A stretch of DNA of 63,350 bases from Pseudomonadota bacterium (lineage in GTDB: Bacteria > Pseudomonadota > Alphaproteobacteria > Rhizobiales > JAKPQE01), in NCBI GenBank assembly GCA_029572955.1, contig JAKPQE010000087.1:1-63350 (forward strand). The letters are read 5' to 3'. Position numbers and translations under genes: made by a program. Within the stretch, counting starts at the first letter, position 1. The number at the start of each line of letters is the position of its first letter. Under the pieces are notes generated by a model, which was given only the letters and a program-made list of their open reading frames with translations, did no database searches and was not told where the DNA came from. This document shows positions 1 through 63,350 of the stretch, piece by piece.

Positions 1-189
1 CCGCTCGCCGCGATCGCGCTCGGCCTGACGCACCCAGCTGCGCAGCGTCTCCGGACTACAGCCGATCTTCTGAGCGATCGACACCATCGTCGCCCACTGC
101 GAGCCGTGCTCGTCCTGATGATCGAAAACCATCCGAACCGCGCGGGCTCGAACCTCGGGTGAAAACTTGTTCGTCGTCTTGCCTGTCAT
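1..189 (-). CDS. IS3-family transposase OrfA, N-terminal part
   Basis: The first 63 residues are visible (ATG at 187-189, minus strand) and the frame runs open off the left edge. The protein begins [20 protein letters not shown] and continues through a helix-turn-helix of the IS3 OrfA type (the [16 protein letters not shown] stretch), which in this family binds the terminal repeats. OrfB, carrying the DDE catalytic domain and usually expressed by -1 frameshifting, would follow outside the window. Being cut by the window edge does not mean the gene is broken. Confidence 0.88.
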
Positions 190-239
190 GGCTCCATCCT
201 CTCAGGAGTTGGAGCCTCCGACAAACCCGGTGCGGTTCA
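1..239 (-). mobile_element. IS3-family insertion sequence, one end (truncated by the window edge)
   Basis: The outer end lies at 239. Read inward on the minus strand it begins TGAACCGCACCGGGTTTGTC, the kind of terminal inverted repeat found on many IS3-family elements of rhizobia, and about 50 bases inside it starts an OrfA transposase gene. The rest of the element, including OrfB and the other terminal repeat, is outside the window, so completeness and target duplication cannot be judged. It sits beside an integrase gene, which fits an island border that collects insertions. Confidence 0.85.
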
Positions 240-263
240 TTATCTGAAGGACAGTCACTTTAA

Positions 264-300
264 GACCCATATTGGGTCGGGGTCGGGCGGAACGCCCGAC
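264..300. repeat. Two small adjacent hairpins between IS end and integrase
   Basis: A 6-bp stem (264-269 with 273-278) is followed by an 8-bp stem (282-289 with 293-300, GAA loop). They lie in the 235-base gap between the IS end and the 3' end of the integrase gene. They could help stop integrase transcription on the minus strand, but neither has a T-tract, so this is only a structural note. I see nothing else in the gap. Confidence 0.4.
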
Positions 301-474
301 GGGGGGCGGCTCAATTATCCCTTGTTTCCAGCAACATACAAGTCACCCGCGCTTCCAATACCCCTTCCTTTTTGAAACCCAGAGGCAATGGAAGGGGTAG
401 TGGATGGGGAGGAACGGGAAAAGGATGACGCTTGGCGTCAACGAGTCAGCGACCAAAACCGCAATTGGTTCGGT

Positions 475-1644
475 TCATTCGGCTGCGTGCATCCCGACAG
501 CCTGCCGTCCGACCAGATAGTCCGCCCACCTCTGCAACAACGCGCGCCGCTTCTCCAAGAGGTCGGAACGTTGATAGGCGCGCTCGACATTGCCGCCGAC
601 CTTATGGCCAAGAACCGTTTCCTTGACCTCGTATTCCGCATCGGTCCGTTCCTCGGCCCAGGTGCGGAACGTCGCCCGAAACCCGTGCGGTCGTGCTTCC
701 AATCCCTCGCGCTCCATGAACCGGGCGAGCGTCGCATCGGACATCGGCCTGCCGGTCGGGGAAGGGAAGAGCAACGTCTGCTTGGCACCACCCTGTGCTG
801 CCGCAACGACGCGCAATGCCTCGGCGGTGAGCGGGATACGGTGCTCGCTGCCCGTCTTGGTTCGCGCCGCGGGAATGACCAGCACATCGTCCTGGATGTC
901 GTCATGAAGCGCGAACCGGATTTCTCCCGTGCGAGCCGCAGTGAGCATCACGAAGCGAAGTGCCAAGCACGACATATGCGGCTTGCCGCAGAGCAACTCG
1001 TAGAAGCTCGGCGCCTCCTGGTACACCATCGACGGGATGTGCTGCGCCTCGTGTCGCTGTTTGCCGAGCAGCGCTCGCGCCTTCATCGTCGCCTGCAGAT
1101 CGACGGTGAGCCCGAGCGCCGCGGCATGTTTGAGGGTGAGATTGATCCGGTTCATCGCCTTGCGGGCGCTGTCCGGCGTCTCGTGCCAGATTGGTCCGAG
1201 GACCTGCTTGATGACATGCTGATCGACGTCCTCGACGGCCATGGTACCGATCGCCGGGATGACATAGGTCTGCAGGGGAGAGAGCCAACGCCCTGCCTTG
1301 CCCTCACCCTTCAACTGAGCCTGTCGGGCGGCGAAGCACCGATCGACCGCTTCCGTGACAGTCAGGCGTTTCGCCCGCTGGCGGGCTGCCGCGCGTTCGG
1401 CAATCGGATCGGCGCCCTCACGGACGCGTTTGCGGAAATCGAGCGCCCGGTCACGGGCGTCGGCGATCGGAACATCCGGCCATGGTCCGAGACCCATTTC
1501 GCGGCGCCGACCTTCAACGACAACGCGTAGCACCCACTTGCCGGCCTGGCGGGAGCGCTTGATCAACCAAAGCCCCTGTCCGTCGGCGTATTTGCCCGGT
1601 CCGAGGTTGCGTGCCTTCATCTGGTTGAGGGTGTTGAAGATCAT
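475..1644 (-). CDS. Tyrosine-type site-specific integrase (P4-like, DUF4102 N-terminus)
   Basis: 389 residues, the usual length for P4-like island integrases. The N-terminal arm-binding DUF4102 domain covers about residues 1-85 (with KYADGQGLWL), a core-binding SAM-like domain about 95-190, and the catalytic domain about 205-375. The catalytic set is complete: Arg238 (AARTGEIR), Lys263, His320 and Arg323 (HGFR), His347 (GHK) and the nucleophile Tyr357 (AYQRS). The gene should therefore be active. It starts 160 bases from a tRNA-3'-end-like sequence at 1803-1826 and directly beside a 25-base tandem repeat, the expected setting for an island integrase next to its attachment site. The start chosen matches the family's N-terminus and has an AGGTGGA ribosome-binding site lying inside the repeat. 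Confidence 0.93.
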   Translation of the reverse strand: MIFNTLNQMKARNLGPGKYADGQGLWLIKRSRQAGKWVLRVVVEGRRREMGLGPWPDVPIADARDRALDFRKRVREGADPIAERAAARQRAKRLTVTEAVDRCFAARQAQLKGEGKAGRWLSPLQTYVIPAIGTMAVEDVDQHVIKQVLGPIWHETPDSARKAMNRINLTLKHAAALGLTVDLQATMKARALLGKQRHEAQHIPSMVYQEAPSFYELLCGKPHMSCLALRFVMLTAARTGEIRFALHDDIQDDVLVIPAARTKTGSEHRIPLTAEALRVVAAAQGGAKQTLLFPSPTGRPMSDATLARFMEREGLEARPHGFRATFRTWAEERTDAEYEVKETVLGHKVGGNVERAYQRSDLLEKRRALLQRWADYLVGRQAVGMHAAE

Positions 1645-1695
1645 CAGTCCACCTTTTGGTCCACCTTTTTCAGTCCCCCTTTTGGTCCACCTTTT
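1645..1695. repeat. 25-base tandem direct repeat upstream of integrase (possible arm-type sites)
   Basis: Two copies of a 25-base unit, 1645-1669 and 1671-1695, differ at one position and abut the integrase start codon. Each contains the sub-motif GGTCCACCTTTT, and the related GTCCACCTTTT occurs a third time. DUF4102 integrases bind short arm-type repeats near att, so these are candidates; they also carry the integrase ribosome-binding site, so binding could repress the gene. The 100 bases beyond (about 1740-1790) are strongly AT-rich compared with the surrounding DNA, as often seen at attachment regions. Confidence 0.6.
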
Positions 1696-1802
1696 GAAAC
1701 GCGATACTATGGTTAGTTGTGGTCAGCGATGAGAAACACGTCAATCAAATAGCTGATATATATCATATATTTGATTTCTCTATGATGCGCTATGAAAAAG
1801 TG

Positions 1803-1826
1803 TGTCGATCCCGGCCAGGGGCACCA
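1803..1826 (+). other. Putative attachment site: displaced 3' end of a tRNA gene
   Basis: The stretch TCGATCCCGGCCAGGGGCAC, continuing to CCA, reads as a T-loop, a 5-base T-stem strand (CCGGC), a 7-base acceptor strand (CAGGGGC), a discriminator A and an encoded CCA. The pairing 5' half is missing: the preceding AAAAAGTG cannot form the T-stem, so this is not an intact tRNA. A tRNA 3' end duplicated at the far border is the normal scar of P4-type integration; the intact tRNA (acceptor starting GCCCCTG) would then be at the other end of the island, left of this window. The tRNA identity is not determined. Confidence 0.5.
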
Positions 1827-2003
1827 TTTTCCTGATCAACCGATCATTACGTGATGGCGGGGCGACTCGTCCGCCAGTTGCGCTGGCAATGTAGCAGTTT
1901 GACGCAGCCGGCCAGAGGCGCATTGACGCTTTCTCGAACGCACAGTTACGGTCCCTGACCAGTGACCCCTGTCGGGGGTCTGCAAGGCCGGTGTGCTGGG
2001 CCG

Positions 2004-2405
2004 ATGACGGAGTATTTCCATAGCGGCAGACGGAGGTTCGCGTTTTCGGCGGCCCTCTTCGGCCTGCTCATGCAAATCCTCCTGCCGCTCGGACAGGCGA
2101 TCGAAGTCAACGGCGCCAACGAGGTCGGTCCCGACCGTCTGGTGATCTGCACCCTCTACGGGGTCAAGATCGTCGACCTGTTGAGCGGCAAGGAAGTTCC
2201 CGATCGCGAGATCGATCCGGAAAAGTGCCCCGTCTGCTTCGCCTACGGCATTGCCGCGACGTCGATCGGCGTCAGCTCCGACATCTCGATCGAGGCTCCC
2301 CGGCTGGCGCGCGTCGAGCGCCTGCCGCTGCCGACGACGGTCGACATTCCGGCCTCGCGCTTCTTCAACGACTGCGCGGCCCGCGCACCTCCCTCCCTCG
2401 TCTGA
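2004..2405 (+). CDS. DUF2946 family protein, membrane-anchored, probably metal-related
   Basis: 133 residues starting MTEYFHSGRRRFAFSAALFG. A basic N-terminus is followed by a hydrophobic segment (about residues 12-32), then an extracytoplasmic part with Cys50 (VICT), a CPVC motif (DPEKCPVCFAYG) and a C-terminal RAPP close to the RGPP ending of DUF2946 proteins. DUF2946 genes are commonly found beside TonB-dependent receptors, often ones linked to copper, and the next gene here is such a receptor 397 bases downstream. An in-frame ATG at 1962 would add 14 residues without a convincing signal sequence, so the 2004 start is preferred. Family assignment rests on motif and context; function is unknown. 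Confidence 0.7.
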   Translation: MTEYFHSGRRRFAFSAALFGLLMQILLPLGQAIEVNGANEVGPDRLVICTLYGVKIVDLLSGKEVPDREIDPEKCPVCFAYGIAATSIGVSSDISIEAPRLARVERLPLPTTVDIPASRFFNDCAARAPPSLV

Positions 2406-2802
2406 AAACCGGTTCGTCCTCGCTTCGCTGCACCCCGCGCCGTTCCGCGCCGGGGCCGGTCGGAGACCGTCATCGGTCGTGACTGGCGGCAGTCGAAGCG
2501 GCTGCAGCAGCCTTGAGAAAAACAGGCTGCGGCCGCGCTGGGACCATGCCGGATCGCTTTGCGCAGGTCGTCGTCCGGCCCGGTGTCTCACCAGGTCCCG
2601 GCCGACCCGCCGGAGCGGCAACCACTCGAACCGGAAATCGCACCGACCGCCCAGGTCTCGGCTCCCTGCGGGGATGCCGGCCGGGCCCGGAGAGAGCCGT
2701 CGCGTTCGCGCGCGGGGCGGTGCGGTTTGACCTTCGCGGCAGAAACGAGCGCCGGAAAACGAGCGTGCAGGCTGCCGAAACAGACGAGATTGGGCTGGTA
2801 AG
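2406..2802 (+). other. Intergenic leader of the TonB receptor operon, 397 bases
   Basis: No convincing gene lies here. One good hairpin is present (stem 2507-2513 with 2524-2530, A-rich 10-base loop) but it has no T-tract. I looked for a cobalamin, molybdenum or other riboswitch because the next gene is an outer-membrane receptor, and found none of the conserved boxes. The length is unusual for an intra-operon gap, so the receptor may have its own promoter here; I could not pick one out with confidence. Confidence 0.5.
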
Positions 2803-4860
2803 ATGACAGGGATCAAGACAGGAAAATTCGGCGAGCTGCTGTTCGCGACCTTCACATGCGTCGGCGTCGGTACGGGCGTCGTCGCGCCCGCGCTGGCGGA
2901 AAGCGCGATACCGGAGAGCGTCTGGCTCGACACGATTATCGTCACCGGCGCGCGCTCCGACGAATACCTGAAGAAGACGCCGAACGCCGTCACCGTCGTG
3001 GCGCCGGAAGACGTCGCCAAGGTGAAATTCACCGACGCCCGCAAGGAACTGCTGACGCGCATTCCCGGCAACAGCCTCGGCCGCAATCTGCGCTTCCCCT
3101 TCAACGGCAGCAACTACACCGTCAATCTGCGCGACGGCCTGCAGATGCGGCCCTTCGGGCGCGGCTACACCTCGGCCCTCGAAGAGGTCAACCGCTGGGA
3201 CATCGAGCGCATCGAGATCATCAAGGGGCCGGCTTCCGCGCTCTATGGCAGCAACGCCATCGGCGGCGTCATCAACATCATCACCAAGGCACCGCCGCTC
3301 GATCCGGAATACGGGGTGTGGTCGGAAGGCGGCTCGTCGGGGCATGTGCGCTCGGGCTTTTCCGCCGGCGCGACCTACGGCGCCTTCGGCTATACGCTGA
3401 ACGGCAACCTCATCACCTCGGGCGGGTCGCGCGATCGCACTGCCAAGCGCGAACGGGCGGTGTCCGCCAAGGGCGTCTGGGACGTCTCGGCCGATACCAA
3501 GCTGACCCTTCGCGGCGAGTACCAGAAGATCTGGGACCAGCAGCCGGGCACGCTGAGCGCCGCCGAATACGCGGCCGACTGGCAGCAGGCCGTCATTCAC
3601 GATGCCTTCGAGGACAACAGCTTCAGCACGGTCTCGGGCAGCCTCGAGCACGATTTCAGCGATATGGCCAGCGGCAAGGTCGCCTATTCCGGTCGCAAGA
3701 CGACGGCGGAAGGCCCGACCGCACTGTCGTACAAGAGCGGCTATGTCGACGAGGAGGCGCTCGATCACAATCTCGTCGTCGAGTACAAGCACCATCTCGA
3801 CTTCCTCTCGACCAAGATCGTCGGCGGCGCGGACCTGCAATACAGCGACTACCGCGAGAAGAGCTACGGCTGGGTCAACGACGTCAGCGTCCAGAGGGGG
3901 GCTCTGCAAAGCGACTGGGACCTGCTCGCCGAAACGGCCTCACCGTTCGCCCAGGTGCAGTTCTCGCCGGTCGAACGGGTGGAGTTCACCTTCGGCGGCC
4001 GCTTCGACAAGATCCGCTATACCGGCGTCGACAAGCTCGGCACCTCGGGCAAGCTGAAGTCGGACTATCAGAACTTCAGCAAGAAGGCCGGCGTCAGCAT
4101 CGATCTCACCGACCGCAACGTCCTGTGGCTCGGCTATGGCGAAGCGTTCGTCGTGCCCAGTCGCTCGCGCCTGTTCACCAGCAAGGCGACGATCAGCCGG
4201 GGCCGCATGAGCGGCTACAACGCCGACCCCAACCTCAATCCCGAAACGGCGAAGAACTACTCGGCCGGTCTGCGCGGCAGCCTGTTCGACGACCGGTTCG
4301 GCTATGACGTGGCGGTCTACTACACCAACATCTACGACATGGTCGTCGGCGTCGACCGGGACGGCACCCTGGCCGGGCGCGTCTATACCAATGCCGGCGA
4401 GGTCCGGGGCAGCGGCCTCGAGTCGATGTTCTACTTCAAGCCGCACGACATGGTCCGGCTCGATGCGTCCTACACCTACGCGGAGAACAAGTTCACCGAC
4501 TTCGTCGACGAGGGGGTGGACTACACCGGCAAATATGTCGCCGCCTCGCCGCTGCACCACCTGAACGCCCGCCTGACGGTGATGCCGATCCCCGAGCTCG
4601 AGGTCGAACTCGAGTGGGACCACATCTCGAGCTTCTACACCAGCGACCTGAACGACGATCCGTTCGGCAAATACCGGCGTCCCGATCTGTGGCACCTCAG
4701 GGTCGACTATCAGGTCGGTACCTGGTCGGTGTGGGGCCAGATCCGCAATCTGACCGACACCAAATACGCCGACAGCGTCTCCTACAGCACCCGCAGCGGC
4801 CGCAGCTACACGCCGGGCGACGGGCGGTTCTTCGCCGCCGGCGCCAGGGTCACCTTCTAG
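2803..4860 (+). CDS. TonB-dependent outer-membrane receptor
   Basis: 685 residues, typical receptor length. A signal peptide ends near residue 32 (APALA-ES), followed by a TonB-box-like segment (DTIIVTGA, residues 43-50), a plug domain (about 57-165) with the conserved end IKGPASALYGSNAIGG (139-154), and a beta-barrel to the C-terminus, which ends in Phe. The organisation is that of the FepA/CirA siderophore and heme class, but the substrate cannot be read from the sequence. No siderophore synthesis, TonB or ExbBD genes are nearby. The downstream neighbours (periplasmic DUF4198-like protein, NapH-type protein, DCCP-like protein and activase) suggest import of a metal, metal complex or organic substrate for that system. 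Confidence 0.92.
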   Translation: MTGIKTGKFGELLFATFTCVGVGTGVVAPALAESAIPESVWLDTIIVTGARSDEYLKKTPNAVTVVAPEDVAKVKFTDARKELLTRIPGNSLGRNLRFPFNGSNYTVNLRDGLQMRPFGRGYTSALEEVNRWDIERIEIIKGPASALYGSNAIGGVINIITKAPPLDPEYGVWSEGGSSGHVRSGFSAGATYGAFGYTLNGNLITSGGSRDRTAKRERAVSAKGVWDVSADTKLTLRGEYQKIWDQQPGTLSAAEYAADWQQAVIHDAFEDNSFSTVSGSLEHDFSDMASGKVAYSGRKTTAEGPTALSYKSGYVDEEALDHNLVVEYKHHLDFLSTKIVGGADLQYSDYREKSYGWVNDVSVQRGALQSDWDLLAETASPFAQVQFSPVERVEFTFGGRFDKIRYTGVDKLGTSGKLKSDYQNFSKKAGVSIDLTDRNVLWLGYGEAFVVPSRSRLFTSKATISRGRMSGYNADPNLNPETAKNYSAGLRGSLFDDRFGYDVAVYYTNIYDMVVGVDRDGTLAGRVYTNAGEVRGSGLESMFYFKPHDMVRLDASYTYAENKFTDFVDEGVDYTGKYVAASPLHHLNARLTVMPIPELEVELEWDHISSFYTSDLNDDPFGKYRRPDLWHLRVDYQVGTWSVWGQIRNLTDTKYADSVSYSTRSGRSYTPGDGRFFAAGARVTF

Positions 4861-4880
4861 CGCGACCGGAGGAGGCAGGT

Positions 4881-5999
4881 ATGCCGCGGTTTTCTTCAGG
4901 ACGTCTGCCCGTGCTGGGCATCGGCCTCGCCCTGCTGCTGCAGGCGACGACGGTCGAGGCGGTCGCCGAAACCAGGACGATGTGGCTCGGTCTGGTGGAC
5001 CGGGACGGACAACGACCATCACAGGAGAGAACCGCGGCAGACCGCACTGCAGGCGGCGGCCCGGGCGAACGGGCACCCGCCGGCCAGGGAGCCGGCATGC
5101 GAATGCCGTCCGGCGACCGGGGTGCGGACATGCGAATGCCGTCCGGCGACCGGGCGGCGCGCGGCGGCTCGGGCGGGGAGGGCGGCGGCGCGCGCTCCCA
5201 TGGCGAACGCATGCAGAAGGCGCTGATCTACGAAGGCGTGTTCCCGCAGGCGAATGCCCGGCCGGCCGGTGCCGGTCCGCTCGATGCCCGGTTCTGGCTC
5301 GAGCGGCCCGACCACCGTCTCGTTCCGCTCACCGTGCGGCAGGAAGGACCGCGCCGCCGGGTCGAGTTTCCGACCGGGACGGGGGGCGACTATCGCCTCA
5401 TCGGCTATGACGGCGACCGGGTCGCCGGCGGCAGCCGGCTGCATCTCTATGCCTATTACGGCTTCATGATGCACGGCGAGGTGCCCGGCAAGGTGCAGCG
5501 GGACACCGCCTATCGCCCCGGCTTCCTCGGCGGGACACCGCGGCTGGAGATCGTCCGGTTCTTCGACAATGACGGCGACCGCTATCGCTCGCGGGTCGGC
5601 CACACGGCCCGCGTGCAGGTGCTGTTCGAGGGCAAGCCCCTCGCCAATGCGCCGATCAGCCTGACGACGTCGCAGGACTGGCAACGGCGCCTGCAGACCG
5701 ATGCCGACGGCAAGGCCGAGTTCACGCTGATCAAGGAAGAGTTCCGGGACGGCCCGATCGACAAGAACCGGACGGCGCTGTTCCTGCTGCAGACCGAGCA
5801 TGTCGAGGACAGCCCGGGCAATTACTTCGGGAATCCCTACGAGCGGGAGCGCTTCGTCGCGACGCTCGCCTTCCAGGTCTTTCCCGACAGCAACGAGTGG
5901 GAAAGCAAGCGGGTGGCCTACCTGATCTTCGTCTTCACGACCCTCGTCGGCGGAGCGGCCATCGTCACCCAGCGCCTGCGCCGGAGGACAAGGGCATGA
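4881..5999 (+). CDS. Periplasmic membrane-anchored protein with DUF4198-like domain
   Basis: 372 residues. A signal peptide (about 1-29, VEAVAE) is followed by a low-complexity Gly/Arg/Met region (about 45-108) containing an 11-residue tandem repeat (MRMPSGDR twice). Then comes a beta-rich region (about 115-340), with features of the DUF4198/NikM-like periplasmic domains (FEGKPLANAPISL, QTDADGKAEFTL), and one C-terminal transmembrane helix (about 346-363) with a basic cytoplasmic tail. The ATG at 4881 has a GGAGGAGG ribosome-binding site; the frame stays open upstream inside the receptor gene, but that part is a shadow. Gap of 20 bases after the receptor; a 4-base ATGA overlap with the next gene. 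DUF4198 relatives accompany nickel and other metal uptake systems, so a metal- or ligand-relay role is inferred, not shown. Confidence 0.7.
   Translation: MPRFSSGRLPVLGIGLALLLQATTVEAVAETRTMWLGLVDRDGQRPSQERTAADRTAGGGPGERAPAGQGAGMRMPSGDRGADMRMPSGDRAARGGSGGEGGGARSHGERMQKALIYEGVFPQANARPAGAGPLDARFWLERPDHRLVPLTVRQEGPRRRVEFPTGTGGDYRLIGYDGDRVAGGSRLHLYAYYGFMMHGEVPGKVQRDTAYRPGFLGGTPRLEIVRFFDNDGDRYRSRVGHTARVQVLFEGKPLANAPISLTTSQDWQRRLQTDADGKAEFTLIKEEFRDGPIDKNRTALFLLQTEHVEDSPGNYFGNPYERERFVATLAFQVFPDSNEWESKRVAYLIFVFTTLVGGAAIVTQRLRRRTRA
5096..5154 (+). repeat. 26-base perfect direct repeat, 33-base period, in coding sequence
   Basis: The 26-base sequence at 5096-5121 is repeated exactly at 5129-5154. The 33-base period is in frame and adds 11 residues, giving two MRMPSGDR motifs in the linker of the DUF4198-like protein. 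Such repeats can expand or contract by slippage without breaking the frame. Confidence 0.9.
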
Positions 6000-6934
6000 A
6001 CGTGCAGCGTCTGCGTCTTCTGGTTCAGGCGATCTCCTTCGTCCTTCTCATCTATGGCGGTGCAGTGGCGATCGACTTCGGCAGCAAGCTGCCGACGTTC
6101 TCCTGCGCGTTCGTCGAGGATGTCGGCGGCGGCTGTTTCCTCATCGCCCTGCAGCATCAGCTCGCCCGCCCGCTTCCGGCGCTGCTCGGCACCATGGGCG
6201 TCACCCTGCTCGTCCTCATCGGCACGGCGGCGCTGCTCGCCGTCGTCCTCAACAAGGCCTGGTGCGGCTGGATCTGTCCGGTCGGATTCCTGCAGGACCT
6301 GATCACCAAGCTGCGCAACCTCATCGGCATCGACCTGTCGCGGCTGCCGTGGAGTTCGGTGAAGCGCTACCGGTCGGTGAAGTACGTGCTGCTGGCGCTG
6401 CTCATCCTTCTCCCGCTGGCGATCGGCAATCTCGGACTGTCGCGCGACTGGACGGCGCCGTTCTGCCAGATGTGCCCGGCGCGGCCCCTGCTGCCCCTGC
6501 TCAAGGGCGATACCAGCGAGTTCCACGTCGATTTCTCGAGCATCCCGACGCTGGTGCTGACGACGCTGGCGATCGTCCTGGCGGGGCTGTTCGTTCCGGT
6601 CTCCTTCGTCAAGCGGCGCTTCTTCTGCTCCTACTGCCCGATGCTCGCCTTCCTGTCGCTGTTCGACAAGGTCGGCCTGCTCTCGCTCAGGAAGGACGGC
6701 CAGCGGTGCACCCGCTGCGGCAGCTGCTATCGGGCCTGCCCGATGGAAATCCGCGAGATCGAGGAAGAGAAGGTCAAGACCAATCTGGTCACGCAGGACT
6801 GCATCCTGTGCCTGCGATGCGTCGAATCCTGTCCGGAAAACAAGGCCCTCACGGCAACGTTCCTGGGCATCGAGGTGTTCCGAGCGAGCGAGGCCGGTTT
6901 CCTCGAGCGGCAGTCGAAGAAGACAGAGCAGTGA
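5996..6934 (+). CDS. NapH/CcoG-type membrane polyferredoxin (4Fe-4S)
   Basis: 312 residues. Hydrophobic helices lie near residues 10-27, 63-85, 128-148 and 184-203, with CxxxCP and CxxCP motifs at membrane edges: C90-xxx-C94P, C157-xx-C160P and C211-xx-C214P. The C-terminus carries two complete ferredoxin motifs (C238, C241, C244, C248P and C269, C272, C275, C279P), presumably cytoplasmic. C37 and C47 near the N-terminus form an additional pair. NapH-type proteins move electrons between the quinone pool and iron-sulfur or periplasmic partners. Here the gene overlaps its upstream neighbour (ATGA, 5996-5999) and lies 8 bases before the DCCP-like gene, so the likely job is to feed electrons to the activase/DCCP pair. 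No NapG or NapF is present, so this is not a nitrate reductase operon. Confidence 0.85.
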   Translation: MNVQRLRLLVQAISFVLLIYGGAVAIDFGSKLPTFSCAFVEDVGGGCFLIALQHQLARPLPALLGTMGVTLLVLIGTAALLAVVLNKAWCGWICPVGFLQDLITKLRNLIGIDLSRLPWSSVKRYRSVKYVLLALLILLPLAIGNLGLSRDWTAPFCQMCPARPLLPLLKGDTSEFHVDFSSIPTLVLTTLAIVLAGLFVPVSFVKRRFFCSYCPMLAFLSLFDKVGLLSLRKDGQRCTRCGSCYRACPMEIREIEEEKVKTNLVTQDCILCLRCVESCPENKALTATFLGIEVFRASEAGFLERQSKKTEQ

Positions 6935-6942
6935 GGTGGGCG

Positions 6943-8334
6943 ATGGATCTGCGCAAGATGATGACGATCGGCGCCGGACGGGCGCGAGGCAAGGGTGAGG
7001 CTTCGGCCGCCGCGCAGACCGGCGGCGGGCCGCAGGCGGATGGCGCCGCCTCGCCGCCGAAACCGAGCAAGAGCGAACGGCTGGCCAACAAGGTCCGCAT
7101 CAATCTCGACATGACCGTGCGCGAGATCTTCGACGGGATCGAGGAGGACCGGACCCGGCCCGACGGCATGGCCTATTTCGACCGGATATTCAAAGCCTTC
7201 ATCCATGGCGGCAAGGATGTCGTCCGGCTCGAGGCCGGGCGCAAGATGGTCGGCACGTACTGCGTTTTCGTGCCCGAAGAGCTGATCTATGCCAGCGGTG
7301 CCCGTCCGGTGCGGCTTTGCGCGGGGTCCTACGAGAGCGTCGAGATCGGCGAGGACCATCTGCCCGATGTCGCCTGTCCGATGGTCAAGTCGGAGATGGG
7401 GTTCTCGACGCTTCCGATCCTCGACTTCTATCAGCGCTGCGATCTGGTGGCGCTGCCGACGAGCTGCGACTGGAAAACCAAGATCGGCGAGATCCTCGCC
7501 GAGCACCACGACGTCCACATGCTCGGTCTGCCGCGGATCAAGGAGCTCGAGGCGTCACGGGACTTCTGGCTCGAGGAGGTCCTGCGCTTCAAGCAGTCGC
7601 TCGAGCGGCTGACCGGCAAGCGGATCGATCGCAAGCGGTTGCAGGATGCGATCCGGCGGGTGCAGCGCGCCCAGCGCGAAGTGCATCGCTTCCACGAGAT
7701 CCGCAAGCACACCCCGGCGGTCATTCACGGGCGCGACGCGCTGGAAATCCTCAACGCCTATTTCTACGACGAGGTCGAACCCTGGACCGCCGCGCTCGCC
7801 AGCCTCAACGAGGAACTCGAGCAGCGCATCGCCAACGGCGTCCACGTCGCCAAGCCGACCGCGGCCCGGCTCATGCTCACCGGCTCGCCGGTGGTGTTTC
7901 CGAACTGGAAGATACCGACGATCCTCGAGGAACTCGGCGCGGTCCTCGTCGCCGACGAGTTCTGCACGTCCGGGCGCTATCTCAGCGACATGGTTTCCCT
8001 CGACGAGGGCACGCTGCCGGACATGCTGGAGGCTATTGCCGATCGCTACATGCTGCCGTGCTCGTGTCCGACGTTCTCGAACACGACGGAGCGGCGCGAC
8101 CGGGTCCTGCAACTGGTCGAGGACTATCGGGTCGAGGGCGTGATCTACCACGTCTTCAAGGGCTGCCACCCCTTCGACATCGAGATGAAGACGATCGAGA
8201 CGGCGCTGCAGAAAAAGGGCGTGCCGATGCTCAAGGTGGAAACGGACTACGCGCCGCAGGATATCGAGCAGCTTCGCACCCGGATCGAGGCATTCATCGA
8301 AACACTGAAGGGCAGAGCGGGGGTGAGCGCATGA
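6943..8334 (+). CDS. Double-cubane cluster protein-like (2-hydroxyacyl-CoA dehydratase / benzoyl-CoA reductase family)
   Basis: 463 residues. A polar low-complexity N-terminus (about 1-50) precedes the two-domain HgdB/BcrC-type fold. Candidate cluster ligands are Cys145 (ACPMVKS), Cys175 (TSCDWKTK), Cys341 (EFCTSGR), Cys373/Cys375 (CSCP) and Cys408 (KGCHPFD); Cys107, Cys126 and Cys166 are also present. CoA dehydratases and benzoyl-CoA reductases use two different family subunits. Here one polypeptide stands alone with an activase and with no CoA ligase, CoA transferase or second subunit nearby, the arrangement of the double-cubane [8Fe-9S] cluster proteins, which reduce small molecules such as acetylene in vitro. 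The start has a GGTGGG ribosome-binding site; the stop overlaps the activase start (ATGA). The DCCP assignment is an inference from gene content; substrate unknown. Confidence 0.78.
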   Translation: MDLRKMMTIGAGRARGKGEASAAAQTGGGPQADGAASPPKPSKSERLANKVRINLDMTVREIFDGIEEDRTRPDGMAYFDRIFKAFIHGGKDVVRLEAGRKMVGTYCVFVPEELIYASGARPVRLCAGSYESVEIGEDHLPDVACPMVKSEMGFSTLPILDFYQRCDLVALPTSCDWKTKIGEILAEHHDVHMLGLPRIKELEASRDFWLEEVLRFKQSLERLTGKRIDRKRLQDAIRRVQRAQREVHRFHEIRKHTPAVIHGRDALEILNAYFYDEVEPWTAALASLNEELEQRIANGVHVAKPTAARLMLTGSPVVFPNWKIPTILEELGAVLVADEFCTSGRYLSDMVSLDEGTLPDMLEAIADRYMLPCSCPTFSNTTERRDRVLQLVEDYRVEGVIYHVFKGCHPFDIEMKTIETALQKKGVPMLKVETDYAPQDIEQLRTRIEAFIETLKGRAGVSA

Positions 8335-9197
8335 CTTTCTTCGCAGGCATCGACGTCGGTTCCGCCACGACCAAGGTGGCGATCACGGACGGGTCGGAGG
8401 TTCTCGGCTACAGGGTGGTGCCGACCGGCGTGCACTGTAACGACAGCGCCTGGCGGCTGTTCGACGACTTCCGCCGGGAACTCGGGCTCGAGGCCGACAG
8501 CGTCAAGTTCGTCACCTCCACCGGCTACGGCCGGCGGCTCGTCAAATTCGCCGACAGCAACATTTCCGAGATCACCGCCAACGTGAAGGGCGCCACCTGG
8601 TATGGCGGCCGGGCCGGGCTGACGATACGCACCATCGTCAATATCGGCGGGCAGGATACCAAGGTCATCGGCCTCGACGAGCAGGGGGTCGCCAAGAACT
8701 TCTCCATGAACGACAAGTGCGCGGCGGGAACCGGGCGCTTCCTCGAGGCGCTGGCGCGCATCCTCGAGGTCGAGGTGGTCGATCTCGGCGACATGGCCCT
8801 CGAGGCGGACGTGCCGCTGCGGATCAACTCGACCTGCACGGTCTTTGCCGAGAGCGAGATCATTTCGCTGCTGGCGCGGGAAAAGAAGCCGAGCGAGATC
8901 ATCGCCGGCGCCCATTTCGCCATCGCCAAGCGGCTGGCCAAGATGGCGCGGCGGGTGAAGGTCGTCGACCAGGTCTTCTTCGATGGCGGTCCGGCGCTGA
9001 ACAAGGGCTTGATCCAGGCGCTCGAAGACGAGCTGGCGACCGACCTCTTCGTGCCCGAGAACATGCCGCAGGTCACGACGGCGATCGGCGCGGCGATGAT
9101 CGCCCATGACGAATACAGGAGCGGCGTTCCGACCGCGGAACTGCCCAAGACCGAGCGGATGCAGGGGGGCGACGAGTGTCGGGTCTGCCCGCAATAG
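8331..9197 (+). CDS. BadF/BadG/BcrA/BcrD-type ATPase activase (DCCP reductase-like)
   Basis: 288 residues, the length of archerase-type activators. The ASKHA ATP-binding fold begins GIDVGSATTK (residues 6-15), with NIGGQDTK (104-111). Cys130 (NDKCAAGTG) and Cys169 (NSTCTVF) are the two conserved cysteines that hold one [4Fe-4S] cluster between the subunits of a homodimer. The family couples ATP hydrolysis to transfer of a low-potential electron to the partner iron-sulfur protein, here surely the adjacent DCCP-like protein, with which it shares a 4-base overlap. A C-terminal CRVC (Cys283, Cys286) is an extra pair that could be a docking or redox motif. The start at 8331 is fixed by the ATGA overlap. 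Confidence 0.9.
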   Translation: MTFFAGIDVGSATTKVAITDGSEVLGYRVVPTGVHCNDSAWRLFDDFRRELGLEADSVKFVTSTGYGRRLVKFADSNISEITANVKGATWYGGRAGLTIRTIVNIGGQDTKVIGLDEQGVAKNFSMNDKCAAGTGRFLEALARILEVEVVDLGDMALEADVPLRINSTCTVFAESEIISLLAREKKPSEIIAGAHFAIAKRLAKMARRVKVVDQVFFDGGPALNKGLIQALEDELATDLFVPENMPQVTTAIGAAMIAHDEYRSGVPTAELPKTERMQGGDECRVCPQ

Positions 9198-9874
9198 GTC
9201 CCTATCTCGCGCCGTTCGAGGGCTTGGGCGGCATCCATTTCGCGGTGCTGGCCATGGGGTTCTTCTACGGCCTCACGATGTGCAGCCTGTCCTGCCTGCC
9301 GCTGGTCGCGCCCTATGTCTTTGCCACCCAGTCCGGGTTCGGCGGCGGCTTCGACGCGACCGCGGTGTTCGTGCTGACGCGGGTCGCCGGCTATACGGTC
9401 CTCGGCGCGGCGGCCGGGTTCGCCGGACAGGTGGTGCTCGATCATGTCGGCCTCGAGGCGCCGATGCTCGTCTCCGGGGCGCTCGTCCTTTTGATCGGCT
9501 TCCTCGTTCTCGTCAGGCGGCGGACCAGCTGCGCGGCACCGCGCGGCGCGGCGCGGCCGCAGCGGTCCTCGTTCAGGCATATGGCGACGCTCGGCCTCGC
9601 GACGAGCCTGATGCCGTGCCCGCCGCTCTATGCCGTCATGCTCTATGGCGCGACGACCCAGTCGGCGATGACGGCGGCAACGCTGGCCTTCCTCTTCGGG
9701 GTCGGGACGCTCGCTTCGCCGATCTACTATCTCGGCGCCGCGGCCGGCTGGGTGTCGGGCCGGATCGGCCAGCGGACCACCTACAGATACGGCAGTCTTC
9801 TCAGGGGCCTTTGCGGCCTCATCATCATCCTCTTCGGGCTGAAGCTGCTGTCGAGCGGCTATGGCGGCCTTTGA
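9176..9874 (+). CDS. CcdA/UreH-like (SafE/DsbD-type) membrane protein with paired cysteines
   Basis: 232 residues with about six hydrophobic helices. The GTG start at 9176 overlaps the activase by 22 bases and is preceded by a GCAGGGGGG ribosome-binding site; the next ATG would cut into the first helix. Cys36 and Cys40 (TMCSLSC) lie in the first helix and Cys148 sits in an MPCPP motif in a later helix, the pattern by which CcdA/DsbD and UreH-like proteins pass reducing equivalents or handle metals across the inner membrane. As the last gene of the operon it could keep cysteines of the periplasmic or membrane partners reduced, or export a product. The exact subfamily is uncertain. Confidence 0.7.
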   Translation: MSGLPAIGPYLAPFEGLGGIHFAVLAMGFFYGLTMCSLSCLPLVAPYVFATQSGFGGGFDATAVFVLTRVAGYTVLGAAAGFAGQVVLDHVGLEAPMLVSGALVLLIGFLVLVRRRTSCAAPRGAARPQRSSFRHMATLGLATSLMPCPPLYAVMLYGATTQSAMTAATLAFLFGVGTLASPIYYLGAAAGWVSGRIGQRTTYRYGSLLRGLCGLIIILFGLKLLSSGYGGL

Positions 9875-9898
9875 AAAACGAGGCCTTTGGGAAACGAA

Positions 9899-9933
9899 GA
9901 CGCCCGCGCGCGGGGTTGCCGCGCGCGGGCGTC
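9899..9933 (-). terminator. Rho-independent terminator, 15-bp perfect stem
   Basis: Stem 9899-9913 pairs with 9919-9933 around a 5-base loop. On the minus strand it is followed by a T-rich stretch within the reverse complement of 9874-9898, so it serves ppa; it may also block read-through from the plus-strand operon that ends 25 bases before it. Confidence 0.75.
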
Positions 9934-9954
9934 GAAACCGGTCTTGCGGTCGGG

Positions 9955-10500
9955 TCAGGCCTTGCCCTTCAGGGCCGCCTGCTCGCGCTCGATGGCGGCG
10001 ACGATGAGGCTCGCGGCCTCCTCGTGATCGCCCCAGCGCACGACGCGCACCCACTTGCCGGATTCCAGATCCTTGTAGTGGGTGAAGAAGTGCTCGATCT
10101 GGCGGATCAGCTGCTGCGGCAGGTCGTCGTAGTTCTCGACGCCGTCATACATGCCGGTCAGCTTGCGGGTCGGGATGGCGACGACCTTCTCGTCGTGGCC
10201 GGACTCGTCTTCCATGATCAGCACGCCGATCGGCCGGCAGGAAATGATGCAGCCCGGAATGAGGGCGCGCCGGTTGGCGACGAGAACGTCGATCGGGTCG
10301 CCGTCGTCGGACAGCGTATGCGGAATGAAACCGTAGTTCCCCGGATAGTGCATCGCGGTATAGAGGAAGCGGTCGACGTACATCGCGCCCGCACCCTTGT
10401 CCATTTCGTACTTGATCGGTTCCCCGCCGATCGGAACTTCGACGATCACATTGACGTCGTGGGGCGGGTTCTTGCCGATCGGTACGGCGTCTATGCGCAT
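9955..10500 (-). CDS. ppa: Inorganic pyrophosphatase (family I)
   Basis: 181 residues starting [20 protein letters not shown]. It hydrolyses pyrophosphate to phosphate in the cytoplasm and pulls biosynthetic reactions forward. The family signature DDGDPIDV and the substrate-binding Lys/Tyr residues ([16 protein letters not shown]) are present. The frame is open 20 codons further upstream, but the family N-terminus and the GGAGAC ribosome-binding site support the ATG at 10498-10500. A strong terminator follows at 9899-9933. Confidence 0.96.
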
Positions 10501-10601
10501 GAACAGTCTCCTTGCTGTACGGGGAAGGCGGAATATGTCGATATTTCGCAGGTGCAGCAAGCCCGACCTTCGGCGACAAGTGTCGCAGCCGATCCGCCGC
10601 G

Positions 10602-11084
10602 CTATTCGCGGTGATAGGGGTGGCCGGAGAGGATCGTGACGGCGCGGTAGAGCTGCTCGACGAGCAGCAGGCGGACGATCTGGTGCGGGAAGGTCATCGG
10701 CCCGAAGGAGAAGACATGGTCGGCGCGGTCGCGCAGGCGCTCGTCGTGGCCGTCGGCGCCGCCGATGACGAAGGCGATCTCGCCGGCGCCGTCGTCGCGC
10801 AGGCGGCCGAGGAGAGCGGCGAAATCGGCGCTGGTGACGGTCTTGCCGCGCTCGTCGAGGGCGATCAGGCGGGTCGCGCCGGCGGTCGCCTCGATCAGCT
10901 GGTCGGTCTCGGCGCGGCGGCGGTCATCGGTGCGTTCGGCGCGGCTCTCGGCGAATTCGCGCACCGTCACGGGCCCAAGGGCGACCGCTTTGCCGGCCTT
11001 GGCGACGCGCTCGACGTAGCGCTCCACCAACTGGCGCTCGGGGCCGGCCTTCAGCCGCCCGATCGCGGCAATCGTCATCCGCAT
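10602..11084 (-). CDS. rlmH: 23S rRNA (pseudouridine1915-N3)-methyltransferase RlmH
   Basis: 160 residues; a small SPOUT methyltransferase that methylates pseudouridine 1915 of 23S rRNA on the assembled ribosome. It shows the N-terminal [10 protein letters not shown] motif and the knot region with IGGADGHDE, which binds S-adenosylmethionine, and ends in the typical YHRE. It lies 58 bases downstream of rsfS, the usual order in alphaproteobacteria. An in-frame ATG two codons later is an equally possible start. Confidence 0.95.
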
Positions 11085-11142
11085 CGGCGGCGATCCCTCG
11101 CTGGCGAGGGCGCCGCTCCCGGCTCACCCCCGCAGGTCGCGG

Positions 11143-11547
11143 TCAGGCGTGCCCGACATCGCTCGGCCGATCGGCCGACCACATCTTCTCGATGTTGTAG
11201 AAGCTGCGGACTTCCGGGCGGAACAGATGAACGATGATGTCACCGGCATCGACCAGCACCCAGTCGCAATGCGGCAGACCCTCGACGCGGGCATTGCCGT
11301 AGCCGGCTTCCTTCAGCGCCGACAGCAGATGATCGGCAACGGCGCCGACATGGCGGTTCGAGCGGCCGGAGGCCACCACCATGAAGTCGCCGATCGTCGT
11401 CTTGCCACTGAGGTCTATGGTGACGATGTCCTCGGCCTTGGAGCTCTCGAGGCTTTCGAGGACTGTTGCAAGGGCCTCCGCCGAATTTGGCTTTTCGGCT
11501 GCGGCCAGAGGGGCGCGGCCAGGCGAGCCCTCGGTCTCTATCGTCAT
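11143..11547 (-). CDS. rsfS: Ribosomal silencing factor RsfS
   Basis: 134 residues, DUF143/Iojap family. RsfS binds uL14 on the large subunit and blocks subunit joining when nutrients are short. The family core is clear (AEDIVTIDLSGKTTIGDFMVVASG, with GRSNRHVGAVADHL and DWVLVDAGDIIVHLF), preceded by a 25-residue variable N-terminus. It stands between nadD and rlmH, a conserved arrangement. There is a 122-base gap from nadD. Confidence 0.95.
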   Translation of the reverse strand: MTIETEGSPGRAPLAAAEKPNSAEALATVLESLESSKAEDIVTIDLSGKTTIGDFMVVASGRSNRHVGAVADHLLSALKEAGYGNARVEGLPHCDWVLVDAGDIIVHLFRPEVRSFYNIEKMWSADRPSDVGHA

Positions 11548-11669
11548 CGTCAGGGGATTTTCCTCTCGACGTCTGGTTTTCTCGGTGCCGGACCGTCCGG
11601 CACGAGTCGCCGGTCTCGCCGGCTGGTCCTAAAATAAGGGCTTCACAGTGAAAGTTTCAAGAACAGAGG

Positions 11670-12293
11670 CTATCCGGCCTTTGCCGCACGGCGCAGCGCG
11701 GTCGAGGAAAGGTCGACGCGCGGCCCGGTGAGAAGGCACCAGGCGGGCGGTCGGGCGCCGGAAAGGAGCGGCGCGTCGCTCTCGTCGAGGCGGGCGCCGG
11801 CAAGGGTCGTCGCGGCGCGCCCGGCGACGGCGGCAAGGCTGCTGCCCGGCCGGTCGACGACGAGCAGCGGCACCATCGCCGCGATCTCGCGCCAGCGGCG
11901 CCAGCGGTGGAAGCCGGCGAGGTTGTCGGCACCCATCAGGAAAACGAAGTCGACGCCGGGATGGCCGGCCTTCAGGAAGCGGATGGTGTCGAAGGTGTAG
12001 GCGCTGCCGCGCGTCGCCTCGAAGGCGGTGACGTCGATCCGCGGATGATCGGCGACCATGCGCGCGGCGGCGACGCGCCCGTCGAGCGGGGCGAGTTCGC
12101 CCTTGTCCTTCAGCGGGTTGCCGGGGGTGACAAGCCACCAGACGCGGGACAGGCCGGCGCGTTTCAGCGCGGTCAGCGAGATGTGGCGGTGGCCGGCGTG
12201 GGGTGGATTGAAGGAGCCGCCGAGAAGGCCGATGCGCATGCCGGGACAGGCCGGCGGCACGCGCATCGGATCGTTGGCAACGGTATGTCTCAC
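11670..12293 (-). CDS. nadD: Nicotinate-nucleotide adenylyltransferase
   Basis: 207 residues; transfers AMP from ATP to nicotinate mononucleotide to give deamido-NAD in NAD synthesis. The nucleotidylyltransferase motif [11 protein letters not shown] is at about residues 25-35 and the C-terminal ISSTxxR-type motif appears as LSSTALR. The start at 12293 overlaps the proA stop by four bases (ATGA), favouring it over the internal MRIGLLGG start 18 codons later. Confidence 0.94.
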
Positions 12294-13579
12294 GGCCGGG
12301 TCTGGCCGGTGCCGCGGACGCGATACTTGAAGCTCGTCAGCTGCTCGACGCCGACCGGGCCGCGGGCATGCATGCGGCCGGTGGCGATGCCGATCTCGGC
12401 GCCCATGCCGAATTCGCCGCCATCGGCGAACTGGGTCGAGGCGTTGTGCAGCACGATGGCGCTGTCGACCTCGGCGAGGAACCGCTCGGCCGCCGCCGCG
12501 TCGTCGGTGACGATGGCGTCGGTGTGGTGCGAGCCGTAGGTCTCGATGTGATCGATGGCGGCATCGAGGCCGTCGACGATCTTCACCGAGATGATCGCGT
12601 CGAGATATTCGGTCGACCAGTCCTCTTCGGTCGCCGGCACGGCGGCGGGGAAGGCGGCGCAGGTATCGGCGTCACCGCGGATCTCGCAGCCGGCGGCGGC
12701 GAGTGCCTCGAGGATCGGCACGAGGTGGGTGCCGGCGACGGCGCGGTCGACGAGCAGCGTCTCGGTCGCGCCGCAGATGCCGGTGCGGCGCATCTTGCCG
12801 TTCAGCACGATGTCGCGGGCCATGTCGAGATCGGCGGCGGCATGGACGTAGATGTGACAGATGCCCTCGAGGTGGGCGAAGACCGGCACGCGCGCCTCGG
12901 ACTGGACGCGGGCGACGAGGCTCTTGCCGCCGCGCGGCACGATGACGTCGACATTGCCGCCGAGGCCGGCGAGCATTTCGCCGACGGCGGCGCGGTCGCG
13001 GGTCGGCACCATCTGGATCGCTTCCATCGGCAGGCCGGCCTCGTTGAGGCCGCGCGCGAGGCAGGCGTGGATGGCGCCGGACGAGCGGAAGCTGTCGGAG
13101 CCGCCGCGCAGGATCGCGGCATTGCCGGCCTTGAGGCAGAGCGCGCCGGCGTCGGCGGTGACGTTCGGCCGGCTCTCGTAGATGATGCCGACGACGCCGA
13201 GCGGCGTGCGGACGCGATCGATGTGGAGGCCGTTCGGGCGGTCCCAGCCGGTGATGACGGTGCCGACGGGATCGTCGAGCACGGCGATCGCCTCGATGCC
13301 GGCGGCCATGGCGTTGATACGGTCGGGCGTCAGCTTCAGCCGGTCGACGAAGGCGGCGGCCATGCCGGCGCGATTGGCGTCGGCGACGTCGAGGGCATTG
13401 GCGCCGAGGATCGAGGCGGCCGAGCAGCGGATGTTGCGGGCCATCGCCATCAAGGCGCGGTTCTTCTGCTCGGTCGGGGCGTTGGCGAGGGCGCGGGCGG
13501 CGGCGCGGGCATGGGTGCCGATCTCCAGCATCTCGGCGGCAACGCCGGTGTCTTCGCTCGTTGCGGTTTCGGCGGTCAT
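12290..13579 (-). CDS. proA: Gamma-glutamyl phosphate reductase
   Basis: 429 residues, full length. It reduces gamma-glutamyl phosphate with NADPH to glutamate semialdehyde, the second step of proline synthesis. The aldehyde-dehydrogenase fold is evident and the catalytic cysteine lies in [14 protein letters not shown] short variable N-terminus precedes the conserved ARAAARALA helix. Four-base overlaps with proB upstream and nadD downstream indicate one translationally coupled unit. Confidence 0.96.
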
Positions 13580-14706
13580 TGTGCCTCTCCCTCGCGCAGT
13601 GCCATGTCGTCCCGGTGGATCATCTCGGCGCGGCCGGAATAGCCGAGGATCGCCTCGATTTCCTTGCTGTTGCGGCCGGCGATGCGGGCCGCGTCGTCGT
13701 GGTCGTATTCGATGAGGCCGCGGCCGATCTCGTGACCGTCGGCATCATATATGGCAACAGCATCGCCGCGGGCAAAGCTGCCTTCCACCCGTTTCACGCC
13801 GGCCGGCAGGAGACTCTTGCCGGCGCGCAGCGCCCGGACGGCGCCGGCGTCGAGATGAAGCGCGCCGCGCGGCTCGAGCGTGCCGGAAATCCACTTCTTG
13901 CGGGCGGTGACCGGCGAGCCGGGGGCGGGGAACCAGGTCGCCCGGCCGCCGGCCGAAATGGTCGCCAGCGGATGCAGCGTCTTGCCCGAGGCGATGACCA
14001 TCGTCGTGCCGGCGCCGGCGGCGATCTTGCCGGCCTCGATCTTGGTCTTCATGCCGCCGCGCGAAAGCTCGGAGCCGGCGGCGCCGGCCATCGCCTCGAT
14101 CTCCTTGGTGATGCGCGGCACCACCGGGATCAGCTCGGCGTCGGGGTTGTCGGCCGGCGGGGCGGTGTAGAGGCCGTCGATGTCGGAGAGCAGCACGAGG
14201 CAGTCGGCGCCCATCATCGAGGCGACGCGGGCGGCGAGACGGTCGTTGTCGCCGTAGCGGATCTCGACGGTCGCGACCGTGTCGTTCTCGTTGACGACGG
14301 GCACGGCGCGCAGCTTCAGCAGCGTGCCGATGGTGGCGCGGGCGTTGAGATAGCGGCGGCGCTCCTCGGTGTCGGTCGGCGTCAGCAGGATCTGGCCGGC
14401 GTTGATGCCGCGCGCCTTCAGCGCCTCGGCATAGGCGCGGGCAAGGGCGATCTGGCCGGTGGCGGCGGCGGCCTGGGCTTCCTCGAGCTTCAGGGGGCCG
14501 CGCGGCAGGCCGAGCACGGAGCGGCCGAGGGCGATCGCGCCGGAGGAGACGAGGACGACCTCGCAGCCGGCCTCGAGCAACTCGGCGACGTCGTCGGCGA
14601 GGCTTTCCAGCCAGGTGCGCTTCAGGGCGCCCTTCTTGCTGTCGACCAGCAGCGAGGAGCCGATCTTGACGACGATGCGGGGGTAGGCGTCGAGTCTCTT
14701 CTTCAT
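13576..14706 (-). CDS. proB: Glutamate 5-kinase with PUA domain
   Basis: 376 residues; phosphorylates glutamate to gamma-glutamyl phosphate, the committed and proline-inhibited step of proline synthesis. The amino-acid kinase domain (about 1-260) shows [25 protein letters not shown] and GGMKTKIEA; a PUA domain follows (about 280-370). It overlaps proA by four bases. A 194-base gap separates it from obgE, enough for its own promoter, but I could not identify one. Confidence 0.96.
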
Positions 14707-14900
14707 GGTGTCGGTTACCGATGCCGGTTCAGTCCCCAGTCCGGCCTCCTTCCGCGAGGCCGGCGGTCGCGCGCCGTGTGCCGGCGCGTCCCAGAGCCGT
14801 TCACTTCTTCACGGAATCAATGAATCGCCTCTGGTCTTCGTTTTGTCGCGTTTCCGGACGGCGAACCGGCGGCCACTTCGCCTGGAAACGCTCTAGCACG

Positions 14901-16166
<1,266 letters not shown>

Positions 16167-16204
16167 CGAATGAGATCGCCGGCGCTGTCGCGCGGCCCTT
16201 GCTA

Positions 16205-16429
16205 TCAGGCGGCCTTCAGCCAGCAATAGACCTCGAGCGTGTCCGGGCTGCACTTGGTGCAGCCGCCGCATTTGGTTTCGGCTTCGACGCGGGCGACGCG
16301 GCCCTTGGCGATCAGCATCTGCAGCATGGCGCGCAGCGCGTCGGGCGAGGCGCCGAAGCGGTTGACGAGGTCGGTCATCGAAGCGCGGCCGTGTTCGGCG
16401 AGATAGGTGTTGAGATCGCGGACGAGCAT
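16205..16429 (-). CDS. feoC: FeoC-like protein
   Basis: 74 residues, last gene of the feoABC operon. A winged-helix N-terminus (MLVRDLNTYLAEHGRASMTD) is followed by a cysteine cluster KCGGCTKC and a further Cys near the end (VYCW). FeoC proteins interact with FeoB and in some bacteria carry an oxygen-sensitive Fe-S cluster that affects FeoB stability. A GGAGG ribosome-binding site precedes the ATG, which lies 13 bases after the feoB stop. Confidence 0.9.
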   Translation of the reverse strand: MLVRDLNTYLAEHGRASMTDLVNRFGASPDALRAMLQMLIAKGRVARVEAETKCGGCTKCSPDTLEVYCWLKAA

Positions 16430-16442
16430 CTTCGCCTCCCCG

Positions 16443-18833
<2,391 letters not shown>

Positions 18834-18853
18834 GTCGCTCTCGAACCCGTGCG

Positions 18854-19162
18854 TCAGGCGGCTTTCGCGTCGGGGGCGGTGGTCGCGAGGGCGACCATCA
18901 CCTTCTGGGCCATGCCGGCGCCGAGGGCGACGCGAAGGGCATCACGGCCGACGATCATCGCGCCGCCGGGGCGGCGCTGCATGACGCGGATTTCGGCGCC
19001 GAGCGGCAGGCCGAGGTCGGTGAGGCGGCGGCTGAGTCCCTTGCCGGCGCGCAGGGCGGCGATCCGCACCTTCTCGCCTTCGGCGGCCAGAGCCAGGGGG
19101 AACATATGCTCGCCGCCCGCTGCGGCTTCCCGAAGGCTCGACACGTCCACGCGTACATTCAT
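18854..19162 (-). CDS. feoA: FeoA family protein
   Basis: 102 residues; the SH3-like FeoA domain (about 22-95) has LPLGAEIRV and the closing beta strands, with an extended N-terminus. FeoA is a cytoplasmic helper of FeoB. The ATG at 19160-19162 is preferred over an in-frame GTG six bases upstream because the GAGAGG ribosome-binding site then has normal spacing. A Fur-like box lies about 75 bases upstream. Confidence 0.92.
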   Translation of the reverse strand: MNVRVDVSSLREAAAGGEHMFPLALAAEGEKVRIAALRAGKGLSRRLTDLGLPLGAEIRVMQRRPGGAMIVGRDALRVALGAGMAQKVMVALATTAPDAKAA

Positions 19163-19235
19163 CGCCACTGGCCTCTCGTCGGTCCCGCGGAGTCGTCCCG
19201 CGGCTCGCGCATTGGTACATCATCGAACGGTAATA

Positions 19236-19254
19236 TGCAAGTCGTTCTCAATTG
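19236..19254 (-). promoter_or_regulatory. Fur-like box upstream of feoABC
   Basis: The 19-base sequence reads on the minus strand CAATTGAGAACGACTTGCA, close to the TTGAGAACGATT(C)-type Fur sites of proteobacteria. Its position about 75 bases before feoA suggests iron-dependent repression of ferrous iron uptake. The match is by eye only. Confidence 0.55.
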
Positions 19255-19347
19255 CGCAAGACAGTGATACTTGAAAATGCGTCGCAGGGTCAATGAGGCA
19301 GTTTGTCGTATGGCGCCGCCGCCTCGGGACCGTTGCCGCGGCGCCAC

Positions 19348-19383
19348 GAAAAAGCCCGCCGCGGGCGTGGTGCCGGCGGCGGG
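19348..19383 (-). terminator. Rho-independent terminator after leuC
   Basis: A 9-bp GC stem (19353-19361 with 19375-19383) is followed on the minus strand by TTTTT (19348-19352), 64 bases beyond the leuC stop. Confidence 0.75.
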
Positions 19384-19446
19384 CTCTTCCTGGTTTCGCT
19401 GGTCGTTCGGTCGCGGCGGGGCCGGTCTCCGGCCCCGGACCGGGCC

Positions 19447-20859
19447 TCAGCGCCAGGCGCGGATGTCGACGAAGTGGCCGGCGATGGCGGCCGCGGCGGC
19501 CATGGCCGGCGAGACGAGGTGGGTGCGGCCCTTGAAGCCCTGGCGGCCCTCGAAATTGCGGTTCGAGGTCGAGGCGCAGCGCTCGCCGGGGGCGAGGCGG
19601 TCGGCGTTCATGGCAAGGCACATGGAGCAGCCCGGCTCGCGCCACTCGAAGCCGGCGGCGAGGAAGATCTTGTCGAGGCCCTCGGCCTCGGCCTGCTCCT
19701 TCACGAGGCCGGAACCCGGCACGACCATGGCGTTGACGCGGTCGGCGACGTGCTTGCCCTCGATCATCGCGGCGGCGGCGCGCAGATCCTCGATGCGGCC
19801 GTTGGTGCACGAGCCGATGAAGACGCGGTCGATGGCGATGTCGGTCATCCGCGTGCCGGCGGCAAGGCCCATGTAGTCGAGGGCGCGGGTGATGGCGCGC
19901 TTCTTCGATTCGTCGCGGGCGTCGGCCGGGTTGGGCACGACGCCGGTGATCGAGACGACGTCCTCGGGGCTGGTGCCCCAGGTGACGATCGGCGGCAGGC
20001 TGGCCGCGTCGAGGCGGAGGGTGCGGTCGAAATGGGCGCCCTCGTCGGTGCGCAGGGTCTCCCAGAAGCGCAGAGCGGCGTCCCAGTCGGCGCCCTTCGG
20101 CGCGCGCGGGCGGTCCTTCAGATAGGCGAAGGTCTTCTCGTCGGGGGCGATCATGCCGGCCCGGGCGCCGCCCTCGATGGTCATGTTGCAGACCGTCATG
20201 CGGCCTTCCATGGTCAGCGCCTCGATCGCCTCGCCGGCGAACTCGATGACGCTGCCGGTGCCGCCGGCGGTGCCGATCTCGCCGATGATGGCGAGCACGA
20301 TGTCCTTGGCCGAGACGCCCGCCGGAATGGCGCCGTCGACGACGACGCGCATGTTCCTGGCCTTCTTCTGGATCAGCGTCTGGGTGGCGAGCACGTGCTC
20401 GACCTCGCTGGTGCCGATGCCGTGGGCGAGGGCGCCGAAGGCGCCGTGGGTCGAGGTGTGGCTGTCGCCGCAGACGATCGTCGTGCCGGGCAGGGTGAAG
20501 CCCTGCTCGGGGCCGACGATGTGGACGACGCCCTGGCGGTGGTCGAGCTCGTCATAATAGTCGATGCCGAACTCGGCGGCGTTCCGGGCCAGCGTCGCGA
20601 CCTGGAGCGCGGCCTCCGGGTCCTCGATGCCCTTGGAGCGGTCGGTGGTCGGCACGTTGTGATCGACGACGGCGAGCGTCTTCTCCGGGGCGCGGACGCG
20701 ATGATGGTTCATGCGCAGGCCCTCGAAGGCCTGCGGGCTCGTCACCTCGTGCACCAGATGGCGGTCGATATAGAGAAGGCAGGTGCCGTCCTCGGCCTCG
20801 TCGACCACATGATCGTCCCAGATCTTGTCGTAAAGCGTCTTCGGGCTGCCGTCTGCCAT
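19447..20859 (-). CDS. leuC: 3-isopropylmalate dehydratase large subunit
   Basis: 470 residues; with LeuD it isomerises 2-isopropylmalate to 3-isopropylmalate in leucine synthesis. The [4Fe-4S] ligands are visible in GSCTNGR and in the CSMC pair, and the aconitase signatures [20 protein letters not shown] and GSGLVK are intact. leuD is not in the window. The frame is open 7 codons upstream, but [14 protein letters not shown] with a GAGGAG ribosome-binding site is the better start. It has its own terminator. Confidence 0.96.
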
Positions 20860-20986
20860 GGTCTCTTCTCCTCGCCGCATCGCGCGGGCGATCGCAAATT
20901 TCCCGGAAACGGGGTCTTAGGGGTGCGCCGGTGCGCCGTCAAGAAGCGTCCGGCCCGCCTTGCGCCGCAGGATGGCCGCGGCGACG

Positions 20987-21016
20987 AAAAAAAGCCGGCC
21001 CGCGCACGGACCGGCT
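20987..21016 (-). terminator. Rho-independent terminator after rplS
   Basis: GC stem 20993-21000 with 21008-21016 (one bulge), followed on the minus strand by seven T residues (20987-20993). It ends the ffh-to-rplS ribosomal operon and separates it from leuC. Confidence 0.8.
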
Positions 21017-21065
21017 CTTCGAATGCACTCGGGCTTTCCCGTCCCCGGGAAAGCGCCGGTCCGGC

Positions 21066-21602
21066 TTACACGCCGGTCTCGCTCGACGCGGCGGCGGCGG
21101 CCTCGGCAGCGGCGGCTTCGGCGGCGGCCTTCGCGGCGGCCTCGGCGGCAGCGGCGTCACGAGCCGCCTGCTTGGCGGCCTCGACCGCGGCGCGGGCATC
21201 GGCCGCGGCCTGGCGGTCGGCGTCGTTGAGGCGACGGGTGCGGACGTTGGTCGACTCGGAAATACGGGCCGACTTGCCGCGACGGTCGCGCAGGTAATAG
21301 AGCTTGGCGCGACGCACCTTGCCGCGACGGACGACCTCGATCGAGTCGATCATCGGGCTGTGGATCGGGAAGACGCGCTCGACGCCCTCGCCATAGGAGA
21401 TCTTGCGGACGGTGAAGCTCTCGTTGAGGCCGCCGCCGGAACGGCCGATGCAGACGCCCTCATAGGCCTGCACGCGGGTCCGGGTGCCTTCCGTGACCTT
21501 CACGTTCACGCGGACGGTGTCGCCGGGGGAGAACTCCGGAACCGCGCGCTTGGCGGCGAGTTCGGCGGCGTGCTCGGCCTCGAGCTGCTGGATGATGTTC
21601 AT
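21066..21602 (-). CDS. rplS: 50S ribosomal protein L19 (bL19) with alanine-rich tail
   Basis: 178 residues. The bL19 core (residues 1-125, [11 protein letters not shown] through [15 protein letters not shown]) lies at the 30S-50S interface. It is followed by an Ala-rich, lightly charged tail of about 50 residues that is absent from E. coli L19. The start at 21602 matches the family; six upstream codons in frame were excluded. Last gene of the ffh operon. Confidence 0.96.
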
Positions 21603-21790
21603 CGTTCCGGACCTTTCCAAGACGAATGGCGCGGCACCGCTTCCGGGACATTCCCGGCGGGTCGCGCGAAGCTTTCTTTCAGACCTGTGACCGGCCGGGC
21701 CGGATCACGTTCCTTGATATTGCCGCGCGTGCCGGGAGGCGGCCGTCGACCGTGTTCCGATCGCACGCGTTCGAAAAATCGTGGGCGTTC

Positions 21791-22564
21791 CTACTCCATC
21801 TTTTCGCTTTTGTCGATTCCCGCGGTGGCGCGGCGTGCGCCTTTTTTTCGCGGCGCGGCAGCGGCGGCCCGCTCCTCGTGCGCGGCAAAAAGCTCCGGCC
21901 GGCGCGCGGCGGTCAGGCGCTCCGATTCTTCCCGGCGCCAGGCGGCGATGCGGCCGTGATGGCCCGAGGTCAGTACCTCGGGGATCGGCCGGTCCTCGAA
22001 GATCTGCGGCCGGGTGTAGTGCGGGTGTTCGAGGAGCCCGGTCTCGAAGCTCTCGGTCGCGCCCGATTCCGCATTGCCCATGACGCCCGGCAGGAGGCGC
22101 ACGACGGCGTCGAGGAGGACCATGGCGGCAATCTCGCCGCCGGAGAGGATGTAGTCGCCGATCGAGACCTCCTCGAGGCCGCGCGCCTCGATGACGCGTT
22201 CGTCGACGCCCTCGAAACGGCCGCAGACGACGACGGCGCCGGGGCCGGCGACGAGTTCGCGCACGCGACCTTGAGTGAGCGGCCGGCCGCGCGGGCTCAT
22301 CAGCAGGCAGGGTCGCGGGTCGCCCTCGGGGCTCGCCGCGTCGATGGCGCGGGCAAGCACGTCGGCGCGCATCACCATGCCGGGGCCGCCGCCGGCCGGG
22401 GTGTCGTCGACGGTGCGGTGGCGGTCGGTGGCGAAATCGCGAATCTGGACGGTATCGAGCGACCAGGTGCCCTCAGCGAGGGCGGCTCCGGCGAGCGAGG
22501 CGCCGAGCGGCCCCGGGAACATTTCCGGATAGAGCGTGAGGACCGTGGCGCGCCAGGCGGTCAT
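21791..22564 (-). CDS. trmD: tRNA (guanine37-N1)-methyltransferase
   Basis: 257 residues; methylates G37 of tRNAs with G36 and so prevents +1 frameshifting. The SPOUT trefoil knot with [12 protein letters not shown] and the GGPGMVM motif are present. The C-terminus is extended by about 25 Ala/Lys-rich residues. The start overlaps the rimM stop by four bases. Confidence 0.96.
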
Positions 22565-23130
22565 CGATCGGGACCTTCGGTCGCGCCGGCTTCCTCGTCC
22601 TCGTCCGCGCCAGCTTCGTCGAGAAGGCCGGGCGGCGGGTCGACGACGAGCCGTCCGCCGGCAAGGTCGATTTCCGGCACCACGGCGCGCGTGAACGGCA
22701 CGAGCAGGGTCTTGCCCCCGCCCGTCGCGATCTCGAGGAGGTCGCCGGCGCCGAAATCGGGCACCGCGACGACGCGGCCGAGCGGCGCACCGTCGATATG
22801 GACGGCGCCGAGGCCGATGAGGTCGGCGTGGTAGAACTCGTCCTCGCCGGGCGGCGGCAGACGGTCACGGTCGACATAGAGCCGGGTGCCGTTCAGGCGT
22901 TCCGCCGCGTCGCGGTCGGCAACGCCGCGAAAGCGCACGACCAGCATGCCGCCCTTGACCGGGCGCAGCGCGGCGACCTCGAACTCGCGGGTGCCGCTCT
23001 CGTCGGCGAGCGGGCCATAGGCGCCGAGCGCCAGGGGATCCGCGCCGAAGGGCTTGACGCGCACCTCGCCGCGCACGCCATGGGCGGCGCCGATGACGGC
23101 GAGACAGACGCGGTCTTCCTGCTTCTTCAT
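22561..23130 (-). CDS. rimM: 16S rRNA processing protein RimM
   Basis: 189 residues. The N-terminal RimM barrel ([20 protein letters not shown]) and the C-terminal PRC-like barrel ([27 protein letters not shown]) are both present. It assists 30S maturation through S19. The last 20 residues are acidic and variable. Overlaps trmD by four bases; 92 bases after rpsP. Confidence 0.95.
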
Positions 23131-23222
23131 CGAGGCTCACCCAATGACGATACAGCCCCGGCCGTGGCGACGGCGCGGGGCTGCGTTTCGCGTTCGGCAG
23201 CGAGGGGATCCCCCGCCGGCAA

Positions 23223-23633
23223 TCAGCCTTCGGCAGCCTCGTCGGCAGCTTCTTCGGCCGGCGCGGCGGCAGCCTCGGCGGCGGCAGCGGCGGCCTCTTC
23301 CTCGGCCTTGCGCTTGGCTTCGATGCGCTCCTGCGCCTTCTTGCCCGGCTGGCCCTTGTTCGGGTTGCTGCGGGCCGGACGCTTGGCAAGGCCGGCGGCG
23401 TCGAGGAAGCGCAGCACGCGGTCGGTCGGCTGGGCGCCCTGGCCGAGCCAATGCTCGACGCGGTCGTTCTTCAGCACGACGCGCTCGGCCGAGTCCTTCG
23501 GCAGCAGCGGGTTGAAAATGCCGAGCTTCTCGATGAAGCGGCCGTCGCGCGGCGAGCGGGCGTCGGCGACGACGATCGAGTAGTGCGGGCGCTTCTTGGC
23601 GCCGCCGCGGGCGAGACGGATCTTGAGGGGCAT
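23223..23633 (-). CDS. rpsP: 30S ribosomal protein S16 (bS16) with Ala/Glu-rich tail
   Basis: 136 residues. The bS16 core ([26 protein letters not shown]) occupies about 80 residues; the rest is a basic segment and an Ala/Glu-rich extension of about 30 residues. It binds early in 30S assembly. The reading frame is open for hundreds of codons upstream across ffh as a GC artefact; the ATG at 23631-23633 is set by homology and a GGACTT-type weak ribosome-binding site. Confidence 0.96.
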
Positions 23634-23737
23634 CGGGAAAGTCCTTTCGTCTGGTCGTTCTGTTGTTTCGTCGGTTCTTGGTGTCTTCTGGAATTCCGTT
23701 TCAGCGTCCGTGCCGTCCGGTCGGGACGGCGCGGGGG

Positions 23738-25264
23738 CTATTTCTTCTTGCCGGGGAAGCCGCCGGGCAGGCCCTTGCCGGGGAAGGCCGCGCCGCGGCC
23801 GCCGAGGCCGGGCAGGCCGGGCAGGCCACCTGGCAGGCCACCGGCGGGCAGCTTCGGCATGCCGGCCGGGAGCTCGGGCAGGCCGCCGCCCTTCTGCATG
23901 GCCTCGAGCGCGCCCGGATCGACCTGCGGCATGCCGCCGCCGAACAGGCCCGAGAGCATGCCGCGCTTCTTGCCGAGCGACTTCATCATGTCGGCCATCT
24001 GGCGATGCATCTTCAGAAGGCGGTTGATGTCCTGGACCTCGAGGCCGCAGCCGGCGGCGATGCGCTTCTTGCGGCTGGCATTGAGGACCTTGGGGTTGCG
24101 CCGCTCGAAGCGGGTCATCGAGTTGATGATCGCGACCTGGCGCTTGATCACCTTGTCGTCGAGATTGGCGGCCTCGATCTGCTTCTTCATCTTGCCGATG
24201 CCGGGCATCAGGCCGAGCATGCCGGACATGCCGCCGATCTTTTCCATCTGGCGCAGCTGATCGGCGAGGTCCTCGAGGTCGAAATCGCCCTTCTGCAGCT
24301 TTTTGGCGATCTTGGCCGCCTTTTCGGCGTCGATCGCCGAGGCCGCCTTCTCGACGAGGCTGACGATGTCGCCCATGCCGAGGATGCGGCCGGCGATGCG
24401 CTCGGGATGGAAGTCCTCGAGGGCGTCGACCTTTTCGCCGGTGCCGATGAGTTTGATCGGCTTGCCGGTGACGGCGCGCATGGAGAGCGCGGCGCCGCCG
24501 CGGCCGTCGCCGTCGACGCGGGTGAGCACGATGCCGGTGATGCCGACGCGGTCGTCGAACGACTTGGCGAGGTTGACGGCGTCCTGGCCGGTCAGGCTGT
24601 CGGCGACGAGCAGGATCTCGTGCGGATCGGCGACGCGCTTGATGTCGGCCATCTCGGCCATCAGCTCGTCGTCGATATGGGTGCGGCCGGCGGTGTCGAG
24701 CAGGACGACGTCGAAGCCCTGCAGGCGGGCGGCGTCGAGGGCGCGGCGGGCGATCTCGACCGGCGTCTGGCCGGCGACGATCGGCAGGGTGGCGACGTCG
24801 ATCTGCTCGCCGAGCACCTTCAGCTGCTCCTGGGCGGCCGGGCGGCGCGTGTCGAGCGAGGCCATCAGCACCTTGCGCTTGCCGCGCTCGGTGAGGCGGC
24901 GGGCGATCTTGGCGGTGGTGGTCGTCTTGCCCGAGCCCTGCAGGCCGACCATCATGATCGGCACCGGCGGGACGGCGGCAAGGTCGATCGGCTCGGCGGC
25001 GGCGCCGAGGGTCTCGACGAGCGTGTCGTGGACGATCTTGACGACCATCTGGCCGGGGGTCACCGACTTGATGACCTCGACGCCGACGGCGCGCTCGCGC
25101 ACCTTGTCGGTGAAGGAGCGCACGACATCGAGGGCCACGTCGGCCTCGATCAGGGCGCGCCTGATCTCGCGCAGCGCCTCGCCGACATCCTTTTCGGAAA
25201 GCGCGCCGCGGCCCGTCAGCTTGTCGAAAATGCCAGACAGGCGGTCGGAGAGGCTCTCGAACAT
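23738..25264 (-). CDS. ffh: Signal recognition particle GTPase Ffh
   Basis: 508 residues. N domain (1-85), G domain with [26 protein letters not shown] and [10 protein letters not shown], and the methionine-rich M domain (about 300-440) that binds signal peptides and 4.5S RNA. The C-terminus continues into a Gly/Pro/Leu-rich tail of about 55 residues (repeated GLPGLPG), longer than in E. coli. First gene of the ffh-rpsP-rimM-trmD-rplS operon. The 4.5S RNA gene is not in this window. Confidence 0.96.
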
Positions 25265-25420
25265 GTCGTTGCCGTATCCCGTCCTTCATCGGCGGGCCGC
25301 AAGGCAACCCGCAAAACACAAAACGCACCCGCGGGCGAAAACTCGCTGGCGGGTGTTGACCTCCGGGCCTCTTGCCCGGTCGGCGGCTCGTCGATCCACG
25401 ATCACGCAGAAGACGGCCGG

Positions 25421-25449
25421 AACATAAGGATGCGCGCGACAAGTGTCAA
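25421..25449 (-). promoter_or_regulatory. Sigma-70 promoter for ffh operon
   Basis: On the minus strand TTGACA (25444-25449) and TATGTT (25421-25426) are separated by 17 bases, a near-consensus arrangement, about 155 bases before ffh. Confidence 0.65.
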
Positions 25450-25700
25450 TGCGCCGGCAATGCCGGAAACCACGGCGAAAAAACTCTGTTGCGACTGCGA
25501 ATTGTTAATGCCGACTGGCGGGACATGAGGCCTATTGGGCTCATGCCGGACGGCCTCCCTCGCCTACCAGTCGACTTCGCCCCCGACTGCGCGGCGCCGT
25601 TTCCGGCCTCCGCGGCGCACCAACCGCGATGCAATGGCGATGGCACGCGACCGTAACAGACGGTCGCGTGCCGTCGTCCTCTTCGAGACAGGCGATGGCC
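25450..25700. other. Gap between the ffh promoter and the Fnr-like gene
   Basis: No gene was recognised. The main feature is a perfect 13-bp stem (25642-25654 with 25660-25672, AACAG loop) placed 29 bases beyond the Fnr-like stop codon. It lacks a T-tract on the minus strand, so it could be a weak terminator or an mRNA 3' stabiliser. Confidence 0.5.
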
Positions 25701-26405
25701 TCAGGCGGGGCCGGACGCGACGTTCTCGAGCTGGCGGCGATCGCAGCGGAAAAGATTCGCACCGATCTCGACGAGATGGCCGGCGCGTCTGAATTCGGCC
25801 ACCGTCCGGCTCGCATGCTCGGTGGTGATGCCGAGAATCGAGCCCAGATCCTCCCGGGAAAACAGCATGACCGTGTTGTCGCCGTCGGAAAGCTGCAGGA
25901 GAAGCCGGGCGAGGCGCTGCGGTGCCTTGCCGGTCGACAGCTCGGTCAGCCAGTCGTCGGCCTGGCGCAGGGCGCTGGCCCAGCGGCGGATGAGCTGACC
26001 GTGCAGGCGCGGGGTCTCCTCGTTCAGCCGCTCGACCACCTGACGCGGAATGCGGCAGGCGAGAATCGGCTGCAGGGCGACGGCGGTGTGCTGATAGGGC
26101 TGGCCGAGCGTCGCCTCGAGGCCGGCGGTGGCACCGTGACGCAACAGGCGGACGATGCGCTGGCTGCCGTCCGGCAGGTGCTGGACGAGCTTGGCAAGGC
26201 CGGTGCGGATGGTGAAGAGCGCGCCGGCTTCGTCGCCCTCCGAATAGATCGTGGCGCCGATGTCGAACTCGATCTCGTCGATCGGCAAATGGATCAGATT
26301 GAAGTCCGGCTCGGCGAGGTCGGCGAAGAGCACCAGATCGCGAATGCCGCAATCCTGGCACTGTGCCAGGCCCTTCCAGGCGGCATCGATCCTGCCTTTT
26401 TTCAT
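25701..26405 (-). CDS. Crp/Fnr-family transcription regulator with partial Fe-S ligand set
   Basis: 234 residues. The N-terminus carries Cys16 and Cys19 (CQDCGIRDL), aligned with Cys20 and Cys23 of E. coli Fnr, and Cys117 (LACRIP) aligns with Cys122. The position of Fnr Cys29 is a valine here (Val25). The cyclic-nucleotide-type beta roll spans about 30-145 and the winged helix-turn-helix about 175-210 (REDLGSILGITTEHASRTVA), with the recognition helix E..SR typical of Fnr and FixK regulators. An oxygen-labile cluster with a substituted fourth ligand, or a non-cluster sensor, are both possible. It is divergent from the NifX-type gene. Confidence 0.88.
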   Translation of the reverse strand: MKKGRIDAAWKGLAQCQDCGIRDLVLFADLAEPDFNLIHLPIDEIEFDIGATIYSEGDEAGALFTIRTGLAKLVQHLPDGSQRIVRLLRHGATAGLEATLGQPYQHTAVALQPILACRIPRQVVERLNEETPRLHGQLIRRWASALRQADDWLTELSTGKAPQRLARLLLQLSDGDNTVMLFSREDLGSILGITTEHASRTVAEFRRAGHLVEIGANLFRCDRRQLENVASGPA

Positions 26406-26599
26406 TTCATTCGATCCGTCTGGCTTTCAGCGGGCGGGACTTCCCTCGATCCGCACCCACATAGGGCCTCTAGCGGCCCGTTTCGATACTAACAACGGTC
26501 AAATCCGGCGAATGTGCAAGAGGGTATCGGCAAAAACCGACATCCATCCACGCGCCGAGAGTCACAGAGGGCCGAAACGGCCAAGAAAAGGAGCACCAG

Positions 26600-27034
26600 A
26601 TGAAGATCGGCGTGACCAGCCAGAATTTCCGCACCATCACCGGCCATGCCGGCAAGGCCCGGCGCTTCCTGCGCTATCTCGTCGACGAGCGGGGCATCAC
26701 CGAGATCGAGCGTCTCGACCTGCCGCGCGAGATGAGCATGCACGAGTTTTCCGGCGTCGGGCCGCATCCGGTCGACGATCTCGACATCCTGATCACCGGC
26801 GGCTGCGGCGACGGCTTTGCCCGCAAGATGGAGCGCCGCGGCGTGCAGGTGATCGTGACCGGCGAGGAAAGCCCGCTCCGGGCGGTGATGCTGCTGCTGG
26901 CCGCCGGCGAGCAGTCGCTGGCGCCGGCCGTCCCGCACGACCACGACCACGACCATCATGACGGTCACGGTCACGGTCACGGCCATGGTCACGGCCATGG
27001 CGAGGGCGGTTGCGGCTGCGGCGGGCATCACTGA
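26600..27034 (+). CDS. NifX/NafY-type dinitrogenase cofactor-family protein with His-rich tail
   Basis: 144 residues. Residues 1-105 form the NifX/NifB-C-terminal-like domain (PF02579 type: MKIGVTSQNFRTITGHAGKA, LITGGCGDGFARKMERRGV), which in nitrogenase systems binds FeMo-cofactor precursors; many relatives occur without nitrogenase. The tail (112-144) has 13 histidines in HD and HG repeats and ends GGCGCGGHH, a likely metal-binding segment. An AAGGAG ribosome-binding site precedes the ATG. No nif genes are nearby, and the divergent neighbour is an Fnr-type regulator, so a role in metal handling under low oxygen is a reasonable guess. Confidence 0.85.
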   Translation: MKIGVTSQNFRTITGHAGKARRFLRYLVDERGITEIERLDLPREMSMHEFSGVGPHPVDDLDILITGGCGDGFARKMERRGVQVIVTGEESPLRAVMLLLAAGEQSLAPAVPHDHDHDHHDGHGHGHGHGHGHGEGGCGCGGHH

Positions 27035-27064
27035 GGCGCCTGCCGCAAATCGATCCTTGCGGTC

Positions 27065-27093
27065 GAGGCCCGATCGCGACAAGATCGGGCCTC
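27065..27093 (+). terminator. 11-bp perfect hairpin before the TPP riboswitch
   Basis: Stem 27065-27075 pairs exactly with 27083-27093 around a 7-base loop, 30 bases after the NifX-type gene. There is no long T-tract (only GTT follows), so termination is plausible but not certain. It abuts the first base of the riboswitch. Confidence 0.5.
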
Positions 27094-27182
27094 GTTCCGA
27101 GGGGTGCTCTTCGACGAGCTGAGATGGCGCAAGGCCGAACCCTTCGAACCTGATCCGGATCATGCCGGCGAAGGGACGGAAC
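27094..27182 (+). promoter_or_regulatory. TPP riboswitch (THI element)
   Basis: The closing stem P1 pairs 27094-27099 with 27177-27182. The conserved TPP elements appear in order: GGGGTGC, CTGAGA, ACCC, GAACCTGATC, ATGCCGGCGAAGGGA. It binds thiamine pyrophosphate and turns off the genes below. Control is probably translational, since a hairpin masks the ribosome-binding site (27218-27236). Confidence 0.95.
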
Positions 27183-27217
27183 CGGTCGCATTCCCGTGCG
27201 CAGTCCGGATTCCCGCA

Positions 27218-27236
27218 CCCTCGCGGCAGGCGAGGG
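27218..27236 (+). promoter_or_regulatory. Hairpin sequestering the ribosome-binding site of the permease gene
   Basis: CCCTCGC (27218-27224) pairs with GCGAGGG (27230-27236), burying the GAGGG that lies 10 bases before the GTG at 27247. This is the usual expression platform for a translation-controlling TPP riboswitch. Confidence 0.65.
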
Positions 27237-27246
27237 CAAGACGGGC

Positions 27247-28032
27247 GTGGCAAGGACCGACAGACGACGACGGCGCAGCGGACGCGACGCGATTCCCGGG
27301 ATCGCGCGCCCGGCCGCCGTGCTCGTCGCGGCGCTCCTCCTCTGGCAGGCGGTGGTCTCGCTCCTCGCGGTGCCGGCCTTCATTCTGCCGGGACCGGGGC
27401 GGGTCGCCGCGACGCTCGTCGCCAAGGCCGGGTTCCTCGTCGAGCATGCCGCCGTCACCGGCTTCGAGATCGTCGCCGGGCTCGTCGTCGGCACGCTCGC
27501 CGGCGTCATGACGGCGCTCGTCATGAGCCGCTTCCTCCTTGCCCGGCAACTCGTCTATCCGCTCGTCGTCGTCAGCCAGGCGCTGCCGGTCTTCGCCATC
27601 GCGCCGCTTCTCGTCATCTGGCTCGGCTACGGTCTTGCCTCGAAAGTGACGATGGCGGCGATCATCATCTATTTCCCGATCGCCTCGGCGTTTTTCGACG
27701 GCCTCGGGCGGACCGATCCGGGCCTGCTCGATCTTGCCCGCATCGCCGGGGCGAGCCGGCTGCAGACGCTCCTCGCGATCCGCGTGCCGGCAGCGCTGCC
27801 GGCGCTCGGCTCCGGCCTCAAGGTCGCGGCGGCGGTGGCGCCGATCGGCGCCGTCGTCGGCGAATGGGTCGGCGCCTCCAAGGGGCTCGGCTTCGTCATG
27901 CTGCACGCCAATGCCCGCATGCAGACAGACGTGGAGTTCGCCGCGCTCGCCGTCCTCGCCGCGCTCGCCCTCATCTTCCGCTTCGCCGTCGACCGCCTGG
28001 CGCGGCTGACCGAGCGCTACGAGGCCGGCTGA
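27247..28032 (+). CDS. thiX: Thiamine-precursor ABC transporter permease
   Basis: 261 residues, BPD_transp_1 family with about six transmembrane helices; the EAA-type cytoplasmic loop reads DLARIAGASRLQTLLAIRVP. Placement directly under a TPP riboswitch and before a ThiY-like binding protein points to uptake of a pyrimidine precursor of thiamine (HMP or formylaminopyrimidine). The frame opens at a GTG at 27196, but the GTG at 27247 is preferred because it has the sequestered GAGGG site at good spacing. No ATP-binding subunit gene follows. Confidence 0.85.
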   Translation: MARTDRRRRRSGRDAIPGIARPAAVLVAALLLWQAVVSLLAVPAFILPGPGRVAATLVAKAGFLVEHAAVTGFEIVAGLVVGTLAGVMTALVMSRFLLARQLVYPLVVVSQALPVFAIAPLLVIWLGYGLASKVTMAAIIIYFPIASAFFDGLGRTDPGLLDLARIAGASRLQTLLAIRVPAALPALGSGLKVAAAVAPIGAVVGEWVGASKGLGFVMLHANARMQTDVEFAALAVLAALALIFRFAVDRLARLTERYEAG

Positions 28033-28128
28033 TCGCGGCCGCTGCCTTTTCGGCTCGCGGCGCGCCCGCCGGCCATCCCGACACGACATGGCGGCCTTCG
28101 CGTCCGCCGCAAAACGAGGAACGATTTC

Positions 28129-29064
28129 ATGAGACTTGCCGGCCTTGCCTTCGCTCTCGCCATGGCTCTCGCCCAGCCGTCCGCCGCGGCCGAGAAGATG
28201 ACCGTCCTCCTCGACTGGTTCGTCAATCCGGACCATGTGCCGCTGGTGATCGCCAAGGAGAAGGGCTTCTTCGCCGACGCCGGGCTCGAGGTCGAGCTGG
28301 TCGCGCCGGCCGATCCGAGCGCGCCGCCGAAGCTCGTCGCCGCCGGCCAGGCCGACATCGCCGTCACCTACCAGCCGAACCTCCATCTCGACGTGAAGGA
28401 GGGGCTGCCGCTGGTCCGGATCGGCACGCTCGTCGAAACGCCGCTGAATTCGGTGGTCGTTCTCGCCGACGGTCCGGTGAAGACGCTCGCCGACCTCAAG
28501 GGCAAGACCGTCGGCTTCTCGGTCGGCGGCTTCGAGGACGCCCTGCTCGGGCGCATGCTCGAAGGGGCCGGGGTCGGCCTTTCCGACGTCGAACTCGTCA
28601 ACGTCAATTTCAGCCTGTCGCCGTCGCTGATCGCCGGCCAGGTCGATGCGGTGATCGGCGCGTTCCGCAATTTCGAGCTCAACCAGATGGAAATCGAGGG
28701 CCGGCCGGGCCGGGCCTTCTATCCGGAGGAGAACGGCGTCCCGGTCTATGACGAGCTGATCTTCGCGGCCCGCAAGGACGCGGCGGCGAGTCCGAAGATG
28801 CGGGCCTTCCTCGATGCGGTCGGCCGCGCCGCGGTGTTCGCCACCAACCACCCGGACGAGGCGCTGGCGGTTTTCGTCAAGGCGCATCCCGATCTCGACG
28901 ACGAACTCAACCGGCGCGCCTTCGCCGATACGCTGCCGCGCTTCGCCAAGCGGCCGGCGGCGCTCGATCAGGGGCGCTACGAGGCGTTCGCCGCGTTCCT
29001 GAAGGAGCGCGGGCTGATCGACGCGGTGCCGCCGCTCGCCGACTATGCGCTGGAGCCGCGCTGA
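28129..29064 (+). CDS. thiY: Thiamine-precursor ABC transporter substrate-binding protein (NMT1/THI5-like)
   Basis: 311 residues with a signal peptide (about 1-20, AQPSAAA). The NMT1/THI5-like fold starts with MTVLLDWFVNPDHVPLVIAK, a close match to the pyrimidine-binding motif of ThiY proteins, and continues with the two-domain periplasmic binding fold. It lies 96 bases after the permease and shares its riboswitch. It should deliver the pyrimidine precursor to the permease. Confidence 0.88.
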   Translation: MRLAGLAFALAMALAQPSAAAEKMTVLLDWFVNPDHVPLVIAKEKGFFADAGLEVELVAPADPSAPPKLVAAGQADIAVTYQPNLHLDVKEGLPLVRIGTLVETPLNSVVVLADGPVKTLADLKGKTVGFSVGGFEDALLGRMLEGAGVGLSDVELVNVNFSLSPSLIAGQVDAVIGAFRNFELNQMEIEGRPGRAFYPEENGVPVYDELIFAARKDAAASPKMRAFLDAVGRAAVFATNHPDEALAVFVKAHPDLDDELNRRAFADTLPRFAKRPAALDQGRYEAFAAFLKERGLIDAVPPLADYALEPR

Positions 29065-29070
29065 CGGGCG

Positions 29071-29592
29071 TCAGGGTTTCCTGTCGTCGACAAACTGGGT
29101 GTTGCTGTTCACCCGGCGCTCCGGGCCCTTGTAGTTGGGGTCGATCTTGCGGCGCCGGTCGGGGCCGAAGAAGGTGGCGGTCTTGACGAACGGGCGCGGG
29201 TGCATGACCACCTCGAAGACCCGTTCGTAGAGATCGCGGGCGCAGACCGGCTTCTTCAGGAACTCGGTGACGCCGGCGTCGCGCGCCTGCTCGACCCGGC
29301 GCCGCTCGGTGTAGGCGGTCAGCATGATGATCGGCACATAGCGGTTGCCGCTGTCGCGGGCCGAGCGCACGAGCTGGGTGAACTCGATGCCGTTGAGGGT
29401 TTCGAGGGCGTAGTCGACGATGACCACGTCGATCGGATAGCGGTTCAGTTCCTCGAGACCGGATTCGGCGTCGTGCGCCTCGCGGATGCGGTGGGCCCCG
29501 AAGCCGCGCAGCATGGTCTTGATGATCGACAACATGTGATTGTTGTCGTCGATCACGAGGAAGGTCATGTCCTTGAGGTCGATCGGGGTCAT
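29071..29592 (-). CDS. Single-domain response regulator (receiver) with basic C-terminal tail
   Basis: 173 residues. Receiver domain about 8-128: acidic pocket Asp15/Asp16, phosphorylation site Asp60 (VVIVDY), LTAYT and conserved Lys (FLKKPV). The last 45 residues form a basic tail with DRRRK and GPERR motifs, common in stand-alone receivers of Hyphomicrobiales, without a DNA-binding or enzymatic domain. It is encoded 6 bases after the EAL-family gene, so the two probably act together. Confidence 0.88.
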   Translation of the reverse strand: MTPIDLKDMTFLVIDDNNHMLSIIKTMLRGFGAHRIREAHDAESGLEELNRYPIDVVIVDYALETLNGIEFTQLVRSARDSGNRYVPIIMLTAYTERRRVEQARDAGVTEFLKKPVCARDLYERVFEVVMHPRPFVKTATFFGPDRRRKIDPNYKGPERRVNSNTQFVDDRKP

Positions 29593-29598
29593 GGATCT

Positions 29599-31260
29599 CT
29601 ATTCGCCTGCCGCAGCCATAGCCATGGAAAGCTTCGTGGCATCGATGGGAACCGGGTGGCCGAAGGCGGCGCCTTGACCGTTGACAAGACCGCGGGCGGC
29701 AAGGCCCTGGGCCTGCGCCAGCGAATCGACGGTCATGGCGGTCGTCGCCATGTCTCTCGCCGCGGCGAAGCCGACGATCGCCTCGACCAGCGCGGCATCG
29801 CAGGGCGAGCGGCCGCAAGCCCGGATCCACTGGCCGGAGAGCTTGATTTCGTCGAGCTGCAGCGCGCGCAGGTGGTTGATCGGGGCCGGCGAGGTGCCGA
29901 ACTCGTCGAGGGCGACACCGACGCCGAATCGGGCAAGCGCCGAGATCGCGTTGGAAAGCCCGGCGAGATCGATCACGTCGGTGTGGAAATTGAGTTCGAC
30001 GACGAGGCGGGTCATGTCGCCATGGGTCGTCGACAGCAGCTCGGTGAGGCGGCTCATGACGTCTTCGCGCAGGAGCGAGGAGGCAGCGACGTCGATGCCG
30101 ACGCGCAGCTCCTTCTGCCCGGTGGTCGCGGCGATGTAGGCAAGGGCGCATTCGGCCATGACGAGGTCGGCCTGGTGCAGCGGACCGGCCCGGTCGGCGA
30201 GGAGGTGATGGCTGAACGGCGCTTCGCCGGGAGCGAGGCGGACGAGGAATTCGAGCCGGCTGATCGCATGGTCGGCGAGGGCGACGACCGGCATGCCGAC
30301 GATCTGGATGTCGCGGCCCTCGATCGCCCGCCGCAGGGCGCCGGCCTCGCGGACGATCTCGCCGGCGCGCCGGGCAAGGGTCGCGGCAAGGGCCGAGAGA
30401 TCGGCCCCGGCGGTCTCGGCGGCGGCGAATTCGTGGGTGCCGTAGATGATGGCGCGGGCCGCCTCGTCGGGCTTGAGGCCGGGATCGAGCGACAGGCCGG
30501 AGACCTCGGACGGCGCGTCCTCGCCGAGGGCGGCCGCGGCCTCGGCGGCGAGGCGCTGCGGGGCGAGCGTCGCGGCGTGGATCGCGGCGAAGCGGCCGGC
30601 GCCGAGGCTCGTCGCCGCACCGGCGATGGCGCGGCTGCGCAGGATCGCGGCGATCCGCATGGCGACCGGCTCGGCGAGCGCGGTGCCGCCGGCGAATTCG
30701 TCGCCAAGGGTGAGGAAGGTGACGGCGAGCGGCGGGCGGTCGGTGCCGAGCGAGCGCATCAGCGCGGTCGCGCCCTCGATGAAGCTCTCCATGGTGAGGA
30801 GGCCGCTGTCGGCCTCGCGCAGGCCGGCCATGCGGCCAAGGCTCGCCGGGTCGGCGGGCGACAGGGCAAGGCTGAGGGCGCGGTCGGGGCCGGGCATGCG
30901 GAAGGCGTTGGCGACCACCGCGCCGCGGCCGCAGCCCGGCCGCAGCCGCAACGAGATCGGGCCGCGGCGCTCGCCGCCGGCAAGGTTCTCGGCGAGGTCG
31001 GCAACGAGGCCGCGATCGCCCTCGGCGAAGAGTTCGGCAGCCTCCGTGCCGGCAAGCGCGGCGGTATCGACGCCGACCGTCGGGCGGCCGGCGCCGACCG
31101 CGAACACGATTCTGCCCTCGCGGTCGATCTCCACGAGGAGATCGCCGACGGCGAAGGCGAACGCCATGAAGCGGTCGCGCTGGGATTTCAGTCCGTCGTC
31201 CATTGCCGCGAAGGGGCTCTCGTCACACGTCTCGTACCTTGCCGGATTCTCCGTGTTCAA
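29599..31260 (-). CDS. PAS-GGDEF-like-EAL protein with degenerate EAL domain
   Basis: 553 residues. A PAS-like region (about 33-110) and a GGDEF-like region lacking the motif lead to a C-terminal EAL fold (about 305-545). The active-site motifs are lost: the EAL signature is replaced by VGMPVVAL, DDFGTG by DEFGTS, and the glutamate of the EGVE motif is absent (MTVDS). It should therefore not cleave cyclic-di-GMP, and more likely binds a ligand or partner. The receiver-only protein lies directly downstream. Confidence 0.78.
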   Translation of the reverse strand: MNTENPARYETCDESPFAAMDDGLKSQRDRFMAFAFAVGDLLVEIDREGRIVFAVGAGRPTVGVDTAALAGTEAAELFAEGDRGLVADLAENLAGGERRGPISLRLRPGCGRGAVVANAFRMPGPDRALSLALSPADPASLGRMAGLREADSGLLTMESFIEGATALMRSLGTDRPPLAVTFLTLGDEFAGGTALAEPVAMRIAAILRSRAIAGAATSLGAGRFAAIHAATLAPQRLAAEAAAALGEDAPSEVSGLSLDPGLKPDEAARAIIYGTHEFAAAETAGADLSALAATLARRAGEIVREAGALRRAIEGRDIQIVGMPVVALADHAISRLEFLVRLAPGEAPFSHHLLADRAGPLHQADLVMAECALAYIAATTGQKELRVGIDVAASSLLREDVMSRLTELLSTTHGDMTRLVVELNFHTDVIDLAGLSNAISALARFGVGVALDEFGTSPAPINHLRALQLDEIKLSGQWIRACGRSPCDAALVEAIVGFAAARDMATTAMTVDSLAQAQGLAARGLVNGQGAAFGHPVPIDATKLSMAMAAAGE

Positions 31261-31349
31261 CGTCTAATACGTGGTAAACCGTTCGTTCGTTTCATCCGAT
31301 TTCGACGCTCGGCGGCCGAAATTCGCGGATCGTCGCGGTGTTGCGGCAG

Positions 31350-31378
31350 TTGACATCAGAGGGGCTCGAACCTATGGT
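31350..31378 (+). promoter_or_regulatory. Sigma-70 promoter for rpmJ
   Basis: TTGACA (31350-31355), 17-base spacer, TATGGT (31373-31378), about 118 bases upstream of rpmJ. The -35 box is consensus, fitting a ribosomal gene standing alone. Confidence 0.65.
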
Positions 31379-31496
31379 CCGCGCCAGCCGGCGTGGCTCG
31401 CGGATGCGGGCGCGCCGTTCCCAATTCAAGGTGCCGGCAGATCGCAGGCCATGACCTGCCCGGTCGCCGGCGCTCGACAGACCACAGGATCGTCCG

Positions 31497-31622
31497 ATGA
31501 AGATCAAGAACTCGCTGAAGTCGCTGCTCGGGCGTCATCGCGCCAACCGTCTGGTTCGCCGCAAGGGCCGCGTCTACATCATCAACAAGACCAATCCGCG
31601 CTACAAGGCGCGGCAGGGCTGA
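31497..31622 (+). CDS. rpmJ: 50S ribosomal protein L36 (bL36)
   Basis: 41 residues starting [20 protein letters not shown] and ending NPRYKARQG. This is the zinc-ligand-free form of bL36: the usual cysteines of the C+ type are absent. It stands alone as in other alphaproteobacteria. It is too short for simple gene calling but clear by motif. Confidence 0.93.
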
Positions 31623-31700
31623 CACCACCGCCCATTCGAGATCGCGAACGCGCCCGGCGGCTTTGACCGTTCCGGGCGCGTTCGGCTATTCTTGGCGGTG

Positions 31701-32324
31701 ATGATCCACCGGACCGGTCCCGCACTCGTCTTCACGCTCGCGCTTTGCTGCGGCATCGCGGCCGCCGGCGCCGCGCCGTCCCAATCCCTTGCGCCCGGCC
31801 AGGACGAGCCCGCGCCGACGGCAGTGCCCGTCCCCGATCACGACGAGGCCGACATCGAGGCGCTCTATGGGCGTCTCGCGGCGGCGACCGACGCCGCCGA
31901 GGCGGCCGGTATCGAGGGACGCATCCGGGCCCGCTGGATGAAAGCGGGGGGCGACACCATCGCACTCCTCATGTCGCGCGCCATGGGCGCGACACTGGCC
32001 GGCGATCAGGGGCTGGCGATGGATCTTCTCGACGCGGTCACCTCGCTCGATCCGGATTTCGCCGAGGCCTGGAGCCAGCGGGCGACGATCCACTATCTCG
32101 AGGAGGATTACGGCAAGGCGCTCGGCGAGCTCGAACGCGCGCTGGCGCTCGAGCCGCGCCATTTCGGCGCGCTCGCGGACATGGGGCTGGTGCTGAAGGA
32201 GCTCGGCGAGAAGGCGCGCGCCTACGAGTTTCTCGAACGGGCGCTGACGCTCAACCCGTTCCTCGGCGAGGCGCGCAAGGCGCTCGACAAGCTCGAGCCG
32301 GAGGTGCGCGGCCGGGATATCTGA
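31701..32324 (+). CDS. Secreted TPR-repeat protein
   Basis: 207 residues with a signal peptide (about 1-26, AAAGAAP) and two to three TPR units in residues 110-200 (AWSQRATIHYLEEDYGKALG, LGEKARAYEFLERAL). TPR proteins act as scaffolds; no specific partner is evident. An upstream TTG at 31692 is possible, but the ATG at 31701 is the better signal-peptide start. It is convergent with pyk, with 9 bases between stops. Confidence 0.8.
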   Translation: MIHRTGPALVFTLALCCGIAAAGAAPSQSLAPGQDEPAPTAVPVPDHDEADIEALYGRLAAATDAAEAAGIEGRIRARWMKAGGDTIALLMSRAMGATLAGDQGLAMDLLDAVTSLDPDFAEAWSQRATIHYLEEDYGKALGELERALALEPRHFGALADMGLVLKELGEKARAYEFLERALTLNPFLGEARKALDKLEPEVRGRDI

Positions 32325-32333
32325 CCGTTCCGG

Positions 32334-33770
32334 TCAGAGACCGGCGAAACCGTCGGTCCCGACGTAGGAAATGCGGATCATGTTGGTCGCGCCGGGGGTG
32401 CCGAAGGGGACGCCGGCGACGATGATGATGCGCTGGCCGGCGCGGGCGAAATCTTCCTGGAAGGCGATGCGGCAGGCGCGGTCGACCATGTCGTCGACGT
32501 CGCGGGCGTCCTCGCTCTGCACCGAATGGACGCCCCAGACGAGGGCGAGGCGGCGGGCGGTGCGCGGGTTCGGCGAGAGCGCGATGATCGGCGTTCCCGG
32601 CCGCTCGCGGGCGACGCGCAGCGCGGTCGCGCCCGAGGCGGTGTAGCAGACGATGCCGGCGAGGCGCAGCGTCTCGGCGATCTGGCGCGCGGCGGCCGAG
32701 ATCGCGTCGGCGCCGGTCGCTTCCGGGTCGGTGCGCTGGGCGTGGATGATGTTGCGGTAGTTGATGTCGCGCTCCACCTCGGCGGCGATCCGGCTCATCG
32801 TCTCGACGGCTTCGAGCGGATACTGGCCGGCCGCCGATTCGGCCGAGAGCATCACCGTATCGGCACCCTCGAAGACGGCGGTGGCGACGTCGGAGACCTC
32901 GGCGCGGGTCGGCACCGGCGCGGTGATCATCGATTCCAGCATCTGGGTCGCGACGACCACCGGCTTGCCGGCGCGGCGGGCGGCGCGGGTGATGCGCTTC
33001 TGGATGCCCGGGACCTGCTCGAGCGGCATCTCGACGCCGAGGTCGCCGCGGGCGACCATCAGCGCGTCGGCGAGCTCGATGATCTCGTCGAGCTTCTGCA
33101 CGGCCTGGGGCTTCTCGATCTTGGCGAGAATCGAGGCGAAGCCGCGGGTGATCTTGCGCACCTCGGCGATGTCGTCGGGACGCTGAATGAAGGACAGCGC
33201 GACCCAGTCGATGCCGGCATTGAGAGCGGCGTCGAGGTCGCGGCGGTCCTTTTCGGTCAGCGCGCCGAAGGAGATCGTCGTGTCGGGCAGGCTGATGCCC
33301 TTGCGGTCCGACAGCTTGCCGCCGACGACGACTTCCGTCGCCGCCGCATTGCCGTCGCAGGACACGGTCTTCAGGCGGATGCGGCCGTCGTCGAGCAGCA
33401 GCGTGTGGCCGGGCTCGAGGGCGGCGAAGATTTCCGGATGGGGCACGCAGACGCGCTCGGCCGATCCCGGCGTGCGGTCGAGGTCGATGGTGAAGCGGTC
33501 GCCGGTCTTCAGCTGGACCGGGCCGTCGGCGAATTCACCGACGCGCAGCTTCGGGCCCTGCAGGTCGACGAGAATGCCGATCGGCCGCCCGACCTCGGTC
33601 TCCACGGCGCGGATGCGCGCCACCAGCGTGCGCAGGAGATCGTGGCTGGCATGGCTCATGTTGATACGGAAGACGTCCGCGCCGGCCTTGTGCAGGGCCG
33701 AGATCATCGCCGGTTCGCAGGAGGACGGTCCGAGCGTGGCGAGGATCTTGACGTTGCGGGCTCTTTTCAT
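32334..33770 (-). CDS. pyk: Pyruvate kinase
   Basis: 478 residues; transfers phosphate from phosphoenolpyruvate to ADP in the last glycolytic step. Seen: KILATLGPSS, INMSHAS, the active-site stretch ILAKIEKPQAVQKL, and MVARGDLGVEMP. The frame continues far upstream without a stop, but MKRARNVKI at 33770 is the family start. It overlaps the DUF1036 stop by four bases. Confidence 0.97.
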   Translation of the reverse strand: MKRARNVKILATLGPSSCEPAMISALHKAGADVFRINMSHASHDLLRTLVARIRAVETEVGRPIGILVDLQGPKLRVGEFADGPVQLKTGDRFTIDLDRTPGSAERVCVPHPEIFAALEPGHTLLLDDGRIRLKTVSCDGNAAATEVVVGGKLSDRKGISLPDTTISFGALTEKDRRDLDAALNAGIDWVALSFIQRPDDIAEVRKITRGFASILAKIEKPQAVQKLDEIIELADALMVARGDLGVEMPLEQVPGIQKRITRAARRAGKPVVVATQMLESMITAPVPTRAEVSDVATAVFEGADTVMLSAESAAGQYPLEAVETMSRIAAEVERDINYRNIIHAQRTDPEATGADAISAAARQIAETLRLAGIVCYTASGATALRVARERPGTPIIALSPNPRTARRLALVWGVHSVQSEDARDVDDMVDRACRIAFQEDFARAGQRIIIVAGVPFGTPGATNMIRISYVGTDGFAGL

Positions 33771-34258
33771 TGTTTTTCTGTTCCCTGTTGCGTCGGTTCG
33801 GTGAGCTGGACGGTCCAGCTCGACTGCTCGCCCGTGTCGATCTCGAAGAAGCCGGTGCGCTCGAACCCGCGGGCGACGCAGTCCTCGATGCCGCGGATGG
33901 TGAACATCTTGTCCCGCGTGCACATGAACGCCTTGCCGCCCCACTCGCCGCCATTGTCGACGTCTATGGCGTAGATGTAATAGAAGCGCGACACCAACGT
34001 GCCGGCCAGGAGCGTCTCGCAGGAGTTGCCGTCGAGATTCCACCAACCCTCGGTGGCCCAGCCGTCGTTATCCTTGTAGCCTATTGCGACACTGACATGA
34101 CTGGCGGTCTTGTTGCACAGCCGGAGGTCGGCCTTGGCGACGCCGGCGGCCGCCGTCCAGCCGGCGACGGCGATGCCGAGAACGGCGAGCAGCCGTGCAC
34201 CACGGCTGGCCAGCCACCGCATCGGCGGCACCGCCTGTCCCGGTTGTGTCGTGGGCAT
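33767..34258 (-). CDS. DUF1036 family periplasmic protein
   Basis: 163 residues. A signal anchor or peptide (about 20-42, ending GVAKA) is followed by the DUF1036 domain (LRLCNKTASHVSVAIGYK, GWATEGWWNL, with cysteine pairs). The ATG at 34256-34258 with GGAAG is preferred to the opening of the frame 22 codons upstream. DUF1036 genes are regularly coupled to pyk in Hyphomicrobiales; function unknown. Confidence 0.85.
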   Translation of the reverse strand: MPTTQPGQAVPPMRWLASRGARLLAVLGIAVAGWTAAAGVAKADLRLCNKTASHVSVAIGYKDNDGWATEGWWNLDGNSCETLLAGTLVSRFYYIYAIDVDNGGEWGGKAFMCTRDKMFTIRGIEDCVARGFERTGFFEIDTGEQSSWTVQLTEPTQQGTEKQ

Positions 34259-34295
34259 TGGTCTTCCGTCTAGAACCAAATCCTCTATCCCGCGC

Positions 34296-35603
34296 TTATT
34301 GGCCGTCCGGACCCCGACTGTCAACGATGACGGCCCGGAAATCGTTCACGTTGGTGTAGGTCGGGCCGGTCCGAACCAGCCGGCCGATCGCCTCGAAGAA
34401 GCCGGTCGAATCGTTGTGCCGGAGCGCGGCGCCGGGGTCGAGGCCGTGGCGGGCGGCGAGCGCCAGCGTATCGGGCAGGGCGAGCGCCCCGGCCGGGTCG
34501 TCGATGCGTCCGGTGCCGCCATCGGTGCCGTCGGTGTCGGCGGCAAGGACGGCGAGGCGGCGATCGCCGCTGGCGGCGACCGCTGCGGCAAGGGCGTATT
34601 CCTGGTTGGGGCCGCCGCGGCCCTTGCCGGCGACGGTGACCGTCGCCTCGCCGCCGGACAGGAGCACGAGCCGGCGGCCGGCATCGGCGGCGTCGAGTGC
34701 CAGGGCGACGTGGCGGGCGGCGAGATGGCGCGCCTCGCCCTCGAGATCGTCGCCGAGGATCTCCGTCTCGTAGCCGAGGCTGCGGGCCGCCGTGGCGGCG
34801 GCGGCGAGCGCATCGGCCGGACGGGCGACGATCTCGTAGCGGCTGCCGGCAAGGAACGGTGCGTCCGCCTTGGTGGTTTCGTCGGCCGGCGTCACGAGCG
34901 CCTCGGCGATGCTCGCCGGCGGCTCGATGCCGTAACGCGCGAGGACGGCACGGGCATCGGCGAGGGTGGTCGGATCGGCGACGGTCGGCCCGGAGGCGAT
35001 GACCGCCGGGTCGTCACCGGGCACGTCGGAGATGGCGAGGGTGACGAGGCGGGCAGGGGCGGCGGCTTCGGCGAGGCGGCCGCCCTTGATCGCCGACAGG
35101 TGCTTGCGGACCGCGTTGATCTCGCCGATCGAGGCGCCCGAGGCGAGCAGCGAGCGGGTCAGCGCCTGCTTCTCGGCAAGGTCGATGCCGGTTCGCGGCA
35201 TCACCCAGTTGGCCGATCCGCCACCCGAGAGGAGCACGACGACGAGGTCGTCCGGGCCGGCGCCGCGGGCAAGGTCGAGGGCGCGCCGGGTGGCGTCGAC
35301 GCCGGCCTGATCGGGCACCGGATGGCCGGCCTCGACGACCGGCACGATGCGGGTCGAAAGGCCATAGCCGTGGCGGGTGACGGCGATGCCGTCGATGCGG
35401 TCGGGGTCGAGGCCGAGGGTTTCGGTGTAGTGGCGTTCGGCGGCCAGGGCCATCGCGGCGGCGGCCTTGCCGGCGGCGAGAACGACGATGCGGCCGGCCT
35501 CGGGTGGCGCCGGCAGGTGCGGCGGCACGACGGTCATCGGATCGGCCGCGGCGATCGCGGCCATGAGAAGTTGCAAAAGCTCGTCGCCGCGTCGGTCCAT
35601 CAT
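34296..35603 (-). CDS. Glycerate kinase, type II (DUF4147/MOFRL; TtuD/GckA-like)
   Basis: 435 residues. The N-terminal DUF4147 domain has VVLAAGKAAAAMA and LLSGGGSAN; the C-terminal MOFRL domain shows LLSGGEATVTVAGKGRGGPN. This family phosphorylates glycerate to 2-phosphoglycerate, used in glyoxylate, tartrate or serine-cycle metabolism, and the pyk neighbour fits the product. Two adjacent ATG codons (35603 and 35600) are possible starts. Confidence 0.92.
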   Translation of the reverse strand: MMDRRGDELLQLLMAAIAAADPMTVVPPHLPAPPEAGRIVVLAAGKAAAAMALAAERHYTETLGLDPDRIDGIAVTRHGYGLSTRIVPVVEAGHPVPDQAGVDATRRALDLARGAGPDDLVVVLLSGGGSANWVMPRTGIDLAEKQALTRSLLASGASIGEINAVRKHLSAIKGGRLAEAAAPARLVTLAISDVPGDDPAVIASGPTVADPTTLADARAVLARYGIEPPASIAEALVTPADETTKADAPFLAGSRYEIVARPADALAAAATAARSLGYETEILGDDLEGEARHLAARHVALALDAADAGRRLVLLSGGEATVTVAGKGRGGPNQEYALAAAVAASGDRRLAVLAADTDGTDGGTGRIDDPAGALALPDTLALAARHGLDPGAALRHNDSTGFFEAIGRLVRTGPTYTNVNDFRAVIVDSRGPDGQ

Positions 35604-35616
35604 CGCCTGTCGGTGC

Positions 35617-36558
35617 TCAACTCCCAGGTGGCTGCGCCGGTCCACCGCCACGACGGGGGCGGGCAACGTAGATGCCGAAGAGGATCGCCAGACCGCCGGC
35701 ATACTGCCAGGGGCCGAGCGCCTCGCCGAGAACCAGCCAGCCGAGGAAGGCGGCGGCCAAGGCTTCCAGGAAGATCACAAGCGAGGAAAAAGCGGCGGGA
35801 AGATGACCGAGGGCGTAGGCGAGCAGCCCCTGGCCGCCGACATGGCTGACGAAGGCGAGGGCGACGAGGGCGCCGAGACCGCCCCAGGAGCGGGGCAGGA
35901 GGCCGTCGCCGAGGGCGATGGCGGCAACGAAGAGAAGGGCCGAGGTGACGACCGACGACCAGGCCATGATGCGGGCCGGCGGCAGATGGCGGCGGGCGAG
36001 GCGCACGGCGAGGAAATAGCCGCCGAAGAAGATCGAGGTGACGAGGCCGTAGAGATCGCCGGCGAGCCGGTCGGGGGCGAGCGAATAGCTCGAGCCGATG
36101 AGTGCGCCGGCGCCGACGAGGCAGAGGGCGAGGCCGACGACGGTGGAGCGGCCGACGACCTCGCCGATGACGAGGCCGGAACCGATGATCACCCAGACCG
36201 GGGCCGTGGTGGCGAGGAAGGTGGCGTTGGCGACCGTGGTGTTGACGATGGCGAGGTGCCAGAAGAAGAGGTCGCCGGCAAAAAGGGCGCCGGCGACGAA
36301 CACCGCCTTCAGCGCGCCGCGCGGTGCCGGCTCGCGCGGCGCCCCGCGCGCCCCGCGCGCCTCGAGGGCCGACCACAGGAACAGCATCGGGATCGACAGC
36401 GCGACGCGCCAGAAGGCGCTGGTGAACGGGTCGACGTCGGCGAGGCGCACGAAGATCGGCGAGGCGCCCATGGCGACCGCGCCGGCGGCGAGGGCGACGA
36501 AGGCCGCAACGACCGGCGCACGAATGTCGGATCGAACGGGCTCGGGCGAGGCGTCCAA
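35617..36558 (-). CDS. EamA/DMT-family membrane transporter
   Basis: 313 residues with ten predicted helices in two EamA repeats. The first contains the ASPIFVRLADVDPFTSAFWR motif typical of this family, the second LEALAAAFLGWLVLGE. It probably exports small metabolites. It ends 13 bases before the glycerate kinase gene on the same strand. Confidence 0.9.
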   Translation of the reverse strand: MDASPEPVRSDIRAPVVAAFVALAAGAVAMGASPIFVRLADVDPFTSAFWRVALSIPMLFLWSALEARGARGAPREPAPRGALKAVFVAGALFAGDLFFWHLAIVNTTVANATFLATTAPVWVIIGSGLVIGEVVGRSTVVGLALCLVGAGALIGSSYSLAPDRLAGDLYGLVTSIFFGGYFLAVRLARRHLPPARIMAWSSVVTSALLFVAAIALGDGLLPRSWGGLGALVALAFVSHVGGQGLLAYALGHLPAAFSSLVIFLEALAAAFLGWLVLGEALGPWQYAGGLAILFGIYVARPRRGGGPAQPPGS

Positions 36559-36768
36559 GGAGGTGGCTCCGGTTGCGCGGCCGCAAGGCCGCCGGCCCGG
36601 CGCACGGGCGGTTCTGCGGCGCCGGCATCGGGTCGCCTCTGTCTAGCCGCTTTTTCAGGGTTTGGCTCTTGAAAAGCGTGCGCCGACACGCACCTGATGC
36701 TGCTGTCGCGATCCGGCGCGGCCGAAGGTCTGCTTCACCGTTCTTTCGACTTGTCCTAATCTCGCATC

Positions 36769-37623
36769 ATGCTCGACGCGCGTTCAGTTGTCCCTGCCGA
36801 AGCCTCCGACAGCCCCACCGCGGGCGGGGCGGAAGACTACCGGCCCTTCGATCTCATTGCCGGCGATATCGGGCGCGGTCTCATCGTCATTTGCGACCAC
36901 GCGACCAATCTCCTGCCGGCGGCCTATGGCACGCTCGGCCTGCCGCAGCACGAGCTGGAGCGCCACATCGGCTACGACATCGGCGCCGACGCGCTGACCC
37001 GGGCGCTCGCCCGCCAGCTCGGGGTGCCGGCGGTGCTGTCGCGTTTCTCGCGGCTCCTCATCGATCCGAACCGCGGCCCCGACGACCCGACGCTCATCCC
37101 CCGGCTCTCGGACGGGGCGGTGGTGCCGGGCAACGCGCGCATCGACGAGGCCGAGTGGGCGCGGCGCACGGCCACCTTCTACGATCCCTATCACCGGGCG
37201 ATCGAGACGGCGATCGAGGCCGGGCTCGCCGCCGGCGTCGCGCCGGCGATCTTCTCGGTGCATTCCTTCACGCCGGTCTGGCGCGGTGTGCCGCGGCCCT
37301 GGCATGCCGGCGTGCTGTGGGACAGGGACCCGCGTTTCGCCGTGCCGCTGATCGAGATGCTGCGCCGCGACCCGCGGCTCATTGTCGGCGACAACGAGCC
37401 CTATTCCGGGGCACTCGAGAACGACACGCTCTATCGGCACGGCACGATGCGCGGCCTTGCCCATGCCCTGATCGAGGTGCGCCAGGACCTCATCGCCGAG
37501 GACGAAGGGGTCCACGACTGGACGATGCGGCTGGTTCCGGTGCTCGAGGAAATCCTCGCCGTGCCGAATATCCACGACATCCGGCATTTCGGCTCGGCGG
37601 TCGGCCCGGTGACAACGCCGTGA
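36769..37623 (+). CDS. N-formylglutamate amidohydrolase family protein
   Basis: 284 residues. The FGase fold shows ICDHATN, HIGYDIGA, LLIDPNRG, SVHSFTPVW and GDNEPY. Members hydrolyse N-formylglutamate in histidine breakdown, but this class is often found outside hut operons, as here, so the substrate is not certain. It precedes gapR by 90 bases. Confidence 0.9.
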   Translation: MLDARSVVPAEASDSPTAGGAEDYRPFDLIAGDIGRGLIVICDHATNLLPAAYGTLGLPQHELERHIGYDIGADALTRALARQLGVPAVLSRFSRLLIDPNRGPDDPTLIPRLSDGAVVPGNARIDEAEWARRTATFYDPYHRAIETAIEAGLAAGVAPAIFSVHSFTPVWRGVPRPWHAGVLWDRDPRFAVPLIEMLRRDPRLIVGDNEPYSGALENDTLYRHGTMRGLAHALIEVRQDLIAEDEGVHDWTMRLVPVLEEILAVPNIHDIRHFGSAVGPVTTP

Positions 37624-37713
37624 GGATTGCCGGGGCGTCTTGACCCGGACGCGGCCGCATGGTCACGTGCGGCCCGATTCTGAAGTTACTCCCCCCGCGA
37701 GGAAGGAACCGAC

Positions 37714-37980
37714 ATGACGGACATCAACACCGGTGGCGTCGCCGGCGCCCAGCTCAGGAGCTTCATCGAGCGCATCGAGCGGCTCGAGGAGGAAAAGAAG
37801 GCGATCGCCGACGACATCCGCGATGTCTTCGCCGAAGCCAAGGGCACCGGGTTCGACGTCAAGACGATGCGGCAGGTGATCAAGATCCGCAGACAGGACA
37901 AGGAAGAGCGCCAGGAGCAGGAAGCCCTGCTCGACCTCTATATGCACGCCCTCGGCATGGCGCCGGTGGTCGAGGACTGA
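37714..37980 (+). CDS. gapR: Nucleoid-associated protein GapR (DUF2312/UPF0335)
   Basis: 88 residues, almost entirely helical: [20 protein letters not shown] and [20 protein letters not shown]. In Caulobacter GapR binds overtwisted AT-rich DNA ahead of forks and polymerases and stimulates type II topoisomerases. Length and core match closely. GAGGAAGG is the ribosome-binding site. A bidirectional-looking terminator follows. Confidence 0.93.
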
Positions 37981-38010
37981 GCCGACCGTCCACCGGACGG
38001 CGAAACGAAA

Positions 38011-38044
38011 ATCGCCGCCGCGTCCCAGCGGGCGCGGCGGCGAT
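38011..38044. terminator. Bidirectional rho-independent terminator
   Basis: A 12-bp stem (38011-38022 with 38033-38044) has GTCGTTTTC after it on the plus strand and TTTCGTTTCG after it on the minus strand. It serves gapR and the converging DUF882 gene. Confidence 0.75.
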
Positions 38045-38065
38045 GTCGTTTTCAGGACCGGTCGA

Positions 38066-39886
38066 TCAGCGGGCGAAGCCGAGCCAGACCGTGGCGATGC
38101 GGCCGATGGCGGGACCGGAGAAGCGGTCGCTGCGCAGGTCGTTCGAGGCGGTCGAGCCGAAGCGGTTCTCGATCGCCTGGGCCGGCGTCTCGAACACGGT
38201 CGGCTGCGAGACCTTCGGCGCCTTGAGCTGGGCGAGCGCCCGGGTGCGGGCCGAGGCCTTGGCGGTCAGCGGACGGATGTCGCTGCCGTTGTAGGCCATC
38301 AGGTAGCCGGTCGCCGGGGTGCGGTATTCGGTGGCGACTGCGGTCGCGGCCGGGGCGGCGGCGGCGGCCGGCGCCGCCGGCATCGGACGACCGTCGGCGA
38401 GCGCGGCAGCGGCAGCGGTGGCCGAACCGGTGGTCTCGGGCGCATAGGCCGGCAGGCGCGCCGGCAGCGGCAGCGGCAGCGAGGCACGGCCGTCGGCAAC
38501 GGCCTCGGCGGGCTTGTGCTGCGGCATCGGCGGCAGCGTCTCGAGCGGGGTCGCGGAGGCGAGCACCGTGGCGGACACCGGCTTGGCATGCGGCAGGCGC
38601 ATCTCGGCCTCGGCGATCGCCATGGTCGGCGCGGACGCCGCCGGAGCGGCCTCGGCGGGCGCGGCCTCGGCAACCGGCGCAGGGGCGGGCGTGGCCTCGG
38701 GGCCGGTCATCCACTGCATGCGCTGGCCATCGGCGTTGCGCGGCGCGGCGTCGGCGCTCGCCACCACCATGGTCTGGTTGGCGCGCGGCCGGGCGACGGG
38801 CATCGGGGCCGCGGCGATCAGCATCGAGCCGGCGTCTTCGGCGGGCGGCGCATCGGGCGTCGCGGCGGGCTCGCTCGGACGGCTCGCCGGCATCGGCAGC
38901 AATTCGGGTGCGGTCGGGCGCTGGGCGACCGGCGGGGCGCTCGGCAGCGGCGCCTTCTCGGCGATGCCCGGGGCGGATTCGGTTTCCGCGGCCGGCGGAT
39001 AGGACCGCATCTCGGCCGGCTTGACGACCGGCCTGCCCTCGGCCTCGGCGATCTCCTCCTGGTCGCTTTCACCGCTGGAGAACAGCGAGGCGAGCAGGCC
39101 CTTGCCGGACTTGGAACGCTTCGAGGAGGTGTCGCTGGCGGCGGCATAGACCGTCGCGCCCTTGCCGACGCGGCCGGCCTTGATGTCGGCGAGCGCGAGC
39201 TGGTAGCCCGGCAGCGGCTTGCCGTCGGAGGGCAGGTGCACCGTGCGGCCGTTGGGGAACAGGCGGACCAGTTCCTTGCGGCTCATGCGCGGCCAGTGGC
39301 GGACGTTGCCGGTGTCCATGTGGACGAAGGGCGAGCGCGAGGTCGGATAGAAGCCGACGCCGCCGCCCTGGATCTGCAGCGCCGCGGCGCGGATGCGCGA
39401 CAGCGGCACGCCGGGAATGTAGAAGTCCATCGCCTTGCCGAGCGTGTGCTGCGAACTCTTGGCGACGCCGCGGCTGCGGGCGCGCAGGGCGGCGTTGGTG
39501 ACCGGCGAGCGGTAGCCGGAGACGACGTTGATCGCGTCACGGGCGCCGACGTTCTGATAGACCTGCCAGACGATGTCGAACAGGCGCGGGTCCATCTTGA
39601 TCATCTCGTCTCGGCGCCAGTCGCGCAGGAACCAGTTGAGCTTCTTCAGGCCGTCCGCATCGAAGCGGCCGTTGCGCTTGAAGACGATGGTCGCCGATTC
39701 CTTGGTGTGGGTGTTGTAGAGCTTGAGGGCCCGCGTCTCGGCAAAAGCCGGGCTCGTCGCCGTCGCGGCGAGGGCGAGAATGCCGATGAGGATCGCCACG
39801 GCTCGAAAGCCGGCCATCTTGCGCAGATCGGCGCGCGAGAACACGTCCCGGCGCGCGCTCAGGATACGAGAGATGAAGGTCTGCAA
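38066..39886 (-). CDS. DUF882 (M15-like) putative peptidoglycan peptidase with long Ala/Pro-rich tail
   Basis: 606 residues. A signal peptide or anchor (about 25-49, SPAFAE) is followed by the DUF882 domain (about 55-215), with the metal-site pattern SGYRSPVTNAALR, SQHTLGKAMDF and FVHMDTGNVRHW as in D,D-carboxypeptidases of the M15 family. The C-terminal 380 residues are Ala/Pro/Met-rich and low in complexity, probably spanning the periplasm or wall. It neighbours an L,D-transpeptidase. A CtrA-like box lies about 60 bases upstream. Confidence 0.88.
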   Translation of the reverse strand: MQTFISRILSARRDVFSRADLRKMAGFRAVAILIGILALAATATSPAFAETRALKLYNTHTKESATIVFKRNGRFDADGLKKLNWFLRDWRRDEMIKMDPRLFDIVWQVYQNVGARDAINVVSGYRSPVTNAALRARSRGVAKSSQHTLGKAMDFYIPGVPLSRIRAAALQIQGGGVGFYPTSRSPFVHMDTGNVRHWPRMSRKELVRLFPNGRTVHLPSDGKPLPGYQLALADIKAGRVGKGATVYAAASDTSSKRSKSGKGLLASLFSSGESDQEEIAEAEGRPVVKPAEMRSYPPAAETESAPGIAEKAPLPSAPPVAQRPTAPELLPMPASRPSEPAATPDAPPAEDAGSMLIAAAPMPVARPRANQTMVVASADAAPRNADGQRMQWMTGPEATPAPAPVAEAAPAEAAPAASAPTMAIAEAEMRLPHAKPVSATVLASATPLETLPPMPQHKPAEAVADGRASLPLPLPARLPAYAPETTGSATAAAAALADGRPMPAAPAAAAAPAATAVATEYRTPATGYLMAYNGSDIRPLTAKASARTRALAQLKAPKVSQPTVFETPAQAIENRFGSTASNDLRSDRFSGPAIGRIATVWLGFAR

Positions 39887-39945
39887 CCGCCGTCCTACCC
39901 GTTAGATCTGGTCGTCCCCCAGAGACATGATTGTCGCGGAGACAA

Positions 39946-39961
39946 GTTAATAACGGTTTAC
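39946..39961 (-). promoter_or_regulatory. CtrA-like box upstream of the DUF882 gene
   Basis: The minus strand reads GTAA, seven bases, TTAAC, one mismatch from the CtrA consensus TTAA-N7-TTAAC, 60 bases before the gene. Single-site matches of this length can occur by chance. Confidence 0.3.
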
Positions 39962-40105
39962 CAAATAAGTGCCCCCCGGGCCACGGCGGACGCGCCTTAC
40001 CCGAGCTTCTTTTCCATCTTAAAGTAAAAATGCGATCGAAATGCGGCCAGTGGCGGCCGCCCGATTTCTCGCGGGACATTCCGTCGCGGGGCGGCCGCGC
40101 GGCGG

Positions 40106-41764
40106 TCAGGACTTGAGGCCGAGAGCCTTCTTCACGCGGGCATTGTGACCGTAGAGATCGTTCTTCAGAATCAGCTTGCCGGTCTCGTCGACATAGGCGG
40201 TGAAATAGGTGATGTGGACGGGAATGTGCCGGCTGAGCGGGATGTTACGCTCGGCGCCGCCGATCATCTTCTTGACGCGGGCGGCATCCCAGTCCGGTTC
40301 CTCGGCGAGCACGACGTCGGCGAAGGCCATCGGGTCGTCGACGCGCACGCAGCCGTGCGAGAGCGCCCGGTAGTCGCGCTTGAACAGGCCGCGCGACGAG
40401 GTGTCGTGCAGATAGACCGAGTGCTTGTTCGGGAACATGAACTTGATGTGGCCGAGGGCGTTGCCGCCGCCCGGCGGCTGGCGGAAGCGGAACGGCAGGT
40501 TGCGCGGATCGACGGCCGACCAGTCGATCGAGGCCGGATCGACCACCATCGTCTTCTTGCCGACCTGCTGGACGATCTCGTAGTTGCGCCGTTCGAAATA
40601 CTCCGGATCGTTCTGGATCTTCGGCAGCATTTCCTTCGTGGCGATGGAGCTCGGCACGTTCCAGTAGGGATTGACGATGATGTGTTCCATCTCGTCGGAG
40701 AAGATCGGCGTCTGCTTGTCGGTCTGGCCGACGATCACCCGGGTCGAATGGACGATGACGCCGTCGGAGATGAACTTCAGCTCGAAGTCGGGGACGTTGA
40801 CGGCGACGTAGCGGCGGCCGAGATCGCGCGGCACCCAGCGCCAGCGCTCCATGTTGGCGATGACGTCGCCGATGCGGTCGCCCTCGTCGGCGTTGAGAAC
40901 GGCGTAGGTGCCGCGGCCGATGATGCCGTCGGCGGTGAGGCCGCTCTTGTCCTGGAACGCCTTGACGGCGGTGTCGACCGCCTCGTCGAAGAGCTCGGGA
41001 TCCTCGCCCGGCTCGATGCCGAAGCGGGCGCGCAGCAGCGCGACGCGCTTGTCGCGCAGGCCGAGCTTCAGCGCCTTGCCTTCCGGGATGCGGATGACCT
41101 CGGGCCGGCCGCGGCTCATGCGCAGCTCGGCGAGCTTGGCCTTCAGCGCCTTGAAGCCCTCGTGCGGCGGGTTGAAGGCGTCGAGGCTGGCGGCCGGATC
41201 GGCGGCACCGGCGACGTCGGCGAGGGCGGCGATCGGATCGGGATGGCCGGGCGTGATGGTGATGTTGCTCGAGATCCGGGTCGGATCGAGACGACCGCCC
41301 CAGGCCTCGCGGGCAAAGCGCAGGATGGCGCGATCGAGTTCCAGCTCGGCGGTCGCCAGATCTTCCGGGCTCGCCGGACCATGGGCGCCGAGCGCCAGGC
41401 CGGAGGTCTGGAAGGCGGCCGGATCGAGGCCGTCCATGTCGGCCCGGGCGAGGCGGAAGATCAGCTTGCGGGCGGCCGGCGAGAGGCGGCCCTCGGCTGT
41501 CCACACCGGGCGGAAGTCACGCTCCTTGTAGAAGGCGACGATGCCGGCGAGGTCGCGCTTGTCCTCGAAGCCGAGCTGCTTCATGCCCTCGTCGATGAGG
41601 CGGCGCATGGCAACGGCGACCGGATCGACGACGACGTTCTCGCCGAGCACCGCATCGGCCTCGGGAGCGCCCTTCCATTCGATGGTGATCGCCGAGGCAG
41701 CACTGGCCGACAGCGCCAGCACGGCGCCGCCGAAAACGAGACCGGTGAACCGACTGGCCCGCAT
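40106..41764 (-). CDS. L,D-transpeptidase, YcbB/LdtD type
   Basis: 552 residues with a signal peptide (about 1-26, ASAASA), a scaffold domain, a peptidoglycan-binding domain (about 225-290, VKAFQDKSGLTADGIIGRGT) and a YkuD catalytic domain (about 330-505). The catalytic cysteine is Cys472 in SHGCVRV. It forms 3-3 crosslinks in peptidoglycan. The start is supported by GGAGG; 12 upstream in-frame codons were excluded. It lies 219 bases upstream of the DUF882 gene on the same strand. Confidence 0.95.
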   Translation of the reverse strand: MRASRFTGLVFGGAVLALSASAASAITIEWKGAPEADAVLGENVVVDPVAVAMRRLIDEGMKQLGFEDKRDLAGIVAFYKERDFRPVWTAEGRLSPAARKLIFRLARADMDGLDPAAFQTSGLALGAHGPASPEDLATAELELDRAILRFAREAWGGRLDPTRISSNITITPGHPDPIAALADVAGAADPAASLDAFNPPHEGFKALKAKLAELRMSRGRPEVIRIPEGKALKLGLRDKRVALLRARFGIEPGEDPELFDEAVDTAVKAFQDKSGLTADGIIGRGTYAVLNADEGDRIGDVIANMERWRWVPRDLGRRYVAVNVPDFELKFISDGVIVHSTRVIVGQTDKQTPIFSDEMEHIIVNPYWNVPSSIATKEMLPKIQNDPEYFERRNYEIVQQVGKKTMVVDPASIDWSAVDPRNLPFRFRQPPGGGNALGHIKFMFPNKHSVYLHDTSSRGLFKRDYRALSHGCVRVDDPMAFADVVLAEEPDWDAARVKKMIGGAERNIPLSRHIPVHITYFTAYVDETGKLILKNDLYGHNARVKKALGLKS

Positions 41765-41909
41765 GGAATGCCTCCGTGCGTCTCGGGCTGCCCGCCGCAC
41801 CCACTGCCATTGGCGAGGCTACGGCGCGATTTGATCGCTGACGGTCTTGTTTGCGCGAGGCGGCGGCGGTTTTCAACAGCCCGGAGGCCGATTTGCGATC
41901 ACAATCCGT

Positions 41910-43463
<1,554 letters not shown>

Positions 43464-43548
43464 TTGGGCTCCGAGGCGGCACGGGCCGGCACGCCGCGAA
43501 AGGGCGCCGGCCGCTGTGTCATTTCGGGTCAAATGTGCGGGGTGAACC

Positions 43549-43564
43549 GTTAACGTTCGGCTAA
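43549..43564 (-). promoter_or_regulatory. CtrA-like box upstream of the sigma-54 regulator
   Basis: The minus strand reads TTAG, CCGAACG, TTAAC: one mismatch to TTAA-N7-TTAAC, in the 238-base divergent gap between the regulator and pepF. Confidence 0.35.
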
Positions 43565-43701
43565 GACATGGGCGCGGCGCGGAAAAACTGCCGCGCCGGC
43601 GCGCCGACGGTTGAAGAGTGGGCGCCGCGCCCGATAATCATCGCGACTCGCAATCGCGCGCCGGTCCCCCGACCGGCCGACAGACAAGGACCTGCAGCAG
43701 A

Positions 43702-45552
43702 ATGCGCCCGACTTCCGATCCGATTGTCCGTTCCGCCGCCAAGGCCGGTGCCGCGGCCGACGCCGCGCTCGGCGACCTGCCGGAGTGGAACCTCGCCGAC
43801 CTCTACAAGGGCATCGATGCGCCGGAGGTCCAGCGCGACCTGAAGACGGCGCTCGCCGACGCGCAGGCCTTCGAGACCAAGTACAAGGGCACGCTCGACG
43901 GGCTCGCCAGGAAGGCCGGCGGTCCGAAGCAGCTCGGCGCGGCGGTCGCCGCCTTCGAGCAGCTGGAAGAGCTGCTCGGCCGGCTCATTTCCTTTGCCGG
44001 TCTCGTCTATGCCGGCGATACCTCCGATCCGAAGCGGGCGAAGTTCTACGGCGACGTGCAGGAGCGGATCACCGCGGCAAGCTCGCACCTCCTGTTCTTC
44101 ACGCTGGAACTCAACCGCATCGACGACAAGGTGCTGGAAGCGGCGATGGCGGAGCCGACGCTCGGCCACTACCGGCCGTGGCTGGAGGACATCCGCAAGG
44201 ACAAGCCGTACGAGCTGGAAGACCGCATCGAGCAGCTCTTCCACGAGAAGTCGGTGACCGGGCGCGGCGCCTGGAACCGGCTCTACGACGAGACGCTGGC
44301 GGCGCTGCGCTTCACCGTCGACGGCGAGACGCTGACGCTCGAGCCGGCGCTGAACCTGATGCAGCATTCCGACGAGAACAAGCGCCGGGCGGCGGCCGAG
44401 GAGATCGGCCGGGTGCTCGGCGAGAACCAGCGCGTCTTCACGCTGGTCACCAACACGCTCGCCAAGGACAAGGAAATCTCCGATCGCTGGCGCGGTTTCG
44501 AGGACATCGCCGACTCGCGGCACCTCGCCAACCGCGTCGAGCGCGAGGTGGTCGAGGCGATGGTCTCGGCGGTGCGCGACGCCTATCCGCGCCTGTCGCA
44601 TCGCTACTACGCGCTGAAGGCCAAGTGGTTCGGCAAGGAGGCGCTCGACTACTGGGACCGCAACGCGCCGCTGCCGAAGGTGCCGCAGCGCACGATCCCC
44701 TGGGGCGAGGCGCGCGACACGGTGCTTTCCGCCTATGCCCGGTTCTCGCCGGACATGTCGGACATTGCCCGGCGCTTCTTCGACAAGGACTGGATCGACG
44801 CGCCGGTGCGGCCGGGCAAGCAGTCCGGCGCCTTCGCCCATCCGACGGTGCCGAGCGCCCACCCCTATGTGATGGTCAATTTCCTCGGCAAGACGCGGGA
44901 CGTCATGACGCTCGCCCACGAGCTCGGCCACGGCGTCCACCAGGTGCTGGCCGCCCGCCAGGGCGCGCTGATGGCGCCGACGCCGCTGACGCTGGCCGAG
45001 ACGGCGAGCGTCTTCGGCGAGATGCTGACCTTCAAGTCCTTGCTCGACGCGGCGGCGACGCCGGCCGAGAAGCGGGCGATGCTGACCTCCAAGGTCGAGG
45101 ACATGATCAACACGGTCGTGCGCCAGATCGCCTTCTACACCTTCGAGCGCAGGGTGCATGGCGAGCGGCGCGACGGCGAGCTGACGGCCGATCGGCTCGG
45201 CGAGATCTGGCTCGAGGTGCAGGGCGAGAGCCTCGGCCCGGCAATCAAGTTCGGCCCGGGCTACGAGACCTTCTGGAGCTACATCCCGCACTTCATCCAC
45301 TCGCCGTTCTACGTCTACGCCTATTCGTTCGGCGATTGCCTGGTGAACTCGCTCTACGCGGTCTACGAGAACGCCTCGGAGGGCTTTGCCGAGAAGTACA
45401 TGGCGATGCTCGAGGCGGGCGGCACCAAGCACCATTCCGAGCTGCTCGCCCCGTTCGGCCTCGATGCCTCCGACCCGGCCTTCTGGCAGATGGGCCTCTC
45501 GGTCATCGAGCGGATGATCGGCGAACTCGAGGCGATGGACGGCGAGGCCTGA
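43702..45552 (+). CDS. pepF: Oligoendopeptidase F (M3 family)
   Basis: 616 residues. The zinc motif HELGH starts at His406, with the downstream glutamate in the expected GEMLTF region and active-site Tyr/His residues in FYVYAYSFG. M3 oligopeptidases cut short cytoplasmic peptides. The frame is open 28 codons upstream but MRPTSDPIV at 43702 is a better start. Confidence 0.95.
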   Translation: MRPTSDPIVRSAAKAGAAADAALGDLPEWNLADLYKGIDAPEVQRDLKTALADAQAFETKYKGTLDGLARKAGGPKQLGAAVAAFEQLEELLGRLISFAGLVYAGDTSDPKRAKFYGDVQERITAASSHLLFFTLELNRIDDKVLEAAMAEPTLGHYRPWLEDIRKDKPYELEDRIEQLFHEKSVTGRGAWNRLYDETLAALRFTVDGETLTLEPALNLMQHSDENKRRAAAEEIGRVLGENQRVFTLVTNTLAKDKEISDRWRGFEDIADSRHLANRVEREVVEAMVSAVRDAYPRLSHRYYALKAKWFGKEALDYWDRNAPLPKVPQRTIPWGEARDTVLSAYARFSPDMSDIARRFFDKDWIDAPVRPGKQSGAFAHPTVPSAHPYVMVNFLGKTRDVMTLAHELGHGVHQVLAARQGALMAPTPLTLAETASVFGEMLTFKSLLDAAATPAEKRAMLTSKVEDMINTVVRQIAFYTFERRVHGERRDGELTADRLGEIWLEVQGESLGPAIKFGPGYETFWSYIPHFIHSPFYVYAYSFGDCLVNSLYAVYENASEGFAEKYMAMLEAGGTKHHSELLAPFGLDASDPAFWQMGLSVIERMIGELEAMDGEA

Positions 45553-45683
45553 GCGGGCCCGGCCTTTGCTTCGGATAAACCATCCCCGGCAGCGGCGAGC
45601 CCGGCGCGCCGGCGCCGGGGTGGTTTCCGGGCGCCGGACGCATATCTAGAGGTCCATCGGACCGTCGAGACCGGAAGCCGCCC

Positions 45684-47042
45684 ATGGACCCCGAGAAGAA
45701 CCGATTGACCGGCCGCCTCACGCGCTATGCGCGGGTCGGCACCGAGGTCGGCGGCATCGCCGCCAAGATGGCCGGCTCGCGCCTCTTCGGCTACGAACTC
45801 GACGGCGAACGCAACGCCGCCGAACTCGCCAAGGCGCTCGGCAGCCTCAAGGGGCCGCTGATGAAGGTGGCGCAGCTGCTCGCCACCATTCCCGACGCCG
45901 TGCCGCCGGAATACGCCGCCGAACTGGCGCAGCTGCAGTCGGACGCCCCGCCGATGGGCTGGGCCTTCGTCAAGCGGCGCATGCTCGCCGAACTCGGCGC
46001 CGGCTGGCAGAAGCGGTTCGAGAGCTTCGAGCATCATCCCTCGGCGGCGGCCTCGCTCGGCCAGGTGCATCGCGCACTTTCCCACGACGGCCGCCGGCTT
46101 GCCTGCAAGCTGCAGTATCCGGACATGGAATCGGCGGTCGAGGCGGACCTCAAACAACTGCAGATCATGCTTGCCGTGCATCGGCGCATGGGTGCGGTGA
46201 TCGATACCACCGAGATCGCCAAGGAGATCGGCGCGCGGGTGCGCGAGGAACTCGACTATGCCCGCGAGGGCCAGCACATGGCGCTCTATCGCGACATGCT
46301 CGCCGACGAGGCGAGCGTCCGCGTGCCCGATCTCGTCGAGGAGCTGTCGACCCGGCGGTTGCTGACGATGACCTGGCTCGACGGGCGGCGGCTGCTCGAG
46401 TTCAAGGAGCGCCCGCTCGAGGAGCGCAATCGCCTGGCGACGACGATGTTCAAGGCGTGGTGGCACCCGTTCAGCCATTTCGGCGTCATCCACGGCGACC
46501 CGCATCTCGGCAACTACACGGTGTTCGAGGAGGGCGGCGAGATCGCCGGCATCAACCTGCTCGACTATGGCTGCATCCGCATCTTCCCGCCGCGCTTCGT
46601 CACCGGCGTGATCGAACTCTACAACGGCCTTCGCCACGACGACCGCGACCGCATCGTCTCGGCCTACGAGCGCTGGGGCTTCAAGAACCTCACCCGCGAG
46701 CTGATCGACATCCTCAACATCTGGGCGCGCTTCATCTACGGGCCGCTGCTCGAGGACCGGGTGCGCACCATCGCCGCCGGGGTCAGCCCGGCCGAATACG
46801 GCCGCCGCCAGGCTTTCGAGGTGCACCGGGCACTGAAGGAAAAGGGGCCGGTGACGGTGCCGCGCGAATTCGTCTTCATGGACCGCGCAGCGATCGGCCT
46901 TGGCGGCGTTTTCCTGCACCTCGGCGCCGAGCTGAATTTCTGCCGGCTGTTCAACGAGCAGATCGATGCCTACGAGGAAGCGAAGCTGGCGGCGCGCCAG
47001 CATGCCGCGCTCGAGGCCGCCGGCATCCCGGCCGGTCACTGA
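45684..47042 (+). CDS. ABC1/UbiB (AarF) family atypical kinase
   Basis: 452 residues. The family core is visible: the KxGQ-type helix (GPLMKVAQLLAT), the Ala-rich nucleotide loop (AAASLGQVHRA), the ion-pair lysine (ACKLQYP), the catalytic HGDPHLGN and the metal-binding LLDYGC. Members act as ATPases or kinases in quinone and lipid metabolism. The KxGQ glutamine motif differs slightly (KVAQ), and this gene is separate from ubiE, so it is a paralogous ABC1 protein rather than certain UbiB. Confidence 0.9.
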   Translation: MDPEKNRLTGRLTRYARVGTEVGGIAAKMAGSRLFGYELDGERNAAELAKALGSLKGPLMKVAQLLATIPDAVPPEYAAELAQLQSDAPPMGWAFVKRRMLAELGAGWQKRFESFEHHPSAAASLGQVHRALSHDGRRLACKLQYPDMESAVEADLKQLQIMLAVHRRMGAVIDTTEIAKEIGARVREELDYAREGQHMALYRDMLADEASVRVPDLVEELSTRRLLTMTWLDGRRLLEFKERPLEERNRLATTMFKAWWHPFSHFGVIHGDPHLGNYTVFEEGGEIAGINLLDYGCIRIFPPRFVTGVIELYNGLRHDDRDRIVSAYERWGFKNLTRELIDILNIWARFIYGPLLEDRVRTIAAGVSPAEYGRRQAFEVHRALKEKGPVTVPREFVFMDRAAIGLGGVFLHLGAELNFCRLFNEQIDAYEEAKLAARQHAALEAAGIPAGH

Positions 47043-47154
47043 AGCTCCGCCAGAGCCGGTGATTCTGCCGTGCCGGCGCCGTTGCCGTCCGCCTCGCGTC
47101 TGCTATAACTGCGACAAAGTGTCCGTGAAGACGCGATGAGAGGAGGATTCGAAA

Positions 47155-47289
47155 ATGGCCGATCAGGCTTTCGTGCCGATGGACTATCCCGCGCACAAGC
47201 GCACCTATCGCGGCTTCCTCTTCCTGGTGAAGTGGGGCACCGTCTTCGTCATCCTCACTCTCATCCTGATGGCGATCTTTCTCCTTTGA
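47155..47289 (+). CDS. aa3-type cytochrome c oxidase subunit IV
   Basis: 44 residues: MADQAFVPMDYPAHKRTYRG followed by a single transmembrane helix to the end. This matches the small bacterial aa3 oxidase subunit IV (PF07835) of alphaproteobacteria. AGGAGG precedes the ATG. It lies before pntAA, a frequent position in this group; the oxidase structural genes are elsewhere. Confidence 0.9.
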   Translation: MADQAFVPMDYPAHKRTYRGFLFLVKWGTVFVILTLILMAIFLL

Positions 47290-47411
47290 TCGAATTGCGC
47301 TAGGTCAAGGCCGATGATTGCGGCGGCGCGTCCGGCGCGCCGTCGTCGCGTGGTCTTCCGAATGTCACACGCCGCAGGCTATCCAGAGGCCAGCAGGACC
47401 GGGGGAAAAGC

Positions 47412-48542
47412 ATGATCAAGATTGCCGTGCCGGCGGAAGCCGACAAGGTCGAGACGCGCGTCGCCGCGACACCCGACACCGTCAAGCGGTTCATCGGGCT
47501 CGGCGCGGAGGTCGTCGTGGAGGCGGGAGCGGGCCTGAAGTCGCGCATCCTCGATGCCGACTACGAGGCCGTCGGCGCCAAGATCGCCAAGGGTGCCGCG
47601 ACGCTCAAGGACGCCGACATCGTCCTCATGGTGCGCCGTCCGGCCGCCGCGAGCCTCAAGGGGGTCAAGGCCGGCGCGCTCGTCGTCGCCATGATGGACC
47701 CCTACGGCAACGAGGGCGACGTCAAGGCGCTCGGCGAGGCGGGCGTCACCGCGATCGCCATGGAGTTCATGCCGCGCATCACCCGTGCCCAGGTCATGGA
47801 CGTGCTGTCGAGCCAGGCGAACCTCGCCGGCTACCAGGCGGTGATCGACGCGGCGGCGGTCTACGACCGCGCCCTGCCGATGATGATGACGGCGGCCGGC
47901 ACCGTTCCGGCGGCCCGCGTCTTCGTCATGGGTGCCGGCGTCGCCGGCCTGCAGGCGATCGCCACGGCGCGGCGCCTCGGTGCCGTGGTCAGCGCCACCG
48001 ACGTGCGCCCGGCCGCCAAGGAGCAGGTCGAAAGCCTCGGCGCCAAGTTCGTCGCGGTCGAGGACGAGGAATTCCGCCAGGCCGAGACGGCGGGCGGCTA
48101 CGCCAAGGAAATGTCGGACGAATACAAGAAGAAGCAGGCCGATCTCGTCGCCGCGCATATCGCCAAGCAGGACATCGTGATCACCACGGCGCTCATTCCG
48201 GGCCGCCCGGCGCCGCGCCTCGTTACCAAGGCGATGGTCGAATCGATGAAGCCGGGCTCGGTGGTCGTCGACCTCGCGGTCGAGCGGGGCGGCAATTGCG
48301 AGATGGCCAAGGCCGGCGAGGTCGCCGTCCACAAGGACGTCTCGATCGTCGGCCATCTCAACGTGCCGGGGCGGATCGCCGCCACGGCTTCCCAGCTCTA
48401 CGCCAAGAACCTCTTCGCCTTCGTCGAGACGCTGATCGACAAGGAGAAGAAGGAGGTCGCGGTGGACTGGGACGACGAACTCGTCAAGGCCACCGTGCTG
48501 ACGCGCGACGGCGCCGTCGTCCATCCGGCATTCGCGGGCTAA
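47412..48542 (+). CDS. pntAA: NAD(P) transhydrogenase subunit alpha part 1 (NAD-binding)
   Basis: 376 residues, the soluble domain I. It binds NAD(H) and has the [18 protein letters not shown] Rossmann motif and the mobile-loop segment before [15 protein letters not shown]. It passes hydride to the NADP domain of PntB, driven by proton flow. A GGGGGAAAAGC leader with weak ribosome-binding site precedes it; pntAB follows 10 bases later. Confidence 0.96.
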
Positions 48543-48552
48543 GGGGGATATC

Positions 48553-49017
48553 ATGACAGAAGCATTGTCGCCCGATCAGGCGATCGAGAGGGCCCGCGCT
48601 GCCGCCGAGGCCGCCAAGGAAGCCGCGGCCCAGGCCGCCGAGGCCGCGCAGGCGGCCCAGTCCTACGTCGACTCCATCGCCGATGCGGCCGGTGCCGCGG
48701 CCCACGCCGCGACCGGCGGGGCGATCGATCCGTTCGTCTTCCGCCTGGCGATCTTCGTCCTGGCGATCTTCGTCGGCTACTACGTCGTCTGGAGCGTCAC
48801 GCCGGCGCTGCACACGCCGCTGATGTCGGTGACCAACGCGATCTCCTCGGTGATCGTCGTCGGTGCGCTGCTCGCCGTCGGCGTCGACCTGATGGCGGCC
48901 GGCTCGGGCTTTGCCCGCGGCTTCGGCTTCCTCGCCCTGATCATGGCCAGCATCAACATTTTCGGCGGGTTCCTCGTGACCCAGCGAATGCTCGCCATGT
49001 ACAAGAAGAAGAGCTGA
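48553..49017 (+). CDS. pntAB: NAD(P) transhydrogenase subunit alpha part 2 (membrane)
   Basis: 154 residues. The C-terminal 90 residues hold three to four helices of domain II ([34 protein letters not shown]). The first 60 residues are an unusually Ala-rich, Glu/Lys-spaced helix ([20 protein letters not shown]), an extension likely to form a coiled coil. It lies 7 bases before pntB. Confidence 0.95.
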
Positions 49018-49024
49018 GGAGGCC

Positions 49025-50422
49025 ATGATGTCGGCAAATATCGTAGCCCTCCTCTATCTCGTTTCGGGCGTTCTGTTCATCCTCGCGCTGCGCGGGCTGT
49101 CGAGCCCGGTGACTTCGCGCCAGGGCAATCTCTACGGCATGATCGGTATGGCGATCGCCGTGGTGACGACGCTCTTTGCGGCGAGCCCCTCGGGCTTCGG
49201 CGCCTGGGCGATGATCCTCATCGGCCTGGCCATCGGCGGTGCCATCGGCGCGATCACGGCGCGGCGCATCCCGATGACGGCGATGCCGCAGCTCGTCGCG
49301 GCGTTCCATTCGCTGGTCGGTCTCGCCGCGGTGCTCGTCGCCGCCGGCGCACTCTACGCGCCGCAGGCCTTCGGCATCGGCGACGTCGGCTCGATCCACG
49401 GTGCGAGCCTCGTCGAGATGTCGCTCGGTGTCGCCATCGGCGCCGTCACCTTCACCGGCTCGGTCATCGCGTTCCTGAAGCTCGACGGCCGCATGAGCGG
49501 CAAGCCGATCCTTCTGCCGATGCGCCACGTCATCAACGGCGCCCTGTTCGTCGGCCTCGTGGTGCTCGTCGCGGTGTTCGTGAAGACCGAGAGCCACGTG
49601 GTGTTCTGGCTGATCGCGCTCGCCTCGTTCCTGCTCGGCGTGCTGATCATCATCCCGATCGGCGGCGCCGACATGCCCGTCGTCGTGTCGATGCTGAACT
49701 CCTATTCGGGCTGGGCGGCGGCCGGCATCGGCTTCACCCTCGGCAACACGGCGCTGATCATCACCGGTGCCCTCGTCGGCTCGTCGGGTGCGATCCTTTC
49801 GTACATCATGTGCAAGGGCATGAACCGCTCGTTCATCTCCGTCATTCTCGGCGGTTTCGGCGGCGAGACGTCTGGCCCGGGCGCCGACAACAGCGACAAG
49901 GTGGTCAAGCGCGGCTCGGCCGAGGACGCCGGCTACATCATGAAGAACGCCGGCAAGGTCATCATCGTGCCGGGCTACGGCATGGCGGTGGCGCAGGCCC
50001 AGCACGCCCTTCGCGAGATGGCCGACAAGCTGAAGGCCGAAGGCGTCGAGGTGAAGTACGCGATCCATCCGGTCGCCGGCCGCATGCCGGGCCACATGAA
50101 CGTGCTGCTCGCCGAGGCCAACGTGCCCTATGACGAGGTGTTCGAGCTCGAGGACATCAATTCCGAGTTCGCCCAGGCCGACGTCGCCTTCGTCATCGGC
50201 GCCAACGACGTCACCAACCCGGCGGCCGAGGAAGACAAGACCTCGCCGATCTACGGCATGCCCGTGCTGCAGGTCTGGAAGGCGGGCACGGTGATGTTCG
50301 TCAAGCGCTCGCTCGCTTCCGGCTATGCCGGCATCGACAATCCGCTGTTCTATCGCGACAACACGATGATGCTTCTCGGCGACGCCAAGAAGATGGTCGA
50401 GCAGATCGTCAAGGCGATGTGA
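49025..50422 (+). CDS. pntB: NAD(P) transhydrogenase subunit beta
   Basis: 465 residues. About nine transmembrane helices (to residue 265) are followed by the NADP-binding domain III, with IIVPGYGMAVAQAQ and the GANDVTNPAA motif. Together with PntAA and PntAB it makes NADPH from NADH using the proton gradient. Two ATG codons (49025, 49028) are in frame. Confidence 0.97.
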   Translation: MMSANIVALLYLVSGVLFILALRGLSSPVTSRQGNLYGMIGMAIAVVTTLFAASPSGFGAWAMILIGLAIGGAIGAITARRIPMTAMPQLVAAFHSLVGLAAVLVAAGALYAPQAFGIGDVGSIHGASLVEMSLGVAIGAVTFTGSVIAFLKLDGRMSGKPILLPMRHVINGALFVGLVVLVAVFVKTESHVVFWLIALASFLLGVLIIIPIGGADMPVVVSMLNSYSGWAAAGIGFTLGNTALIITGALVGSSGAILSYIMCKGMNRSFISVILGGFGGETSGPGADNSDKVVKRGSAEDAGYIMKNAGKVIIVPGYGMAVAQAQHALREMADKLKAEGVEVKYAIHPVAGRMPGHMNVLLAEANVPYDEVFELEDINSEFAQADVAFVIGANDVTNPAAEEDKTSPIYGMPVLQVWKAGTVMFVKRSLASGYAGIDNPLFYRDNTMMLLGDAKKMVEQIVKAM

Positions 50423-50602
50423 CCGGATACCTTCCGGATCACAGGCGGACGAAACGGATGGCGCCCCCTGCGGGCGCCATTCCCTTTTTCGGGACTCTCC
50501 TTCGACCAAATCCTGCCACGAGGCCCGGCTACGCCCCTCTCCGGGATGCGCGGGCCGGCGCGAGTCGGCTATCCTGCCGGCGCGCCGAGGAGACATGCCG
50601 AA

Positions 50603-51523
50603 ATGCCCAACCAGCGAATACGATCGCTAGGCTGCGCCCTGCTGGCGGCCCTCGTCTTCGTGCTGCTGCCGGCCTTTCTCGACCCGACCGACTTCCGGGT
50701 CTATCTGCCGGACGAGCTGCCGCGCAGCGAGCCGGACTGGCCGAACGGCGAGCCGGCGGTGGTGGCGACCGTGACCGAGGACGGCCTGACCCTCAAGGGG
50801 CGCTACTGGCCGGCCGAGAACCCCAATTCGCAGCGGCTGATCCTCTATTTCCACGGCAACAAGGGCCATGTGGTGAAGGCGGCGGAATATGCCGAGGGGC
50901 TGCGGCCGATCGGCGACGCCATCCTCGTTGCCGACTATCGCGGCTATTCCGACAATCCGGGCACGCCGAGCGAGGCCGGGCTCTTCGCCGACGGGCGGGC
51001 CTTCGTCAAGCTCGCCCTGCAGATGGGCTATGCGCCGGAAAACATCTTCGTCGTCGGGCTGTCGCTCGGCAGCGCCGTGTCGCTCGCCGTCGCGGCGACC
51101 GAGCCGATCGCCGGCGTCGTCGTCATGTCGGCCTTCACCCGGCTCGACGATCTCGTGCCGCGCTCGATCGCCAAGCGGATGAACGAGCATTTCGACAACC
51201 TCGCCCGGGTGCCGCACATCCCGGTGCCGAAGGTGTTCATCCAGGGCACCTTCGATGCCGTCGTCGTTCCCGACCACGGCCGCCAGCTATACCTCGCGGC
51301 CAGGGAGCCGGCCGCGCTCGTCGTCCTCGACAGCGTGTTCCACCGGCCGCCGATGTCGAAGGCGCGCGAGATCATCGCGGCGGCGATCGAGGGGATCGCG
51401 GCCGGGGACCTCGGCTCACTCGATCGCCTGGAGAAGAAGGGCCTCGAGGTCTTCGTCGCGCCGGACCGCGACGTGCCGGCGCTCGGCGAGGCCGGCGCGC
51501 GCGGCACGCGCAATCTGCGCTGA
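50603..51523 (+). CDS. Alpha/beta-hydrolase, membrane-anchored
   Basis: 306 residues. A signal anchor (about 7-25) leads to an alpha/beta-hydrolase with the oxyanion HGNKGH, nucleophile GLSLGSA, an acid in GTFDAVV and a histidine in FHRPP. It resembles BEM46-type hydrolases. The ATG at 50603 has GAGGAG upstream. The substrate is unknown. Confidence 0.85.
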   Translation: MPNQRIRSLGCALLAALVFVLLPAFLDPTDFRVYLPDELPRSEPDWPNGEPAVVATVTEDGLTLKGRYWPAENPNSQRLILYFHGNKGHVVKAAEYAEGLRPIGDAILVADYRGYSDNPGTPSEAGLFADGRAFVKLALQMGYAPENIFVVGLSLGSAVSLAVAATEPIAGVVVMSAFTRLDDLVPRSIAKRMNEHFDNLARVPHIPVPKVFIQGTFDAVVVPDHGRQLYLAAREPAALVVLDSVFHRPPMSKAREIIAAAIEGIAAGDLGSLDRLEKKGLEVFVAPDRDVPALGEAGARGTRNLR

Positions 51524-51671
51524 CCTCGCCTCGGCGGAAGTGGTATTCCGTCGCGGCAGGCCGTCGGCGATTGAACACATTCGAATGTGATCCTATAGAT
51601 GCCGCCGGTGCGAGCCGGGGGCGGCAAGGTCGATCGCACTGCAAGGAATGTGACCGGGCGAGGGACGGGTG

Positions 51672-52076
51672 ATGCTTCTCAAGATCGACGCCAAGGAAGC
51701 CAAGCGGCTCGTCGACATGAACAAGGCCGTGCTGATCGATGTGCGCGAGAAGGGCGAACAGGCGCGCAGCTGGGTTCCGGGCGCCATCCTCGCGCCCCTG
51801 TCGGCGATCGACACGATGAGCTTCAAGGAGCATCGCAAGAAGACGGCGATCTTCTTCTGCGCCACCGGTTCGCGCACGACGATGGGTGCGGCCAAGCTGA
51901 AATCGGCCGGCTTTCGCGACATCCGCGAGCTTTCCGGCGGCATCCGCGCCTGGAAGGGGGCCGGCTACGAGGTGGCGATCGACCCGAACGCGCCCGATCC
52001 GACGCGGTTCCTCAGGCTCGCGGCGATGGCGCTGATGGCGCTCGCTCTCGGCGCGATGTTCTTCCTGCGCGGCTGA
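51672..52076 (+). CDS. Rhodanese-domain protein with C-terminal membrane anchor
   Basis: 134 residues. The rhodanese domain (about 3-105) has the active-site cysteine in FFCATGSRT and the LSGGIRAWKGAGY ending. The last 25 residues form a transmembrane helix (RLAAMALMALALGAMFFL). It probably moves sulfane sulfur at the inner membrane. A GTG one codon upstream is an alternative start. It is convergent with the TPR lipoprotein gene, whose stop lies 4 bases away. Confidence 0.9.
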   Translation: MLLKIDAKEAKRLVDMNKAVLIDVREKGEQARSWVPGAILAPLSAIDTMSFKEHRKKTAIFFCATGSRTTMGAAKLKSAGFRDIRELSGGIRAWKGAGYEVAIDPNAPDPTRFLRLAAMALMALALGAMFFLRG

Positions 52077-52080
52077 TACC

Positions 52081-52932
52081 TTACCAGGTAGACCCGAGAC
52101 GGCGCATGCCGCCCTTGGCGATGGTGTTGTTGCCGTCGAGGGCGAGGGCGCGCGAATAGGACTTCATCGCCTTGTCGCGATCGCCGAGGCTCTCGGCGAC
52201 GGCGCCGCGCTGGACCCAGGCATCGGCATTGTTGCGGTCGGCGGCGACCGCCTCGTCGAAATCGCTCTCGGCCGATTTCAGGTCACCCATCGCCAGATAG
52301 CTCATGCCGCGGCCGACGCGCGGCTCGGCCGACCAGGGGCTGTAGCCGATGGCGGTGGTGAAGTCCTCGATGGCGAAGGCGTGCTGGCCCTGCGCCTGAT
52401 AGATGAGGGCGCGGTTGTGATAGGCGCGCGCTTCGGCCGGCGAGAGGCGGATGGCGGCGTCGAAATCGCCGAGCGCCTCGGCGAGGCGGCCGGACTTGCG
52501 GTAGATGTCGCCGCGACCGACATAGGCCTTGGCGTAGCCCGGATCGATCTCGATCGCCCGGCTGTAGTCGGCAAGGGCGAGATCGGTTCGGCCCATGCGT
52601 TCCTCGACGAGGGCGCGGTTGGCAAAGGCCTGGTGGAAGGCGGGGTTGAGCGAGATCGCGGCGGTGAAGTCGGCGATCGCCTCGGCGTTGCGCCCGGCCT
52701 GGCCATAGGCGATGCCGCGCATGTTGCGGGCCTCGGCATCCTGCGGATGGGCCTCGATGACCCCGGTGAGCGATTTGAGATTGACCGCGGTCGAGGCGCG
52801 CAGCATGCCGCCGTCCGCTCCGCCCGGCATGCCGGCAGTCTGGCAGGCGGCAAGGGCGAGGAGACCGAGAAGGCCGGCGAGCGGGCGCACGAGGCGCTTC
52901 CGGCTTCTCATCGAGGGCACACGACGCGACAT
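52081..52932 (-). CDS. TPR-repeat lipoprotein
   Basis: 283 residues. A lipobox (LLGLLALAAC, about residue 30) marks a lipoprotein, followed by at least six TPR units (for example GIAYGQAGRNAEAIADFTAA, LADYSRAIEIDPGYAKAY). The start MSRRVPSM gives a proper lipoprotein signal; the frame runs 52 codons further upstream. Such proteins are scaffolds in envelope assembly. Confidence 0.88.
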   Translation of the reverse strand: MSRRVPSMRSRKRLVRPLAGLLGLLALAACQTAGMPGGADGGMLRASTAVNLKSLTGVIEAHPQDAEARNMRGIAYGQAGRNAEAIADFTAAISLNPAFHQAFANRALVEERMGRTDLALADYSRAIEIDPGYAKAYVGRGDIYRKSGRLAEALGDFDAAIRLSPAEARAYHNRALIYQAQGQHAFAIEDFTTAIGYSPWSAEPRVGRGMSYLAMGDLKSAESDFDEAVAADRNNADAWVQRGAVAESLGDRDKAMKSYSRALALDGNNTIAKGGMRRLGSTW

Positions 52933-53263
52933 GGCAACTCCGGACATCTCGCCGACGAAGGTTCGCGCAACGCGCCCCGGCCGACCGACTCCACCATCAT
53001 AGCCGACCCGGCAAGGAGGGCAAAAGCGCGACGAACAGAGCCTCGGGGATTTCCCTCGCCGTTGCCGCCGCTGCCGCCGCTGCCGCATTCGCGGGTCTGG
53101 CGAAACGAATGCCGGCTAATGTTTCCATATGAGGATGCAACAGCGGCAAAAGGACCGTGCGACGGACATTATCTCCATTCTCTCAGAAGCTTAACAGATT
53201 TGAAACCACGCCGCGGGAAGATCCGCCGCAACGGTAGAATTGCCTTCCGCGGGGGAACAACTC
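52933..53263. other. Intergenic region before the chemoreceptor gene, 331 bases
   Basis: No gene or RNA was recognised. A short run of GCCGCTGCC-type repeats occurs at 53062-53090 and an AT-richer part at 53120-53200 probably carries the promoters, but no box stands out. Confidence 0.5.
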
Positions 53264-55243
53264 ATGTCATCGGCCAACTCGTTCTGGACGATCCGGCGAC
53301 GGATCGCTGCCTTGGTGTCGCTTTCCTTCCTCGGGGTCGCGGCGACGGCGGGCACCTATTTCATGTCGCGCGGCGGCGTCGACGAAGCCTTCGGCCTCGG
53401 CAAGGAAGCATCGCTGATCGCGGGCATGGCCGATGACCTTGCCTTCGCCGCCAAGGCGAGTTCGGAAGAGGTCCATCGCTTCGTCGGAGCGCCGTCCGTC
53501 GAGCAGAAGCAGCAGGCGATGGCCGAGGTGGAGGCGATGCGCACCGCCATCGGCCAGATCGCGACGACCGACATCGATCCGAAGCTCGTTGCCGATGCCA
53601 AGGCACACGTCGACGAAATGGCGGATGCCTTCGAGCTGCTGTCGGCGCGGATGGAGGTCGTCGGCTATGACGAGAAGAGCGGCCTGCAGGGCGCCCTTCG
53701 CGATGCCGTCCATGCCGTCGAGGATCAGCTGGCGGCCAAACGCCGGGCGAGCGTGACGCCGGAGCTGTTCGATGCCGTGATGGTCGAGATGCTGATGCTG
53801 CGCCGGTTCGAGAAGGACTACATGCTGCGGAGCGACGACCGGTACCTGCAGCAGTTCGACGAGACGCGCGCCAGGTTCGACCGGGTCCTCGCCCGGGCGA
53901 TGGCGCCGGGCGCCGAGCGCGACGGGCTGACCTCGTCCATGGACGCTTACCAGGCGGGCTTCAAGGACTGGGCGGCCGGCAGGGTCGCCGAGAAGGAAGC
54001 GCACGACATGATCGAGGAGGCGGAGGACGAGATCTTTCCGCATATCGACGAGATCAAGCAGGCGGCGAAGCAGCATGTCGCCGAGGCCGACCAGCAGCTC
54101 GCCGCGGCGCGCTGGATGATCGACGCCGAACTTGCCGGCATCATCGTCCTCATCGCCGTGTTCGGCACGATCGGCGGCATGATCATCGCCCGCAGCATCA
54201 CCCGGCCGATCGCCGACATCACCGGCGTCATGCAGGAACTCGCCAAGGGCAATGCCGACGTCGCCATTCCGGCGGTCCGGAGCCGGGACGAAATCGGCCA
54301 GCTCGTCGGCGCGGCCGAGGTGTTCCGGCGCAATGCCGCCGAGCGGGCCGAGATGGAGGCGACCGCCGCCGACCGGCGCCATGCCGAACGCGCGCGCCAG
54401 CAGAAGATCGACGGCCTCATCGCCGATTTCCGCGCCAATGTCGCGCGGCTCCTGAAGCTGGTCGACAACAACACCGTGCAGATGGAAACGACGGCCGAGC
54501 AGCTTGCCCGCCTTGCCGCGGAGACGGCGGGCGAGGCGGCCGGGGCGGCCGGCTCTTCCGAGGAAGCCTCGAGCAATGTGCAGACGGTCTCGGCGGCGTC
54601 CGAGGAGCTCGCCTCGTCGATCGACGAGATCTCGCGCCAGGTGTCGCAGGCCAACGGCGTCGTCGAAAACGCCACCAGCGTTGCCGAGCGCACCAATGCC
54701 AGCGTCACAGCCCTGTCGGCGGCGGCCCAGCGGATCGGCAACGTCGTCAGCCTGATCCAGGACATCGCCGAGCAGACCAACCTGCTCGCGCTCAATGCCA
54801 CCATCGAGGCGGCGCGGGCCGGCGAGATGGGCAAGGGTTTTGCCGTCGTCGCGGCCGAGGTGAAGACGCTCGCCAACCAGACCGCCAAGGCGACCGAGGA
54901 GATCTCGACGCAGATCGGCGACATCCAGGGCTCGACCGGCGAAGCGGTCGGCGCCATCGAGACCATCGTCAAGACGATGCGCGACATCAACGGCTATACC
55001 TCGGCGATCGCCGCGGCGGTCGAGGAACAGGGCGCGGCGACGGCCGAGATCAGCCGCAATATCCAGCGGGCCGCGGCCGGCACCCATCAGGTTGCGGCCA
55101 ATGTCTCGGCGGTGACGTCGGCGGCCTCGGAGACGACCCGCTCGGCCGAATCGGCGCGCCAGGCGGCCGGCGAAGTCGCCGAGCAGACGGGGCAGTTGCA
55201 GACGGTGATTGACCGCTTCCTGTCCGACGTCTCGGCGGCCTGA
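53264..55243 (+). CDS. Methyl-accepting chemotaxis protein with HBM-like sensor
   Basis: 659 residues. TM1 (about 15-35), a long helical periplasmic sensor (35-285) with [19 protein letters not shown]-like features of helical bimodular (HBM) domains, TM2 (about 287-307), HAMP, and a signalling domain with the tip [20 protein letters not shown]. The ATG at 53264 follows GGGGGAAC. There is no C-terminal CheR/CheB tether pentapeptide. The ligand is unknown; known HBM domains bind organic acids. Confidence 0.93.
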
Positions 55244-55394
55244 ACCGGACGACCCGCAGTCGGACGAGGCGGCGCTCCGGCGCCGCCTTTTTCGTCGGTC
55301 GAGCGGCTGGTTTCAGGGGCGAGGCGCCGGTTCGGCGCTGTCGCGGGCGAGGCGCACGGATTGCGTTTTTCGCCATACCGACCATATTGGAATC

Positions 55395-57020
55395 ATGGGT
55401 TCCGGCATCGTTTTTCTCTTCGGCGGCATTGGCGTCTTTCTGCTCGGCATGATCGTCATGACCGACGGGCTGAAACGGCTTGCCGGCGGATCGGTGCGCC
55501 AGGCGCTCGCCCGCTTCACCAAGACGCCGCTGAAGGGCGTGGCGACCGGCGCCATCGCGACGGCGGTGGTGCAGTCGTCGAGCGCGATCACGGTGACCGC
55601 GGTCGGTTTCGTCGGCGCCGGGCTTCTCACCTTCCCGCAGGCGGTCAGCGTCGTCTTCGGCGCCAATATCGGCACGACGGTCACCGGCTGGCTGGTCACG
55701 CTGATCGGCTTCAAGCTGAAGCTCGGCGCGGTGATGCTGCCGATGGTCTTCGTCGGCGTGCTGCTAAGGCTGTTCGGGCGCGGGCGCCTCGCCGATATCG
55801 GCTGGAGCCTTGCCGGCTTCGGGCTCCTGTTCTTCGGCCTCGAGATGATGCAGCAGGCGATGGCCGGCCTCGAAGGCGCGGTGACGCCCGACAGCTTCCC
55901 GCGCGGCGGCCTGTTCGCCCGGCTGCAGCTCGTCTTCGTCGGCATGGCGATCACCATCGTCACCCAGTCCTCGAGCGCCGGCGTCGCAACGGCGCTGGTG
56001 GCGCTCGGCGCCGGCGTCGTGTCGTTTCCGCAGGCGGCGGCGTTGGTCATCGGGATGGATGTCGGCACGACCGTGACGGCGCTCCTTGCAACGGTCGGCG
56101 GATCGGTGGCGATGCGGCGCACGGGCGTCGCGCATTTCGCCTTCAATGTCCTTTCCGGCACCGTCGCGTTCTTCAATCTCGGCCTTTACGTGATGCTCTT
56201 TGAAGACTTCATCGCGTCGGGCCACGCACAGATCGCCCTCGTCTGCTTCCACACCCTGTCGAACACGCTCGGCGTCGTCCTGCTGCTGCCGGTGATCCGG
56301 CCGTTCACCCGGCTGGTCATGCGGCTCGCGCCGGAGAAGGGGCCGCAGCTCGTGCAAAGGCTCGACGAAGGGCTGCTCGAGCAGCCGTCGAGCGCTATCG
56401 ACGCGGCGGCGGCGACGGTGCGGGCGATCGCCATGGCGACGGCCGGCAATGTTGCCGAGGCGCTCGATCCGCAGCGGCGCCAGCACGCCGCGACGGCGCC
56501 TCTCGGCGATATCGACGAGGCGCTGCGGGAGACGCGGGACTTCGTCAACCGGATCCGGGCAAGGCCCGCCCTGCCGGATGCGTATCATCGGCATCTGGCG
56601 GTGATGCACGCCCTCGACCACCTGTTCCGGCTCGCCCATCGCTGTACGCAGACGGAACGCATGGCGGCGTTACCGCGCGACCCGCGCCTGCGGCGCCTCG
56701 CCGGTCTCCTCGATGGTGCGATCCTGCGGATGCTGGCCGGGGAGGATGCGGCGGTCTGCGAGGCGCGCTTCGACAAGCTGCGCCGGCTCATGCGGCGGCA
56801 GCGCGAGGCGTTCCGCGAGCGGGCGGTGGAGAAGGCGGCTTCGCAGGTGGTCGGCGCCGAGACGACGCTGCAACGGCTCGACGCGATGCGCTGGCTGCAT
56901 CGCGTCGCCTACCATTTCTGGCGGATCAGCCACCACCTGCGGGCAGCGGCCGCGGTGGCCCCGGCGGCGGACGTTACGCCGCCGCCACCTCGGTCAGAAA
57001 GCGCTCGACCTCCAGCTTGA
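55395..57020 (+). CDS. Na/Pi cotransporter family protein with PhoU-like C-terminus
   Basis: 541 residues. Two inverted Na/Pi repeats carry the signature [10 protein letters not shown] and [10 protein letters not shown] motifs; about nine helices run to residue 310, then a helical PhoU-like cytoplasmic domain. It likely imports phosphate with sodium, or exports. The frame is open far upstream, but [11 protein letters not shown] is the family start. Its 3' end overlaps the convergent chemoreceptor gene by 47 bases. Confidence 0.92.
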
Positions 57021-58662
57021 GTTCGGCGGTCTTGCTTTCGACGTCGCCGCTCGCCTGGCGAACCTGGCCGGCGGACTGGTTGGTCTCGCCGATGGCGCCG
57101 TTGACGCCGGCCATTGCCCTGGCGACGTGCTGCGAACCGGCGGCTGCCTGGGAAACGTTGCGGCTGATCTCGCCGGTCGCGGCGCCCTGTTCCTCGATGG
57201 CGGCGGCGATGGCGCTGGTATAGCCGTCGACCTCGTCCATGATGCGGGTGATCTCGGCGATCGCGGCCACCACGGCGCCGGTGGAATCCTGCACCTCGGT
57301 GATCTGGGCCGAGATCTCGCCGGTCGCCCGCGCCGTCTGGTTGGCGAGCGTCTTGACCTCCGAGGCGACGACGGCGAAGCCCTTGCCCATCTCGCCGGCC
57401 CGTGCCGCCTCGATGGTGGCGTTGAGCGCGAGCAGGTTGGTCTGCTCGGCGATGTCCTGAATGAGCGAGACGACGTCGCCGATCTTCTCGCCGGCGGCGG
57501 CGAGGCCGGCGACCTTGACGCTGGTCGTCTTGGCGCTCTCGCGGGCATGGCCGACGAAACTGGCGGTCTTGGTGATCTGGTTGCCGATCTCGGAGATCGA
57601 GGCCGACAGCTCTTCGGCGGCGGCGGCGACGGTCTGGACGTTGTCGGACGTCTCGCCGGAGACGGCGGCGACCGAATGGGCCTCGCCCGAGGCGCTGGCG
57701 GCAATGTCGCCGAGGGCCTCGGCGGTGGCGCGCATCTGGCCGGTGTGGGCGCCGACGCTCGCGAGCATGTCTTCGACGCGGGTACGGAAGCCGTCGATGA
57801 GGTGTTCGAGGGCGGCCTGACGGCGGGCGCGGGCGCCCTCGAGGTCCCTGGTCTCTTCCTCGAGGCGCTGGCGCTCGAGGGCGTTGTCGCGGAAGACGAG
57901 GAGGGCCGTGGCCATGGCGCCGATCTCGTCACGGCGACCGGCCAGGGAGGTGTCGATGTCGAGGTTGCCGCCGGCGAGGCGCTTCATGCAGCCGGTGACG
58001 CGGGCCAGCGCACCGCTGATCGACTGACCGAGCACGACGATGAGGCCGCCGAGAACGACGAGGAGGACGAAGGTCATCGCGAGCTGGATCGTCTCGGATT
58101 CCGCCGCGGCGGCCTGCGCCTCCTCAAGGCGGGCCTGCAAGGCGGCGCCGCCGGCATCGGCGAGTTCGGCGAGCGAAGCCATCGCCCGCTCGCCGCCGCC
58201 GTCGATGGCGTCGTCGAGGGCGGCGAATTCCTCCATCGAGGCGCGGCTCTCGATGAGGGTCTTCAGGTCGACCTGGACGGCCTGGACGAGCTCGGCGAAA
58301 TCGGCGTCGAAGCTGCCGAGCAGGCCGGTCTTTCCGGTCATCTCGGCGGTTGCCTGGGCGGCCGGGATGCCGTTGCGGATCGTGCCGATGGCGGAGGTGA
58401 TGATCATCTGGCGTTCCGGCTGGATCGCGCCTTCGTCGCGGTCGATGATCGAATCCATGGCGGCAAGGACGAGCTCGACACCGGCCAGCCGCATCCTGGA
58501 AATCTCGGCGATCTCGGCGCGCAGCTTCGCCGCTTCGTCCATCGCCGTCTTCACCTTTTCGCCCTCGTACCAGCCGATCCCGGCGAGGACGAGGAATCCG
58601 GAGATCACCACCCCGCCTATGAGATAGAGGCGGGAACGGATCGTCATCGAATTGAAGGACAT
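56974..58662 (-). CDS. Methyl-accepting chemotaxis protein
   Basis: 562 residues. TM1 (about 12-30), a short helical periplasmic part (30-190), TM2 (about 193-215), HAMP and a signalling domain with the tip [20 protein letters not shown] identical to the other chemoreceptor here. No C-terminal pentapeptide. The start [10 protein letters not shown] at 58662 is preferred over an opening 19 codons upstream. Confidence 0.93.
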
Positions 58663-58943
58663 GCGGGCACCCGGCGGCTCGAGGTGGAGGCACTTTTGAG
58701 AAAGTGTCGCAACAATCACGTATCAAAAGTATTAACGCTGCCGATTCCGGTACGAAGTCCGTATTTTTTGGCTTATCGGCAAAAAATCACCCCGACGATC
58801 TTTCGTGATGAGGTGTTCGTCGCGGGCGATCGGAAAAAGCGGCGTGTCTGCCGGGCGGAAATAGTTGGTCCTGCCGCGAAAATTGCAGGTCGTTGCATGG
58901 AGGACAGTGCAGTCTTGCGACGGTGGTCGGAGAGTTCCGGCGC

Positions 58944-59429
58944 TCACCCGGCGGCTTCGCCGAGCGGCAGGGAGCCGCCGACCTTGTAGCTCTTCATGGC
59001 GAAGCTGGTGCGGATGTCGCGGATCGAGGGCAGGGCGAGCAGCCGGCGCAGGACATGCGACTCATAGGTCGCCATGTCCGGCACGACGACCTCGACGAGG
59101 AAGTCGACGTCGCCGGAAATGAGATGGCAGGCGACGACCTCCGGCATGTCGAGGACCGCGGCGACGAAGGCGTCCGAGTTCTCCCGCGAGTGGCGCTCGA
59201 CGCGCACGCCGGCAAACACGGTGAGCGGCAGGCCGACGGCAGCGCGGTCGATCACCGTGCGATAGCCCTCGATGATGCCGGCCTCCTCGAGCAGCCTGAC
59301 CCGACGGGCCGCGGGCGAGGGCGAGAGGCCGACCCGCTCGGCGAGCGCGACGTTGGGCAGGCGCGCATCGGCCTGCAGGGCCTCGAGGATCTTCCTGTCG
59401 ATATCGTCGAGTTTGGTGGAAGTGCTCAA
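58944..59429 (-). CDS. Lrp/AsnC-family regulator, MdeR-like
   Basis: 161 residues. N-terminal helix-turn-helix (LDDIDRKILEALQADARLPN, LAERVGLSPSPAARRVRLLE) and C-terminal RAM ligand domain. The preferred TTG start at 59429 has GAGGT at good spacing; an ATG at 59474 in frame would add 15 residues with no family match. It is divergent from a methionine gamma-lyase gene, the arrangement of mdeR-mdeA in Pseudomonas putida, where MdeR activates mdeA in response to methionine. Confidence 0.9.
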   Translation of the reverse strand: MSTSTKLDDIDRKILEALQADARLPNVALAERVGLSPSPAARRVRLLEEAGIIEGYRTVIDRAAVGLPLTVFAGVRVERHSRENSDAFVAAVLDMPEVVACHLISGDVDFLVEVVVPDMATYESHVLRRLLALPSIRDIRTSFAMKSYKVGGSLPLGEAAG

Positions 59430-59452
59430 AATCTGACCTCGATGTGAATGAT

Positions 59453-59483
59453 CATGCCAATACCAACTACTCATCCTGGCATG
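59453..59483. promoter_or_regulatory. Inverted repeat in the regulator/lyase divergent gap (possible operator)
   Basis: CATGCCA (59453-59459) and TGGCATG (59477-59483) form a perfect 7-base inverted repeat with a 17-base spacer, in the 111 bases between the divergent genes. Lrp-type regulators bind such sites. Confidence 0.5.
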
Positions 59484-59540
59484 TTTGGCAAGAATCGCCG
59501 AGGCAATCGGCGTAGATTCGGCCCAACAAGGAGAACTCCG

Positions 59541-60740
59541 ATGTCCGACTCGTTCAAGGCCCGCGGCTTTGCCACCCGCGCCATCCACTACGGCTACGAT
59601 CCGCTCGCCTATCACGGGGCGCTCAACCCGCCGGTATTCCTGACGTCGACCTACGGTTTTCCGAGCGTCGAATCGGGCGCGGCGCGCTTTGCCGGCGAGG
59701 AGGAGGGCTACATCTACAGCCGCGTCGGCAATCCGACGGTGAGCGTTTTGGAAAGCCGGCTCGCCGAACTCGAGGGCGGCGAGGCGGCGCTCGCCACCGC
59801 GTCGGGCATGGGCGCCATCACGGCGGTGATCTGGACGCTGCTCTCGGCCGGCGACGAGATCATCGCCGACCTCACGCTCTACGGCTGCACCTTCGGCCTC
59901 CTCGAGCACCACATCCACCGCTTCGGCATCTCGGCGCGGTTCGTCGACCTCACCGATCCGGCCAATCTTGCCGCGGTGATCGGGCCGAAGACGCGGATGG
60001 TGATCACCGAGACGCCGTCGAACCCGAACATGCGCATCGTCGACATCGCCGCCGTGGCCGGGATCTGCCACAAGGCCGGCGCGCTCCTCGTCGTCGACAA
60101 CACCTATTGCACGCCCTATTTGCAGCGCCCGCTCGCCCTCGGCGCCGATATCGTCGTCCACTCGGCGACGAAATATCTCGGCGGCCATGGCGATCTCCTC
60201 GCCGGGGCGGTGGTCTCGACCAAGGAACTCGTCACCGCGTTCCGCTTCACCGGCATCAAGGAGCTGAACGGCGCCTGCATCTCGGCGCTCGATGCGTTCC
60301 TCATCCTGCGCGGCATGAAGACCCTGACCCTCCGGATGGACCGCCACTCGGCGACGGCGGGCCGTCTCGCCGAGGCGCTGGAAGCCCATCCGGCGGTGGC
60401 GCGGGTCTATTATCCCGGCCTCGACAGCCATCCGCAGAAGGCGCTCGCCGAGAGGCAGATGCGGGCGATGGGCGGCATGATCGCGCTCGAGCTGAAGGGC
60501 GGGATCGAGGCCGGCAAGGCGTTCATGAACGGGGTGCAGCTGGCGACCCGCGCCGTCAGCCTCGGCGATGCCGAGACGCTGGTGCAGCATCCGGCCTCGA
60601 TGACCCATGCGACCTACGACCCGGAGGAGCGGGCGCGGCACGGCTTCACCGACGGGCTGGTGCGCATCTCGGTCGGTCTCGAGGACTACGACGACCTCGG
60701 GGAAGATCTGCTCGGCACGCTCGACCGGCTGGCGGGATAG
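59541..60740 (+). CDS. mdeA: Methionine gamma-lyase
   Basis: 399 residues, PLP-dependent Cys/Met metabolism family. It splits methionine to methanethiol, 2-oxobutyrate and ammonia. The PLP lysine is in HSATKYLGGHGD and the phosphate-binding YSRVGNPT is present. The active-site cysteine specific to methionine gamma-lyases (TLYGCTF, Cys116 type) separates it from cystathionine lyases. Its sequence follows P. putida MdeA closely from GFATRAIHYGYDP on. The ATG at 59541 follows AAGGAG. Confidence 0.93.
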   Translation: MSDSFKARGFATRAIHYGYDPLAYHGALNPPVFLTSTYGFPSVESGAARFAGEEEGYIYSRVGNPTVSVLESRLAELEGGEAALATASGMGAITAVIWTLLSAGDEIIADLTLYGCTFGLLEHHIHRFGISARFVDLTDPANLAAVIGPKTRMVITETPSNPNMRIVDIAAVAGICHKAGALLVVDNTYCTPYLQRPLALGADIVVHSATKYLGGHGDLLAGAVVSTKELVTAFRFTGIKELNGACISALDAFLILRGMKTLTLRMDRHSATAGRLAEALEAHPAVARVYYPGLDSHPQKALAERQMRAMGGMIALELKGGIEAGKAFMNGVQLATRAVSLGDAETLVQHPASMTHATYDPEERARHGFTDGLVRISVGLEDYDDLGEDLLGTLDRLAG

Positions 60741-60838
60741 GCGCGGCGCGGCGGGCGGGCACCGGCGGCGCCGTTACTGGCGCGATGCCGGCGGCGCAAT
60801 GTCGGTGGCGCGGTGCCGGCGGCCGCATCGCGGCCGCC

Positions 60839-60878
60839 AAAAAGCCGAAAGCCCGCGTGCCGCCGAGGCGGTGCGGGC
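60839..60878 (-). terminator. Terminator after rpsU
   Basis: An imperfect GC stem (60851-60878) is followed on the minus strand by TTTCGGCTTTTT (complement of 60839-60850), 66 bases beyond the rpsU stop. Confidence 0.5.
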
Positions 60879-60943
60879 AAAAGGCGGACGCCGGAGGCGT
60901 CGATTCTTCGAAGCAGCCGCGGCGACGGCGCCGCGGCAAGAGC

Positions 60944-61156
60944 TCAGCGGCGGCCCTTGCCGGCCACCAGACCCTCGCGCTGGGCGCGCTTGCGGGCGCG
61001 GCGGATGGCCTCGGCCTTCTCGCGCGCCTTCTTCTCGGACGGCTTCTCGTAATGAGAACGCAGCTTCATCTCGCGGAAGATGCCTTCGCGCTGCATCTTC
61101 TTCTTGAGCGCCTTGAGGGCCTGATCGACGTTGTTGTCGCGAACGAGTACCTGCAC
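60944..61156 (-). CDS. rpsU: 30S ribosomal protein S21 (bS21)
   Basis: 70 residues starting [20 protein letters not shown] and ending in a basic helix ([17 protein letters not shown]). bS21 lies on the 30S platform near the anti-Shine-Dalgarno. Standard length for alphaproteobacteria; monocistronic here. Confidence 0.96.
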
Positions 61157-61310
61157 GCGTGCTTCCTGTCGTTTTCGTCAGAACGATGATGTCGGATGGT
61201 TCGGGAGCACAAAACTCCCCGGCAGCACTCGCGCGCCGCCTGAACGTGGGAGGCTTAATAGCGAAGTCGCCGGGAAATGTCCACCTTTCGCGGACGGGAT
61301 TTCGTGCAAG

Positions 61311-61331
61311 GGGTGCGGGTTTTTCGCACCC
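61311..61331 (-). terminator. Hairpin after purK
   Basis: Stem 61311-61317 with 61325-61331 around GGTTTTT, 21 bases beyond the purK stop. No T-tract follows on the minus strand, so it is a weak candidate. Confidence 0.3.
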
Positions 61332-61351
61332 GTTCCGAAGGCCGGCCGCGC

Positions 61352-62425
61352 TCAGCCGAGCTTCAGGCGGTTGACGTGGCCCATCTTGCGGCCGGGGCGG
61401 CTTTCCGCCTTGCCGTAGAGATGCAGCCGGGCGCCGGGCTCGGCGGCGATCTCGGCCCAGCGGTCGGCATCGGCGCCGACGAGGTTCTCCATCTCGACGT
61501 CGGCAAGGCGCGTCGGCTCGCCGAGCGGCCAGCCGGCGACGGCGCGGACATGCTGCTCGAACTGCGAGACGAGGCAGGCGTCCTCGGTCCAGTGGCCGGA
61601 ATTGTGGACGCGCGGGGCGATCTCGTTGACGACGAGGTGTTCGCCCGCGCCGTCGCGCACGAGGAACAGCTCGACGGCGAGCACGCCGACATAGTCGAGG
61701 GCGGCGGCGATCGTCTCGCCGATGCGCCGGGCCTCGGCCTCGGTCTCGGGCGAGACGCCGGCGGGCACGCGGGTGCGGTCGAGAATGTGGTGGGCGTGGG
61801 TGTTCCAGGCGAGGTCGAAGGCCTCGACCGTGCCGTCGAGGCCGCGGGCGACGATGATCGAGACCTCGCGCTCGAAGTCGACGAGACCTTCGAGAATCGC
61901 CGGGGCGTTGGCGATGCGGGCAAGGGCGCCGACGACGTCGTTGGCGCTCCTGAGCATCACCTGGCCCTTGCCGTCATAGCCGAAGCGGCGGGTCTTCAGG
62001 ACGCCACGGCCCTTGAAGCGGGCAAGCGCCGATTCCAGCGTCGCCTCGCCGGTGACCTCGGCGAAGGGTGCGACGGCAATGCCGAGGTCGGCGATGAAGC
62101 GCTTCTCGACGAGCCGGTCCTGCGAAACGGCGAGGGCCTTCGGGCCTGGGCGCACCGGGCGGCGCGCCTCGAGGAAGGCGGCGGTCTCGCCGGGCACGTT
62201 CTCGAATTCGTAGGTGACGACGTCGACGCTGTCGGCGAAGCGGGCGAGGGCGGCCTCGTCGTCATAGGCCGCGATCGTATGGGTGGCGGCGACCTCGAAA
62301 GCCGGGCTCGCCGCATCCGGGCAATAGATATGGCACTTGAGACCGAGCCGGGCGGCGGCGAGCGCCATCATGCGGCCGAGCTGGCCACCGCCGAGAATGC
62401 CGATGGTCTGACCGGGAGCGAGCAT
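61352..62425 (-). CDS. purK: N5-carboxyaminoimidazole ribonucleotide synthase
   Basis: 357 residues, ATP-grasp fold: GILGGGQLGRMMALAAARLG, YEFENVP, KTRRFGYDGKGQ and EIAPRVHNSGHWT. With ATP it carboxylates aminoimidazole ribonucleotide in purine synthesis, supplying PurE. It lies 10 bases after purE. Confidence 0.96.
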   Translation of the reverse strand: MLAPGQTIGILGGGQLGRMMALAAARLGLKCHIYCPDAASPAFEVAATHTIAAYDDEAALARFADSVDVVTYEFENVPGETAAFLEARRPVRPGPKALAVSQDRLVEKRFIADLGIAVAPFAEVTGEATLESALARFKGRGVLKTRRFGYDGKGQVMLRSANDVVGALARIANAPAILEGLVDFEREVSIIVARGLDGTVEAFDLAWNTHAHHILDRTRVPAGVSPETEAEARRIGETIAAALDYVGVLAVELFLVRDGAGEHLVVNEIAPRVHNSGHWTEDACLVSQFEQHVRAVAGWPLGEPTRLADVEMENLVGADADRWAEIAAEPGARLHLYGKAESRPGRKMGHVNRLKLG

Positions 62426-62435
62426 CGGGGTGCCT

Positions 62436-62936
62436 CTACTTGTCGTCGACGGGGCGCTCGGCGACGGCGGCGGTCTGGCGGGCGCGCCAGTCGTCGAGAC
62501 GGCGGGCGAGGGCCGGGTCGGTGAGGGCGAGGACGCCGGCGGCGAGCAGCGCGGCGTTGACGGCGCCGGAGCGGCCGATGGCGAGCGTTCCGACCGGCAC
62601 GCCGGCCGGCATCTGGACGATCGAGAGCAGGCTGTCCTCGCCGGAGAGCGCCTTCGATTCGACCGGCACGCCGAACACCGGCAGCGGCGTCATCGCGGCG
62701 GTCATGCCCGGCAGGTGGGCGGCGCCGCCAGCACCGGCGATGATGATCTTGAAGCCGGCGTCGCGGGCGCCCGTGGCGAACGCGTAGAGCCGTTGCGGCG
62801 TGCGATGGGCCGAGACAATGCGGGCGTCATAGGCGATGCCGAGCGCCTCGAGCGTCTCGGCGGCATGGCGCATGGTCGGCCAGTCGGACTGGCTGCCCAT
62901 GATGATCGCGACAGGAGGCGTCTTTTCCGCCGTCAT
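62436..62936 (-). CDS. purE: N5-carboxyaminoimidazole ribonucleotide mutase
   Basis: 166 residues. The class I PurE motifs are present: [19 protein letters not shown] and [12 protein letters not shown]. It moves the carboxyl group made by PurK. First gene of the purEK operon, with a promoter 62 bases upstream. Confidence 0.96.
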
Positions 62937-62997
62937 TTCTTCCCCCCGGAAGTCGCCGGCCTTCGGAGCTTGCCTCCCCCGCGCCGGAAAGCGGGGG

Positions 62998-63025
62998 ATT
63001 ATAGGGATCGCGGCCGACTTGCCAA
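62998..63025 (-). promoter_or_regulatory. Sigma-70 promoter for purEK
   Basis: On the minus strand TTGGCA (63020-63025), a 16-base spacer and a consensus TATAAT (62998-63003) lie 62 bases before purE. Confidence 0.65.
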
Positions 63026-63194
63026 GGAATATGGTATGGGTTCGACGAAGTCCGTAACGGAGGCTTCATGAACTCGGCGCAGGATGATCCCCGAAAAGGC
63101 ATGGATTGCCGGCCGTTGCGATTTTCGCAACTTTGTGCCATGTGAAGCTCATTCCGGTGCGTCCCGTAATATTTCGTGGCCGTGCCGGCATATA

Positions 63195-63260
63195 AGGGCT
63201 CCTGCGGGAGCCCTCAGATCACTGACAAACCCGTCGATATTTTCGGCGGGTTTTGTTTTT
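63195..63260 (+). terminator. Hairpin plus rho-independent terminator at the right end
   Basis: An 8-bp stem with a TGCG loop (63195-63202 with 63207-63214) is followed by a second stem (63227-63233 with 63247-63253) and TGTTTTT. The transcript it ends is not obvious: only a 25-codon reading frame (63068-63145) lies before it, so it may close a small RNA. The last 90 bases show nothing else. Confidence 0.55.
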
Positions 63261-63350
63261 GGTTCGGCGGGTTTGGTTTGTCGGGAGAGGTTTTGGGCGG
63301 CCTGAGAGGCGTGGCGGCTCATGCGGTTGCCGGTTTTGGGGCTTTGGTGA

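Follow-up and report, generated by a model that had tools for sequence, protein, structure and literature searches.

In the DCCP (double-cubane cluster protein) and reductase of Carboxydothermus hydrogenoformans (PDB entries 6eno and 7yyl), a single-subunit HgdB-like protein with six cluster cysteines is paired with its own activase, in which two cysteines are conserved. Acetylene, hydrazine and azide are substrates of DCCPs, N2 is not, and a 2025 source calls the physiological role of these proteins unclear (PMC11971306). Bacterial copper supply provides a second set of described systems. In the cruR-crtA-crpH operon of B. pertussis (formerly bp2923-bfrG-bp2921), a leader ORF with CXXC and RAPP motifs is followed by a long gap, a TonB receptor and membrane redox gene(s) for copper, and CruR makes the operon copper-repressed (PMC9426467). 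The receptor CrtA is presented as an importer of copper chelates, and for CrpH the authors speculate about a role in copper reduction (PMC13038864). According to PMC7558416, the TonB receptors NosA and OprC supply copper, NosA for the nitrous oxide reductase NosZ, and the membrane polyferredoxin CcoG/FixG acts as a cupric reductase on behalf of a copper enzyme.

How does the present locus compare with these systems? The window, the whole 63,350-nucleotide stretch of DNA that was analysed, carries seven genes on the forward strand at 2004-9874 that are separated in order by 397, 20, -4, 8, -4 and -22 bases. This layout is as the earlier note described it, and Pfam and NCBIfam matches agree with the gene names; three of the named families, DUF2946, DUF4198 and NapH (TIGR02163), score under their cut-offs. 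The third gene of the B. pertussis operon encodes the PepSY_TM protein CrpH, whereas the window has DUF4198-type, NapH-like and CcdA-like proteins and a cytoplasmic DCCP with its activase, and Pfam gives no PepSY match in the seven genes. The earlier note knew of no described pathway with this set. The plan of cruR, TonB receptor and membrane redox protein is already known from B. pertussis (PMC9426467; PMC13038864), although without a DCCP. Among the literature matches listed for DCCP with TonB or NapH and for double-cubane with copper, none describes this gene set, and no literature joining a dehydratase, a TonB receptor and copper was found.

The first gene (2004-2405) encodes a DUF2946 protein, which the earlier note had counted as a pathway protein. 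It instead carries the copper-sensor and arrest motifs of CruR. Its CXXC (residues 75-78) and RAPP (residues 127-130) are separated by 48 residues, and three residues lie between RAPP and the stop. The pattern CXXC-(46-48)-RAPP-(3-4 aa)-stop occurs in all six alphaproteobacterial loci that cover this region, with the receptor 115-397 nt downstream. The corresponding spacing is 45 in B. pertussis CruR, in which changes of one or two are tolerated and an increase of five strongly weakened the copper effect (PMC9426467). Apart from the six loci and duplicate records, no other ORF of at least 50 aa in the window and the loci examined has the CXXC/RAPP motif. The Pfam match is full-length at 21.4 bits, under the gathering score of 23.7, which four of five orthologues pass. 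By its motifs, we read the ORF as a copper-sensing leader of the CruR type, and expression of the operon is therefore probable under copper scarcity, as for cruR-crtA-crpH. No CruR was found ahead of the Magnetococcales and Thiodiazotropha operons or in the Sulfurovum stretch, and the motif evidence for copper control is thus restricted to alphaproteobacteria.

The untranslated gap of 397 nt (2406-2802) would be the site of Rho-dependent termination by analogy with cruR-bfrG (PMC9426467). The 80-nt stretch with the most pronounced C>G bias starts within the final portion of the cruR frame. Such a gap behind a DUF2946 gene is typical leader-ORF architecture, and the earlier note made no comment on it. 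Riboswitch control of the operon was considered and rejected; at Rfam gathering scores, no riboswitch matches the operon, and the only matches in the window are TPP and ffh, both elsewhere.

The gene at 6943-8334 encodes the dehydratase-like protein, and the gene at 8331-9197 encodes its ASKHA-type ATPase activase, a DCCP reductase. The former scores 380.3 bits against NF040772 (equivalog cut-off 350), and its best PDB match is the DCCP of 7yyl/6eno (5e-83). Nine of ten other operon DCCPs pass the same model; the Sulfurovum protein fails at 321.9. C107, C145, C175, C341, C375 and C408 are present in the window protein and in all 12 operon rows, and they are presumably the cluster ligands, given the positions common to DCCP and BzdN. 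The tree unites the operon DCCPs in a clade (support 100/99). BzdN, HadC and MbdN stand apart on long branches, with L008 and other DCCPs in between (93/89, not a starred fork). The protein therefore lies outside the two-subunit enzymes and is not nested among their rows, where a position would have refuted the earlier note; a two-subunit CoA dehydratase identity receives no support from the tree and was rejected. The activase scores 245 bits against TIGR00241 (cut-off 125), has an extra C-terminal CxxC and carries C130 and C169, which match the ligands of the bridging [4Fe-4S] cluster and are present in 14 of 14 aligned sequences. By these matches, the dehydratase-like protein is a DCCP with a dedicated activase, and the idea of an ATP-driven reductase within an envelope-spanning gene set gains support at the sequence level. 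The operon DCCPs differ from that of 6eno/7yyl in forming a separate clade, in having C166 (11 of 12), in the loss of the C160-equivalent cysteine and in their setting within an envelope metal operon.

The receptor (2803-4860) has the plug and beta-barrel domains of a TonB-dependent outer-membrane protein. Its nearest solved relatives are YncD/PqqU, followed by siderophore and heme receptors, all in weak matches, and it is not close to any receptor with a known substrate. Its profile scores lean toward siderophore and heme models, under the cut-offs of those models. Although NosA and OprC are likewise TonB receptors, the OprC-type model TIGR01778 is absent from the window receptor's matches listed (25 of 30). 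TonB-driven import of a metal complex, as the earlier note envisaged, is probable. The adjacent gene (4881-5999) encodes a periplasmic, membrane-anchored DUF4198-type protein that scores 33.1 bits in Pfam against a gathering score of 34. Helices lie at both of its ends. Its AlphaFold model (pLDDT 76) matches, in the PDB, Zcp (Z 19.5, rmsd 3.0, 200 aligned) and the Ni-bound NikK-type entry 9gcb (Z 16.5, rmsd 3.0, 183 aligned); immunoglobulin-like and macroglobulin-type domains follow at Z 6 or less. As modeled, the protein shares its fold with Zcp and NikK, both of which bind metals. PDB entries of Zcp bind Zn, Co and Cu (one is copper-bound), and the NikK-type entry binds Ni. The Met/His content of the N-terminus is too variable to be used as copper evidence and was rejected as such (0.02 to 0.18 among ten aligned DCCP-operon proteins, 0.065 in the window).

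Two membrane proteins complete the set. The NapH-like polyferredoxin (5996-6934) has Fer4_5 and Fer4 domains and four helices. Because its structure model is unusable (pLDDT 47.6), the topology is taken from hydropathy and charge: C37, C47, H54 and C157xxC160 are predicted to be periplasmic, and two ferredoxin-type motifs are predicted to be cytoplasmic. The Cys/His set is invariant in 39 of 39 homologues, except that one row misses the last motif. The protein resembles CcoG/FixG as a membrane polyferredoxin, a likeness of description rather than of profiles, but is distinguished by a predicted periplasmic Cys/His set of its own. It shares 21% identity, over the aligned part, with a NapH/MauN-family protein of a nos cluster. 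The CcdA/DsbD_2-like protein (9176-9874; PF13386, 69 bits) keeps C36, C40 and C148 in 19 of 19 aligned sequences.

All 11 carrier genomes share the order DUF4198, NapH-like, DCCP, activase and CcdA-like, to the extent that their contigs cover it. The operon is real and conserved, and its arrangement is not due to chance; absence of co-occurrence in other genomes, by which the earlier note could have been refuted, is not what we found. DCCP identity to the window protein is 64-69% in operons of alphaproteobacteria, Magnetococcales and Thiodiazotropha and 81% in G310. Related operons without a DCCP consist of TonB receptor, DUF4198, NapH-like and CcdA-like genes, often with TonB/ExbBD-like ORFs. 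They have the same membrane and periplasmic set and the same NapH-like cysteines as the window operon, but they lack DCCP and activase, and the CruR motif was not found in 16 wider loci scanned. The NapH-like family, with this Cys/His set, is represented in 28 inspected loci where neither DCCP nor activase is seen, and the protein is thus not a dedicated wire from quinol to DCCP.

Which enzyme might be served by such an operon? Strong NosZ matches occur in 10 of the 11 carrier genomes, the remaining one being a 1.5-Mb assembly, and clade II NosZ scores over the cut-off in all six carriers checked with the clade II model. In the order sample, clade-II-like NosZ is found in 14 of 199 genomes, including all four carriers (Fisher p 1.6e-5, without phylogenetic correction); the other ten lack the operon, and NosZ therefore does not need it. 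In the phylum sample, 7 of 299 genomes have a clade II NosZ above the cut-off, and both carriers there are among them. A Magnetococcales family of five genomes, of which one has the DCCP and three have clade II NosZ including the DCCP carrier, is too small a sample to inform. NosZ lies on a different contig from the operon in the window's genome; among the few carriers with measured linkage, proximity was observed in G310 alone, where about 14 kb separate NosZ from cruR. The co-occurrence could reflect a common low-oxygen lifestyle. Nitrogen fixation was rejected as the link: only 2 of the 11 carriers have a nifH above the cut-off.

We propose, with somewhat better than even confidence, that the locus is a copper-starvation operon that combines copper-chelate import with reductive copper mobilization and to which DCCP was added as an ATP-driven reductase. 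The proposal builds on the gene set and its conservation, the CruR motifs, the double-cubane cysteines, the modeled metal-binding fold and the co-occurrence with NosZ. In this model, in which we infer the copper response, the import substrate, the direction of electron flow and the DCCP substrate, the ribosome would stall on the RAPP end of the leader peptide when copper is scarce, block Rho termination in the gap and allow the six downstream genes to be made; copper bound at CXXC would relieve the stall and shut them off. The receptor would import a copper complex into the periplasm, where the Zcp/NikK-fold protein would bind it. The NapH-like and CcdA-like proteins would convey reducing power, as electrons or thiol equivalents, to the periplasmic side of the membrane and thereby release copper or hold it in the Cu(I) state. 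DCCP and activase, inserted between the NapH-like and CcdA-like genes, would spend ATP to deliver strongly reducing electrons of cytoplasmic origin. These would leave through the NapH-like protein and reach the metal complex or a copper enzyme, or else reduce a cytoplasmic chelator or small molecule. Clade II NosZ is probably the chief beneficiary. Why copper handling should need a cytoplasmic ATP-driven reductase is unexplained and counts against this proposal. The DCCP clade has a fixed genetic address, consisting of a copper-sensing leader in alphaproteobacteria, a TonB receptor, a metal-binding-fold protein and genomes that nearly all have an N2O reductase, which makes its role approachable with copper chelates, with N2O and through the activity of NosZ. 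If the proposal is true, a very low-potential, ATP-driven branch joins the few known bacterial copper-acquisition systems and could be relevant to N2O emission where copper is limiting.

DCCP may act on a copper enzyme more directly, by passing electrons through the NapH-like protein to reduce a sluggish periplasmic copper centre, such as CuZ of NosZ, or a copper chelate. ATP-driven activases act likewise on other metal cofactors. The close spacing of the NapH-like, DCCP and activase genes (an 8-base gap, then a 4-base overlap), the conserved periplasmic Cys/His set and the NosZ association are consistent with this reading. However, the 28 DCCP-less loci suggest that the membrane module works without DCCP, and the link between the two proteins is one of gene adjacency rather than demonstrated contact, which leaves such activation unlikely. 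Somewhat less probable still is that the metal is iron, nickel or another, with CruR control as a local addition in alphaproteobacteria. CruR was not found in three more distant clusters (L015, L016 and L072), and the metals bound by the Zcp and NikK-type entries and the leaning of the receptor toward siderophore and heme models would fit, but the CruR motifs in all six alphaproteobacterial carriers covering the stretch and the NosZ association argue for copper.

The DCCP and activase could also be a copper-free backup that reduces N2O when copper-starved NosZ is empty, with the receptor and membrane genes fetching copper in parallel. CruR-type control would place expression at low copper, nearly all carriers are NosZ genomes, and N2O is isoelectronic with azide, one of the reported DCCP substrates. 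However, replacement of NosZ predicts carriers without it, and only the 1.5-Mb assembly lacks a strong match; ATP cost is a further objection, and N2O is not reported as a tested DCCP substrate in the literature examined, which does not include the original DCCP reports. We consider this backup very unlikely, and its specific form, a copper-independent N2O reductase or detoxifier switched on by the leader exactly when copper starvation disables NosZ, a shade more so.

Quinone potentials make transfer from quinol to a double cubane probably uphill. The related BzdNO accepts one electron above -450 mV but the second and third only below -600 mV (PMC11971306). The route of the earlier note, in which NapH passes quinol electrons to the activase and DCCP to reduce an imported substrate, is scarcely credible despite the gene adjacency and the naming of NapH proper as a quinol dehydrogenase subunit (NF007013), given this energetic barrier, the DCCP-less loci, NapH scores far under the cut-offs (TIGR02163, 78.6 versus 213; NF007013, 77.9 versus 234) and no NapG-like gene by NCBIfam profiles among the seven.

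Of the 10 loci with a downstream side, 5 (L011, L013, L016, L017 and L072) have efflux-pump genes, some named by eye only, that lie behind the operon or point toward it, and we count this in favor of the copper-starvation proposal. A plasmid search returned 28 records with a DCCP relative, 15 of them listed, and one with a NapH-like protein; this is the plasmid of Sulfurovum mangrovi, on which the operon genes are present in a rearranged order.

The operon (window 2004-9874, forward strand) consists of seven same-strand genes, which encode a DUF2946 protein, a TonB receptor, a DUF4198-like protein, a NapH-like protein, a double-cubane cluster protein (DCCP; 6943-8334), its ATPase partner or activase (8331-9197) and a CcdA-like protein. 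The gene positions reported in the earlier note are reproduced, with spacings of 397, 20, -4, 8, -4 and -22 bases, and its gene names are backed by family searches, in which the DUF2946, DUF4198 and NapH scores are weak. The window corresponds to C31:1-63350 of a 3.76-Mb assembly, and the operon DCCP is the sole HGD-D match found in that assembly.

The operon DCCP is, by its sequence, genuine and distinct. At 380 bits, the window protein clears the NF040772 cut-off of 350, as do nine of the ten other operon DCCPs tested (all except L012 were covered); the Sulfurovum protein falls below it (321.9). All six cysteines common to the double-cubane proteins DCCP and BzdN are present in the operon DCCP. 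In the alignment, C166 is found in 11 of 12 operon DCCP rows, and the equivalent of C160 in ordinary DCCPs is lost. The 12 operon DCCPs form a single clade (100/99) in a 24-row tree, separate from PDB DCCP and E. coli YjiM. BzdN, HadC and MbdN fall outside this clade, consistent with the DCCP-like assignment made previously, and the long branches of the tree make finer placement unsure. The operon activase keeps both conserved cysteines in the alignment. An extra C-terminal CxxC occurs in six of the ten aligned Pseudomonadota operon activases (window, G310, L009, L010, L013 and L014) and in none of the remaining activases aligned. In the window and L009, the last 22 bases of the activase gene are shared with the beginning of the CcdA-like gene.

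How widely is the operon conserved? All genome counts refer to sampled genomes only. A protein search detected the operon DCCP in 2 of 299 phylum-sample genomes (the window genome, G000, and G093 at 66%), with a distant relative in G240 (33%) as the third match, and in 4 of 397 order-sample genomes (G000, G310 at 81%, G312 at 68% and G352 at 68%), with a fifth match of a different kind in G421 (28% identity). A named-genome scan yielded 13 loci, nine operon-type (64-69%) and four with distant DCCPs (33-41%). After duplicate records were merged (L009 = G352, L013 = G312, L015 = G093), 11 distinct carriers remained: the window, G310, L009, L010, L011, L012, L013, L014, L015, L016 and L017. The DUF4198-NapH-DCCP-activase-CcdA order is kept in 11/11 carriers as far as each contig or stretch extends (L012 stops after DCCP, L014 stops after the activase and L017 begins within DUF4198), and a TonB receptor precedes it in 9/9 carriers whose stretch extends there. 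A Sulfurovum mangrovi plasmid cluster (L072) encodes a receptor, a CcdA-like protein, a polyferredoxin-DUF4198 fusion, a NapH-like protein, DCCP, activase, an RND pump and a second receptor. The annotation splits its first receptor (L072 1755-3934) into a plug ORF and a barrel ORF, perhaps because of a frameshift.

The membrane module is not specific to DCCP. At E 1e-25, 31/299 phylum-sample genomes have NapH-like relatives, and the phylum-sample DCCP search found no operon DCCP beyond G000 and G093. Besides these two carriers, 29 genomes contain a NapH-like protein, and 28 yielded a locus (2.3-4 kb each); DCCP or activase was found in 0/28, and CcdA-like adjoins NapH-like in 23/28. Among 16 wider DCCP-less loci, a receptor is present in 12 by similarity to the window receptor and in three more via fragments, and TonB/ExbBD-like ORFs, named by eye, lie beside many. 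The NapH-like residues C37, C47, H54, C157 and C160, identical in 39/39 sequences with and without DCCP, are predicted from hydropathy and charge to be periplasmic, and the ferredoxin motifs cytoplasmic. The proposed electron route from quinol through NapH to DCCP is thus unsupported, given that the same module with the same Cys/His set occurs without DCCP. Because the receptor-linked redox module exists without them, DCCP and activase appear to have been inserted into it. A metal link for the periplasmic DUF4198-like protein comes from its AlphaFold model (pLDDT 76), whose best structural matches are Zcp entries with zinc, cobalt or copper (Z up to 19.5), followed by a DUF4198 protein with nickel bound (Z 16.5); the next rows reach Z 6.

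The first gene looks, from its sequence, like a copper-sensing leader. PMC9426467 describes B. pertussis CruR (DUF2946) as a leader ORF in which CXXC is followed after 45 residues by RAPP, and which a long gap separates from a TonB receptor. Copper relieves stalling there and leads to Rho-dependent termination ahead of the receptor. In the window protein, KCPVC is followed by 48 residues, RAPPSLV and a stop, and the pattern, with a spacing of 46-48 residues, occurs in 6/6 alphaproteobacterial loci covering that stretch. A scan of ORFs of at least 50 aa in the window and the loci covered detected the pattern only in these six loci and their duplicate records; it was detected neither upstream in the Magnetococcales or Thiodiazotropha loci nor within the Sulfurovum stretch. 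Operon control is likely copper-responsive, as judged from the motif. According to PMC13038864 (2026), the product of the second gene in this B. pertussis operon is an importer of copper chelates, and the authors speculate that the third encodes a copper reductase that acts in the periplasm in support of heme-copper oxidases.

Copper-chelate import is plausible for the present operon. So is a role of the NapH-like/CcdA-like pair in reductive copper mobilisation, for which CcoG and CrpH, as described in PMC7558416 and PMC13038864, offer analogies. What would DCCP contribute? It could send low-potential electrons outward, reduce the chelator or chelate in the cytoplasm, or provide a copper-free N2O side path. 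A review (PMC7558416) gives the manner of copper release from imported methanobactin as unknown; we speculate that a strong reductant could act at this step. Directly behind the operon in L011, L016 and L017, downstream of CcdA, lie ORFs for an HlyD-type adaptor, an ABC ATPase-like protein and a MacB-type permease (domains confirmed for HlyD and MacB in L017, HlyD in L011 and MacB in L016; the remaining pump ORFs were named by eye), and the annotated Sulfurovum RND pump occupies a matching position. These efflux genes possibly export spent ligand.

Carriers commonly encode nitrous oxide reductase. A NosZ model matches 10/11 carriers, in two of them as two pieces, and their best scores of 272-388 bits fall in the band of Sec-dependent (clade II) NosZ; the eleventh, a 1.5-Mb assembly, gave a trivial match only. 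Six of the ten, tested with a clade II model, score 837-897 (cut-off 625). Flanking ORFs resemble nos genes by eye, and at locus L089 a NapH/MauN-family protein lies above cut-off and a NapG-like protein below. In the order sample, NosZ occurs in 46/199 genomes; 14 of these, among them all four carriers, score in the clade II band (Fisher p 1.6e-5, uncorrected for kinship, the remaining 195 genomes being counted as non-carriers from the DCCP protein search). In the phylum sample, 7/299 exceed the clade II cut-off, both carriers included. NosZ occurs in 8/31 other genomes (29 with DCCP-less NapH, G240 and G421), seven of the eight being of the other clade; these co-occurrences were counted without phylogenetic correction. 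In G310, the distance from nosZ is ~14 kb to cruR and 19 kb to the DCCP gene.

In L020 (8890-10938) and L021 (8893-11033), ordinary DCCP-activase pairs adjoin selenium genes, which NCBIfam confirms as SelB, SelD and YedF; in L004 such a pair adjoins a cysteine-desulfurase-like gene, named by eye. In E. coli, a DUF3343 gene comes after yjiM-yjiL. A second, selenium-linked role of the DCCP family is suggested. Another receptor association is seen in L008 (2-4092) from G421, where a gene for a single-subunit HgdB-like protein, without three of the six cluster cysteines and at 207 bits against the DCCP cut-off of 350, is flanked by a TonB-receptor-like ORF on one side and an ABC-transporter-like pair on the other (each named by eye), with no activase within the stretch examined. 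The window also has a phage-type integrase (475-1644, reverse strand), which we take to be P4-type. It points away from the operon, lies 360 bases before cruR and sits in DNA of lower GC content (0.61); no tRNA was found within the window. The operon may stand at the edge of a mobile element. A TPP riboswitch lies at 27090-27193 on the forward strand (77 bits, Rfam).
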